Assembly (NCBI GenBank): GCA_012031975.1
Contig: JAAUSA010000029.1
Location: 1-33,324, forward strand
Source: Alkalinema sp. RU_4_3
Lineage (GTDB): Bacteria > Cyanobacteriota > Cyanobacteriia > Leptolyngbyales > Leptolyngbyaceae
Direction: 5' to 3'
Length of the DNA: 33,324 nucleotides
In this document: positions 1 through 33,324 of the stretch, piece by piece
Position numbering within the stretch: position 1 is the first letter of the stretch
Layout: each line of letters starts with the position of its first letter
Notes under the pieces: generated by a model
Databases searched by the model: none
Told to the model about the DNA's origin: nothing
The model's input: the letters and a program-made list of their open reading frames with translations, nothing else
Position numbers and translations under genes: made by a program

Positions 1-1879
1 GCCGAGCTGCCCCCCAACCCCCCAATTCTGGGGGACTTCCGAGCCAAGCCTGGTTCAAAGTTCCCCAGAATTGGGGGATTTAGGGGGCCAGATATCGCCT
101 CAACAGATACGGCTTCAATAACCAACGCCTTATCCACCATGATAAAACCATAACGCTGTCGGTAAAGGGATTCAAACTGCGATCGCATCCCCTCCATTCC
201 TTCCCAATTGACAATCAATGCCGAATCCGTCCCCGCATAGCGCAAATGAACCCGCTGAAGAACCTCACCCGCCTCAACTCCTTGCTGGGCCAAATCCATT
301 GTCGCCTCCGCAATCAACTGATCCAGCGTCGTTTCAACCTGCGCTAAACTATCGGGTTCAAACGGCAACTCCACAGACTGTTCTTTTAGCGATCGCCCAT
401 CCGCCAACCCAATCCCATAGGCCGACAAAACCCCAGCAAATGGGTGAATAAAGATGGTTTTCATCCCTAGCGCTTCGGCGATCAAACAAGCATGTTGCCC
501 ACCCGCCCCACCAAAACAGCAAAGCGTGTATTCCGTCACGTCATAGCCCCGCTGGGTGGAAATCTTCTTAATTGCACTGGCCATTTTATCGATCGCGATC
601 GCCAGAAACCCCGCCGCCACAGTTTCAGGACTAGAACCATTCCCGGCAAGCTTAGTAAACTCCTGCACTACGCGATCACGATCCAAGGGCAAATCCCCCG
701 ACTCCCCAAACAAACTTGGGAAAAACTCAGCCTGAACCTTCCCCAACATCACATTACAATCCGTCACCGTCAAAGGTCCACCCCGCCGATAGCAAGCAGG
801 CCCAGGAAATGCCCCCGCAGACTCCGGCCCCACCCGATAACGCCCATTATCAAACGTCAAAATCGACCCACCCCCCGCCGCCACCGTATGGATGGACATC
901 ATGGGCGATCGCAATCTCACCCCCGCCACCTCGGTTTCAAAACTCCGCTCATATTTGCCGTTGTAGTGGGAGACATCCGTCGAGGTTCCGCCCATATCAA
1001 AACCGATGATTTTGTCGAACCCCGCGTTCAGAGATGTCTTAACCGCACCAACAATGCCGCCTGCCGGACCCGACAGAATACTATCTTTTCCCTGAAACAG
1101 CCCCGCGTCTGTCAAACCCCCATTGGACTGCATAAACAGTAGTTTCGTATCTGCCCCCAACTGACTCGAAACCTGTTCCACATAGCGGCGTAGGATCGGT
1201 GACAGGTAGGCATCGACCACCGTGGTATCACCGCGACTAATTAATTTAATCAGCGAACTGACTTGGTGAGAAACGGAAATCTGCGTAAACCCAATGGTTT
1301 GTACAATTTCCCGCAGTTTTTGTTCATGGTCCGGATAGCGATAGCCATGGAGCAGGACGATCGCACAGGCCCTTATCCCATCCCCATAGGCGGCGTTTAA
1401 CTCTGCCATCAAAACATCACTCTTCTCCAGCGCCAGCAGCACTTCTCCTTCAGCACTCATCCGCTCTGGGATTTCGATCACCCGTTCGTAGAGCATTTCA
1501 GGCAAGGCGATCGCCCGCGCAAAGATATCAGGGCGGTTTGATAGCCAATCCGCAGGGCATCTCGAAACCCCTGGGTAATCAGGAGCAGGGTGCGATCCCC
1601 CTTCCGTTCCAGCAGCGCATTGGTCGCCACCGTAGTGCCCATTTTAATCGCAGCGATTTGGTGACTGGGAATGGGTTGCCCAGGTTCGAGGTTGAGCACC
1701 TGGCGGATCCCGGCGATCGCGGCGTCCTGGTAGCGATCGGGATTCTCAGACAGCAGTTTGTGAACTGTCAGATGACCGTCGGGATGCTGGGCGACGATGT
1801 CCGTGAAGGTTCCACCGCGATCGATCCAAAATTGGTATTTTCCAAGCATTGAAGGTTGTTCACTTTTCATGGCAGGCAT
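1..1879 (-). CDS. Hydantoinase A / 5-oxoprolinase family protein, N-terminal part, frameshifted, runs off left edge
   Basis: This is the ATP-dependent ring-opening hydrolase family (N-methylhydantoinase A / 5-oxoprolinase), acting on 5-oxoproline or hydantoins in the cytoplasm. The N terminus has [13 protein letters not shown], typical of Hydant_A_N, and [15 protein letters not shown]. Downstream come [21 protein letters not shown] and [12 protein letters not shown], which form the ASKHA-type phosphate-binding core. The reading frame breaks near 1537-1539: in coding sense CAAACCG where CAAAACCG would restore [15 protein letters not shown]. After that shift it stays open to position 1 with no stop. 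Cyanobacterial homologues often fuse A and B subunits into about 1200 residues, so much of the gene lies outside. Candidate starts are 1879, 1870 and 1849; no strong RBS decides. It is divergent from the LysR gene, a likely regulator. Substrate is not determinable. Confidence 0.85.
9..88. repeat. C-rich/G-rich inverted repeat (MITE-like) inside hyuA
   Basis: Two arms, about 9-35 and 62-88, share the core CCAATTCTGG / CCAGAATTGG flanked by runs of C or G and form an inverted repeat around a spacer of about 26 bp. From general knowledge, elements of this kind (C5-TAAAT-C5-AATTCTGGGGG) are dispersed in many cyanobacterial genomes. Here the whole element is read through in frame by the hydantoinase A gene, adding a Pro/Gly-rich stretch. 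Confidence 0.6.
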
Positions 1880-1891
1880 GGGTCGCAGTGG

Positions 1892-2029
1892 TTATCTAGA
1901 TCTACGATTATCGCTTAGCCCGATTGTTAAGGCTCCTGAGATTCGATTGATGAAGAACCCATCTGTTCGTTGATCGCCATCGAAGTCATAGGAATCTTTT
2001 ACGGGATTGAGGTAGTTAGGCAATGACAT
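1892..2029 (-). CDS. Small ORF resembling one FG-GAP/VCBS repeat; possible relic
   Basis: A 45-residue reading frame starts at ATG 2029 with a GGAG about 10 nt upstream. Its middle, DFDGDQRTDGFFINRISGAL, resembles a single calcium-binding FG-GAP/VCBS propeller blade (DFxGDGxTD followed by xxxxTGAxxx). One blade cannot fold alone as a propeller, so this may be a leftover of a larger surface protein or a chance ORF. It occupies the divergent region between hyuA and the LysR gene, where promoters would also be expected. Confidence is low. Confidence 0.25.
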   Translation of the reverse strand: MSLPNYLNPVKDSYDFDGDQRTDGFFINRISGALTIGLSDNRRSR

Positions 2030-2116
2030 AATGGTTTTCTCCAGGGAGTCTGCGGCGTTATTGACCAATATGCGAGAGCTTCCCAAGCCCGTCAATCATG
2101 GGTTGAAGATGGAATC

Positions 2117-2173
2117 ATACAAATTTGCGTATAGTTCTACTCTCCCCAGATTCCCTGCTATAGTTTTGACTAT
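2117..2173. promoter_or_regulatory. Candidate LysR-type operator palindromes
   Basis: Two short dyads sit just upstream of the LysR start codon: ATAC-N8-GTAT at 2117-2132 and ATAG-N6-CTAT at 2160-2173. LysR-type regulators usually bind imperfect dyads around a T-N11-A core in the shared promoter of the regulator and its divergent target. Neither dyad matches T-N11-A exactly, so this is only a positional inference. Confidence 0.3.
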
Positions 2174-2188
2174 GCTGATAGGAACCCT

Positions 2189-3103
2189 ATGGATACTGAA
2201 TATCTCAAGCGCTTTGTTACGCTGGCCAGCATGGAACAGATTAATTTCAGCCGTGCCGCCGACATTTTAAATATTCCCCAGCCCCATCTGACGCAGCAAA
2301 TTAAGCGACTAGAGCAGGAAGTGGGGGCAGAGTTGTTCGATCGCAGTAAGCGCCCAGCCAAATTAACGCCCTCCGGCCAAGCATTTCTGCAAGAAGCCTC
2401 TGAGGCCCTGATTCGTCTCGATCGGGCTAAAATATCAGCCCAGTCGGCTGGGCGCGGTGAAGTAGGACATTTGCATATTGGCATTAATATTTCCCTCTCA
2501 AATAGCCGATTTCCGGACCTTCTCTTGGCGTTCCGCGATCGCTTCCCCAAAGTAGAAATTCGACTCCACGAAACCCTGGCTTCTGAACAAATTAGCCAGC
2601 TTCAAAATCAGCGCCTTGACATTGGTTTCCTCCATCTTTATGATCTAGAATCCTTTGACTATCGCAATGAATTTGAAAGTCTTGTGATCGCAGAGGAATC
2701 CCTCATGGTGATCCTCCCAGCGCGCCATCCCCTAGCCCAAAAAACCGCTATTAAAATTAGTGACCTCAAAGACGAGCCCTTTGTTTTGCCGTCGCTAGCG
2801 ATCGCCGGGTTTCGCCATCAAATTATCAATCTGTGTCAGCGGGCAGGTTTCTTCCCAAAAATGCAGCAGGAGGCCACCTGGACAACCACTTCACTGAGTA
2901 TGGTGGCCTGCGAAGTTGGCATTACAATTCTGCCGAGCCATGTGCAAAATCTCCAGCGATCGGGGGTTGTCTACCGGGCAATCGAGGGTGAAAGGCCCAA
3001 ACTTCAGATTGTTGCAGTATGGAGCAAGGGGTCTGAGTCAAAGGTCTTGCAGAACTTCATTGAGGTGATTAGGCAGAAGGGGCTGGTTGATGGCGGTGCA
3101 TAG
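2189..3103 (+). CDS. LysR-family transcriptional regulator
   Basis: A 304-residue protein of normal LysR length. Residues 1-60 form the winged helix-turn-helix (LKRFVTLASMEQINFSRAAD, then QPHLTQQIKRLEQEVGAELF), followed by the linker helix. Residues about 90-295 form the periplasmic-binding-like effector domain. The sequence GHLHIGINISLSNS... and LDIGFLH suggests the subgroup related to aromatic-compound regulators such as BenM/CatM, although the inducer cannot be predicted. The gene is divergent from hydantoinase A, the classical arrangement in which a LysR protein controls its neighbour and itself. The ATG at 2189 begins the usual MDTEYLKRF start of the helix-turn-helix. Confidence 0.92.
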   Translation: MDTEYLKRFVTLASMEQINFSRAADILNIPQPHLTQQIKRLEQEVGAELFDRSKRPAKLTPSGQAFLQEASEALIRLDRAKISAQSAGRGEVGHLHIGINISLSNSRFPDLLLAFRDRFPKVEIRLHETLASEQISQLQNQRLDIGFLHLYDLESFDYRNEFESLVIAEESLMVILPARHPLAQKTAIKISDLKDEPFVLPSLAIAGFRHQIINLCQRAGFFPKMQQEATWTTTSLSMVACEVGITILPSHVQNLQRSGVVYRAIEGERPKLQIVAVWSKGSESKVLQNFIEVIRQKGLVDGGA

Positions 3104-3247
3104 CCTAATTAATCGACATCGATCGCCCATTTCCCACAAACCCTTTCACTTCCAGAACACTTTCAGTCAGTATGGTGTATAACGGCAGAGGGCGACTGGG
3201 TACAATGTCCCAGCTGTCTATTCTTGTTGCTTAAGGATTAAAGATTT

Positions 3248-4348
3248 ATGGCGTTCAATGCAAGCATCCTCGGACTCAAGCCCATTGCAAAAGGTGCCTT
3301 TGGTGACGCTGTAGCAGCCTGGCAGCGTTTTCTTCAGCGCTCAGGCTTTCCCGTCGGCGCGATCGACGGTGACTTCGGCAAGGCCACGGACACCGCCACC
3401 CGCGCCTACCAGACCAAAAACCAGCTCAAGGTCACAGGCATCGCCGATCTGCCCACCTACCAGGTCGCCCTCAAACAAGGCTTCATCTTTGACATTCCAG
3501 GGGTGACGATCGCTCTCCTCCTCCAAGCCACAAACTTCAAGCTTGATGACGTCAAAGACCTGCAAAAGGCCCTCAACTCCGTTTTGACTGTCCCACCCTA
3601 TCCCAAGTACCCCACCCGTCCTGCCCTCAAACTCGACGGCGGCTTTGGGGCCAACAGCACGCGGGCCTTGGTCGAAGTCTATCGCCAACTCGACGCCAAC
3701 TTCAAACCCACCCTCACCAAAGCCCTGAGCGACAAAACCAAGAACAACTTAGGGGAGGACTTTGCCCCCGCCATGGACATCTTAGCGGAGTCTGCAAGAC
3801 GGCTGCGCGTCCGCCTCAGCGGTGCAGAATGGTATCCCAAGTTCCCCGCTAGTACCTCCCTAGAAGACCTGACCTTCCCTTTTCGCCAATACGCCAAGGA
3901 CTTTGAGAAAGCCCTCAAGGAAGCGGGGGCCAAAATCGAGATCGCCAATACCCTCCGGCCCCCGGAGCGCGTCTACCTGATGCACTATGCCACCAAGATC
4001 GCCAACGAGGACATCTATGCCGACGAGGTGCCCTATATGGCAGGCGTCGAAATTGATTGGGTCCACTACACCGATGCACTCTCGGTGCTGCGCGCCCAGG
4101 AAATGGTCGATGCCTACGAGATCGCCTATCCCCCAGCCCTACGCAGCAACCACACCCGAGGCCGGGCCGTGGATTGGTACATCACCTGGGACAAAGCCAT
4201 CAAACTGAAGGACGCCACGGGCCGCACCGTAGAAATCAACCAACCCCGCAATAGCTTTGACAACGAAGACCTCTGGCGGGTGGGATCGACCTACGGCGTT
4301 GTAAAGCTAGCCGCCGATGCCCCGCACTGGTCCCTGGACGGATTCTAG
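3248..4348 (+). CDS. Peptidoglycan-binding domain plus M15-like (VanY/DacY-type) peptidase
   Basis: A 366-residue protein. Residues about 14-78 form a PG_binding_1 domain (AWQRFLQRSGFPVGAIDGDF, then TATRAYQTKNQL). Residues about 98-165 look like a second, degenerate copy (KLDGGFGANSTRALVEVYRQ). The C-terminal domain (about 185-366) carries an M15-type zinc site: SNHTRGRAVDW gives His302 and Asp309, and DAPHWS gives His360. M15 enzymes cut D-Ala-D-Ala or L-Ala-D-Glu bonds in peptidoglycan. No signal peptide is visible, so export is by an unknown route or the substrate is reached at lysis. The gene stands alone between the LysR gene and a terminator-like hairpin. A second protein with the same two domain types in reversed order is encoded at 27127-28023. 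Confidence 0.8.
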   Translation: MAFNASILGLKPIAKGAFGDAVAAWQRFLQRSGFPVGAIDGDFGKATDTATRAYQTKNQLKVTGIADLPTYQVALKQGFIFDIPGVTIALLLQATNFKLDDVKDLQKALNSVLTVPPYPKYPTRPALKLDGGFGANSTRALVEVYRQLDANFKPTLTKALSDKTKNNLGEDFAPAMDILAESARRLRVRLSGAEWYPKFPASTSLEDLTFPFRQYAKDFEKALKEAGAKIEIANTLRPPERVYLMHYATKIANEDIYADEVPYMAGVEIDWVHYTDALSVLRAQEMVDAYEIAYPPALRSNHTRGRAVDWYITWDKAIKLKDATGRTVEINQPRNSFDNEDLWRVGSTYGVVKLAADAPHWSLDGF

Positions 4349-4364
4349 GGCATCTCGAAAAAAT

Positions 4365-4393
4365 AAGCGCACCAGCCAAACCATGGTGCGCTT
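4365..4393 (+). terminator. Strong hairpin after the M15 gene
   Basis: AAGCGCACCA at 4365-4374 pairs perfectly with TGGTGCGCTT at 4384-4393 (10 bp, 9-nt loop), starting 17 bases after the stop codon. There is no T-run on the + side. An A-run at 4358-4364 lies upstream, so as an intrinsic terminator it fits the minus strand better. Some cyanobacterial terminators lack a U-tract. Confidence 0.6.
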
Positions 4394-4512
4394 GTATCCC
4401 TAACCCTTTCGGTGCAATATACCCGTTTGTCCTTAATTGTTAGAATAGAATCCATTTCCTGGAAAGTTCTGTACGTTCATACTGTCTTTATATTTGTGGG
4501 GGATCACCCAGG

Positions 4513-4746
4513 ATGCCAATCAAGGTTCGCTTTCTTCCCGATGAAGCCACGACCGTCGCTGAAGCCGGAGAACCCCTCCTCAAGGTCGCCGATCGCGCTG
4601 GTATCGTGATCCCCACCGGATGCCTAATGGGATCCTGCCATGCCTGTGAAGTGGAGATGAACGGCGAGGAGGTCCGTAGCTGTATTACGGCTATACCGGA
4701 CACCGCAGAAATTACAATAAACCTGTTCAGCGATCCAACTTGGTAG
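4513..4746 (+). CDS. Small plant-type 2Fe-2S ferredoxin
   Basis: A 77-residue ferredoxin, shorter than photosynthetic PetF (about 97 residues). The cluster motif is GCLMGSCHACEVE, with Cys at C-x4-C-x2-C spacing, and the fourth Cys follows in VRSCITAIP. It should carry electrons to an unidentified partner. The N-terminal beta-grasp strand (IKVRFLPDEATTVAEAGEPL) is normal. The ATG at 4513 follows an AGG about 3 bases upstream and is the only sensible start. It ends 29 bp before trmD and may be co-transcribed with it. Confidence 0.88.
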   Translation: MPIKVRFLPDEATTVAEAGEPLLKVADRAGIVIPTGCLMGSCHACEVEMNGEEVRSCITAIPDTAEITINLFSDPTW

Positions 4747-4775
4747 GGCCGATCGCGCTTTTTATAAGGTCCCGC

Positions 4776-5480
4776 ATGCGCTTTGATATTCTGACCTTGT
4801 TCCCTGAGTTTTTTCGATCGCCCTTAGAGTCTGGACTACTGGCAAAGGCCTTGGCCAAGGGAATAGCCGAGGTCCACCTCACCAACCCTCGGGACTTCAC
4901 GATCGGCAAGCACCGCAAGGCCGACGATGAGCCCTACGGCGGTGGTGTAGGGATGCTGATGAAGCCAGAGCCGATTTTTGCTGCCTTTGAGACGCTGCCC
5001 CAGTTGCCGAGGCGTGAGGTTATCTATATGACCCCCCAGGGCGAAGCGATGACACAAACCCTGCTGAAGGAGTTTGCCCAGCTCGATCAGGTGGTGTTGC
5101 TCTGCGGTCACTATGAGGGCGTAGACGAACGGGTGATGCACCTGGTGACGCGGGAGGTGTCCCTGGGGGACTTTGTGCTGACCTGTGGGGAAATTCCGGC
5201 CCTGGCGCTGCTCAATGGCACAATTCGGTTGCTGCCGGGGACGATCGGCAAGGAAGACTCCCTGAAGTTTGAGAGCTTTGAGGGGGAGGGGTTGCTGGAT
5301 TATCCGCACTATACAAGGCCCCCAGTGTTTCAGGGGTGGGAGGTGCCGGAGGTGTTACTGTCGGGGCACCATGGGGCGATCGCCACCTGGAGAAGGCAGC
5401 AGCAAATAGAGCGGACCCGTGTTCGGAGACCCGATCTCTATGCGAAATGGTTGGCTAATCAGGATATCGATCATAATTAG
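4776..5480 (+). CDS. trmD: tRNA (guanine-37-N1)-methyltransferase TrmD
   Basis: TrmD methylates G37 next to the anticodon using S-adenosylmethionine and prevents +1 frameshifting. The 234-residue product has the standard MRFDILTLFPEFF start, PYGGGVGMLMKPEPI, the SAM trefoil-knot motif LLCGHYEGVDERV, SLGDFVLTCGEIPAL, LLPGTIGKEDSL, and the C-terminal YTRPPVFQGWEVPEVLLSGH. The cyanobacterial-type LTCGE replaces LTGGE. A longer reading from TTG 4740 is possible, but MRFDIL at 4776 matches the family start. The gene is 25 bp upstream of the DUF1517 gene, so the two may share a transcript. Confidence 0.96.
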   Translation: MRFDILTLFPEFFRSPLESGLLAKALAKGIAEVHLTNPRDFTIGKHRKADDEPYGGGVGMLMKPEPIFAAFETLPQLPRREVIYMTPQGEAMTQTLLKEFAQLDQVVLLCGHYEGVDERVMHLVTREVSLGDFVLTCGEIPALALLNGTIRLLPGTIGKEDSLKFESFEGEGLLDYPHYTRPPVFQGWEVPEVLLSGHHGAIATWRRQQQIERTRVRRPDLYAKWLANQDIDHN

Positions 5481-5505
5481 GCAATACGGCCTTAGCTTAA
5501 ATCCC

Positions 5506-6471
5506 ATGAAACGCAACCTTCTCTCGCTTGGTTTAATGGCGATCGCCCTTGTCACCCTGACTGCCCCAGTTGAAGCAAAACGCAGTGGTGGCCGCAGCAG
5601 TGGCGGGTCGATCGAGCGTGCCCCCGTCAGCCGCCCGGACAGTCCCAATAATCCCAATAGCAATCCCAACAATAATCCCAATCGCAACAACTATGGCGGC
5701 GGCGGTCCTGGCTATGTCCCGGTGCCCTACGGCGGTGGCGGCGGCTTCTATGGTGGCGGTGGCATGGCGGGTGGGGCGATCGGGCGGAGTTTGTTTGACT
5801 GGATTATGCTCTTGGGCTTGATGGGCCTGGGCACCGGGGGGATGCTGATGTATTTCTCCATGCAGAAGCCGAAGGCCGGGAGCAAGCTGGCCGAGATGAA
5901 TGACCTGGTGACCTTCAGCCAGATCCAAGTGGGTTTCTATGCCACCGACTGTCCGATTCAGAAGCAGCTCACCGACATTGTTGAGACCCTACAAAACGAC
6001 GACAGCCGTGAACGGCTGGAGCAGCTTCAGGCCGTCACCCTGGCGATTCTGCGCCAGCCCAAGTTCTGGAGCCATGTCAAGTCTAGTTCCGAGACCTTTA
6101 AGAAGCGCTCCGAGGCCCAGGCCTCCTTCAACAGCCAGTCCATGGTGGAGCGGCGCAAATATGACCAGGAAAGTCTAACGCGGCGGGCGGGCCATGAAAA
6201 AGTGGTCAAACTCGCGCCCCTAACGGCCACAGAAGAAGACCAGCCCGCCGCCTATGTGGTGGTTTCACTCCTGGTGGGCAGCACCCATGATCAGCCATTG
6301 TTTGAGCCGATTCATTCTGCGGAGAGTTTGCGATCGGCCCTAGAGAAGCTGTCCGGGATGACCCAACAGGAATTGTTACAATTCGAATTCATTTGGACCC
6401 CTCAAGATCCCTCCGAAAGTCTGGGCTCTGAGGACTTGCTAGTGGACTTTCCTGATTTGCAGTTGGTTTAA
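5506..6471 (+). CDS. DUF1517 family Gly-rich membrane protein
   Basis: A 321-residue protein. Residues 1-24 form a cleavable signal peptide (LMAIALVTLTAPVEA followed by K). Then come a low-complexity Ser/Gly/Asn/Pro segment with many NPN and GGG repeats to about residue 90, a transmembrane helix (LFDWIMLLGLMGLGTGGMLM) and a soluble C-terminal DUF1517 domain starting around FSQIQVGFYA. DUF1517 proteins are found in cyanobacteria and chloroplasts; the plant relative FLAP1 affects acclimation to fluctuating light, but the biochemical role is unknown. The ATG at 5506 is chosen because it starts the signal peptide; an upstream in-frame start would place trmD codons in the protein. Confidence 0.85.
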   Translation: MKRNLLSLGLMAIALVTLTAPVEAKRSGGRSSGGSIERAPVSRPDSPNNPNSNPNNNPNRNNYGGGGPGYVPVPYGGGGGFYGGGGMAGGAIGRSLFDWIMLLGLMGLGTGGMLMYFSMQKPKAGSKLAEMNDLVTFSQIQVGFYATDCPIQKQLTDIVETLQNDDSRERLEQLQAVTLAILRQPKFWSHVKSSSETFKKRSEAQASFNSQSMVERRKYDQESLTRRAGHEKVVKLAPLTATEEDQPAAYVVVSLLVGSTHDQPLFEPIHSAESLRSALEKLSGMTQQELLQFEFIWTPQDPSESLGSEDLLVDFPDLQLV

Positions 6472-6663
6472 TTGCCATTTAATTTTGCAATTTTGGGCAA
6501 TATTTTTTTGTGCCATTTCTAATTGGGAGAAGTATCCTGGAATCTGGTTTTCCGGGATGCATCGTCAGTTTAGTAATTTAAGCGAATGGGATTTGATCAA
6601 GGTTTAACACAACCCATTCCTTGTCAGGTATTCATTATTAGAATCAGCACACCAGAGGCAGTC

Positions 6664-7524
6664 ATGGCAAATCAACGGATGCAAGCGATCGATACAACGC
6701 GCCTAGGCCTAGGTGTCCTTGCGGGCGCAATGCTTGCTCTGGGCGGTTGCAAACCCCAAGCCAAGGAAACCGCTCCCACCGCCGCTGCCCCCGCATCCAA
6801 CAACCAGATTGCGATCAATCTGCCCAATCCGCCAGCTAATACCCTGCCTGTTCCCCCCAATCCCCCGAGCGGCATGCCCACCGTGCCCCTGAAGGCCCTT
6901 GACCCCATCCAAAGCGCCCCCGGTCGCCTCTCCCAGCCCCTCAAACATCGAAGCGCGATCCCTCTCGGCGGTCCTCCCTAGCCAACTAGAGCAGCCCCTG
7001 CAAGCGATCGCCCCCAAGCGCGTCCTCACCAAGCTGACTAATAAAGCCAAATCCCTCCTCCAACCCAAGGCCAAACCGCCGACCAAAATCGCTGCGGCCC
7101 CGGTTAAGCCTAAGCAAGTTCAAAAAAAACAGGCAAAACCCCAGGCTCCGATGGTCTTCGACCGACCGGAGGTCATCGCCCCACAGCCGCCCGCAGTGAT
7201 GCCCCAGGTGAGCGTCGCGCCGTTGCCTACGGCCCCTGTCATCATGCCCGCTGCTCCGATCGCCCCCGCCCCCCCGTGGTTTCCCTAGTGGACCAGGTTG
7301 AAATTACTGGGGTGGCCCAGGTCGGTAACCAACTCCTGGTGGTCGCCCGAGGCCCCGGTGAAAGCAGTGCAAGGACCCTCGCCCCCGGTAGCTACCTGGC
7401 CTCCGGACGGATCCTTGTCAAAGCCGTGCGCCAAGCGGGTAAAGAGCCCGTGGTGGTGCTGGTGGAAAACGGCGTCGAAACCCTGCGCTCCGTCAGCGGT
7501 CAGCGGGCGATGTCAATGCGGTAA
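6664..7524 (+). CDS. Proline-rich putative lipoprotein, doubly frameshifted
   Basis: Three overlapping frames make one product. Frame 1 (from ATG 6664) gives a lipoprotein signal ending in LALGGC, then Ala/Pro-rich sequence. Frame 2 is used from about 6890-6975 to 7275 (KAPPVASPSPSNIEARSLS to PMVFDRPEVIAPQPP). The final part returns to frame 1 (VVSLVDQVEITGVAQVGNQL to QRAMSMR). The second shift sits in a C-run near 7268-7276: adding one C gives APAPPVVSLVDQ. The first needs one extra or two missing bases near 6890-6975. The C-terminal beta-rich segment (GVAQVGNQLLVVARGP, then GSYLASGRILVKAVR, then VVLVENG) recalls PilP-like or envelope-assembly lipoproteins of cyanobacteria, but the function is unknown. 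Confidence 0.65.
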
Positions 7525-7547
7525 GGTTCGTTAAGAAAGTCCTACAA

Positions 7548-7571
7548 CGGAGCCACAAATTTGTCGCTCCG
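7548..7571. repeat. Palindromic intergenic hairpin
   Basis: CGGAGC at 7548-7553 pairs with GCTCCG at 7566-7571 around an inner ACAAATTTGT palindrome, giving a near-perfect 24-bp dyad. It lies between the lipoprotein stop and the next start. It could be a terminator or a copy of a dispersed cyanobacterial palindrome; there is no T-run. Confidence 0.5.
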
Positions 7572-7607
7572 CCTTAGGCTGAGGGAAGTTCTTTCCTTGG
7601 AACAGTC

Positions 7608-8113
7608 ATGAGTCCTGCCGACCTGAGCCTCAATCCCGCCAGTCTGAAGCTTAACTACAGCGATCGCTACCGCTGTCCCCTCTGTCAGCATGGCACCCTA
7701 TCTAGTCTCATCTTGATGGATGTATTTGCCTGCGACTTCTGCCGCCACATGTTTACAGCCAACCTAGAGAACCAGGTGCTGCGCGTTGAAGACAGTTTGC
7801 AAAATTTGGCTTGGCGTTGGAACGGCAGCGCTGGCTCGGCATTGGCCAGGGTGACGGCAGTCTCTCCGGTATCATGTGGAGCTTTTGTCTCGGCATCATG
7901 ATTTTCCCCGCCCTGCTCGTGGGCCTGCCCATGCTAATCTTCGAACCCCTACCCGGCAGTGCAGCCAGTTGGTTTCCGGCCTTTTGGTTTGTGGCCACCT
8001 TGGTGCTCCATGGGACCATGGGGGCCTGGCTGCTGATGGAATATCACCAGTTTGCGCCCTACATTACGGCAAAAACGAGGTTGAGAATGTGGCGGACTAG
8101 AGCGTATAGGTGA
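7608..8113 (+). CDS. Zinc-ribbon plus two-helix membrane protein, frameshifted
   Basis: The N-terminal frame (from ATG 7608) has a zinc ribbon, YRCPLCQHGTL and FACDFCRHMF (two CxxC pairs), followed by VEDSLQNLAWRWNG. After about 7820 the protein continues in the next frame: QRWLGIGQGDGSLSG, then two transmembrane helices (GIMWSFCLGIMIFPALLVGL and FWFVATLVLHGTMGAWLLM). One missing base in AACGGCAGCGC (for example GGCC to GGC) explains the break and restores WRWNG-x-RWLG. The overall plan matches a conserved cyanobacterial membrane protein of unknown function. The stop overlaps the convergent pmbA stop by 17 bp. Confidence 0.7.
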
Positions 8114-9488
8114 ACTTGTCCACAATCATCCCCGGCGTCAACACCCCACCGATCGCCCGGTGACCATAGGTCCCCACCTCCGGCACCAGCACCTGCTCAT
8201 CCGTAAAGCCCACCAAATTCTCACCCCAGAACCGATACAGGCTCTCATCAAAGCGGAGATGCTCGATGGGTGCCACAATCTGGCCGTCTTCTACCCAGAA
8301 GCAGGCATAGCGGGTCATGCCCGTGATGCGGCCCGTGGGGCGATCGCTCCAGTTGAGATAATGCAGATTGGCCACATAGAGCCCCGTGCCTAGGACGCGC
8401 AGGACCTCATCGGTGGGAATTTCTCCAGGGGCAATTTCTAAGGCCCGTAGGGTCTCATCCCCATTGGCCCCATTGGCGGTCAGACCATATTCCTTGGCCG
8501 TGGCCGAAGCCACCAATAGCTGGGTTAATTCCCCCGCTGTGACGATCGGCACCTTCGGCGGCGCCACTTCTCCCAGTTCGTTAAACCGAGGCACTGCACT
8601 CTGGGCAAAATTCTCCCCAAAGCTCAATTTTTCGGATAGCCGTCGGCCCCCGCGCCGCATCGGGGCAAAACAACTGCCCCCCTGGCGGTAGGAGGCTTCA
8701 CTTACCCCACCCCAGGAAAGCATTGAGGTGATTTCTGCCACCGCCGCTGGGGCAAAATAGGTGCGGTACTGGCCTCGGGGGAGTTTTTTCGGCGCCATGG
8801 AGAGCCGCTTGAGCTGGACCCTGGCCGCCTGAATCTGGCGCTGGTATTGGGCATCGTCCCAGACTTTGCCAGCGATCGTTCCCTTTAGGGCCTGGCCTTG
8901 GTCTGTAAAAATTGAATAGTCCAGACTGTAATTATCCGTGGCGAACCAATGGCGCTGCCCGGCTGAGTCCGCATAGCCCCGCAGCAACTGTCCGGCGCTA
9001 TAGATGCCCGTAAAATCTAAATCCGCCACCAAAGAAAGGATCACGCCGGGTACGGACTCGGGAGAGAGCAACTGGCCAATGTGGGTTTCATGGCTTTTGG
9101 CCCCCCCAGTCGGGATGACGAGGTAAGGATTAATCGGCAACTGGGGCAACTCCTGCTGAAGCTGGTGCAGGGCCGTCATGGCCATTTCTCGATCGAGGCC
9201 CGTGCCCGTCATGGGGAATTCCCAATAGGCACTGCGGTCCGCCTGCATCAGGGTGAGCCGGGCCACGGCATCCTGGACAAACCCCGTCTGGCGGACCTTG
9301 GCCTGGTTGAACCGGACAAACTGGCTATCCTCCGCAAGCAACGTCAGTGTGAATTGCGCCTGACCCGCACAGGCCGAGTTGATCGCTTCGGCGATCTGGC
9401 CAAACTGCTCTTCTAGTTGATTCCAGGGGGAGATCACCTTGGGTGGTTCAATAACTTGATTCATCACTGCCACATCTGCCGTATCCAT
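8097..9488 (-). CDS. pmbA: TldD/PmbA family protease subunit, PmbA-like
   Basis: A 463-residue partner of TldD. Together TldD and TldE/PmbA form a heterodimeric zinc peptidase that degrades unfolded peptides and matures some modified peptides (microcin B17 in E. coli). This subunit lacks the HExxxH site, as expected for the PmbA side. Recognisable stretches include GVILSLVADLDFTGIYSAGQ, SMLSWGGVSEASYRQGGS, LYVANLHYLNWSDRPTGRIT and TRYACFWVEDGQIVAPI. The start is placed at ATG 9488, about 10 nt after GGAGGA; ATG 9497 overlaps the tldD stop but sits too close to that RBS. The genes are coupled: the GGAGGA lies within the last codons of tldD. Confidence 0.88.
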   Translation of the reverse strand: MDTADVAVMNQVIEPPKVISPWNQLEEQFGQIAEAINSACAGQAQFTLTLLAEDSQFVRFNQAKVRQTGFVQDAVARLTLMQADRSAYWEFPMTGTGLDREMAMTALHQLQQELPQLPINPYLVIPTGGAKSHETHIGQLLSPESVPGVILSLVADLDFTGIYSAGQLLRGYADSAGQRHWFATDNYSLDYSIFTDQGQALKGTIAGKVWDDAQYQRQIQAARVQLKRLSMAPKKLPRGQYRTYFAPAAVAEITSMLSWGGVSEASYRQGGSCFAPMRRGGRRLSEKLSFGENFAQSAVPRFNELGEVAPPKVPIVTAGELTQLLVASATAKEYGLTANGANGDETLRALEIAPGEIPTDEVLRVLGTGLYVANLHYLNWSDRPTGRITGMTRYACFWVEDGQIVAPIEHLRFDESLYRFWGENLVGFTDEQVLVPEVGTYGHRAIGGVLTPGMIVDKFTYTL

Positions 9489-9489
9489 C

Positions 9490-10931
9490 TTAAGCATCTC
9501 CTCCAAACACCTCAACTTGGTCAAATACTGCCATAGGGGAGCCATGACCCACAGTAATGGCTTGGTTGGGCTCACCCTTGCCACAGGTGGGGGTGCCATA
9601 CATCTGCCAACTGTCGCCATTGCCGAGCCCCGTCAGTCCGGCCCAAAACTGGGGGGTGATGCCTCGATAATTGGGGTTGCGTACCGTGCGGGTGAGTTTT
9701 CCATCTTCGATCAGCCGTCCGTATTCACAGCTGAACTGGAACTTATGGCGGCGATCGTCAATCGACCATGACCGATTAGACTCCATATAGACCCCCCGTT
9801 CAATGGTGCTGATCAGCTCATCGAAGCTAGAGGTGCCGGGTTCTAGGTTGAGATTGGCCATGCGATCGATGGGTGGACGGTTCCAGGAACAGGCCCGGCC
9901 ACAGGCCACGCCTTTCACGCCCAGTCGTTCCTGGCTCTCGATGCTGCCGAGGCCCCGGTGGAGTACCCCTTCTTTAATTAAATATTCCCTGGTGGCGGGG
10001 GCGCCAGTATCGTCGAAGGCATAGCTGGCAAATTCCCCTTGAATGGTGGGGTCAAAGGTAATGTTCATCAAAGGTGAGCCATAGACCAACTGGCCGAAGT
10101 CCTGGGGTTGGACGAAGCTGCCCCCGGCGTAGTTGCGCTCGTCGCCGAGGATGCGATCGAGTTCTAGGGGGTGGCCCACGCTTTCGTGGATTTGCAGCAG
10201 CATCTGATCCGGGGCGAGCACCAGTGTCGTGGTTTCCGTGGGGCAGTCGGGGGCGGTCAGCAGTTCGATGGCCTGGTGGGAGATCCGATCGACCCGCTCC
10301 CACAGGTCGGGCGTGACCAGGTGCTCCAGGCCCCCTTGAAAGCAACGGGCGTACCAGCCATTGTCCGATCGCCGCTGGGTGACATTGCCTAGCTGGGCCG
10401 TGGCGGCAAAGTCTGTGCTGATCCGGTAGAAGCGTTGGTAGACCTCGGAGCCATTGCTGCTAACAAACCAGGTCTCGGTTTTGGTGAGCAGGACGCCTGC
10501 GCTGACTTGGACAATTTGGTCGGAGGTTTTGAGGCGTCGGCAGATTTGGCTGAGGAGGTCGTTGATTTCGCCGGGGTGAGTTTGTTAAAGCTAGCTTCGT
10601 AGGGGGAGCTGTATTCCCCGACCATGCGGGGGCGCACCGTGGGGGAGGTGGGGGTGAGCTTCCACAGGCTCGCGGTGATGGCAGCTTGGTAGGCGCGTTC
10701 GGCAGTGGCTTTGACGGAGTCAGGGTGAAGATTTTGGGTGGCAGCGTAACCCATCTGGCCCCGCACCAATACCTCGACCATGATTCCCTGGGATATTGTG
10801 GTGCCGTTTTGTTCCGGGTGGCCGTCCCGCAGCGATCGCGCCATCTGGGTTTCCTGGGTGCCCCGCGGGCCTACCCAGGTGGCCTCTGGGAGGTCTAGCT
10901 GATTTAAAAGGTGGATAAGTTGAGCAATCAT
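9490..10931 (-). CDS. tldD: TldD metallopeptidase subunit, frameshifted
   Basis: The catalytic partner of PmbA. The zinc motif HESVGH (HExxxH) lies in MLLQIHESVGHPLELDR, and the C-terminal conserved TPTCGKGEPNQ is present. The first part starts at ATG 10931 (MIAQLIHLLNQLDLPEAT) and runs to FNKLTPA. The frame then breaks near 10585: in coding sense CCGGCGAAATC, where CCGGCGGAAATC would continue AEINDLLSQICRRLKTSDQ into the intact remainder. It is one lost G. The reading frame is otherwise open to the stop at 9490. With the base restored it is a full-length TldD of about 480 residues. Confidence 0.88.
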
Positions 10932-11266
10932 CTTAAAGGGTAGAGGCAGAGGTGCAATTTTCAGGAGTTAGGGCCATCGAAGGACCCACAAAAAGTTGGT
11001 AAAGTTTGAAAGATATGGATTTAGTAAAAATGCCTGGATTCGCATGGGTTAAGCATGCAGCATCCTGACAACGGATTGAGTATCAAAACCATCACTTCAG
11101 AGCCAGTGACTGCTTAGAAAGCCCCTACTAAAAGGTTCCTCAGGCAGTTGATCTCGATGGTCGATTGCGATGAATCTGGCCTCCAATTACCGTACGTCCG
11201 AGAATCTGGAGACCCATATTCTATGGGTTGTCGGCAAAATGGACAAATTTTCTTTGTTTCCCCCAC
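10932..11266. other. Intergenic region between cysS and tldD
   Basis: A 335-bp stretch between the end of cysS and the start of tldD, both leftward. It should contain the tldD promoter. I see no RNA gene, convincing hairpin or conserved ORF. Confidence 0.5.
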
Positions 11267-12720
<1,454 letters not shown>

Positions 12721-12780
12721 GGCAAAATAGGGCTAAATTTTGAAAATGAATACGCTAACCTAGAAGTCTAGCCGATCGCT

Positions 12781-14124
12781 ATGGCTAAGTTTAAGGACCC
12801 ATTTTCAAGCGCCCATTTTAAACCCCGTCAATCGCCCACCCGACCCCTAGGCCCAATTCCTATGACCGTTGCAACTTCTCCGGTTCCGACCGCCATGGAG
12901 GCCCCCAAGCATGGCCTCCCCGTCACGATCATCACAGGCTTCCTCGGCAGCGGCAAAACCACGTTGCTCAATCACATCCTGACGAATCAGCAGGGCCTGA
13001 AGACGGCGGTGCTGGTCAATGAGTTTGGGGAAATCGGCATCGACAATGAGCTGATCGTCAAGACCGACGAAGATGGCACCCTGGTGGAGCTGAGCAACGG
13101 CTGCATCTGCTGCACGATCAACGAAGACCTGATGAACGCGGTTTACAAAGTATTAGAGCGCGAAGAGAAGGTGGACTACCTGGTGGTGGAGACCACGGGC
13201 CTGGCGGATCCGCTGCCTGTGGCGCTGACGTTTCTCGGTTCGGAGCTGCGGGATATGACGCGCCTGGACTCGATTATTACGGTGGTGGACTCCGAGAACT
13301 TTAGCCTGGACCTGTTCAACAGCCAAGCAGCGGAGAGCCAACTGGCCTACGGCGACATCATCCTGCTCAACAAGTCGGACCTGGTTTCGGAAGACACCCT
13401 CGACCAGTTGGAACTGCGGATTCGCGATCTCAAGGATGGCGCCCGCATCCTCCGCACCACCAAGGGCAATGTACCCCTGTCCCTGCTGCTGAGCGTCGGG
13501 CTGTTTGAATCCGATCGCTACTACGAACCCGAGGGCAAGGCCCACGACCATAGCCACGACCATGCACATAGCCACGATGATCACGCCAACTGCGATCACG
13601 ACCATGGCCATTGCGAGCATGACGACCATGCAGGCCACAGCCATGCAGAACACAGTCACGCAGAGCATAACCACGACCATAGCAACTGCGATCATGACCA
13701 TGGCCACTGTGAACATGAGGGTGAGCATGATGACCATGCAGGCCATAGCCACGCGGGCCATGACCATAGCCACCATCATCACGCCCATTCCGATCACCTA
13801 GCCATTGATGGCTTTACCTCGGTCTCGATCGTCAGCGACAAACCCTTCAGCATCCGCAAGTTCCAGCATTTCCTCGACAACCAGATGCCCGCCAACGTGT
13901 TCCGGGCCAAGGGCATCCTCTGGTTCGACGAAAGTCCCAAGCGCCATATCTTCCACCTCTCCGGCAAACGCTTCTCCCTCGATGACGACCAATGGAAGAC
14001 CGACGAGCGCAAAAACCAGCTCGTCCTGATCGGCCAAAACCTCGATCATGACAAACTCCGCCGGGAAGTCGAAGCCTGCTTGACGGTCAAGAGCGTGGCC
14101 CGAGGTAAGGGGTTTGGGAAGTAG
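12781..14124 (+). CDS. CobW/COG0523 GTPase metallochaperone with His-rich linker
   Basis: A 447-residue G3E-family GTPase that probably delivers zinc or another divalent metal. The GTPase domain has Walker A GFLGSGKTT (residues 53-61), the metal-binding CICC (108-111), ETTGLADP, and the guanine motif NKSD (197-200). Residues about 255-339 form a linker with roughly 35 His plus Cys and Asp. It includes a duplicated block, NCDHDHGHCEH followed by DDHAGHSHA, at about 270-289 and 302-325. The C-terminal CobW_C domain starts near FTSVSIVSDKPFS. An alternative start is Met28. The gene is divergent from cysS, and its last 11 bases overlap the 2Fe-2S gene. The many CxCC-type cyanobacterial relatives are often zinc-regulated, but no clear Zur box is seen. 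Confidence 0.92.
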   Translation: MAKFKDPFSSAHFKPRQSPTRPLGPIPMTVATSPVPTAMEAPKHGLPVTIITGFLGSGKTTLLNHILTNQQGLKTAVLVNEFGEIGIDNELIVKTDEDGTLVELSNGCICCTINEDLMNAVYKVLEREEKVDYLVVETTGLADPLPVALTFLGSELRDMTRLDSIITVVDSENFSLDLFNSQAAESQLAYGDIILLNKSDLVSEDTLDQLELRIRDLKDGARILRTTKGNVPLSLLLSVGLFESDRYYEPEGKAHDHSHDHAHSHDDHANCDHDHGHCEHDDHAGHSHAEHSHAEHNHDHSNCDHDHGHCEHEGEHDDHAGHSHAGHDHSHHHHAHSDHLAIDGFTSVSIVSDKPFSIRKFQHFLDNQMPANVFRAKGILWFDESPKRHIFHLSGKRFSLDDDQWKTDERKNQLVLIGQNLDHDKLRREVEACLTVKSVARGKGFGK

Positions 14125-14422
14125 TTTGCCACCGGGTGCTGAACCGCGCCAAATCTGGGTCTGCCAGCACCGGAACTGTCAGGCCCAGGGATCCGAGGGC
14201 CTGTTAGCGGCGTTTGTCTCCGTGATGGGGGAGGCGATGGTGCGGGGGTGCGAATGCCAGGGCCAATGCAACCTGGGGGCCACGGTGCGGGTGCTGCCCG
14301 ACCAGGTGTGGTATTGCCGCGTCAAGGTGGCCGATGTGCCGGAGATTATTGAGACCCATATTCGGGGCGATCGCCGGTCGATCGGTTGCTTCACCCTCGG
14401 CTCCATGGCTAGGGGATTGTGA
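14114..14422 (+). CDS. Thioredoxin-like (2Fe-2S) ferredoxin-domain protein
   Basis: A 102-residue protein. WVCQHRNCQAQG and CECQGQCNLG provide four Cys (C-x4-C and C-x3-C around CECQGQC), the usual arrangement in thioredoxin-like 2Fe-2S proteins related to the NuoE fold. The VRVLPDQVWYCRVKVADVPE segment completes the domain. It overlaps cobW by 11 bp, which suggests translational coupling and a functional link to metal handling. Its redox partner is unknown. Confidence 0.75.
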   Translation: MGSSLPPGAEPRQIWVCQHRNCQAQGSEGLLAAFVSVMGEAMVRGCECQGQCNLGATVRVLPDQVWYCRVKVADVPEIIETHIRGDRRSIGCFTLGSMARGL

Positions 14423-14544
14423 AGCTGATTGTGTGCATTGGATTAAGCGATCGTTAAAGCTTCCTAAAAATACCACCCAAGGATGCCCAGATATCTATCC
14501 CAGGCAGTAGAGTTAATTCGCGGCTTTCCAGCTAATTTGTATAG

Positions 14545-14576
14545 ATATGCCGCAGCGCGAGCGCGTTAGCGCATAT
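14545..14576. repeat. GC-rich inverted repeat
   Basis: ATATGC (14545-14550) pairs with GCATAT (14571-14576), flanking a GCGCGAGCGCG core that can itself fold. It looks like a small dispersed palindromic element or a terminator for the cobW transcript, and has no clear T-run. Confidence 0.4.
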
Positions 14577-14583
14577 TGAGTCA

Positions 14584-14611
14584 GGAGCCAGATGTTCGGA
14601 GCCAGATGTTC
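14584..14611. repeat. Two tandem copies of a 14-bp unit
   Basis: GGAGCCAGATGTTC is repeated exactly at 14584-14597 and 14598-14611. Only two copies are present, so it is not a CRISPR. It could be a duplication or a regulator-binding direct repeat. Confidence 0.7.
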
Positions 14612-15092
14612 GAGAGAAGCGGATCCTGTCTATGCCCAGTCTGTCTTTTTCCGACCTTAGGCGATGAGTGTGAAGGGCAGATGAAATTTTGCATCCTGGG
14701 TGACAAGGATTTGACGAACTCGTTGAATCTACCTGGATTCGGTGTTTGAATTTTATCAGGGGGAGTTGCTTTGTGACTCCGTACGTTTAGGGACGTATCT
14801 ACTGAGCTAGGGTCTGTGTTTATCGAGTTCATCAGCGGAAAAGTTGTTGGTTAACCCATAAGTTGCTCGTCAGCTTGAAGTTGTCTATCAGTGGAACTGC
14901 GGTGAGATGTCTCAATGGTAAACCAGGTGGAAAAGGAGACTGCACTCTGAATCACAGTTCTCGGAATATTCTGGGATTTTTCTGTGGATTCATTATCTAA
15001 TGCAGGTTGTAGAGGTTGCCCGGCAGTTTTGCCGAGGTCGGCTCTGGCGCTAGATCTGCAGCAAATAAAAAATTGCTTAGAGAATTTCTGCA

Positions 15093-16247
15093 ATGCGAGA
15101 ACTGACTTCCAATCATCACACCTTTTCTGAGCCCTTGGACAACGAGCGGCGTCTACTCGATCCGGTCACGCCTCGGGGGCGATCGGAGTTTCGTGCCATC
15201 CGACCTCGTGTATCCGTTGTCACACCAGCCTATAATGAGGCGTTGATCATTCAGAGCCATTTGGCTTTGCTCTGCGACTACATGCGATCGCTTGAATCCC
15301 AGTACGACTGGGAAATTCTGGTGGTCAATGATGGGAGCCGGGACGGGTCGGGTCACCTGGCCGATCAGTTCGCCCAGGTCCAGCCCAAGGTTCGGGTGGT
15401 GCACCACCGGATTAACCAAGGTCTGGGGCAGGCTCTGCGTACGGCCTTTGAGGAGGCGCGCGGGGACTATATTGTCGTGATGGACTTAGATTTGAGCTAT
15501 TCGCCCGATCACATTGAGCGGCTTTTAGATCGGATTTACAGCACAGGCGCTGGCATGGTCGTGGCCTCTCCCTACATGCCGGGTGGTTCCATCGACAATG
15601 TGCCTTGGTTCCGGAAGGAGTTGAGTATCTGGGCCAATCGTTTTCTGTCCTTTGCTAGCAAGCGCAGTCTCGCGACACTAACCGGGATGGTACGGGTCTA
15701 TGATGCCGAGTTTGTGCGGATGCTGCATCTGCGATCGCGCGGCATGGATATCAATCCGGAAATCATCCATAAATCCATGCTGCTCTTGGCACAGATTGAG
15801 GAAATTCCGGGGCACCTGCACTGGCTCAAAAGCCTAGAAGCACCCGCACCCAGGGGCAAAAAGCCCAAGAAACGCGGCAGCAGCATGAAGATTCTCCGAC
15901 ATACGTTGGATGTTCTGTTTTCGGGATTTTTGTTCCGACCTGGATTTTTCTTTGTGCTTCCGGCGGTGATTTTGTTTGGGATTTCGCTCTATGCCAACAT
16001 ATGGTTTTTGATCCATTGTGGAACAGAATTGCCAGGGGCTGGCGGCGACCCCACCGTGGCTGTGGCCCATGCCTTCCAGCGTGCGCCCCATACCATCACA
16101 ATTGGTGGCATTACCCTAATGCTATCGATTCAGCTCCTTAGTCTGGGGGTATTGTCATCCCAGAGTAAGAGTTATTTTGAGGAACTATTCTCCCTCGGCA
16201 GTGCAACCTACCGCCGGGCGGGCGATCGACGTCGATCGACGCGTTAG
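15093..16247 (+). CDS. GT2 glycosyltransferase with C-terminal membrane anchor
   Basis: A 384-residue protein of the dolichol/polyprenyl-phosphate sugar synthase type. The GT-A domain starts at RVSVVTPAYNEA (about residues 39-50), with EILVVNDGSRDGS and the metal-binding DLD at 131-133 in VVMDLDLSYSPDH. Two hydrophobic segments follow in the C-terminal third (FFFVLPAVILFGISLYANIW and HTITIGGITLMLSIQLLSLG). It probably transfers a sugar to a lipid carrier at the cytoplasmic face, or extends a repeat unit. It is the first gene of the polysaccharide cluster, followed after 59 bp by the DegT aminotransferase. Confidence 0.88.
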   Translation: MRELTSNHHTFSEPLDNERRLLDPVTPRGRSEFRAIRPRVSVVTPAYNEALIIQSHLALLCDYMRSLESQYDWEILVVNDGSRDGSGHLADQFAQVQPKVRVVHHRINQGLGQALRTAFEEARGDYIVVMDLDLSYSPDHIERLLDRIYSTGAGMVVASPYMPGGSIDNVPWFRKELSIWANRFLSFASKRSLATLTGMVRVYDAEFVRMLHLRSRGMDINPEIIHKSMLLLAQIEEIPGHLHWLKSLEAPAPRGKKPKKRGSSMKILRHTLDVLFSGFLFRPGFFFVLPAVILFGISLYANIWFLIHCGTELPGAGGDPTVAVAHAFQRAPHTITIGGITLMLSIQLLSLGVLSSQSKSYFEELFSLGSATYRRAGDRRRSTR

Positions 16248-16306
16248 AGAGAAGAAATGTTGCCTGTTGCTAAACGTTTGTCGCATAAATTTTAAGGAGA
16301 TCAGAT

Positions 16307-17539
16307 ATGGTTGCTACCCCAGTTAAGCCAGCTTTCATGACCCTGCCCTCTGACCAGGAGGCTTCGGGCCGCACCTTGGGTGAAGCGGAAATTGCTCTGG
16401 TGACGGAGGCGATCCGCAGCGGCACCTTGACCGCCACTAAGGGTCGAATGGTTAAGGGTTTGGAGAAGCGGTTTGCGGAGATGATTGGGGCGAAGTATGC
16501 CTTCGCTTGCAATTCGGGGTCCGGGGCGATTCACTGTGCTGTGGCGGCGATTAACCCCAAGCCCGGTGATGAATTTATTACAACTTCTATTACGGATATG
16601 GGCGGGCTCACCCCGATTCTCTATCAAGGTGGTATTCCGGTCTTCGCTGACGTTGATCCCAACACCTGGAACGTCACGGCTGAGACCATTGAGCGCTGCA
16701 TTACCGATCGCACCAAGGCGATCATTGTCACCCATATTTTCGGCAATCCCTGCGAAATGACCGAAATCATGGCCCTGGCCGATCGCCATGGCATTCCCGT
16801 GATTGAGGACTGCGCCCAGGCTTACTTTGCGACTCACAAGGGTCAAAATGTTGGCACGATCGGCAAAATCGGCTGCTTCAGTCTGCAGCAGGGCAAGCAT
16901 ATCACCACGGGTGAAGGCGGCCTGGTGGTGACCGATGATGAAGAGATGGCCCATCGCCTGTACCTGTTCATCAATAAAGGCTTTGACTACGGCAAGCCCC
17001 AGCAGCCCGATCACTTCTTCATCGCCCTGAATGGCCGCATGAGCGAACTCGTCGGTGCCGTGGCCCTAGGTCAGCTCGATAAGCTCCAGGGTGTGGTGGA
17101 TTCGCGCCAAGTGGCGGCTGACAAGCTGACCGCTAAGCTCGCTGGGATTCCTGGCCTGCATACCCCCGAGCCCAGTGCCTCCAACACCCATGTCTATTGG
17201 AAGTACGCCCTGCGGGTGGATAAGAACATCATCCGAGATGGGGCCGTGGGTCTGGCGAAAATGCTGAAGGAAGAGAAGGGGATTTTCTCCGCCCCTCGCT
17301 ACATTCAAAAGCCTGCCTTCCAGTGCGAGATTTTTGAAAAGCAAATTACCTTTGGGGATTCCAACTGGCCGTTTAACTTGGCCACGCCGGAGGCTGTGGA
17401 CTACACGCCTTCTAAGTTCCCTGGAACCTTCTCGGGCCTAGAGTGGGTGCTGGTACTGCCCTGGAACGAGCGCTACACCGATGCCCATATTGACTATATT
17501 GCCGAGGCCGTCAAGGAAGCTGTGGCTCGCCTCAGCTAG
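16307..17539 (+). CDS. DegT/DnrJ/EryC1/StrS PLP-dependent sugar aminotransferase
   Basis: A 410-residue nucleotide-sugar aminotransferase. The PLP Lys is K197 in FSLQQGKHITTGEGG, and D168 is in VIEDCAQAY. ACNSGSGAIHCAVAAI binds the PLP phosphate. It follows an AAGGAG ribosome site just upstream of ATG 16307. With the next two genes it makes a three-enzyme set like WbpB/WbpE/WbpD (dehydrogenase, aminotransferase, acetyltransferase) that installs an acylamino group on a nucleotide sugar. The exact substrate is inferred, not visible. Confidence 0.93.
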   Translation: MVATPVKPAFMTLPSDQEASGRTLGEAEIALVTEAIRSGTLTATKGRMVKGLEKRFAEMIGAKYAFACNSGSGAIHCAVAAINPKPGDEFITTSITDMGGLTPILYQGGIPVFADVDPNTWNVTAETIERCITDRTKAIIVTHIFGNPCEMTEIMALADRHGIPVIEDCAQAYFATHKGQNVGTIGKIGCFSLQQGKHITTGEGGLVVTDDEEMAHRLYLFINKGFDYGKPQQPDHFFIALNGRMSELVGAVALGQLDKLQGVVDSRQVAADKLTAKLAGIPGLHTPEPSASNTHVYWKYALRVDKNIIRDGAVGLAKMLKEEKGIFSAPRYIQKPAFQCEIFEKQITFGDSNWPFNLATPEAVDYTPSKFPGTFSGLEWVLVLPWNERYTDAHIDYIAEAVKEAVARLS

Positions 17540-17556
17540 GTTTTCTGACAAACGCT

Positions 17557-17577
17557 GGGGGCGCTGCAAGCGCCCCC
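17557..17577. repeat. Perfect intercistronic hairpin
   Basis: GGGGGCGC (17557-17564), loop TGCAA, then GCGCCCCC (17570-17577) form an 8-bp GC stem between the DegT stop and the next start. There is no T-run, so it more likely stabilises mRNA or is a REP-like element than a terminator. Confidence 0.65.
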
Positions 17578-17615
17578 TACTAAATCCCAACCCTAAACTC
17601 CAAATTAGATTCATC

Positions 17616-18623
17616 ATGACAAACATTGTGAAGTACGGCCTGATCGGTGCTGGTGGTATCGCCCAGGCCTATGCCCAAGCCTTTGAAAGCAGCACAACTT
17701 CTAAACTCGTGGCCGTGGCCGATGTCCGGCCCGAGGCCGCCCAGGCCCTGGCCGAGCGCCTCAGCGCCACCTACTATCCCTCCTATCAGGCGATGGTCAG
17801 CAGCGAAGAACTGGATGCGGTGATTATTTGCACCCCGCCGATCACCCATTTGGAAATCGCTGGCCACTGCCTGGAAAATGGCATTAATGTGCTCTGCGAA
17901 AAGCCCCTGAGCATTGATTCGGAAAGCGCCAAGCAGATGATCGCCATCGCCCAAAAGGAAGGCAAGCTTCTGACCATGGCCTCCAAGTTCCGCTATGTGG
18001 AAGATGTGATCAAGGCCAAGAGTCTAATGGCCTCCGGCATCCTCGGTGAAATCATCCTGTTTGAAAATGCCTTCACCGCCCGCGTGGACATGAGCAACCG
18101 CTGGAACGCCAACCCTGCCATTAGCGGCGGCGGCGTCCTGATCGACAATGGCACCCACTCCGTGGATATCATGCGCTATTTCCTCGGCCCCTTGAGCCAG
18201 GTGCAAGTCTTTGAGGGCAAGCGGGTCCAGACCGATGCGGTGGAAGATACCGTACGGATTTTTGCCAAGAGCGAAACGGGCGTGATCGGCAACGTCGATC
18301 TCTCCTGGAGCATCAACAAGGACCTCGATAGCTACATTCGAATCTACGGCACCCAGGGCACGATTTCGATCGGCTGGAAGGAATCCAAGTACAAGCAGAC
18401 CTCCAGCCCCGACTGGATTAAGTTTGGCAATGGCTATGACAAGGTCCAGGCCTTCGGCAGTCAGCTGGACAACTTTGCTCGGGCGATCCATGGCGAAGAA
18501 AAGCTGCTGATTACCGCCGCCGATGCCCTGGCCTCGGTGCAGGTGGTCGAAACGGCCTACGCCGCCATGCGCAATAACCAATGGACCGCTGTTCCCGCGA
18601 TCCCACAATTGCAAGCTGTCTAA
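17616..18623 (+). CDS. Gfo/Idh/MocA family NAD(P)-dependent sugar dehydrogenase
   Basis: A 335-residue oxidoreductase. The Rossmann motif GLIGAGGIAQAYA is at residues 8-20, ICTPPITHLE follows, and the family EKP catalytic/binding motif is at 95-97 (CEKPLS). The C-terminal domain includes GGGVLIDNGTHSVDIMRYFLG. It probably oxidises C3 of a nucleotide sugar before transamination by the upstream DegT enzyme. The ATG at 17616 is chosen because the Rossmann fold starts directly; 45 further upstream in-frame codons would run through the hairpin and are unlikely. The next gene starts 78 bp downstream. Confidence 0.93.
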   Translation: MTNIVKYGLIGAGGIAQAYAQAFESSTTSKLVAVADVRPEAAQALAERLSATYYPSYQAMVSSEELDAVIICTPPITHLEIAGHCLENGINVLCEKPLSIDSESAKQMIAIAQKEGKLLTMASKFRYVEDVIKAKSLMASGILGEIILFENAFTARVDMSNRWNANPAISGGGVLIDNGTHSVDIMRYFLGPLSQVQVFEGKRVQTDAVEDTVRIFAKSETGVIGNVDLSWSINKDLDSYIRIYGTQGTISIGWKESKYKQTSSPDWIKFGNGYDKVQAFGSQLDNFARAIHGEEKLLITAADALASVQVVETAYAAMRNNQWTAVPAIPQLQAV

Positions 18624-18701
18624 GACTCGGCGAATCCGGAGTTTGGTAGCGTGATTGCTGCCGAACTCCGGCCCATCAAACTTAATCTTTGGAAAATTTC
18701 C

Positions 18702-19328
18702 ATGGCTGCGAGAATTCATTCCACCGCAATTATTGAAAATAATGTCTCAATCGGCGAAGGTAGCTCCGTCTGGGACAATGTGCATATTCGATTTGACAGC
18801 ACCATTGGTGAAGAATGCATTATTGGTGAAAAGAGCTATCTGGCCTACGGGGTCAAGATTGGCGATCGCGTCAAAATTAATGCCTTTGTTTATATTTGCA
18901 ATGCGGTGACGATCGAAGACGGCGTGATGATTAGTGCGGGGACGATTTTTACCAACGATCGCTTCCCCCGCGCCACCACCTCGGATTTGAAACAACTGCG
19001 ACCCTCCGATCCCGACGAGCATACGCTGCCCACCTTGGTTAAGGCCGGGGCCACCATTGGGGCGGGCTGCACCATCGGCAATGACCTGTCCATTGGTCGG
19101 TTTGCCATGGTGGGCATGGGGAGTTTGGTCACTAAATCCGTGCCGGACTTCCATCTTTCCATCGGTCACCCGGCCAAATCCGTCGGGGCCGTCTGCCGTT
19201 GTGGTCAGCTTTTGACCCGGTTTCCCGAGGGGGCAGACGCCTTCACGGGGGATATTGAATGCCCTAGCTGTGGCCTCAAATACGCGATCGATCGCGGTGA
19301 GGTCATGGAGTTAAATCCACCTAGCTAG
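18702..19328 (+). CDS. Left-handed beta-helix acyltransferase with C-terminal zinc ribbon
   Basis: A 208-residue hexapeptide-repeat acyltransferase (WbpD/FdtC-like), with repeats such as STAIIENNVSIGEGSSVWDN and LVKAGATIGAGCTIGNDLSI. The catalytic-type loop is FTNDRFPRATT. After the helix it has a four-Cys ribbon, CRCG and CPSCG, at about residues 165-196. Similar tails occur in some acyltransferases of sugar-antigen loci. Together with the aminotransferase and dehydrogenase it should N-acylate the new amino group. The start at ATG 18702 is preferred over GTG 18651 because homologues begin with the beta-helix. Confidence 0.85.
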   Translation: MAARIHSTAIIENNVSIGEGSSVWDNVHIRFDSTIGEECIIGEKSYLAYGVKIGDRVKINAFVYICNAVTIEDGVMISAGTIFTNDRFPRATTSDLKQLRPSDPDEHTLPTLVKAGATIGAGCTIGNDLSIGRFAMVGMGSLVTKSVPDFHLSIGHPAKSVGAVCRCGQLLTRFPEGADAFTGDIECPSCGLKYAIDRGEVMELNPPS

Positions 19329-19375
19329 GTTTCCCAACCCGATCTCAGCCTTCAGTCCTTCAAACCTTTTTCACC

Positions 19376-20706
19376 ATGACAGAGCGTATTGCAGTAATCG
19401 GCGGCGGCATTCTGGGCATGACCCTCGCCCTGCGCCTAGCCCAACAGGGTAGACAGGTCAGCCTCTATGAAGCGGGCGATCGCTTTGGCGGTCTGGCCGA
19501 TGCCTGGGAACTGGGGGATGTCCAATGGGATCGCCACTACCATGTCACCCTGCTGTCGGATTTAAAACTCCGGGGTCTGCTGGAGGAACTCGATCTCGAT
19601 CGCCAAATGGAATGGGTGGAGACCAAACGGGTTTCTTCACCGATGGCAAATTGTTTTCCGTGTCGAATACGGTGGAGTTTTTGAAATTCCCTGTGCTGGG
19701 GCTGATTGATAAACTGCGCCTGGGCTATTCGATTTTCTATGCCTCGAAAGTGACCAACTGGCGACGGCTGGAAAAACTGACCGCTGTGCAGTGGCTTGAA
19801 GGGATCGCCGGAAAAAAAGCCTTTGCTAAGGTCTGGATGCCGCTATTGCGATCGAAGCTAGGCGACAACTATGGCAAGGCCTCGGCTTCCTTTATCTGGG
19901 CGATCATTGCCCGGATGTATGCGGCGCGCCGTAGCGGACTGAAAAAAGAGATGTTCGGCTATTTGCCCGGCGGCTACGATCGCATGCTGAAGCGGTTCGA
20001 GGAAGTGCTGAGTCAGAATGGTGTCGAGCTCTACCTCAATCATGCCGTAGAATCCGTGGTGGCCCAGCCTGATGGGGGTGTGGCGCTGAAGTTTAGCAAT
20101 GGGTCTAGGGCGGAGGTGGATCAGACGGTGCTGACGATCGCCTCGCCGATCGCCGCCAAGGTTTGCCCAGGCCTGTCCGAATGGGAGCGCGAACGCCACA
20201 ATGCCATTGAATACCAGGGCATTGTCTGTGCTTCGGTGCTGCTCAAGAAAGCGATTTCGCCCTTCTATGTCACCAACATTACCGACACCTGGGTGCCCTT
20301 TACTGGGGTGATCGAAATGACGGCCTTGGTCAATCGATCGGAATTTGGCGGGCGCCATTTGGTCTATTTGCCGAAATATGTGCCCGTGAACGATCCCATC
20401 TTCCAGGAGAGTGATGAAGCCATCCAAGACCGCTTCCTGGGGGCCTTGGTGCAGATGTATCCCCACTTTAGTCGGGAGGATGTCTTGACCTTTAAGCTCT
20501 CCCGCGTCCGTCAGGTGTTCGCCGTCACGGGGCTGAACTATTCCCAAAATCTGCCGCCCATGCAGACCACGGTGCCCGGTGTCCATATCATCAATTCAGC
20601 CCATATTCACAATGGCACCCTGAATGTGAACGAGTCGATTATCCTAGCGGAAAATGCCGCCCAAACTATTCCCCAGACGAGCCGCAAACCCTTAGTGCTG
20701 CGGTAG
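19376..20706 (+). CDS. NAD(P)/FAD-dependent oxidoreductase (amine-oxidase/HemY-like), frameshifted
   Basis: The N-terminal frame from ATG 19376 has the dinucleotide-binding IAVIGGGILGMTLALRLAQQ and LYEAGDRFGGLADAW. It then breaks near 19625-19627, where CCAAACGGG replaces CCAAAACGGG. Restoring one A continues VETKTGFFTDGKLFSVSN in the second frame, which runs to 20706 (FIWAIIARMYAAR, GYLPGGYDRML, and C-terminal HIHNGTLNVNESI). The product is about 440 residues. Such oxidoreductases are frequent in O-antigen or capsule loci, but the substrate is unknown; UDP-galactopyranose mutase-like chemistry is a possible alternative. Confidence 0.82.
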
Positions 20707-20782
20707 TGTAAATTTCCAAGCGTTTCTGAGTCCGTTCTGTTCGCTCCGTTGGTGCTGATACCCTTTACCTCCTTTTTTAACC

Positions 20783-21769
20783 ATGTCTAACCGTAAGCCA
20801 CTGGCTAGTCTGTCCTTGGATCTTGATAATCAATGGTCCTACATGAAAACCCACGGGGATGAGGGTTGGGAAACCTTTCCGACCTATTTGCCCCTGTTGA
20901 TCCCGCGTGTTTTGGATCTGCTCGATGAGCAGCGTCTGCGGATTACCTTCTTCATCGTCGGACAAGATGCGGCCCTGCAGAAAAACCACGCGGCCCTGCG
21001 AATGATTACCGATCGCGGCCATGACGTGGGCAACCATTCCTTCCGCCATGAGCCCTGGCTCCACCTCTACAGCGAAGACGAACTCGATAGTGAGATCGCC
21101 AGCGCCGAAAAGCATATCGAACTGGCCACGGGTCAGCGCACCAACTGCTTCAGAGGCCCTGGATTTAGCCTGTCGCGCACGGTGCTCAAGGTGCTGGCCC
21201 AGCGGGGCTATGTCTGTGATGCCTCGACCTTTCCCACCTTCATGGGACCCCTGGCGCGCATGTATTACTTCATGACGAGCAAACTCAGCAAAGAAGAATT
21301 AGAACAGCGCGATCAGCTCTTTGGCAAAATGCAGGATGGTCTGCGCCCCCTAAAGCCCTATCGCCTCCAAACAGAAGTGGGGGATTTGATGGAAATTCCG
21401 GTCACCACCATGCCCTGGTTTAAGATCCCCATTCACGTCAGCTATTTGCTCTACCTGAGTGTCTATTCCCCATGGATCGCCATGTTGTATTTCCGGATCG
21501 CCCTATTCATGTGCAGGATCACCGGGGTCCAACTGTCCCTGCTGCTCCATCCCCTGGACTTCATGGGCTGCGATGACAATATTCCAGAGATGTCCTTCTT
21601 CCCGGCCATGAATCTACCCGTGGAACGCAAACTCAAATTCATGCGCAAAATCTTCCAATTGCTTAACAAGAACTTCACCATGCTGACCATGGAGGAGCAT
21701 GCCAAGGCCCTGCGTCAGCAGCCAAAACCTGTGCCCCTGCGGACGCCGGCGGCGATCTCACTCCCCTAG
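20783..21769 (+). CDS. NodB-type polysaccharide deacetylase
   Basis: A 328-residue CE4-family protein. SLDLDNQW (D13, D15) replaces the usual TFDDG. The metal ligands His85 and His89 are in GHDVGNHSFRHEPW. The conserved FRGPGF (R124, P126) and a late LLLHPLDF are present. It would remove N-acetyl groups from a polysaccharide or lipid-linked sugar. It has no signal peptide, so it probably acts in the cytoplasm on lipid-linked intermediates. It is the last gene before a strong inverted repeat. Confidence 0.87.
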   Translation: MSNRKPLASLSLDLDNQWSYMKTHGDEGWETFPTYLPLLIPRVLDLLDEQRLRITFFIVGQDAALQKNHAALRMITDRGHDVGNHSFRHEPWLHLYSEDELDSEIASAEKHIELATGQRTNCFRGPGFSLSRTVLKVLAQRGYVCDASTFPTFMGPLARMYYFMTSKLSKEELEQRDQLFGKMQDGLRPLKPYRLQTEVGDLMEIPVTTMPWFKIPIHVSYLLYLSVYSPWIAMLYFRIALFMCRITGVQLSLLLHPLDFMGCDDNIPEMSFFPAMNLPVERKLKFMRKIFQLLNKNFTMLTMEEHAKALRQQPKPVPLRTPAAISLP

Positions 21770-21796
21770 AACCGACCATAACAGGCATGAAGCACC

Positions 21797-21832
21797 ATAA
21801 CCTTAAGTTCCCATGGCGGGCCTTAAGGTTAT
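21797..21832 (+). terminator. Terminator-like inverted repeat after the deacetylase gene
   Basis: ATAACCTTAAG (21797-21807) pairs exactly with CTTAAGGTTAT (21822-21832), an 11-bp stem with a 14-nt loop, starting 27 bases after the stop. It is followed only by a short T stretch, so it could also be a regulatory dyad. Confidence 0.6.
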
Positions 21833-22235
21833 TTCATCCCAAAACATATTAATATATTACACTATTAAGGAAATGTGATTCAGGACCTTCATCTACCCCT
21901 CGGGTCTCTACCTTCCGCTATACGACTTTTGGTAGATTATCGGTCTCAAACGATGGCTTATTTCTAGTTTCCCCTACGGTATCGGCCTTTGCGGATATCT
22001 ACCCTAGGGCTGTTGTGGTCAAGGGCGCTGGGGTGTTTATATAGACTCAAGGTTGTGTTTGTACCGCTTAAATATCTATTGCACGCTTGACTGCGCCCGT
22101 GACCATGTGGTGCGGTTTTAGGTATGTCGCATATCCAGCATTTTATCGCTTAAGTTTTTGTCCTAGGTTCGTTATGTCAAGCAGGTTTGCCCGTGGAATG
22201 TTGTGCTGTCTTTACTTGTTCGAGGTAAGTGCGCT
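21833..22235. other. Gene-free leader upstream of the phosphoglycosyl transferase
   Basis: About 400 bp without a supported ORF. An AT-rich stretch at 21841-21870 and a TATATA near 22036 are the only promoter-like signals. This probably starts a second transcript of the polysaccharide locus. Confidence 0.4.
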
Positions 22236-22895
22236 ATGAAACTCCAAGAATATAAGCCTGTGCTAGTGGGAGCGCAGCTCTGGCATCCCCATCGATCGAC
22301 CCAGTCTTCTAGAAAGCGCCTGATCGATATCTTGGGAGCGCTGATTGGATTGACGGTCCTAGCTCTGCTGTTTATCCCCGTGGTGATCGCCATTCGCCTA
22401 GACAGCCCAGGTCCGATTTTCTATTCCCAGGTCCGCTATGGCCTGAGGGGAAGGACCTTTCGGATGACTAAGTTTCGATCGATGGTGGTCAACGCTGATG
22501 CGTTAAAGCACCAGGTCAAAAATGAGGCCCAGGGCTTGGTGTTTAAAAATAGCCAGGATCCTCGGGTGACCCGCGTGGGTCGCTTTTTGCGCAAGACCAG
22601 TTTGGATGAGTTTCCCCAGTTTTGGAATGTGCTGGTGGGGGATATGAGCCTGGTGGGGACCCGGCCCCCCACCTCCGACGAGGTGAAGCGCTATGAGGGC
22701 CACCATTGGAAGCGTCTGGCCGTCAAACCTGGGATTACGGGGGAATGGCAGGTGAATGGGCGATCGTCGGTGTTGGATTTTGAGGATATTGTCGATCTGG
22801 ATCTGCGCTATCAGGAGCGTTGGACTGTGCTCTACGATCTGAGCCTGATCTTCAGAACGGTACTCGTGGTCTTTACCGGGCGAGGGGCCTACTAG
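22236..22895 (+). CDS. Bacterial sugar transferase (monotopic phosphoglycosyl transferase)
   Basis: A 219-residue initiating enzyme that moves a sugar phosphate from a nucleotide sugar to undecaprenyl phosphate. One hydrophobic membrane-dipping helix (about residues 31-52, LIDILGALIGLTVLALLFIP) precedes the catalytic core, with IFYSQVRYGLRGRTF, TKFRSMVVNAD, the Asp-Glu dyad D124-E125 in LRKTSLDEFPQFWNVL, and MSLVGTRPP. It lacks the N-terminal multi-helix domain of WbaP/WcaJ, making it the short PglC/EpsL-like form. ATG 22236 is chosen because GAGG lies 13 nt upstream. Confidence 0.92.
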   Translation: MKLQEYKPVLVGAQLWHPHRSTQSSRKRLIDILGALIGLTVLALLFIPVVIAIRLDSPGPIFYSQVRYGLRGRTFRMTKFRSMVVNADALKHQVKNEAQGLVFKNSQDPRVTRVGRFLRKTSLDEFPQFWNVLVGDMSLVGTRPPTSDEVKRYEGHHWKRLAVKPGITGEWQVNGRSSVLDFEDIVDLDLRYQERWTVLYDLSLIFRTVLVVFTGRGAY

Positions 22896-22934
22896 GAAGG
22901 CTATTCACCGCCTCTGAGTTTCAATTGACCGTCC

Positions 22935-22967
22935 AAAACATCCTGGGCTCAACCTGGGATGTTTTTT
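22935..22967 (+). terminator. Rho-independent terminator
   Basis: AAAACATCC (22935-22943) pairs with GGATGTTTT (22957-22965), and the T-run continues to 22967. It lies 39 bases after the sugar transferase stop. Confidence 0.75.
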
Positions 22968-23150
22968 GTTGCCTATTTGTCAACATACCGGAGGGAATAG
23001 GCCGTAGGAGGAATGCCATGGTCCGAAGATCCCCCATAGGAGAGATGAGCAAATAGACATTGATCCGGCTTAATGGGGACAGAATTCCATGCTTAATCCT
23101 AAGAAATCCTGTGCCCCCTGTCTTGCCGTTAATTGTGAGAGGCTTCATCC

Positions 23151-25372
23151 ATGAAATCCAAGACCGCTAATCCCTCTGGAGTTCGTTCTGCCTCACTTGA
23201 GGCCGGAGGTCCCTCTGATTTACAGCGCTATTGGCAGGTCCTAGGCCGTCGCTGGAAGCCCGCCGCTGCTGTGGCGATCGCCACCACCGCTGCATCGGCT
23301 GGTCTGGCTACGTTTCAGAAGCCGACCTACAATGCCACGGGCAAGCTGCTGATTCGGAGCAATCGCCTCTCTGTGCTGACGGGCCTCGGCGGTGATGCCT
23401 CCGCCACCACCAATAACCTGGGGGCACTCTCCCAATTGAGCCAGCAGAGTACCCCCGTCCGCACGGAGGCTGAAAACGTTCTCTCTCGCCCGGTCCTCGA
23501 AAAAACCATTGAAGTCCTGAAACTCAAGGACAAGATGGGAAAACCCATCCGGGTTGAGGATTTGATGCTCAAGGTGAAGGTGAAGGAAGTCTCCGGGGCC
23601 GACGTGCTCAAGGTGGTCTACGACGACCGCGATCCGCGCAAAGCCGCTGCGGTGGTCAATCAGATCATGCAGCAATATATGCAGCTCAACGTCCAGAACA
23701 ACCAGTCCGAGGCCGTTGCTGCCCGCCAATTCATTGCCCAGGAATTGCCCAAAACTGCCTCCGTGGTTGAGCAGGCTGACGTGGCCCTACGACTCTTTAA
23801 AGAGCGCAATCAAGTCACCGATCTAGCTGGGGAGGAAAAGCTCCTGGCCCAGGCCCTCGGGAACCTGGAGGGGGAAATGACGCGGGTGCAAACCGACTTG
23901 ACCGATGTCAGTAGCCGCTACGGCAACCTCAACGGCAAGATTGGCATGGATACCCGCGAGGCGATCGCCGCCGCACCCTCAGCCAGTCCACCAGCGTCCA
24001 GCAGTCCCTCCAGCAGCTCCAGCAAATCCAGGCCCAGCTTGCCCTAGAGCGTGCCAAATACCAGGACAATCACCCAGTCATCATCAATCTCATTGAGAAG
24101 GAAGCCGCCCTGCGTCAAATTCTCCGCACCCGCATTGGTCAGACCGTCGGGGAGCAGGTCGTCCCCGATCAAAGTTTGAACATGGGGGAAATTAAGCAAA
24201 GCCTAATTAAGGACTATGTGAGTGCGGAGGTGGCCCAATCGGGTCTCACCCAAAAATACAAAACCCTGTCCGGTGCCCGCGAAAGCTACCGTGCCCGCCT
24301 CAGTCGTCTGCCCCAACTGGAGCAGGAACAACGCACCCTCCAGCGCCGCTTGGACGTGGCCCAGAACACCTATGCCACCCTGCTCAAGCGTCTCCAGGAG
24401 GTCCAGCTCGCCGAGCGCCAGGCCATTGGTACCGCCCGATTGATTGAGGCCGCATCCCCGCCGCTTAAGCCCAGCGGCTCCACCAAAGTATTGACCCTGG
24501 CCCTTGGGGGCATCTTGGGTCTGTTGCTGGGCAGCGCCACCGCCAGCTTCCTAGAGATGCGCGATCGCTCGATCAAAACCGTCAAAGAAGCCCGCGACCT
24601 GTTCGGCTATACCTGGCTGGGCACCATTCCCTACTTCGGCAAGCAGCCTAAGCGCCGTCAGCCCAACTGGACGGTGCCCGCCCTGCCCGTGCGGGATATG
24701 CCGCGATCCCTCGTGAGTGCCGCCTACCGGATGATCCAGGCCAATTTGAGATTTTTGAGCCTCGATCGCACCCTAAAAACCCTGGTGATTACCAGCTCCG
24801 TACCCAAGGAAGGCAAATCGACGGTGGCGGCGAATTTAGCGGCGACCATGGCCCAGTTGGGGCGGCGGACGCTGTTGATTGACGCCGATCTGCACAATCC
24901 TTCCCAGCATCACATATGGGGAATCTCCAATGTGGAGGGCCTGAGCGATGTCGTGGTGGGTGGAATTACGGCAGCGAAGGCGGCCCAGCCTGTGTTGGAC
25001 AATCTCTCGGTGCTCTGTGCGGGATCGATGCCGCCCAACCCCCTGGCGCTGCTGGATTCTAAGCGGATGTCATTGCTGATCGATAGCCTAGAAGATCAAT
25101 ACGACTGTATTTTGCTGGATGCGCCCCCCCTGGTGGTGGAGGCAGAAGCACTTACGTTGGGGCGAATTACCCAGGGGATTTTGCTGGTGACGCGCCCAGG
25201 GGTGGTGGATCTCGAAAGTGCCCGGACGGCGAAGGAATTGCTGGACCAGTCCAATCAGCCAGTGCTGGGCATGGTGATTAACAGTGCGATTTTGGAGGGG
25301 GATGCATTGCGATCAAATTATTACAGCGACGAACCCCGTGTACCCGTGGCGGAGGCCATGGCCGTACGTTAG
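23151..25372 (+). CDS. Wzc-like polysaccharide co-polymerase / tyrosine autokinase, frameshifted
   Basis: An inner-membrane chain-length regulator and BY-kinase. The N-terminal Wzz domain follows a first transmembrane helix (AVAIATTAASAGLATF). Coiled-coil sequence runs to a second helix (VLTLALGGILGLLLGSATAS). The cytoplasmic kinase has Walker A SSVPKEGKST, Walker A-prime LLIDADLHNP and Walker B CILLDAPPL. The C-terminal tail has only a short Tyr pair (SNYYSDEP) rather than a long cluster. The frame breaks near 23965-23973: GCCGCCGCACCC, where one more C (GCCGCCGCCACCC) joins REAIAA to TLSQSTSVQQSLQQ. With it the product is about 740 residues. It is followed by the export gene after 47 bp. 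Confidence 0.9.
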
Positions 25373-25419
25373 GTGCATCCTTTAATCCCAGGTCCCATTT
25401 AATAAACCCAATTTAAACC

Positions 25420-26466
25420 ATGCGTTCTCAACAAGTTACAGCCTTGGGCCTACTGACGGTCCTGTCCTTTCCCTGGGGTGCGATGGCCCAAACACTCCTG
25501 CCACCTGCTCGGCAAATAGAGACGCCAGTGGCAGTGATCATGAGTCCGACAACCTTGGGGAGCTATCGGTTTGGGCCAGGCGATCAGTTGGAAATTAATG
25601 TGTTTGACAGTGTGGATCTGTCAGGGAGCCGGTTGGTGGCGCCTGATGGGACGATTACGCTGCCGTTGATTGGAGTAGTGCAGGCGAATGACCGTACGGC
25701 GGCGGAATTGGCTGTGGTATTGCAGGAGCGGTTTTTAACCTATTTGAAGAAGCCGATCGTCACGGTGACAGTAGCGCAGTTTCGGCCTCTTTTGATTAGT
25801 ATTGCCGGGGAGGTGCGGCGTCCGGGTCCGGTGCAGATGAAGAATGTGCCATCGGATTTGAAGCAGAATATTACGATAGATAATACCAATCCCAGTTTGC
25901 CGTCGCTGAGTGCGGCGCTCAAGGAGGCGGGCGGGGTGACGCGCGCGGCGGATATTAGTCAAGTGGTGATTAAGCGGCGGGGGCAATTGTTGAAGTTTGA
26001 TTTATGGCAGGGGTTGACCTCGGAGAATGCGCCCCAGGATCAGATGCTCCAGGATGGGGATGCAATTTTTGTGCCGAAGATTGTGGCGGGGTCGCCGAAA
26101 ATCGATCCGCGACTGGTGGCCAAATCGACGATCGCCCCCCAGTCGGTCAAGGTGCGGGTGGTGGGTGAGGTGAAGAAGCCCGGTGAGTTTGATATTCCGC
26201 CGAACAGTACGGTGTCTAGTGCCATGGCGATCGCCGGGGGCGCGACGGATAAGGCGAAGCTGACGAAGGTGGCGCTGGTGCGGTTGGACGATCAGGGTAA
26301 GGTCGATAAACAGTTCTTGAATCTGGAAAATATGATCGATAGTCAGCAGATTCAGGATGGTGATGTGATCTTGGTGCCAAAGTCCCGCAACTTTAATATT
26401 TTGGATATTGCTGGCCAGGCTTTGCCGCCCCTGGGGATTTTGATGAACCTGCTGAAGGGGAAGTAG
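25420..26466 (+). CDS. Outer-membrane polysaccharide export (OPX/Wza-like) protein
   Basis: A 348-residue periplasmic or outer-membrane export protein. A signal peptide ends near GAMAQ. The Poly_export domain runs from about residue 45 (YRFGPGDQLEINVFDS, then GTITLPLIGVVQANDRTAAE). SLBB-type domains follow (VTVAQFRPLLISIAGEVRRPG and VRVVGEVKKPGEFDIPPNST). It lacks a lipobox Cys. It works with the upstream Wzc-like protein to move polymer across the envelope. A hairpin plus T-run terminator follows, ending this transcript. Confidence 0.92.
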   Translation: MRSQQVTALGLLTVLSFPWGAMAQTLLPPARQIETPVAVIMSPTTLGSYRFGPGDQLEINVFDSVDLSGSRLVAPDGTITLPLIGVVQANDRTAAELAVVLQERFLTYLKKPIVTVTVAQFRPLLISIAGEVRRPGPVQMKNVPSDLKQNITIDNTNPSLPSLSAALKEAGGVTRAADISQVVIKRRGQLLKFDLWQGLTSENAPQDQMLQDGDAIFVPKIVAGSPKIDPRLVAKSTIAPQSVKVRVVGEVKKPGEFDIPPNSTVSSAMAIAGGATDKAKLTKVALVRLDDQGKVDKQFLNLENMIDSQQIQDGDVILVPKSRNFNILDIAGQALPPLGILMNLLKGK

Positions 26467-26508
26467 GGGTGACAAATCCTTAAAGATGTTCCATAGAAGA
26501 CAGAAAGG

Positions 26509-26536
26509 CGCGTTATCTTGGGGTAACGTGTTTTTT
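26509..26536 (+). terminator. Rho-independent terminator separating the export and lysis-type operons
   Basis: CGCGTTA (26509-26515) pairs with TAACGTG (26524-26530, one G-T wobble), followed by six T at 26531-26536. Confidence 0.8.
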
Positions 26537-26665
26537 ATGGCTACCCAGTTCCACCCTCAAACTGTAAATAAAAGTTAAAAGCCCGCTGATCTAGAAAACT
26601 TGCACTTAGTATTACAGATAACTTAGGCTCGGAATAGTTTATGTCGAACCTTTAAGGTGCTCTGT

Positions 26666-27094
26666 ATGATGAACGATCAAGTTACCCTGTATGCTGACGG
26701 CGAAGTTGTGGAGTTTCGGTCCGGTATTCCCCTCAGGCGAGTCGCCACTGGGAGAAAGATTCCAGCCTTAATCAAGGCCCTGAAATTTAGTCGATCGCCC
26801 CACTTCACAATCAGTGGCGATCCTGCACCCACGGACAAAATTCCCCAGTCCCGAGGCGGACAACATATTAATGAGGTGGGGTTAAAACTCCTGACCACCT
26901 TCGAGGGCTGTGAGCTGGAAGCCTACGATGATGGGGTTGGGGTTCTGACGATCGGCTACGGCCATACGGCAGGAGTCGTAGAGGGGATGGCCATTACCCA
27001 GGCTGAGGCCGAGGAATTTCTGCGTCAGGATCTAGAGGAATTTGAATCCTATGTGACGGATTTGGTCAATGACGGCCCCCTTGATTTGGCTTAG
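26666..27094 (+). CDS. GH24 phage-type lysozyme domain protein, C-terminally short
   Basis: A 142-residue protein. After about 70 residues of unrecognised leader (VTLYADGEVVEFRSGIPLRR...) comes a GH24 muramidase start: LLTTFEGCELEAYDDGVGVL, then TIGYGHT. This supplies the family Glu-Asp-Thr catalytic triad (Glu in FEG, Asp in AYDD, Thr in LTIGYGH). Typical GH24 domains continue with an NQFDALVSFAFN-like helix; here the frame ends at TDLVNDGPLDLA, so about half of the domain is missing. Other frames downstream give no match. ATG 26666 follows AAGGTG. It is first in a four-gene operon, 32 bp from the next start. No signal peptide or holin is seen. Activity is uncertain. Confidence 0.75.
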   Translation: MMNDQVTLYADGEVVEFRSGIPLRRVATGRKIPALIKALKFSRSPHFTISGDPAPTDKIPQSRGGQHINEVGLKLLTTFEGCELEAYDDGVGVLTIGYGHTAGVVEGMAITQAEAEEFLRQDLEEFESYVTDLVNDGPLDLA

Positions 27095-27126
27095 AAATAT
27101 CATAACGAAACTAGGAGTAAATCACC

Positions 27127-28023
27127 ATGGCAAATCCACATAAACATGCTGAATTTATCGTTGAAGCCTGCACCGAAGATCATCATCGCAATAAAACGGC
27201 TGCCCGTGCAAGTTTTAATGGTTTACTGCAAGAGGCGCCGAGTGGCGTTTCGACTTCTATTGCCAATGCTTTGTCCCAGCAATTGATCTATCAGATGCAG
27301 CTATTGGAGCCGGGGAAATTTGTCAGCTTTGAGGATTTGAATGTCGATCTCGATAGTGCAGCGTTTCCTTACGTGCAGGCTTCGGCGAGGGATGCTTTGG
27401 CGAGGGCGATCGCCGCGCGCGGGGAAGTCATGCAGGTGAATTCTTCCTACCGTACGGTGGCCCAACAAATGCTGCTGTATAACGATCGCTTTAATAATTC
27501 CAATCCCGTGGCCCCACCGGGTGCGAGTAATCATCAAACGGGATTGGCAATAGATATTGAAGATCCGCGCGGTTGGGATCCCTTCTTGATCGAGCAGGGC
27601 TGGGAGCCCTTGGGCGGCGATCCGCCTCACTTTGACTATCTGGGGGATGATGTGGTGGATTTCCGCGCGACGGCGATCTTGGCCTTCCAGAAACTATGGA
27701 ACTTGAACAATCCTTCTGCTGCGATCGATGAAGATGGTTCCTTTGGCCCCGGCACTGAATCAGCGCTATTGCAAACACCTGCTACGGGGTTTCCCATAGC
27801 ACCCTGGGCGGATAGTCCCCGGCCTTTGCGATTGAGTACGCCGCGTATGGAAGGGGCGGATGTGTTTGCGTTGCAGGAGAAATTGAAGGCGGCGGGCTTT
27901 GCGATCGCCCCCGATGGTGAATTGGGGCCGAAGACAGCGGAGGCGATTCAGGAGTTTCAGAAGAAAAAGGGATTGGAAGTCACGGGCATTGCGACAGCTG
28001 ATCTAGTAAACCAAATTGGATAG
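27127..28023 (+). CDS. M15 (VanY-type) peptidase with C-terminal peptidoglycan-binding repeats
   Basis: A 298-residue protein. Residues about 65-172 are an M15B/C-like D-Ala-D-Ala carboxypeptidase or endopeptidase: SSYRTVAQQMLLYNDRF, zinc ligands His136 and Asp143 in SNHQTGLAIDIEDP, and His168 in DPPHFDY. Residues about 178-216 (ILAFQKLWNLNNPSAAIDED, then GSFGPGTESALL) and 238-298 (VFALQEKLKAAGFAIAPDGE, then TAEAIQEFQKKKGLEVTG) are PG_binding_1 repeats. The N-terminal 60 residues are unassigned. AGGAG precedes ATG 27127. It sits between lysozyme and lipase genes with gaps of 32 and 5 bp, so it is probably co-translated. No signal peptide is visible. Confidence 0.87.
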   Translation: MANPHKHAEFIVEACTEDHHRNKTAARASFNGLLQEAPSGVSTSIANALSQQLIYQMQLLEPGKFVSFEDLNVDLDSAAFPYVQASARDALARAIAARGEVMQVNSSYRTVAQQMLLYNDRFNNSNPVAPPGASNHQTGLAIDIEDPRGWDPFLIEQGWEPLGGDPPHFDYLGDDVVDFRATAILAFQKLWNLNNPSAAIDEDGSFGPGTESALLQTPATGFPIAPWADSPRPLRLSTPRMEGADVFALQEKLKAAGFAIAPDGELGPKTAEAIQEFQKKKGLEVTGIATADLVNQIG

Positions 28024-28028
28024 TCACC

Positions 28029-29459
28029 ATGGCCAGTAAAATTCCGATGGGCGATATGGTCGTGATTCTACCGGGGATCATGGGCAGTGTGCTGCAAAAG
28101 GATGGCAAGGATCTCTGGGCGATTTCGGGGACGGCTCTTTGGGATGGACTGCTCGATCGCGAGGGTTTTGCCGAGCGTCTGCAACTCAAAGAGGATGATC
28201 CGATCGCCGCCGATCTTGGGGATGGGATCAAGGCGGTGCGTCTGTTTGAGGATGCAATGATTGTGCCGGGGTTTATGAAAATTGATGGGTATACGCAGAC
28301 GGCCCAGATGATCACGCAAAACTTTGATGTGGTCGAGGGTGATATCTATCGAGATGCTTGGGATAAACCTGCGAATTTCTATCGCTTTCCCTACGACTGG
28401 CGGCGGGATAATCGGGCCAATGCCAGAATTTTAAAGGACCTCCTCGATCGGCGTTTGGCCTGTTGGCGATCGCGCAGTGGGAATCCCCAGGCGAAGTTGA
28501 TCCGTGATGGCCCACAGTATGGGGGGCTTGGGTGTGCTCGCTATTACCTGGAGGTGTTGGGGGGCTGGCGGGATGCCAAGGCGCTCTTTACCTTTGGTAC
28601 GCCTTACCGGGGGGCTTTGGTGGCGGTGGATTCCCTATCCAATGACTACAAGAAGCGGTTTTTGGATCTGCGGGCGGCAATGCGATCGATGACTTCGATT
28701 TATCAATTGCTGCCGATCTATGAGGTGATTAAGATTGGCGATCGCTACCATCGGGTAGCCGAAGTGGAGAAATTGCCGAACATCGATCGCGCCAAGGCCC
28801 AAAATGCCCTAGCCTTTCATCGCGAGATTGAAACCGCTGTGACAGAAAACCTCAAGGACCCAGCCTATGCGGGGTTTAGTACCATGCCGATCGTCGGGAT
28901 TCAGCAGGAAACCTACCAATCGGCGGAGCTGGTCAACGGCGAATTAAAGCTGAGCTATGACCTGCCTGCGGTGCTAAAGAATCGACCGGATTTAGTCGAT
29001 GGTGATGGCACGGTGCCCCAGGTTTCGGCGATTCCGATCGAGCTATCCAAGAGTTTGAAAAATAACTTCATTGCGGAGAAACATGCCGCGATTCAAAACC
29101 AAAAGCAGGTGCTTGAAAATCTGCGGGAAGGGATTTCCCTGAGTCAGTTTAGTTTGGATGCAGTGCGTGCCGCCCAGGGAGCGATTAGTCTTTCCCTGGA
29201 AGACCTGTACCTGGCCGATGAGCCGATTCAGCTCCGGGCCAGGCTGATGGGGAGTGCGGCCCTGGGGAATGCCTCCCTAACGGCGGAGATTACATCCATA
29301 GCCGATGGGAAGGCGATCGCCGTTCCTTTTGTGCAGGGCGAGGAGAATCGGTGGGAATTGGCGATCGAGCTGCCGGCTGGGCAGTATCGTGTGGCGGTCT
29401 CGACGGAAGATGAGGCGGTGGCGACGCCTGTCCATGATTTGTTTGAAGTATTGCGGTAG
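28029..29459 (+). CDS. LCAT-family lipase/acyltransferase, nucleophile region locally frameshifted
   Basis: A 476-residue alpha/beta-hydrolase of the lecithin:cholesterol acyltransferase type. It starts VVILPGIMGSVLQKDGKDLW, then NFYRFPYDWRRDN and LFTFGTPYRGA. The catalytic Asp is D326 in VDGDGTVP and the His is H352 in EKHAAIQNQ. The nucleophile elbow is odd: the main frame reads KLIRDGPQYGGLGCARYY at residues 157-172, but the next frame at 28504-28540 spells VMAHSMGGLGV, a perfect GxSxG-type elbow (AHSMGG). Paired single-base shifts around 28503 and 28535-28545 would restore it. Residues about 385-476 form a beta-rich tail. It lies 9 bp upstream of the caspase-serpin gene. Confidence 0.85.
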   Translation: MASKIPMGDMVVILPGIMGSVLQKDGKDLWAISGTALWDGLLDREGFAERLQLKEDDPIAADLGDGIKAVRLFEDAMIVPGFMKIDGYTQTAQMITQNFDVVEGDIYRDAWDKPANFYRFPYDWRRDNRANARILKDLLDRRLACWRSRSGNPQAKLIRDGPQYGGLGCARYYLEVLGGWRDAKALFTFGTPYRGALVAVDSLSNDYKKRFLDLRAAMRSMTSIYQLLPIYEVIKIGDRYHRVAEVEKLPNIDRAKAQNALAFHREIETAVTENLKDPAYAGFSTMPIVGIQQETYQSAELVNGELKLSYDLPAVLKNRPDLVDGDGTVPQVSAIPIELSKSLKNNFIAEKHAAIQNQKQVLENLREGISLSQFSLDAVRAAQGAISLSLEDLYLADEPIQLRARLMGSAALGNASLTAEITSIADGKAIAVPFVQGEENRWELAIELPAGQYRVAVSTEDEAVATPVHDLFEVLR

Positions 29460-29468
29460 GGGGGAATT

Positions 29469-32400
29469 ATGGCGGATACAGATCTCTATGCGTTGTTGAT
29501 TGGGATTAATTACTACTACCCCAATCGGCTGTCCGATGGCAGTACCTATAAGGATTTAGAGGGGGCTGTGGGGGATGTCTTGGCCACGCGGGCTTTCTTA
29601 CAGACGATGCGACAGGTGCCGGATGACCATATTTTGCAGTTGACTTCGACGACGGATGAGGAGGCGGGGGAGCCCGTTGAGCCCCCTGAGCAATTGCCGA
29701 CCTATGCGAATATTATTCAGAAGTTTCAGGAACTCGGCGATCTTGCTCCGGCGGGTTCCCAGGTCTATATCCACTATTCGGGCCATGGCGGGCGGGCGCG
29801 TACGATCTATCCCCAGCTTAAAGGCGGTCCTCAGGGAATTGACGAGGGTTTGGTGCCTGTGGATATTGGCAAGCCGGAGGGGCAATATCTGCGGGATATT
29901 GAACTGGGTAAGTTGCTGAAGGATTTGGTGAATAAGGGATTAATTGTTACGGTGGTGCTGGACAGTTGTCATTCTGGGGGAGCAACTCGCGGGGAAGCGG
30001 CGGTGCGGGGTTTGGATACGATCGATGATACCCCCCGACCTGGGAGCAATCTGGCCGGAACCCCGGAGGAATTGGCGGAAAACTGGAGTGGTTTGAAGAG
30101 TGAAAACACCCGAGGGTTGAACTCTGGCTGGCTGCCGGAATCGCGGGATTACGTTTTACTGGCGGCCTGTCGTCCGAATGAGTTTGCCTATGAGTATGCC
30201 TTTGATAGTCAAACCAAGCAGCGTCGTGGGGCCTTGACCTATTGGCTGTTGGATTCCCTCCAGCAACAGACGAGTGGTTTGACCTATAAAGATCTGCACG
30301 ATCGCCTCAATGGTAAAATCCGCACCCAGTTTGCCCAGCAGACGCCGATGCTGATGGGGGAGGGCGATCGCTTGGTGTTTGGCAGCGATCGGGCAGATAT
30401 TCAGTACAGTATTCCCGTCTTGACTGTGGATACGGTGAAAAACATCGTCAAATTGGAAGCAGGCCAATCGATGGGATTGCGATTGGGTGCGGAGTTTGCG
30501 ATTTATCCGAATGGGACGCGGGACTTTTCGAATAAGGACGATCGATTGGCGATCGTCAAGATTGATGAGTTGGGTTCGACCAGTTCCCAGGGGCCATTGG
30601 AGGCTATCTTTGGTCAGCGAGCCGTGGATGTAGGGGATGTGGCTATCTTGATCGCAGCTTCAACAAATCTGGTCAAAAAAGTTCAATTGCTGCCTCAGGA
30701 AGCATTTGCCGATGAGATGGAGGGTTTGCAGGAAGTTCAATCCTTGCTGGGGATGAATCCCCGGTTGACGTTGGTAGAGTCTGGAACGCCAAGTCATTAC
30801 ACGGTGGCTGTGAATGCTAACGGAGAATTTGAAATTTGCGATCAAGCAGGGGTCGTGATTCCCAATCTACGCCCGCCAGTACGGATGAAGGAACCGAATG
30901 CAGCTCGGAAGGTGGTCGATCGCCTAGTCCATTTAGCGATGTACCATGCGACGGAGGCCCTGGATAACTTCGATAAAAACTCGCCCATGTTCGGGAAAAT
31001 ACAGGTGTCCTGGCTGGGGAAACTTCAAAATTATGATCTCGCTGATCCGATTCCAGAGGTTGTTGAGCCCTTTAGTGAGCCAGGAAATCCAGCTATTGAG
31101 GAAGGGGAATGGATTTTCTTAAACATCCAAAATAATTTTAGCCGCGCAGTGAATGTAGTAGTGTTAAATCTACAGTCAGACTGGGAAATTAAACAAGTGC
31201 AACCCGCTGACCCCGGTTCCAATTTTAACACTATAGATGCAGGTAAAAGTGTCACTTACCCATTCAAACCATCATTGGTAGAAGGCTACCTTCAAACTGT
31301 GGATGTGGTTAAAGTCTTTGCTGCAATTGATTCTCCCAATTTTCGGCTGTTATCGTTGCCTGCACTCGATCAACCCCGCTTGTCTCTAGGAAGTCGCACT
31401 GGTGATCCGTTAGAAGCACTATTGGCAGCGGTTAGTGGTGCAGCTCCAAGTAGCCGTAATATCAACCCGGCTCGGTATCCCAGTCAAGAATGGACAACCC
31501 AACAAGTTCGTATCACTGTGAGCCACCCTGGGCTCAGGAACACCAGGAATTTTGAACCTATGACGGGTATTGTGCTAGGCACCATCGCTGAATCTATGGC
31601 GGATATCGTGCACGACCCAGCAACTCTAGGGAAATCAACTCGATCGACCATTATTACAACCAGACGAATCCCCACGATCGCCCAATCTGAGGAACTTTTC
31701 CGCAATGTTGAAAAGCTCGTTCAAGGGCAAAATGCCTTCAGTTTTAGGCTATTGAATGCGATCGCCTCCCCTTCGACCCAGGAAAATATATTCATTGCAC
31801 CCTTGAGTATTGCGATCGCCCTGCTGATGATCCTAAATGTAAGTAAAACGGGTAGCCCGACGCAACTGTCCATGCTGCAACTGCTCGAAGCCAGAGGGAT
31901 GACATTACGGCAGTTGAATGAAGCTGCCTATACAGCATTTACTAAAATTCAAGCGGATCTTGATCCGACCTTAAGATTGGCCTTGGCAAACTCAATATGG
32001 ACTCGGACTGGTCAAGCGACGGATTCTGTGCGCAGCCAGACATTAGTTGACTACTACGATGCTGAGGTTTGGCAATTTAGTAATGATATTGAAGAAACGG
32101 TGAATCTGATTAATGGCTGGATTTCTGATAAAACAAATGCAAAGGTCCAAGACGTTATTGATGAGCCATTACTAGTACGAGCTGTCATTGTCTTGATTAA
32201 TGCGGTCTATTTCAAAGGCATGTGGGCTTCATCCTTTGATCCAGAAACAACCCGCCCCTACTTGAGCACCAATTTTGTTCCGCCTCGACAATTAATGATG
32301 ATGTCGCAGTCCGGCGCGTTTGACTACTGCGAAACCGATGATTTTCAGGCCGTTCGCTTAGCCTATGCCAATTCTAACTTGAGCATGGCCATCTTTCTAC

Positions 32401-32813
32401 CACAAACTAGCTGCACAATTGAGCAATTTCAGTCAATGCTTAGCTCAGAATCTTGGCAAACATGGCAGACAGCGTTTCAGCGAAAGGAAGGTACCATCGA
32501 CCTGCCTCGATTTAAAGTAGCCTACCACAGGGATCTGCTAGAGGATCTTCTCAGCCTATCTAGCTTAGAAAAATTAGGTCTACAGCTTGCCGAGGGAATG
32601 CCTGAAGAACGAATCACAAGTGCCATCCATCAAACCTTCTTGGAGGTCAATGAAGCAGGTTCAGAAGCGGCGGCGGCAACCGTTGTGATCGCGACACGTG
32701 GTTTCAATCCTAATACGTTTAGGATGACTGTCGATCGCCCATTCGTCTGTATAATCCACGATCGTGATTCAGGTGTCATTCTATTCACGGGAATCATTAG
32801 AGATCCCGCCTGA
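29469..32813 (+). CDS. Caspase-fold protease (orthocaspase-like) fused to a C-terminal serpin
   Basis: An 1114-residue protein with an intact frame. Residues about 4-308 are a C14 caspase-like domain: YALLIGINYYYP, catalytic His106 in HYSGHGG, catalytic Cys167 in VLDSCHSGG, and YVLLAACRPNEFAYE. Bacterial caspase-like enzymes mostly cut after Arg or Lys. Residues about 310-680 are a beta-rich middle, with DUF4384-like sequence near 545-640. Residues about 744-1114 are a full-length serpin: NIFIAPLSIAIALLMILN, VLINAVYFKGMWASSFDP, the hinge NEAGSEAAAAT (1061-1071), and DRPFVCIIHDRDSGVILFTG. The hinge has the small residues needed for inhibitory loop insertion, and R1077 lies in the reactive loop. 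RBS GGGGGGAA precedes ATG 29469. No signal peptide or membrane segment is visible. Confidence 0.9.
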   Translation: MADTDLYALLIGINYYYPNRLSDGSTYKDLEGAVGDVLATRAFLQTMRQVPDDHILQLTSTTDEEAGEPVEPPEQLPTYANIIQKFQELGDLAPAGSQVYIHYSGHGGRARTIYPQLKGGPQGIDEGLVPVDIGKPEGQYLRDIELGKLLKDLVNKGLIVTVVLDSCHSGGATRGEAAVRGLDTIDDTPRPGSNLAGTPEELAENWSGLKSENTRGLNSGWLPESRDYVLLAACRPNEFAYEYAFDSQTKQRRGALTYWLLDSLQQQTSGLTYKDLHDRLNGKIRTQFAQQTPMLMGEGDRLVFGSDRADIQYSIPVLTVDTVKNIVKLEAGQSMGLRLGAEFAIYPNGTRDFSNKDDRLAIVKIDELGSTSSQGPLEAIFGQRAVDVGDVAILIAASTNLVKKVQLLPQEAFADEMEGLQEVQSLLGMNPRLTLVESGTPSHYTVAVNANGEFEICDQAGVVIPNLRPPVRMKEPNAARKVVDRLVHLAMYHATEALDNFDKNSPMFGKIQVSWLGKLQNYDLADPIPEVVEPFSEPGNPAIEEGEWIFLNIQNNFSRAVNVVVLNLQSDWEIKQVQPADPGSNFNTIDAGKSVTYPFKPSLVEGYLQTVDVVKVFAAIDSPNFRLLSLPALDQPRLSLGSRTGDPLEALLAAVSGAAPSSRNINPARYPSQEWTTQQVRITVSHPGLRNTRNFEPMTGIVLGTIAESMADIVHDPATLGKSTRSTIITTRRIPTIAQSEELFRNVEKLVQGQNAFSFRLLNAIASPSTQENIFIAPLSIAIALLMILNVSKTGSPTQLSMLQLLEARGMTLRQLNEAAYTAFTKIQADLDPTLRLALANSIWTRTGQATDSVRSQTLVDYYDAEVWQFSNDIEETVNLINGWISDKTNAKVQDVIDEPLLVRAVIVLINAVYFKGMWASSFDPETTRPYLSTNFVPPRQLMMMSQSGAFDYCETDDFQAVRLAYANSNLSMAIFLPQTSCTIEQFQSMLSSESWQTWQTAFQRKEGTIDLPRFKVAYHRDLLEDLLSLSSLEKLGLQLAEGMPEERITSAIHQTFLEVNEAGSEAAAATVVIATRGFNPNTFRMTVDRPFVCIIHDRDSGVILFTGIIRDPA

Positions 32814-32886
32814 ATTTTGATTTAAAACGACCAAATTCAATAGCCTTGCGGACCAGGGATTTGCCAGACATAAGCCCCATAAACAA

Positions 32887-33210
32887 TCAAGCATTTGGGG
32901 CCTTCGGGAATGTACATTTAACTGAGATTTCCAAATTACTCTCCGCCGAACCTTCGGTGATGTAGGGAATGCCCGCTTTCCCACCAATTTTTAGACCAAA
33001 TTTCAAGTTAACTTCCTCAATATTGGCACCCTCAAACTCCTCAAAGGCACTCAAGGCGTACGCAACATAGCCACGAATCATCTGACGGGCCTGTTGCATC
33101 TTGACGATCGCATCCTCACGGGGACCCATGGAACCTGGTCTTTGGTTGGGACTCGGGGTAGCGGTCGCTGGAAAATCTGGGGCGGACTTATTTTCTAAGG
33201 CGATGTGCAA
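32887..33210 (-). CDS. Trypco1-like (CU044_2847-type) small protein, probably truncated at its N terminus
   Basis: About 107 residues read from TTG 33210; there is no upstream ATG before a stop at 33223-33225. The C-terminal half, NIEEVNLKFGLKIGGKAGIP then ITEGSAESNLEISVKCTF, matches the EVxxxFGxKLSxEAG...SAEGNxxV pattern of the trypsin-co-occurring domain 1, associated with peptidase effectors in conflict systems. Usual members start with a conserved beta strand about 20-30 residues earlier, which is missing here. The transposase remnant begins only a few bases upstream, so an IS insertion probably removed the start. An internal ATG (MGPREDAIVK) could start a shorter product. It is convergent with the caspase-serpin gene, with 73 bp between stops. 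Confidence 0.6.
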   Translation of the reverse strand: MHIALENKSAPDFPATATPSPNQRPGSMGPREDAIVKMQQARQMIRGYVAYALSAFEEFEGANIEEVNLKFGLKIGGKAGIPYITEGSAESNLEISVKCTFPKAPNA

Positions 33211-33215
33211 CTTTT

Positions 33216-33324
33216 TCAGGCATCACAAATCAGCCCGTCAAACTGAAGCAACTCCCTTCCCAGCTTGTGGTTGAGCCAGCAGCACAAAGTGTGGGCCAAG
33301 ATCTTACGATTGACTCGGCTGGTC
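33216..33324 (-). mobile_element. C-terminal end of an IS transposase (IS982-like), running off right edge
   Basis: The minus-strand frame reads TSRVNRKILAHTLCCWLNHK, then LGRELLQFDGLICDA and a stop at 33216-33218. This matches the end of DDE transposases, where an Arg/Lys-rich helix followed by ILAHTxxxxLNxxLGR closes the protein; IS982 is my best family guess. The rest lies outside the window, and terminal inverted repeats cannot be checked. Confidence 0.5.

Follow-up and report, generated by a model that had tools for sequence, protein, structure and literature searches.

The catalytic serine missing from a lipase-like open reading frame (ORF) of Alkalinema sp. RU_4_3 is very probably an artefact of the draft assembly, and the organism in all likelihood has an intact gene for an ordinary LCAT-like serine hydrolase. 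The ORF is located on contig JAAUSA010000029.1 (assembly GCA_012031975.1), of which a stretch of 33,324 nucleotides was analyzed, referred to below as the window. A previous sequence-only reading had left the choice between paired data errors and an enzyme that had truly lost its serine. The former is better supported, because five other genes on the contig are split, including cysS, and because frame switches in sampled contigs of this genome exceed those in samples of two relatives.

Serine elbow of the lipase-like ORF

The following features were assigned to the gene:

28029–29459, + strand: LCAT-like alpha/beta-hydrolase (lipase/esterase-like) ORF of 476 aa, from the ORF and homology to 11 full-length relatives
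28503–28536, + strand: out-of-frame stretch, limits approximate, from the frame comparison with homologues (+1 base on the 5' side, +2 bases on the 3' side)
28516–28518, + strand: expected catalytic Ser codon AGT, in the +1 frame
29004–29006, + strand: Asp326 of the putative triad, in frame, in a conserved column (GDGTVP)
29082–29084, + strand: His352 of the putative triad, in frame, in a conserved column (AExH)

In the printed frame, the elbow site reads RDGPQYGGLGCARYY and lacks a serine elbow; RDGPQYGGLGC stands there between KLI and ARYY, and the frame runs on as ARYYLEVLGGW. Translation of the frame starting at 28504 yields VMAHSMGGLGV, with AGT at 28516–28518, so the AHSMGG elbow is indeed present in the wrong frame, as had been read from the sequence.

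For the homologue alignment, 13 sequences were taken in (11 full-length and two partial), and L014 and L016–L020, which are pieces of the genomes G301 and G248 plus two weak matches, were left out. The 11 full-length homologues belong to the same class and share 51–62% identity with the window protein. All 13 carry HSMGG in frame at the elbow place, and between the KLI/KVI-type and (A/S)RYY-type flanks they have 10 codons, compared to 11 in the window. Relative to these homologues, the window has one surplus base upstream of the elbow and two downstream, a net gain of three that restores the frame. The two compensating shifts proposed earlier are thus present in the given sequence; the choice between errors and a dead enzyme was rightly posed, but the enzyme had been said to keep its length, and the stretch in fact exceeds that of the aligned relatives by one codon. 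The out-of-frame part contains a run of six G.

A second scan, of named genomes, picked loci by two peptide patterns, neither of which contains the Ser motif; 191 relatives were confirmed and the best 80 kept. These overlap the 13 aligned homologues, and several are the same contigs as in a search of 388 genomes of the class. The serine was present in all 80 loci (best 80 of 191). Among those with an alignment at the respective column, Asp was found at the Asp326 position in 76 of 78 and His at the His352 position in 77 of 77, in agreement with the earlier statement that both residues are intact. Their assignment as triad members follows from family position and is putative.

Homology marks the protein as an ordinary LCAT-like alpha/beta hydrolase with putative lipase/acyltransferase activity. 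It is homologous over its full length to the 11 relatives, three of which were tested against the PF02450 profile and passed (49.5–58.5 bits), and it carries the Asp and the His of the triad. The in-frame nucleophile elbow is missing, the motif being one frame off, and the printed window protein scores 13.7 bits against PF02450, below the cut-off of 21. At columns invariant among the 11 other full-length homologues, the window protein has the shared residue in 139 of 148 cases outside the elbow and in three of eight inside. When each of these 11 was left out in turn, it kept 87–100% of the invariant columns outside and 3/3 inside. This pattern suggests that the lipase gene is not long dead and would fit a gene that either is still intact or was damaged only very recently.

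The search of this genome found no second copy of the lipase gene or region, and no second genome of the genus was found among the 39 and 24 genomes examined. A plasmid search with the lipase gave 31 records with matches, all below 60% identity. Solved structures searched by sequence returned nothing useful (15 matches, E 0.55 to 0.69).

Split genes on the same contig

Five other window genes are split by frame changes, with the frames matching successive parts of one family each:

3–1879, − strand: hydantoinase/oxoprolinase A-like gene, split near 1480–1530 (family matches and frame switch)
9490–10931, − strand: TldD-like gene, split near 10575 (family matches and frame switch)
11267–12720, − strand: cysS, two pieces in different frames, split near 12070 (only pieces found in the genome)
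19376–20706, + strand: PRK07233-like FAD oxidoreductase, split near 19620 (family matches and frame switch)
23151–25372, + strand: Wzz/tyrosine-kinase exopolysaccharide gene, split near 23973 (family matches and frame switch)

The gene cysS is essential. On this genome, the cysS model gave two strong pieces and two weak partial matches (29.6 and 27.5 bits), none of them above the cut-off, and no full-length copy was found elsewhere in the genome, which is rated 97% complete; at this completeness, a second copy might be missing from the assembly. In the set of relatives, 22 of 24 genomes, this one counted among the 24, exceeded the cut-off, and the two below it were this genome and G032, in which the best match begins at base 8 of a contig. 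At the break, the window is one base short compared to 13 of the 14 relatives read, and the 14th (L120) carries an insertion in frame at this site. The split of cysS is an independent sign of indel error.

Frame-switch rate in the assembly

Frame switches were counted with a hexamer model of six coding states as switches on the same strand without a nearby stop and start. Switches with segments shorter than 90 nt and those with a natural-looking stop and start were excluded before counting. The counts were as follows:

Window: 10 frame switches in 28,285 coding bases; 3 natural-looking switches put aside
20 other contigs of this genome: 24 in 139,943 coding bases; 9 put aside
Relative G015: 2 in 148,256 coding bases; 10 put aside
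Relative G013 (one-contig genome, 20 of 40 fetched stretches used): 17 in 301,329 coding bases; 38 put aside

The other contigs of this genome exceeded both G015 (p about 3e-6) and G013 (p about 4e-4), and the window exceeded the other contigs weakly (p about 0.05); the counts derive from composition and include some gene junctions or real pseudogenes. Frame breaks elsewhere in the assembly are in excess at this composition-based rate, and they affect genes that must work (cysS, with four others split). The 17 switches in G013, although it is a one-contig genome, speak against an artefact; those recurring with identical lengths may be repeated elements. A count of shifts by tblastn with G013 proteins covered little aligned DNA and gave none in 0.8 kb of the window, one in 6.3 kb of the other contigs, and one in 17.7 kb of G015.

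Of the 10 switches in the window, five are supported by homology. Those at 14122 and 17535 resemble ordinary gene junctions, and those at 6947, 7185, and 7807 are without homology support. The latter three fall within 6586–8113 (+ strand), where none of the ORFs starting at 6586, 6899, and 7811 matched an NCBIfam model; those at 6586 and 6899 are Pro- and Ala-rich.

If errors are taken as independent, the rate in the other contigs predicts about three pairs of frame-restoring shifts within 50 nt across the genome, so that one such pair is unremarkable. Against this stands the tightness of the cluster in the lipase gene, with three surplus bases in about 40 nt against about 6 kb per shift on average. 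A local cause must therefore be assumed, for which the six-G run would be a candidate. A small cluster of base-count errors would displace about 33 nt, the AHSMGG elbow among them, from the reading frame; as the errors add up to three bases, the ORF would stay open. The original reads or new sequence would then be expected to remove the shift, and the protein to be an active hydrolase.

Alternative explanations

If the printed bases are right, recent compensating indels have produced a full-length but catalytically dead protein, which would be a pseudoenzyme or a pseudogene at an early stage. The reading frame is uninterrupted from end to end, Asp and His remain, and the gene is patchy (matches in 18 of 388 class genomes, this genome counted) and broken or partial in a few, which makes it probably dispensable. 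Drafts with a broken or partial gene (G301, G298, and L177) also make real decay in this gene seem possible. However, none of the 80 relatives (best 80 of 191) is without the serine, and the same assembly breaks the only cysS found. With the elbow still intact in the next frame, the event would also have to be young. We consider this explanation unlikely. Somewhat less likely again is that the open LCAT-like protein is a real pseudoenzyme, its elbow rewritten by compensating indels, which may have retained a role in binding or regulation next to the caspase-like protease gene.

As to the broken genes themselves, the lipase gene of the G301 draft (68% complete; L014/L020) is in pieces in several frames. 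In the G298 draft (L013/L158), lipase homology ends near residue 254–257, inside the contig, and in L177 the gene is split in two frames, with the change at residue 249.

Ribosomes might shift frame at the G-rich stretch, in a programmed or leaky manner, and so restore the elbow in a fraction of the protein; the six-G run would lend itself to this. Such frameshifting would need two shifts of opposite effect within about 33 nt, and a frame transition conserved in relatives was not seen, as 13/13 aligned homologues read the elbow in one frame. On these grounds programmed frameshifting was rejected, and we regard the explanation as a whole as very improbable.

That the ORF never had a serine elbow and AHSMGG arose in the next frame by chance is in effect refuted, open as the printed frame is: the out-of-frame peptide fits the family motif at the homologous place, the best 80 of 191 relatives carry the serine, [AG]HS[ML]GG occurs once in the six frames of the window, and the shorter HS[ML]GG, even before a homologous position is required, appeared anywhere in the other two frames in just 19 of 20,000 codon shuffles of the ORF.

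Neighboring genes

A caspase-like gene lies 3' of the lipase ORF in the window. Caspase-like homology was found near the lipase (flanks up to 4 kb) in 14 of the best 80 of 191 loci, 13 of them cyanobacterial and one from Acidimicrobiia (within L136–L191), which suggests that the lipase and the caspase-like gene may share a function.

The ORF at 29469–32813 (+ strand) joins a caspase-like domain (PF00656, residues 7–295) and a serpin (PF00079, residues 753–1113). No other match spanning both the caspase and the serpin part was found among the matches listed (388 class genomes searched, 200 with a match). In six of seven relatives read, from nine loci, the caspase frame stops within seven residues after position 684–686. 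Either a real fusion or a further indel artefact may account for the joined ORF. The word "serpin" is absent from the main text of a paper on cyanobacterial metacaspases.

Upstream of the lipase, a phage-lysozyme-like ORF (26657–27094, + strand) matches positions 2–60 of the 125 of PF00959 and then stops; it is followed by a VanY/peptidoglycan-binding ORF at 27127.

Implications and comparison with known systems

The apparent serine-less lipase is most likely a data artefact rather than a novel type of enzyme. Indels that cancel out can, in drafts rich in errors, disguise an intact enzyme as a pseudoenzyme, with no stop codon as a flag. Equal caution is needed with further claims drawn from this assembly, for example the apparent caspase–serpin fusion next door.

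The closest parallels to the window protein are cyanobacterial LCAT-like hydrolases (PF02450) such as those of Phormidium tanganyikae FI6-MK23 (L002/L129, 62% identity) and Leptolyngbya sp. PCC 7375 (L007/L141, 59% identity). Both are collinear with it over the full length and share the Asp and His columns as well as the C-terminal part. The difference lies at the elbow: such relatives read LMAHSMGGLVSRYY in frame, whereas in the window the motif is out of frame and the stretch has one codon more.

A second comparison is offered by the GeneTack study of 1106 prokaryotic genomes. In the portion drawn on here, singleton frame transitions validated by BLASTp are expected to be sequencing errors and not genuine indels, and for those that Pfam confirms as well, errors in functional genes, or else indels in pseudogenes, are regarded as the likely cause (PMC3711429). 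As far as that portion of the study describes them, the singletons and the shift in the window are alike in being isolated and absent from relatives, with homology running across the shift. Unlike those singletons, the shifts in the window cancel, which keeps the ORF open, so that they would escape a plain ORF caller.

Follow-up and report, generated by a model that had tools for sequence, protein, structure and literature searches.

A caspase-like protease and a serpin that appear to be encoded by a single cyanobacterial gene

Serpins are spring-loaded proteins that destroy protein-cutting enzymes. In Arabidopsis, AtSerpin1 inhibits the metacaspases AtMC9, AtMC4 and AtMC1 by a suicide mechanism (PMC12485229), and AtMC9 is a reported target of this serpin in two sources (PMC12485229; PMC3534287). 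Arg/Lys specificity is predicted for cyanobacterial orthocaspases generally, and a survey of 473 of them recorded 35 accessory domains, the serpin not among them (PMC8283722). In the literature that we searched, no natural protein inhibitor of bacterial orthocaspases was identified, and the only match for a serpin together with an orthocaspase concerns a green alga.

Here we describe a reading frame in which a caspase-like protease and a serpin appear to be encoded by a single cyanobacterial gene, as seen in one draft assembly with an excess of frameshifts. The window, that is, the whole stretch of DNA that we analysed, is an entire contig of 33,324 nucleotides (JAAUSA010000029.1) of Alkalinema sp. 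RU_4_3, whose genome is assembled as 5.25 Mb in 362 contigs (GCA_012031975.1). A first-pass annotation of this DNA had reported an intact frame of 1114 codons with a caspase His/Cys pair and a complete serpin at the C terminus. The frame (ORF P0001, 1114 aa) is indeed uninterrupted, the C-terminal ending DRPFVCIIHDRDSGVILFTG is present as described, and Pfam matches both halves, Peptidase_C14 at residues 7-295 and Serpin at residues 753-1113, in agreement with a sequence search of the PDB. The layout that had been given is right for the two domains and is refined between them, where the ancestral caspase protein ends at about residue 685, residues 311-685 being the usual C-terminal half of this protein family and residues 686-745 a linker (Table 1). 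Rfam and tRNA scans of the window gave no matches.

Table 1. Features of the fused reading frame and of the genes immediately upstream of it.
Feature	Position	Strand	Basis
Whole fused frame, 1114 aa	29469..32813	+	ORF reading, Pfam
Caspase domain (Peptidase_C14, orthocaspase/metacaspase-like), residues 1-307	29469..30389	+	PF00656 E 1e-17; AF2 model against AtMC9, Z 26.8 over model residues 2-307
Catalytic His106 codon	29784..29786	+	Invariant in 33 aligned family members
Catalytic Cys167 codon	29967..29969	+	Invariant in 33 aligned family members
C-terminal half specific to this caspase family, residues ~308-685	30390..31523	+	Alignment with G007, G006, G030 and 80 named loci; PADLOC 'caspase' model covers residues 5-686
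Linker, residues 686-745 (60 residues), contains Arg732-Arg733	31524..31703	+	Unmatched in relatives
AGGAA followed by ATG (M698); TGA of frame +1 overlaps the ATG (31561-31563)	31545..31562	+	Possible old gene boundary or internal start, from sequence
Serpin domain, residues 746-1114	31704..32810	+	PF00079 E 1.5e-71, full length; AF2 model against antithrombin, Z 45.6
Reactive centre loop from P17 Glu1062: EAGSEAAAATVVIATRGFNPNTFRMTV	32652..32732	+	Alignment with serpins; Arg1077 at 32697-32699
LCAT-like lipase relative, 9-bp gap before the fused gene	28029..29459	+	Nucleophile-elbow region out of frame in the assembly
VanY/peptidoglycan-binding carboxypeptidase, conserved upstream neighbour of the caspase family	27127..28023	+	Domain match, loci comparison
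N-terminal part of a phage-type lysozyme, conserved upstream neighbour, truncated here	26657..27094	+	Domain match, loci comparison

The match of the N-terminal part to Peptidase_C14 (E 1e-17) scores 65.1 bits against a curated cut-off of 21.4, the PDB sequence search pairs the same part with metacaspases, and the caspase core matches the PADLOC 'caspase' model PDLC02987 over positions 2-453 of 453 (E 9.1e-53). The catalytic dyad lies where the earlier reading had placed it, H106 in YSGHGG and C167 in DSCHSGG, and both residues are invariant in the 33 family members that we aligned. Three further residues, D36, S104 and D165, sit in GCxxD, SGH and DSC motifs and are likewise conserved (33/33 for D36 and D165, 32/33 for S104); by motif alignment they are the equivalents of Asp95, Ser156 and Asp211, the S1 pocket residues of TbMCA2 (PMC4357240). 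Given this match to the TbMCA2 pocket, the caspase half is predicted to be Arg/Lys-specific. The closest solved structure to the AF2 model of this half (mean pLDDT 81.6) is AtMC9 (9n3e, Z 26.8, rmsd 3.5, 264 aligned), which makes the comparison with plant metacaspases and their serpins, already drawn in the first-pass annotation, an apt one. The caspase and serpin halves were modelled separately, and we make no claim on their relative placement.

Residues 1-685 correspond to a stand-alone orthocaspase of about 700 aa that is found in about 80 relatives; the 80 loci retained from our scan of named genomes come mainly from cyanobacteria, with a few from Acidobacteria, Chloroflexi and others. Aligned to the query, the frames of these relatives span residues 4-685, and almost all end within about 6 residues of position 685, the stand-alone proteins finishing in W-T-T-x-Q-V...V-K-stop. 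The three closest are 71% (G007, with a 699-aa frame), 53% (G006) and 42% (G030) identical, and none of these three has a serpin in the same frame. Because the relatives' frames stop at about residue 685, the serpin lies behind the ancestral C-terminus, joined to it through residues 686-745; as judged from the alignments, the serpin and its 60-residue linker are attached exactly at this terminus. Three other family members, two genes of locus L068 and one of L146, are extended at the same point, and real additions at the caspase C-terminus occur in roughly 3% of family members, so this C-terminal slot accepts new domains.

In L068, a Pyrinomonadaceae genome, two divergent genes at 5941-9486 (+) and 1-5307 (-) couple this caspase core with a calcineurin-like phosphoesterase (Metallophos) and with a TPR-CHAT region, the TPR-CHAT fusion amounting to two caspase-fold proteases in one chain. 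In the cyanobacterial L146, the caspase core is followed by a Pro-rich linker and then by a second caspase-like (CHAT-like) domain with an HFSGHG motif, as we read it from the sequence.

Frame-split sites are about eightfold in excess in this assembly: in a sample of the genome we counted 10 in 81 kb of covered coding sequence, as against 3 in 183 kb from three relatives (1, 0 and 2 sites in 63, 57 and 63 kb, respectively). Within the same contig, cysS (cysteinyl-tRNA synthetase, 11267-12720 on the minus strand), which has no second good copy in the genome, breaks into two frames near position 12070, most likely through an indel error in the assembly. In the adjoining LCAT-like lipase, a patch of about 12 codons (28499-28545) is out of frame exactly where the relatives have AHSMGG, and the motif is present in another frame, so that this patch would reflect two compensating indels, either errors or real. 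At the junction of the fused gene, stop codons close one of the other frames at 31553-31555 and the remaining one at 31561-31563; the latter stop overlaps the ATG at 31560 as ATGA, with AGGAA at 31545, ten bases upstream. Given the excess of frameshifts, a single indel near 31521-31560 could have fused what are in fact two neighbouring genes, and the fusion could thus be an artefact, produced by a one-base indel error near the end of a caspase gene that is followed on the same strand by a serpin gene starting at the ATG at 31560 or 31596. We consider this unlikely. Homology fixes frame 0 at least to V684, so an artefactual indel must lie within about 40 bases, for which the measured rate gives a chance of roughly 0.5%; the caspase would in that case end in a tail of 11-13 residues, which is found in few relatives; and three other family members have real domain additions at the same slot. 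In our judgement, the fusion is probably real. If the junction were an error after all, the side-by-side genes would remain candidates for a bacterial pair of protease and inhibitor.

The C-terminal half matches Serpin (PF00079) with an E value of 1.5e-71 and 242 bits against a curated cut-off of 27, over positions 2-370 of the 370 in the profile, and in the PDB sequence search it matches serpins over residues 751-1110, the best being miropin (5ncs, E 7.6e-47). Its AF2 model matches antithrombin (1att) with a Z score of 45.6, an rmsd of 2.3 and 365 aligned residues; the mean pLDDT of the model is 72.1, with weak stretches in the loop and in residues 1030-1051, the latter a region that lacks conserved residues. 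The hinge, E-A-G-S-E-A-A-A-A-T, is of the inhibitory type (P15-P9 pattern G-[TS]-E-A-A-A-A-T), and at the level of the hinge the first suggestion of an inhibitory serpin is supported. The reactive loop is 3 residues shorter than that of nearly all relatives, and its centre reads IATRGF where stand-alone cyanobacterial serpins have (I/V)xAT-S. By the standard count to P1, which is 17 residues from the conserved Glu (PMC3534287), Gly1078 is P1 and Arg1077 is P2; by a count of 16, as in some animal serpins, Arg1077 is P1, which holds only if the loop here is one residue short. The fused serpin has no hydrophobic N-terminal export signal, whereas in the stand-alone serpins that we inspected the N-terminus is hydrophobic and in most cases contains a Cys, as in serpins that are exported or are lipoproteins.

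Of 103 positions that are nearly invariant in 35 stand-alone cyanobacterial serpins, the fused serpin retains 74 and has changed at 29, while in a matching test the genome's own stand-alone serpin retains 93 of 108. In the tree, the fused serpin forms a long unplaced branch (2.55 against a median of 0.18). Although the protein sequence has diverged by about 60%, the frame is open over 369 codons, and the fused serpin retains the hinge and most core motifs. It has changed fast while its frame and hinge persisted. We rejected a frameshift inside the serpin, since all stand-alone serpins align with it in one frame, and we also rejected a duplication of the genome's own serpin, which is 34% identical to it and no closer than others are.

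A search for other chains that combine C14 with PF00079 found none. No second C14-serpin chain was present in 386 genomes of the phylum, which we searched both with the serpin profile and with the serpin sequence, in 390 genomes of the class, in all 42 genomes of the order, in 251 and 247 genomes from the phyla to which two distant hosts belong (Chloroflexi and Acidobacteria), or in the named genomes, plasmids, phages and viral contigs searched, and no caspase domain is visible in the other long serpin frames (L021, L022 and L023). The C14-serpin chain would be a new domain architecture, and the earlier remark that no prokaryotic caspase-serpin fusion has been described holds for the sequence collections and literature that we searched.

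Some other serpins came to light in these searches. L021 and L022 contain tandem runs of lipoprotein serpins in a deep-branching family of the cyanobacterial phylum, and one of these serpins continues into a long C-terminal region of unidentified domains. Unannotated serpin relatives of 27-31% identity are also encoded in two phage records that derive from human faecal samples (MT835510.1, 32665-33738; MT835777.1, 11157-12272).

In the best-supported, though tentative, reading, the serpin, tethered to a predicted Arg/Lys-specific orthocaspase, may be a suicide brake or consumable threshold on intracellular Arg-specific protease activity, that of its own caspase first. The reactive loop would be cut near Arg1077 by the caspase itself, by another copy close by or by a related protease, the serpin would then spring and covalently trap the protease that made the cut, and net proteolysis would start only once the serpin had been consumed or had been released through cleavage of the linker, with Arg732-Arg733 as one possible site. 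Through the tether, protease and inhibitor would share one compartment at a 1:1 ratio. In favour of a brake, the dyad is intact and the Arg-specific S1 residues are kept, the fold closest to the caspase half is that of AtMC9, a type that plant serpins trap, the serpin has the full profile, the inhibitory hinge and the serpin fold, its loop is altered to contain an Arg, and the export signal of stand-alone serpins is absent. Inhibition itself, the bond that is cut and the caspase as the target are what we infer.

There are also points against such a brake. At a ratio of 1:1, a suicide inhibitor could shut its protease down permanently, which would be costly unless regulated, the strict 17-residue count leaves the Arg one position short of P1, there is no co-evolution signal or relative with the same fusion to draw on, and the fusion might itself come from the assembly. 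Given the long branch and the changes at 29 of the 103 nearly invariant positions, the serpin may have lost inhibition. The same changes, together with the low model confidence and missing residues at 1030-1051, would fit a real fusion in which the serpin does not inhibit its own caspase and is a trap for another cytosolic protease, or a decayed or structural domain. We regard this as quite unlikely, as a frame of 369 codons has stayed open at this level of divergence with the hinge and most core motifs kept.

The genes upstream of the fused gene encode polysaccharide export, lysozyme, VanY and lipase proteins, and we found no defence-island genes, trigger or partner beside it; the three upstream neighbours tested with PADLOC gave no match. 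Genes for lysozyme, for VanY or C39 peptidase, and for lipase are repeatedly found next to members of the caspase family, each in 11 to 26 of the loci examined. We also observed a recurrent cyanobacterial cassette made up of a phage-type lysozyme, a VanY or C39 peptidase with a peptidoglycan-binding domain, and an orthocaspase, located here at 26657-28023 and seen also in L018, L019, L025, L026, L031, L080, L086 and L092, with an LCAT-like lipase in 13 loci. This cassette looks like a set of lytic enzymes. The fused gene may plausibly have a part in cell lysis, cell death or conflict. Elsewhere in the window, there is a further frame-split site at about 1535, between the minus-strand ORFs 3-1505 and 1478-1879.

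The main rival to a brake is a protease sensor, in which the serpin loop would be bait for another, perhaps foreign, protease; its cleavage, or the trapping of that protease, would take the serpin from the stressed to the relaxed state, and this change would relieve or activate the caspase, with cell death or defence as the outcome. Domains added at the C terminus of orthocaspases commonly serve as sensor or interaction modules (WD40, TPR, SAVED and others; PMC8283722), the same slot is occupied by Metallophos and TPR-CHAT in L068 and by a second caspase-like domain in L146, and a PADLOC defence model is matched by the caspase core over its full length. However, the adjoining genes offered no trigger, partner or defence island, and our search gave no known case of a serpin as an activating sensor; we think a sensor unlikely.

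It is conceivable, if doubtful, that a bacterial caspase homologue has its own covalent suicide inhibitor in cis, as a self-limiting protease, and that consumption of the serpin sets a threshold or timer for cell death. The control of metacaspases by serpins, as in plants, would then have its first prokaryotic counterpart and its first example in cis. The fusion would extend the plant metacaspase-serpin pairing to bacteria as a natural protease with a built-in irreversible inhibitor, and a metacaspase-like protease joined to a serpin would make the silencing of bacterial orthocaspases testable in one recombinant protein.

Stand-alone cyanobacterial orthocaspases, such as those of a Nostoc carneum plasmid (NIES2107_74830) and of Allocoleopsis (WP_015211578), are 39-71% identical to the fused protein end to end over residues 1-685 and have the same dyad and S1 residues, but they end at about residue 685, none with a serpin, where the fused protein continues. 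The orthocaspases of L068 and L146 share both the core and the point of addition, and there the added domain is another enzyme or repeat, whereas here it is a protease inhibitor. Stand-alone cyanobacterial serpins, at 33-41% identity, have the full serpin profile and the inhibitory hinge just as the fused one does; they are exported proteins or lipoproteins by their N-termini, with an Ala-Thr-Ser loop centre and a loop three residues longer, whereas the fused serpin has no signal and a TRG loop. The Arabidopsis pair of AtMC9 and AtSerpin1 resembles the fusion in the fold of AtMC9, which is closest to that of the caspase half, in the determinants of Arg/Lys specificity and in the Arg of the serpin loop. 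AtMC9 and AtSerpin1 are two separate proteins, whereas the fusion is one polypeptide, its loop Arg at the canonical P2 by the strict count.

Follow-up and report, generated by a model that had tools for sequence, protein, structure and literature searches.

Inhibition of C14 proteases by a serpin has been described in plants, where AtSerpin1 is listed as an inhibitor of the metacaspases AtMC9 and AtMC1 (PMC10609998) and is cleaved at the site RGLL (PMC4983112). The non-metazoan C14 members that had been characterised by 2017 preferred Arg or Lys at P1 (PMC5756287), and the orthocaspases and metacaspases characterised so far cleave after these residues (PMC5756287, PMC8283722), in agreement with the preference that an earlier note on this DNA had taken as known. 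The multidomain orthocaspases of cyanobacteria carry a C14 domain at the N-terminus and accessory modules at the C-terminus, and in surveys of 98 and 473 of these proteins no serpin was reported among the accessory domains (PMC7475262, PMC8283722). Caspases with variable C-terminal domains have also been proposed to belong to bacterial conflict systems, together with neighbouring alpha/beta hydrolases and Trypco1 (PMC7159879). The hinge of inhibitory serpins from prokaryotes follows the consensus ExGTEAAAA (PMC8233489).

The gene described here lies in a stretch of 33,324 nucleotides that was analysed as a whole (the window), and it joins the two partners in one chain, with an intact C14 caspase domain as the N-terminal start and a serpin as the C-terminal third. 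Like AtSerpin1, it has an inhibitory hinge and an Arg-Gly in the loop, and the C14 prey of AtSerpin1 have the fold of the fusion caspase; the plant proteins, however, are separate and act in trans, the hinge of AtSerpin1 has 17 residues and the inhibition has been shown experimentally. The poxviral CrmA, whose hinge is also short, is likewise a serpin that traps C14 cysteine proteases (caspases), but it is viral, has Asp at P1 and is without a protease fusion. Counted from the hinge Glu, the P1 Arg of C1-inhibitor and alpha2-antiplasmin is residue 16, as is R1077 in the fusion, but these two are secreted, unfused animal serpins directed against serine proteases. Antithrombin gives the best residue-level match to the loop (AAAxT-VVIAxR-xxNPN), although its hinge is longer by one residue and it is a heparin-regulated plasma protein. 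Of the solved structures, the bacterial serpin miropin (PDB 5ncs, 5nct, 5ncw) is closest to the fusion serpin in sequence and fold, but its loop sequence is another and it has no caspase fusion.

Results

The gene and its parts are laid out as follows.
29469..32813, + strand: orthocaspase-serpin fusion gene (P0001), 1114 aa; single open frame, ATG start, two Pfam domains (Peptidase_C14 and Serpin)
29487..30353, + strand: C14 caspase (p20-like) domain, residues 7-295; Pfam PF00656, E 1e-17; phmmer matches to yeast Mca1, AtMC9 and AtMC4; AF2 model nearest to AtMC4 and AtMC9
29574..29576, + strand: D36, acidic S1-pocket residue of the LxGxxxD motif; invariant in 22 orthologues
29784..29786, + strand: H106, catalytic His of YSGHGG; invariant in 22 orthologues
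29961..29969, + strand: D165-S166-C167 of LDSCHSG, with the S1 Asp (D165) and the catalytic Cys (C167); both invariant in 22 orthologues
30369..31568, + strand: middle region, residues 301-700; common to the orthologues of 700-740 aa, without a Pfam match
31569..31703, + strand: linker, residues 701-745; missing from the orthologues, which stop here; the only frame open across the junction
31725..32807, + strand: serpin domain, residues 753-1113; Pfam PF00079, E 1.5e-71; AF2 model with Z about 40 against miropin and antithrombin

The N-terminal part has the hallmarks of an orthocaspase, namely a p20-like domain with a His-Cys dyad (H106, C167) and acidic S1 residues for Arg or Lys (D36, D165). 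D36 takes the position of Asp95 in TbMCA2 and presumably its role in the pocket, and Ala33 stands where some metacaspases have a pocket Cys. When residues 1-705 were modelled with AF2 (mean pLDDT 75.7), the solved folds nearest to the caspase were AtMC4 and AtMC9, followed by other metacaspases and the paracaspase MALT1. The fusion caspase is predicted to cut after Arg or Lys, and the genome has seven C14 loci. The linker has several Arg and Lys residues (KSTRSTIITTRRIPT, GKSTRSTIITTRR), and these could be candidate self-processing sites for an Arg-specific protease. In the middle and serpin parts (30369-32813) GC and GC3 are lower (46-49%) than in the caspase part and in the window as a whole (54.6%), and the codon match of these parts is poorer than that of the other window genes compared.

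The Pfam Serpin match is full-length (242 bits, profile positions 2-370 of 370), and the AF2 model of the serpin (pLDDT 89.9, pTM 0.86) superposes on solved serpins with an rmsd of 1.7-2.0 over about 330 residues. The fusion serpin has no signal peptide, unlike most of the stand-alone cyanobacterial serpins inspected, the N-termini of which are mostly signal- or lipobox-like, and the fused serpin would therefore share the compartment of the orthocaspase. The core is divergent: it departs from 26 of 89 near-invariant columns, including A777 in place of the shutter Ser, an altered NGAxG motif and, near 1036-1045, a shortened segment where the confidence of the model is low, and its branch is by far the longest in the tree (4.3). 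Such a divergent serpin could be non-inhibitory. Conservation is higher in the hinge region (1054-1071) than elsewhere in the domain, with agreement at 12 of 14 near-invariant columns, and the distal RPF and the C-terminal strands are retained.

The features of the reactive loop are the following.
32652..32681, + strand: RCL hinge E1062-T1071 (EAGSEAAAAT); matches the inhibitory consensus (PMC8233489)
32697..32702, + strand: R1077-G1078, proposed P1-P1' bond; 16th-17th residue from the hinge Glu, antithrombin R393 alignment
32733..32744, + strand: DRPF 1089-1092, distal loop anchor; from the translation

Translated from 29469-32813, the loop reads E1062-AGSEAAAA-T1071-VVIAT-R1077-GFNPN1082-TFRMTV-DRPF1092, with E1062-N1082 at 32652-32714. 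The hinge had earlier been described as inhibitory in type, and EAGSEAAAA (1062-1070) indeed fits ExG[TS]EAAAA inside the full-length Serpin match; its P14 is Ser instead of Thr, a conservative replacement that is also seen in antithrombin, and the hinge is homology and not chance. R1077 is, as had been noticed, the sole basic residue between E1062 and N1082, and the next one, R1085, sits in the s1C segment.

In the AF2 model the loop is already inserted: G1064-R1077 forms a strand and the s1C strand is missing, as in latent antithrombin and cleaved miropin. The earlier note had counted a loop that a model showed as too short or pre-inserted against its reading. As judged from the model the loop is long enough for full insertion, and pre-insertion is what the model displays. 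We do not read the inserted loop as proving the serpin non-inhibitory, since the predictor may be biased towards the stable relaxed state.

Counting 17 residues from the hinge Glu led to G1078, as it had done in the earlier note, but the count back from RPF, which had pointed to N1082, could not be reproduced with any of the solved relatives used: the spacing of antithrombin (14) leads to R1077, that of alpha2-antiplasmin (11) to N1080 and that of C1-inhibitor (10) to P1081. As the Arg-to-Pro spacing ranges from 10 to 16 across the solved serpins compared, counting back from RPF was dropped as a locator of P1. Counted from the P17-equivalent Glu, R1077 is residue 16, the place of the Arg in Arg-P1 serpins with a 16-residue hinge. 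The PDB sequences of C1-inhibitor (PDB 5du3: ELTETGVEAAAASAISVAR) and alpha2-antiplasmin (PDB 2r9y: ELSEAGVEAAAATSVAMNR) were checked and have their Arg likewise at the 16th position of this count; this Arg is the established P1 residue of both. The phmmer alignment with antithrombin, with one gap after the hinge, brings R1077 onto the P1 residue R393 and makes the two NPN triplets coincide, and in the fusion and antithrombin alike the Pro of RPF lies 14 residues beyond the Arg. In AtSerpin1 (PDB 3le2) the Arg is the 17th residue from the hinge Glu and is followed by Gly (LR-GLL). Structural alignment had been proposed as the means to fix P1. By loop class the solved serpins favour R1077, but superposition of the loop-inserted model places, by its end points, model residue 343 (G1078) on antithrombin 393 and antitrypsin 358, and R1077 on P2 of the serpins with a 17-residue hinge; this is a necessary outcome of a 16-residue hinge. 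Because of the 16-residue loop class and the antithrombin alignment we consider R1077 to be the probable P1 bait residue, though not decisively so, and the adjacent register, with G1078 as P1 and the Arg at P2, to be unlikely.

The Arg was compared with the loops of 45 stand-alone cyanobacterial serpins. Arg or Lys was found at loop positions 15-17 in 24 of the 45, at position 15 in 18/45, at position 16 in 5/45 (L007, L008, L021, L022, L030) and at position 17 in 1/45. The majority of the loops have the text TS(I/V)GI(R/V)ATS, and the other serpin of the fusion's genome (L001) had no basic residue at these positions. Two of the stand-alone serpins, L007 and L022, have the same short loop register, with TR-G and TR-S at position 16, and the predicted start of L022 is without an obvious signal peptide. 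Since Arg near the scissile bond is frequent in unfused serpins, the Arg of the fusion loop lends mild support to a match with the specificity of the caspase, and the match is possibly a coincidence. The suggestion that R1077 is a bait matching the fusion's own caspase is supported in part, by the loop position and by the Arg/Lys-type S1 residues; the own caspase as the target is plausible in view of AtSerpin1 and AtMC9 but unproven, because the Arg is shared by unfused serpins and the genome has other candidate Arg-cutting proteases.

The search with the middle region gave orthologues in 25 of 388 cyanobacterial genomes, this one included, and on three named contigs. The closest of them is 71% identical over residues 1-685, has 699 codons from stop to stop and is without a serpin, and the aligned orthologues all terminate around residue 690-705. 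A member of the same caspase family (L091:250-3189, + strand) has a CHAT domain where the fusion has its serpin, which suggests that modules are exchanged at the C-terminus. Serpins were found in 144 of the 388 genomes, and among the serpin matches listed no frame except the fusion exceeded 611 codons. A second caspase-fused serpin was not found in searches of the 388 genomes with PF00079 and the middle region, nor in 42 genomes of the family or order, one contig scan and plasmid records. The literature search returned no serpin-orthocaspase fusion, and serpin together with orthocaspase returned only a paper on a green-alga metacaspase. The unusual feature is the architecture and not the Arg match, and a single draft genome is the only known source of the fusion.

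The genes on either side of the fusion are these.
28029..29459, + strand: LCAT-like alpha/beta hydrolase, upstream; homologue L003:8328-9767 is LCAT by Pfam; frame analysis
32887..33210, - strand: Trypco1 gene (trypsin-co-occurring domain 1), downstream and convergent; PF19493, E 9.7e-18

The hydrolase upstream and Trypco1 downstream could point to one of the proposed conflict systems, of which no core component was seen; the visible part of the locus ends with the contig at 33324. The hydrolase has DGPQYGG where its L003 homologue has AHSMGG, so that the nucleophile motif is lost in frame, whereas this DNA gives VMAHSMGGLG when read in another frame. The motif therefore appears to have been removed by two compensating indels, either real or sequencing errors. 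In L003 the orthologous orthocaspase is followed by an intact LCAT-like gene, and an eCIS_core (DUF4157) protein and a DUF900 hydrolase are encoded near it (568-2484 and 2826-4694). The genome of the fusion has 11 Trypsin_2 matches and three further Trypco1 genes, of which one, on C258, adjoins a trypsin-like ORF and one, on C362, a different orthocaspase.

Discussion

Our best reading, held tentatively, is that the fusion is an Arg-directed suicide inhibitor controlling orthocaspases. It starts from what is directly seen, that is, the fold assignments, catalytic and S1 residues that are intact, the hinge and where the Arg sits, and the lack of a signal peptide. An orthocaspase of predicted Arg/Lys specificity would have gained an inhibitory-type serpin at its C-terminus; an Arg-cutting protease would cleave R1077-G1078, the Ala-rich hinge would then insert as strand s4A and the protease would be held as a covalent acyl intermediate. 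The likeliest prey would be a C14 orthocaspase, either the own domain in cis or in trans or another C14 protein of the cell, because of the analogy with AtSerpin1 and AtMC9/AtMC1 and because the trap would be in the cytosol beside the protease. The fusion would thus be a protease with its own suicide brake, as AtSerpin1 is in trans for AtMC9 and AtMC1. Metastability, trapping, the target and the choice between action in cis and in trans are what we infer here. It is possible, if doubtful, that the loop is cut by the caspase of its own chain or of a sister molecule, which would make the fusion a self-limiting, one-shot protease, or that conversely the serpin is a cleavage sensor that switches the caspase on.

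An Arg-directed serpin may also have a trypsin-like serine protease as its prey, either the trypsin of its own conflict system or a foreign one, and not a caspase. This would agree with the Trypco1 gene adjoining the fusion, with the Trypco1 gene beside a trypsin-like ORF that is one of the 11 Trypsin_2 matches, and with a P1 Arg, a residue suited to trypsin-like enzymes, as antithrombin and C1-inhibitor illustrate; but no trypsin gene is seen in the window, even if the contig ends 114 bases past the Trypco1 start, and the Trypco1 at C362 adjoins an orthocaspase, so that in this genome there is no fixed link between Trypco1 and trypsins, and we find such a prey rather unlikely. A more improbable role for the serpin is that of a protease sensor, in which an Arg-specific cut in the loop would trigger the stressed-to-relaxed switch and thereby release or activate the caspase of the same chain. 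We know of no precedent for a serpin as a cis activator, which weighs against this role, while the swapping of C-terminal modules in the caspase family (CHAT in L091, serpin in the fusion), the variable C-terminal domains and alpha/beta hydrolase neighbours of conflict-system caspases (PMC7159879) and the hydrolase and Trypco1 flanking the fusion would fit it.

The serpin domain may, on the other hand, be non-inhibitory or decaying, a C-terminal addition that is passively tolerated. The branch length of 4.3, the 26 near-invariant departures, the short low-confidence segment 1036-1045, the GC of the serpin (46% against 54.6% in the window) with its poorer codon match and the damaged look of the neighbouring hydrolase gene all point this way, but the open frame is full-length, the AF2 model is confident, and the hinge (12/14 columns), the distal RPF and the C-terminal strands have been kept; we consider this reading unlikely. 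That two separate genes were joined by an error of assembly or sequencing is very improbable. The fusion occurs once, in a draft genome of 362 contigs, and the gene just upstream has compensating indels; however, 1114 codons run uninterrupted in one frame, the other two frames are broken by several stops across the junction, with nothing like the end of an orthologue seen in them, and a separate serpin starting there would be without the signal peptide that is common in its stand-alone relatives.

The natural targets of most prokaryotic serpins are obscure, and a serpin covalently tied to an orthocaspase is a candidate inhibitor-target pair. The question of how orthocaspases are restrained becomes testable with one fusion construct and, if our reading is true, the fusion would be a bacterial counterpart of the plant serpin-metacaspase pair.
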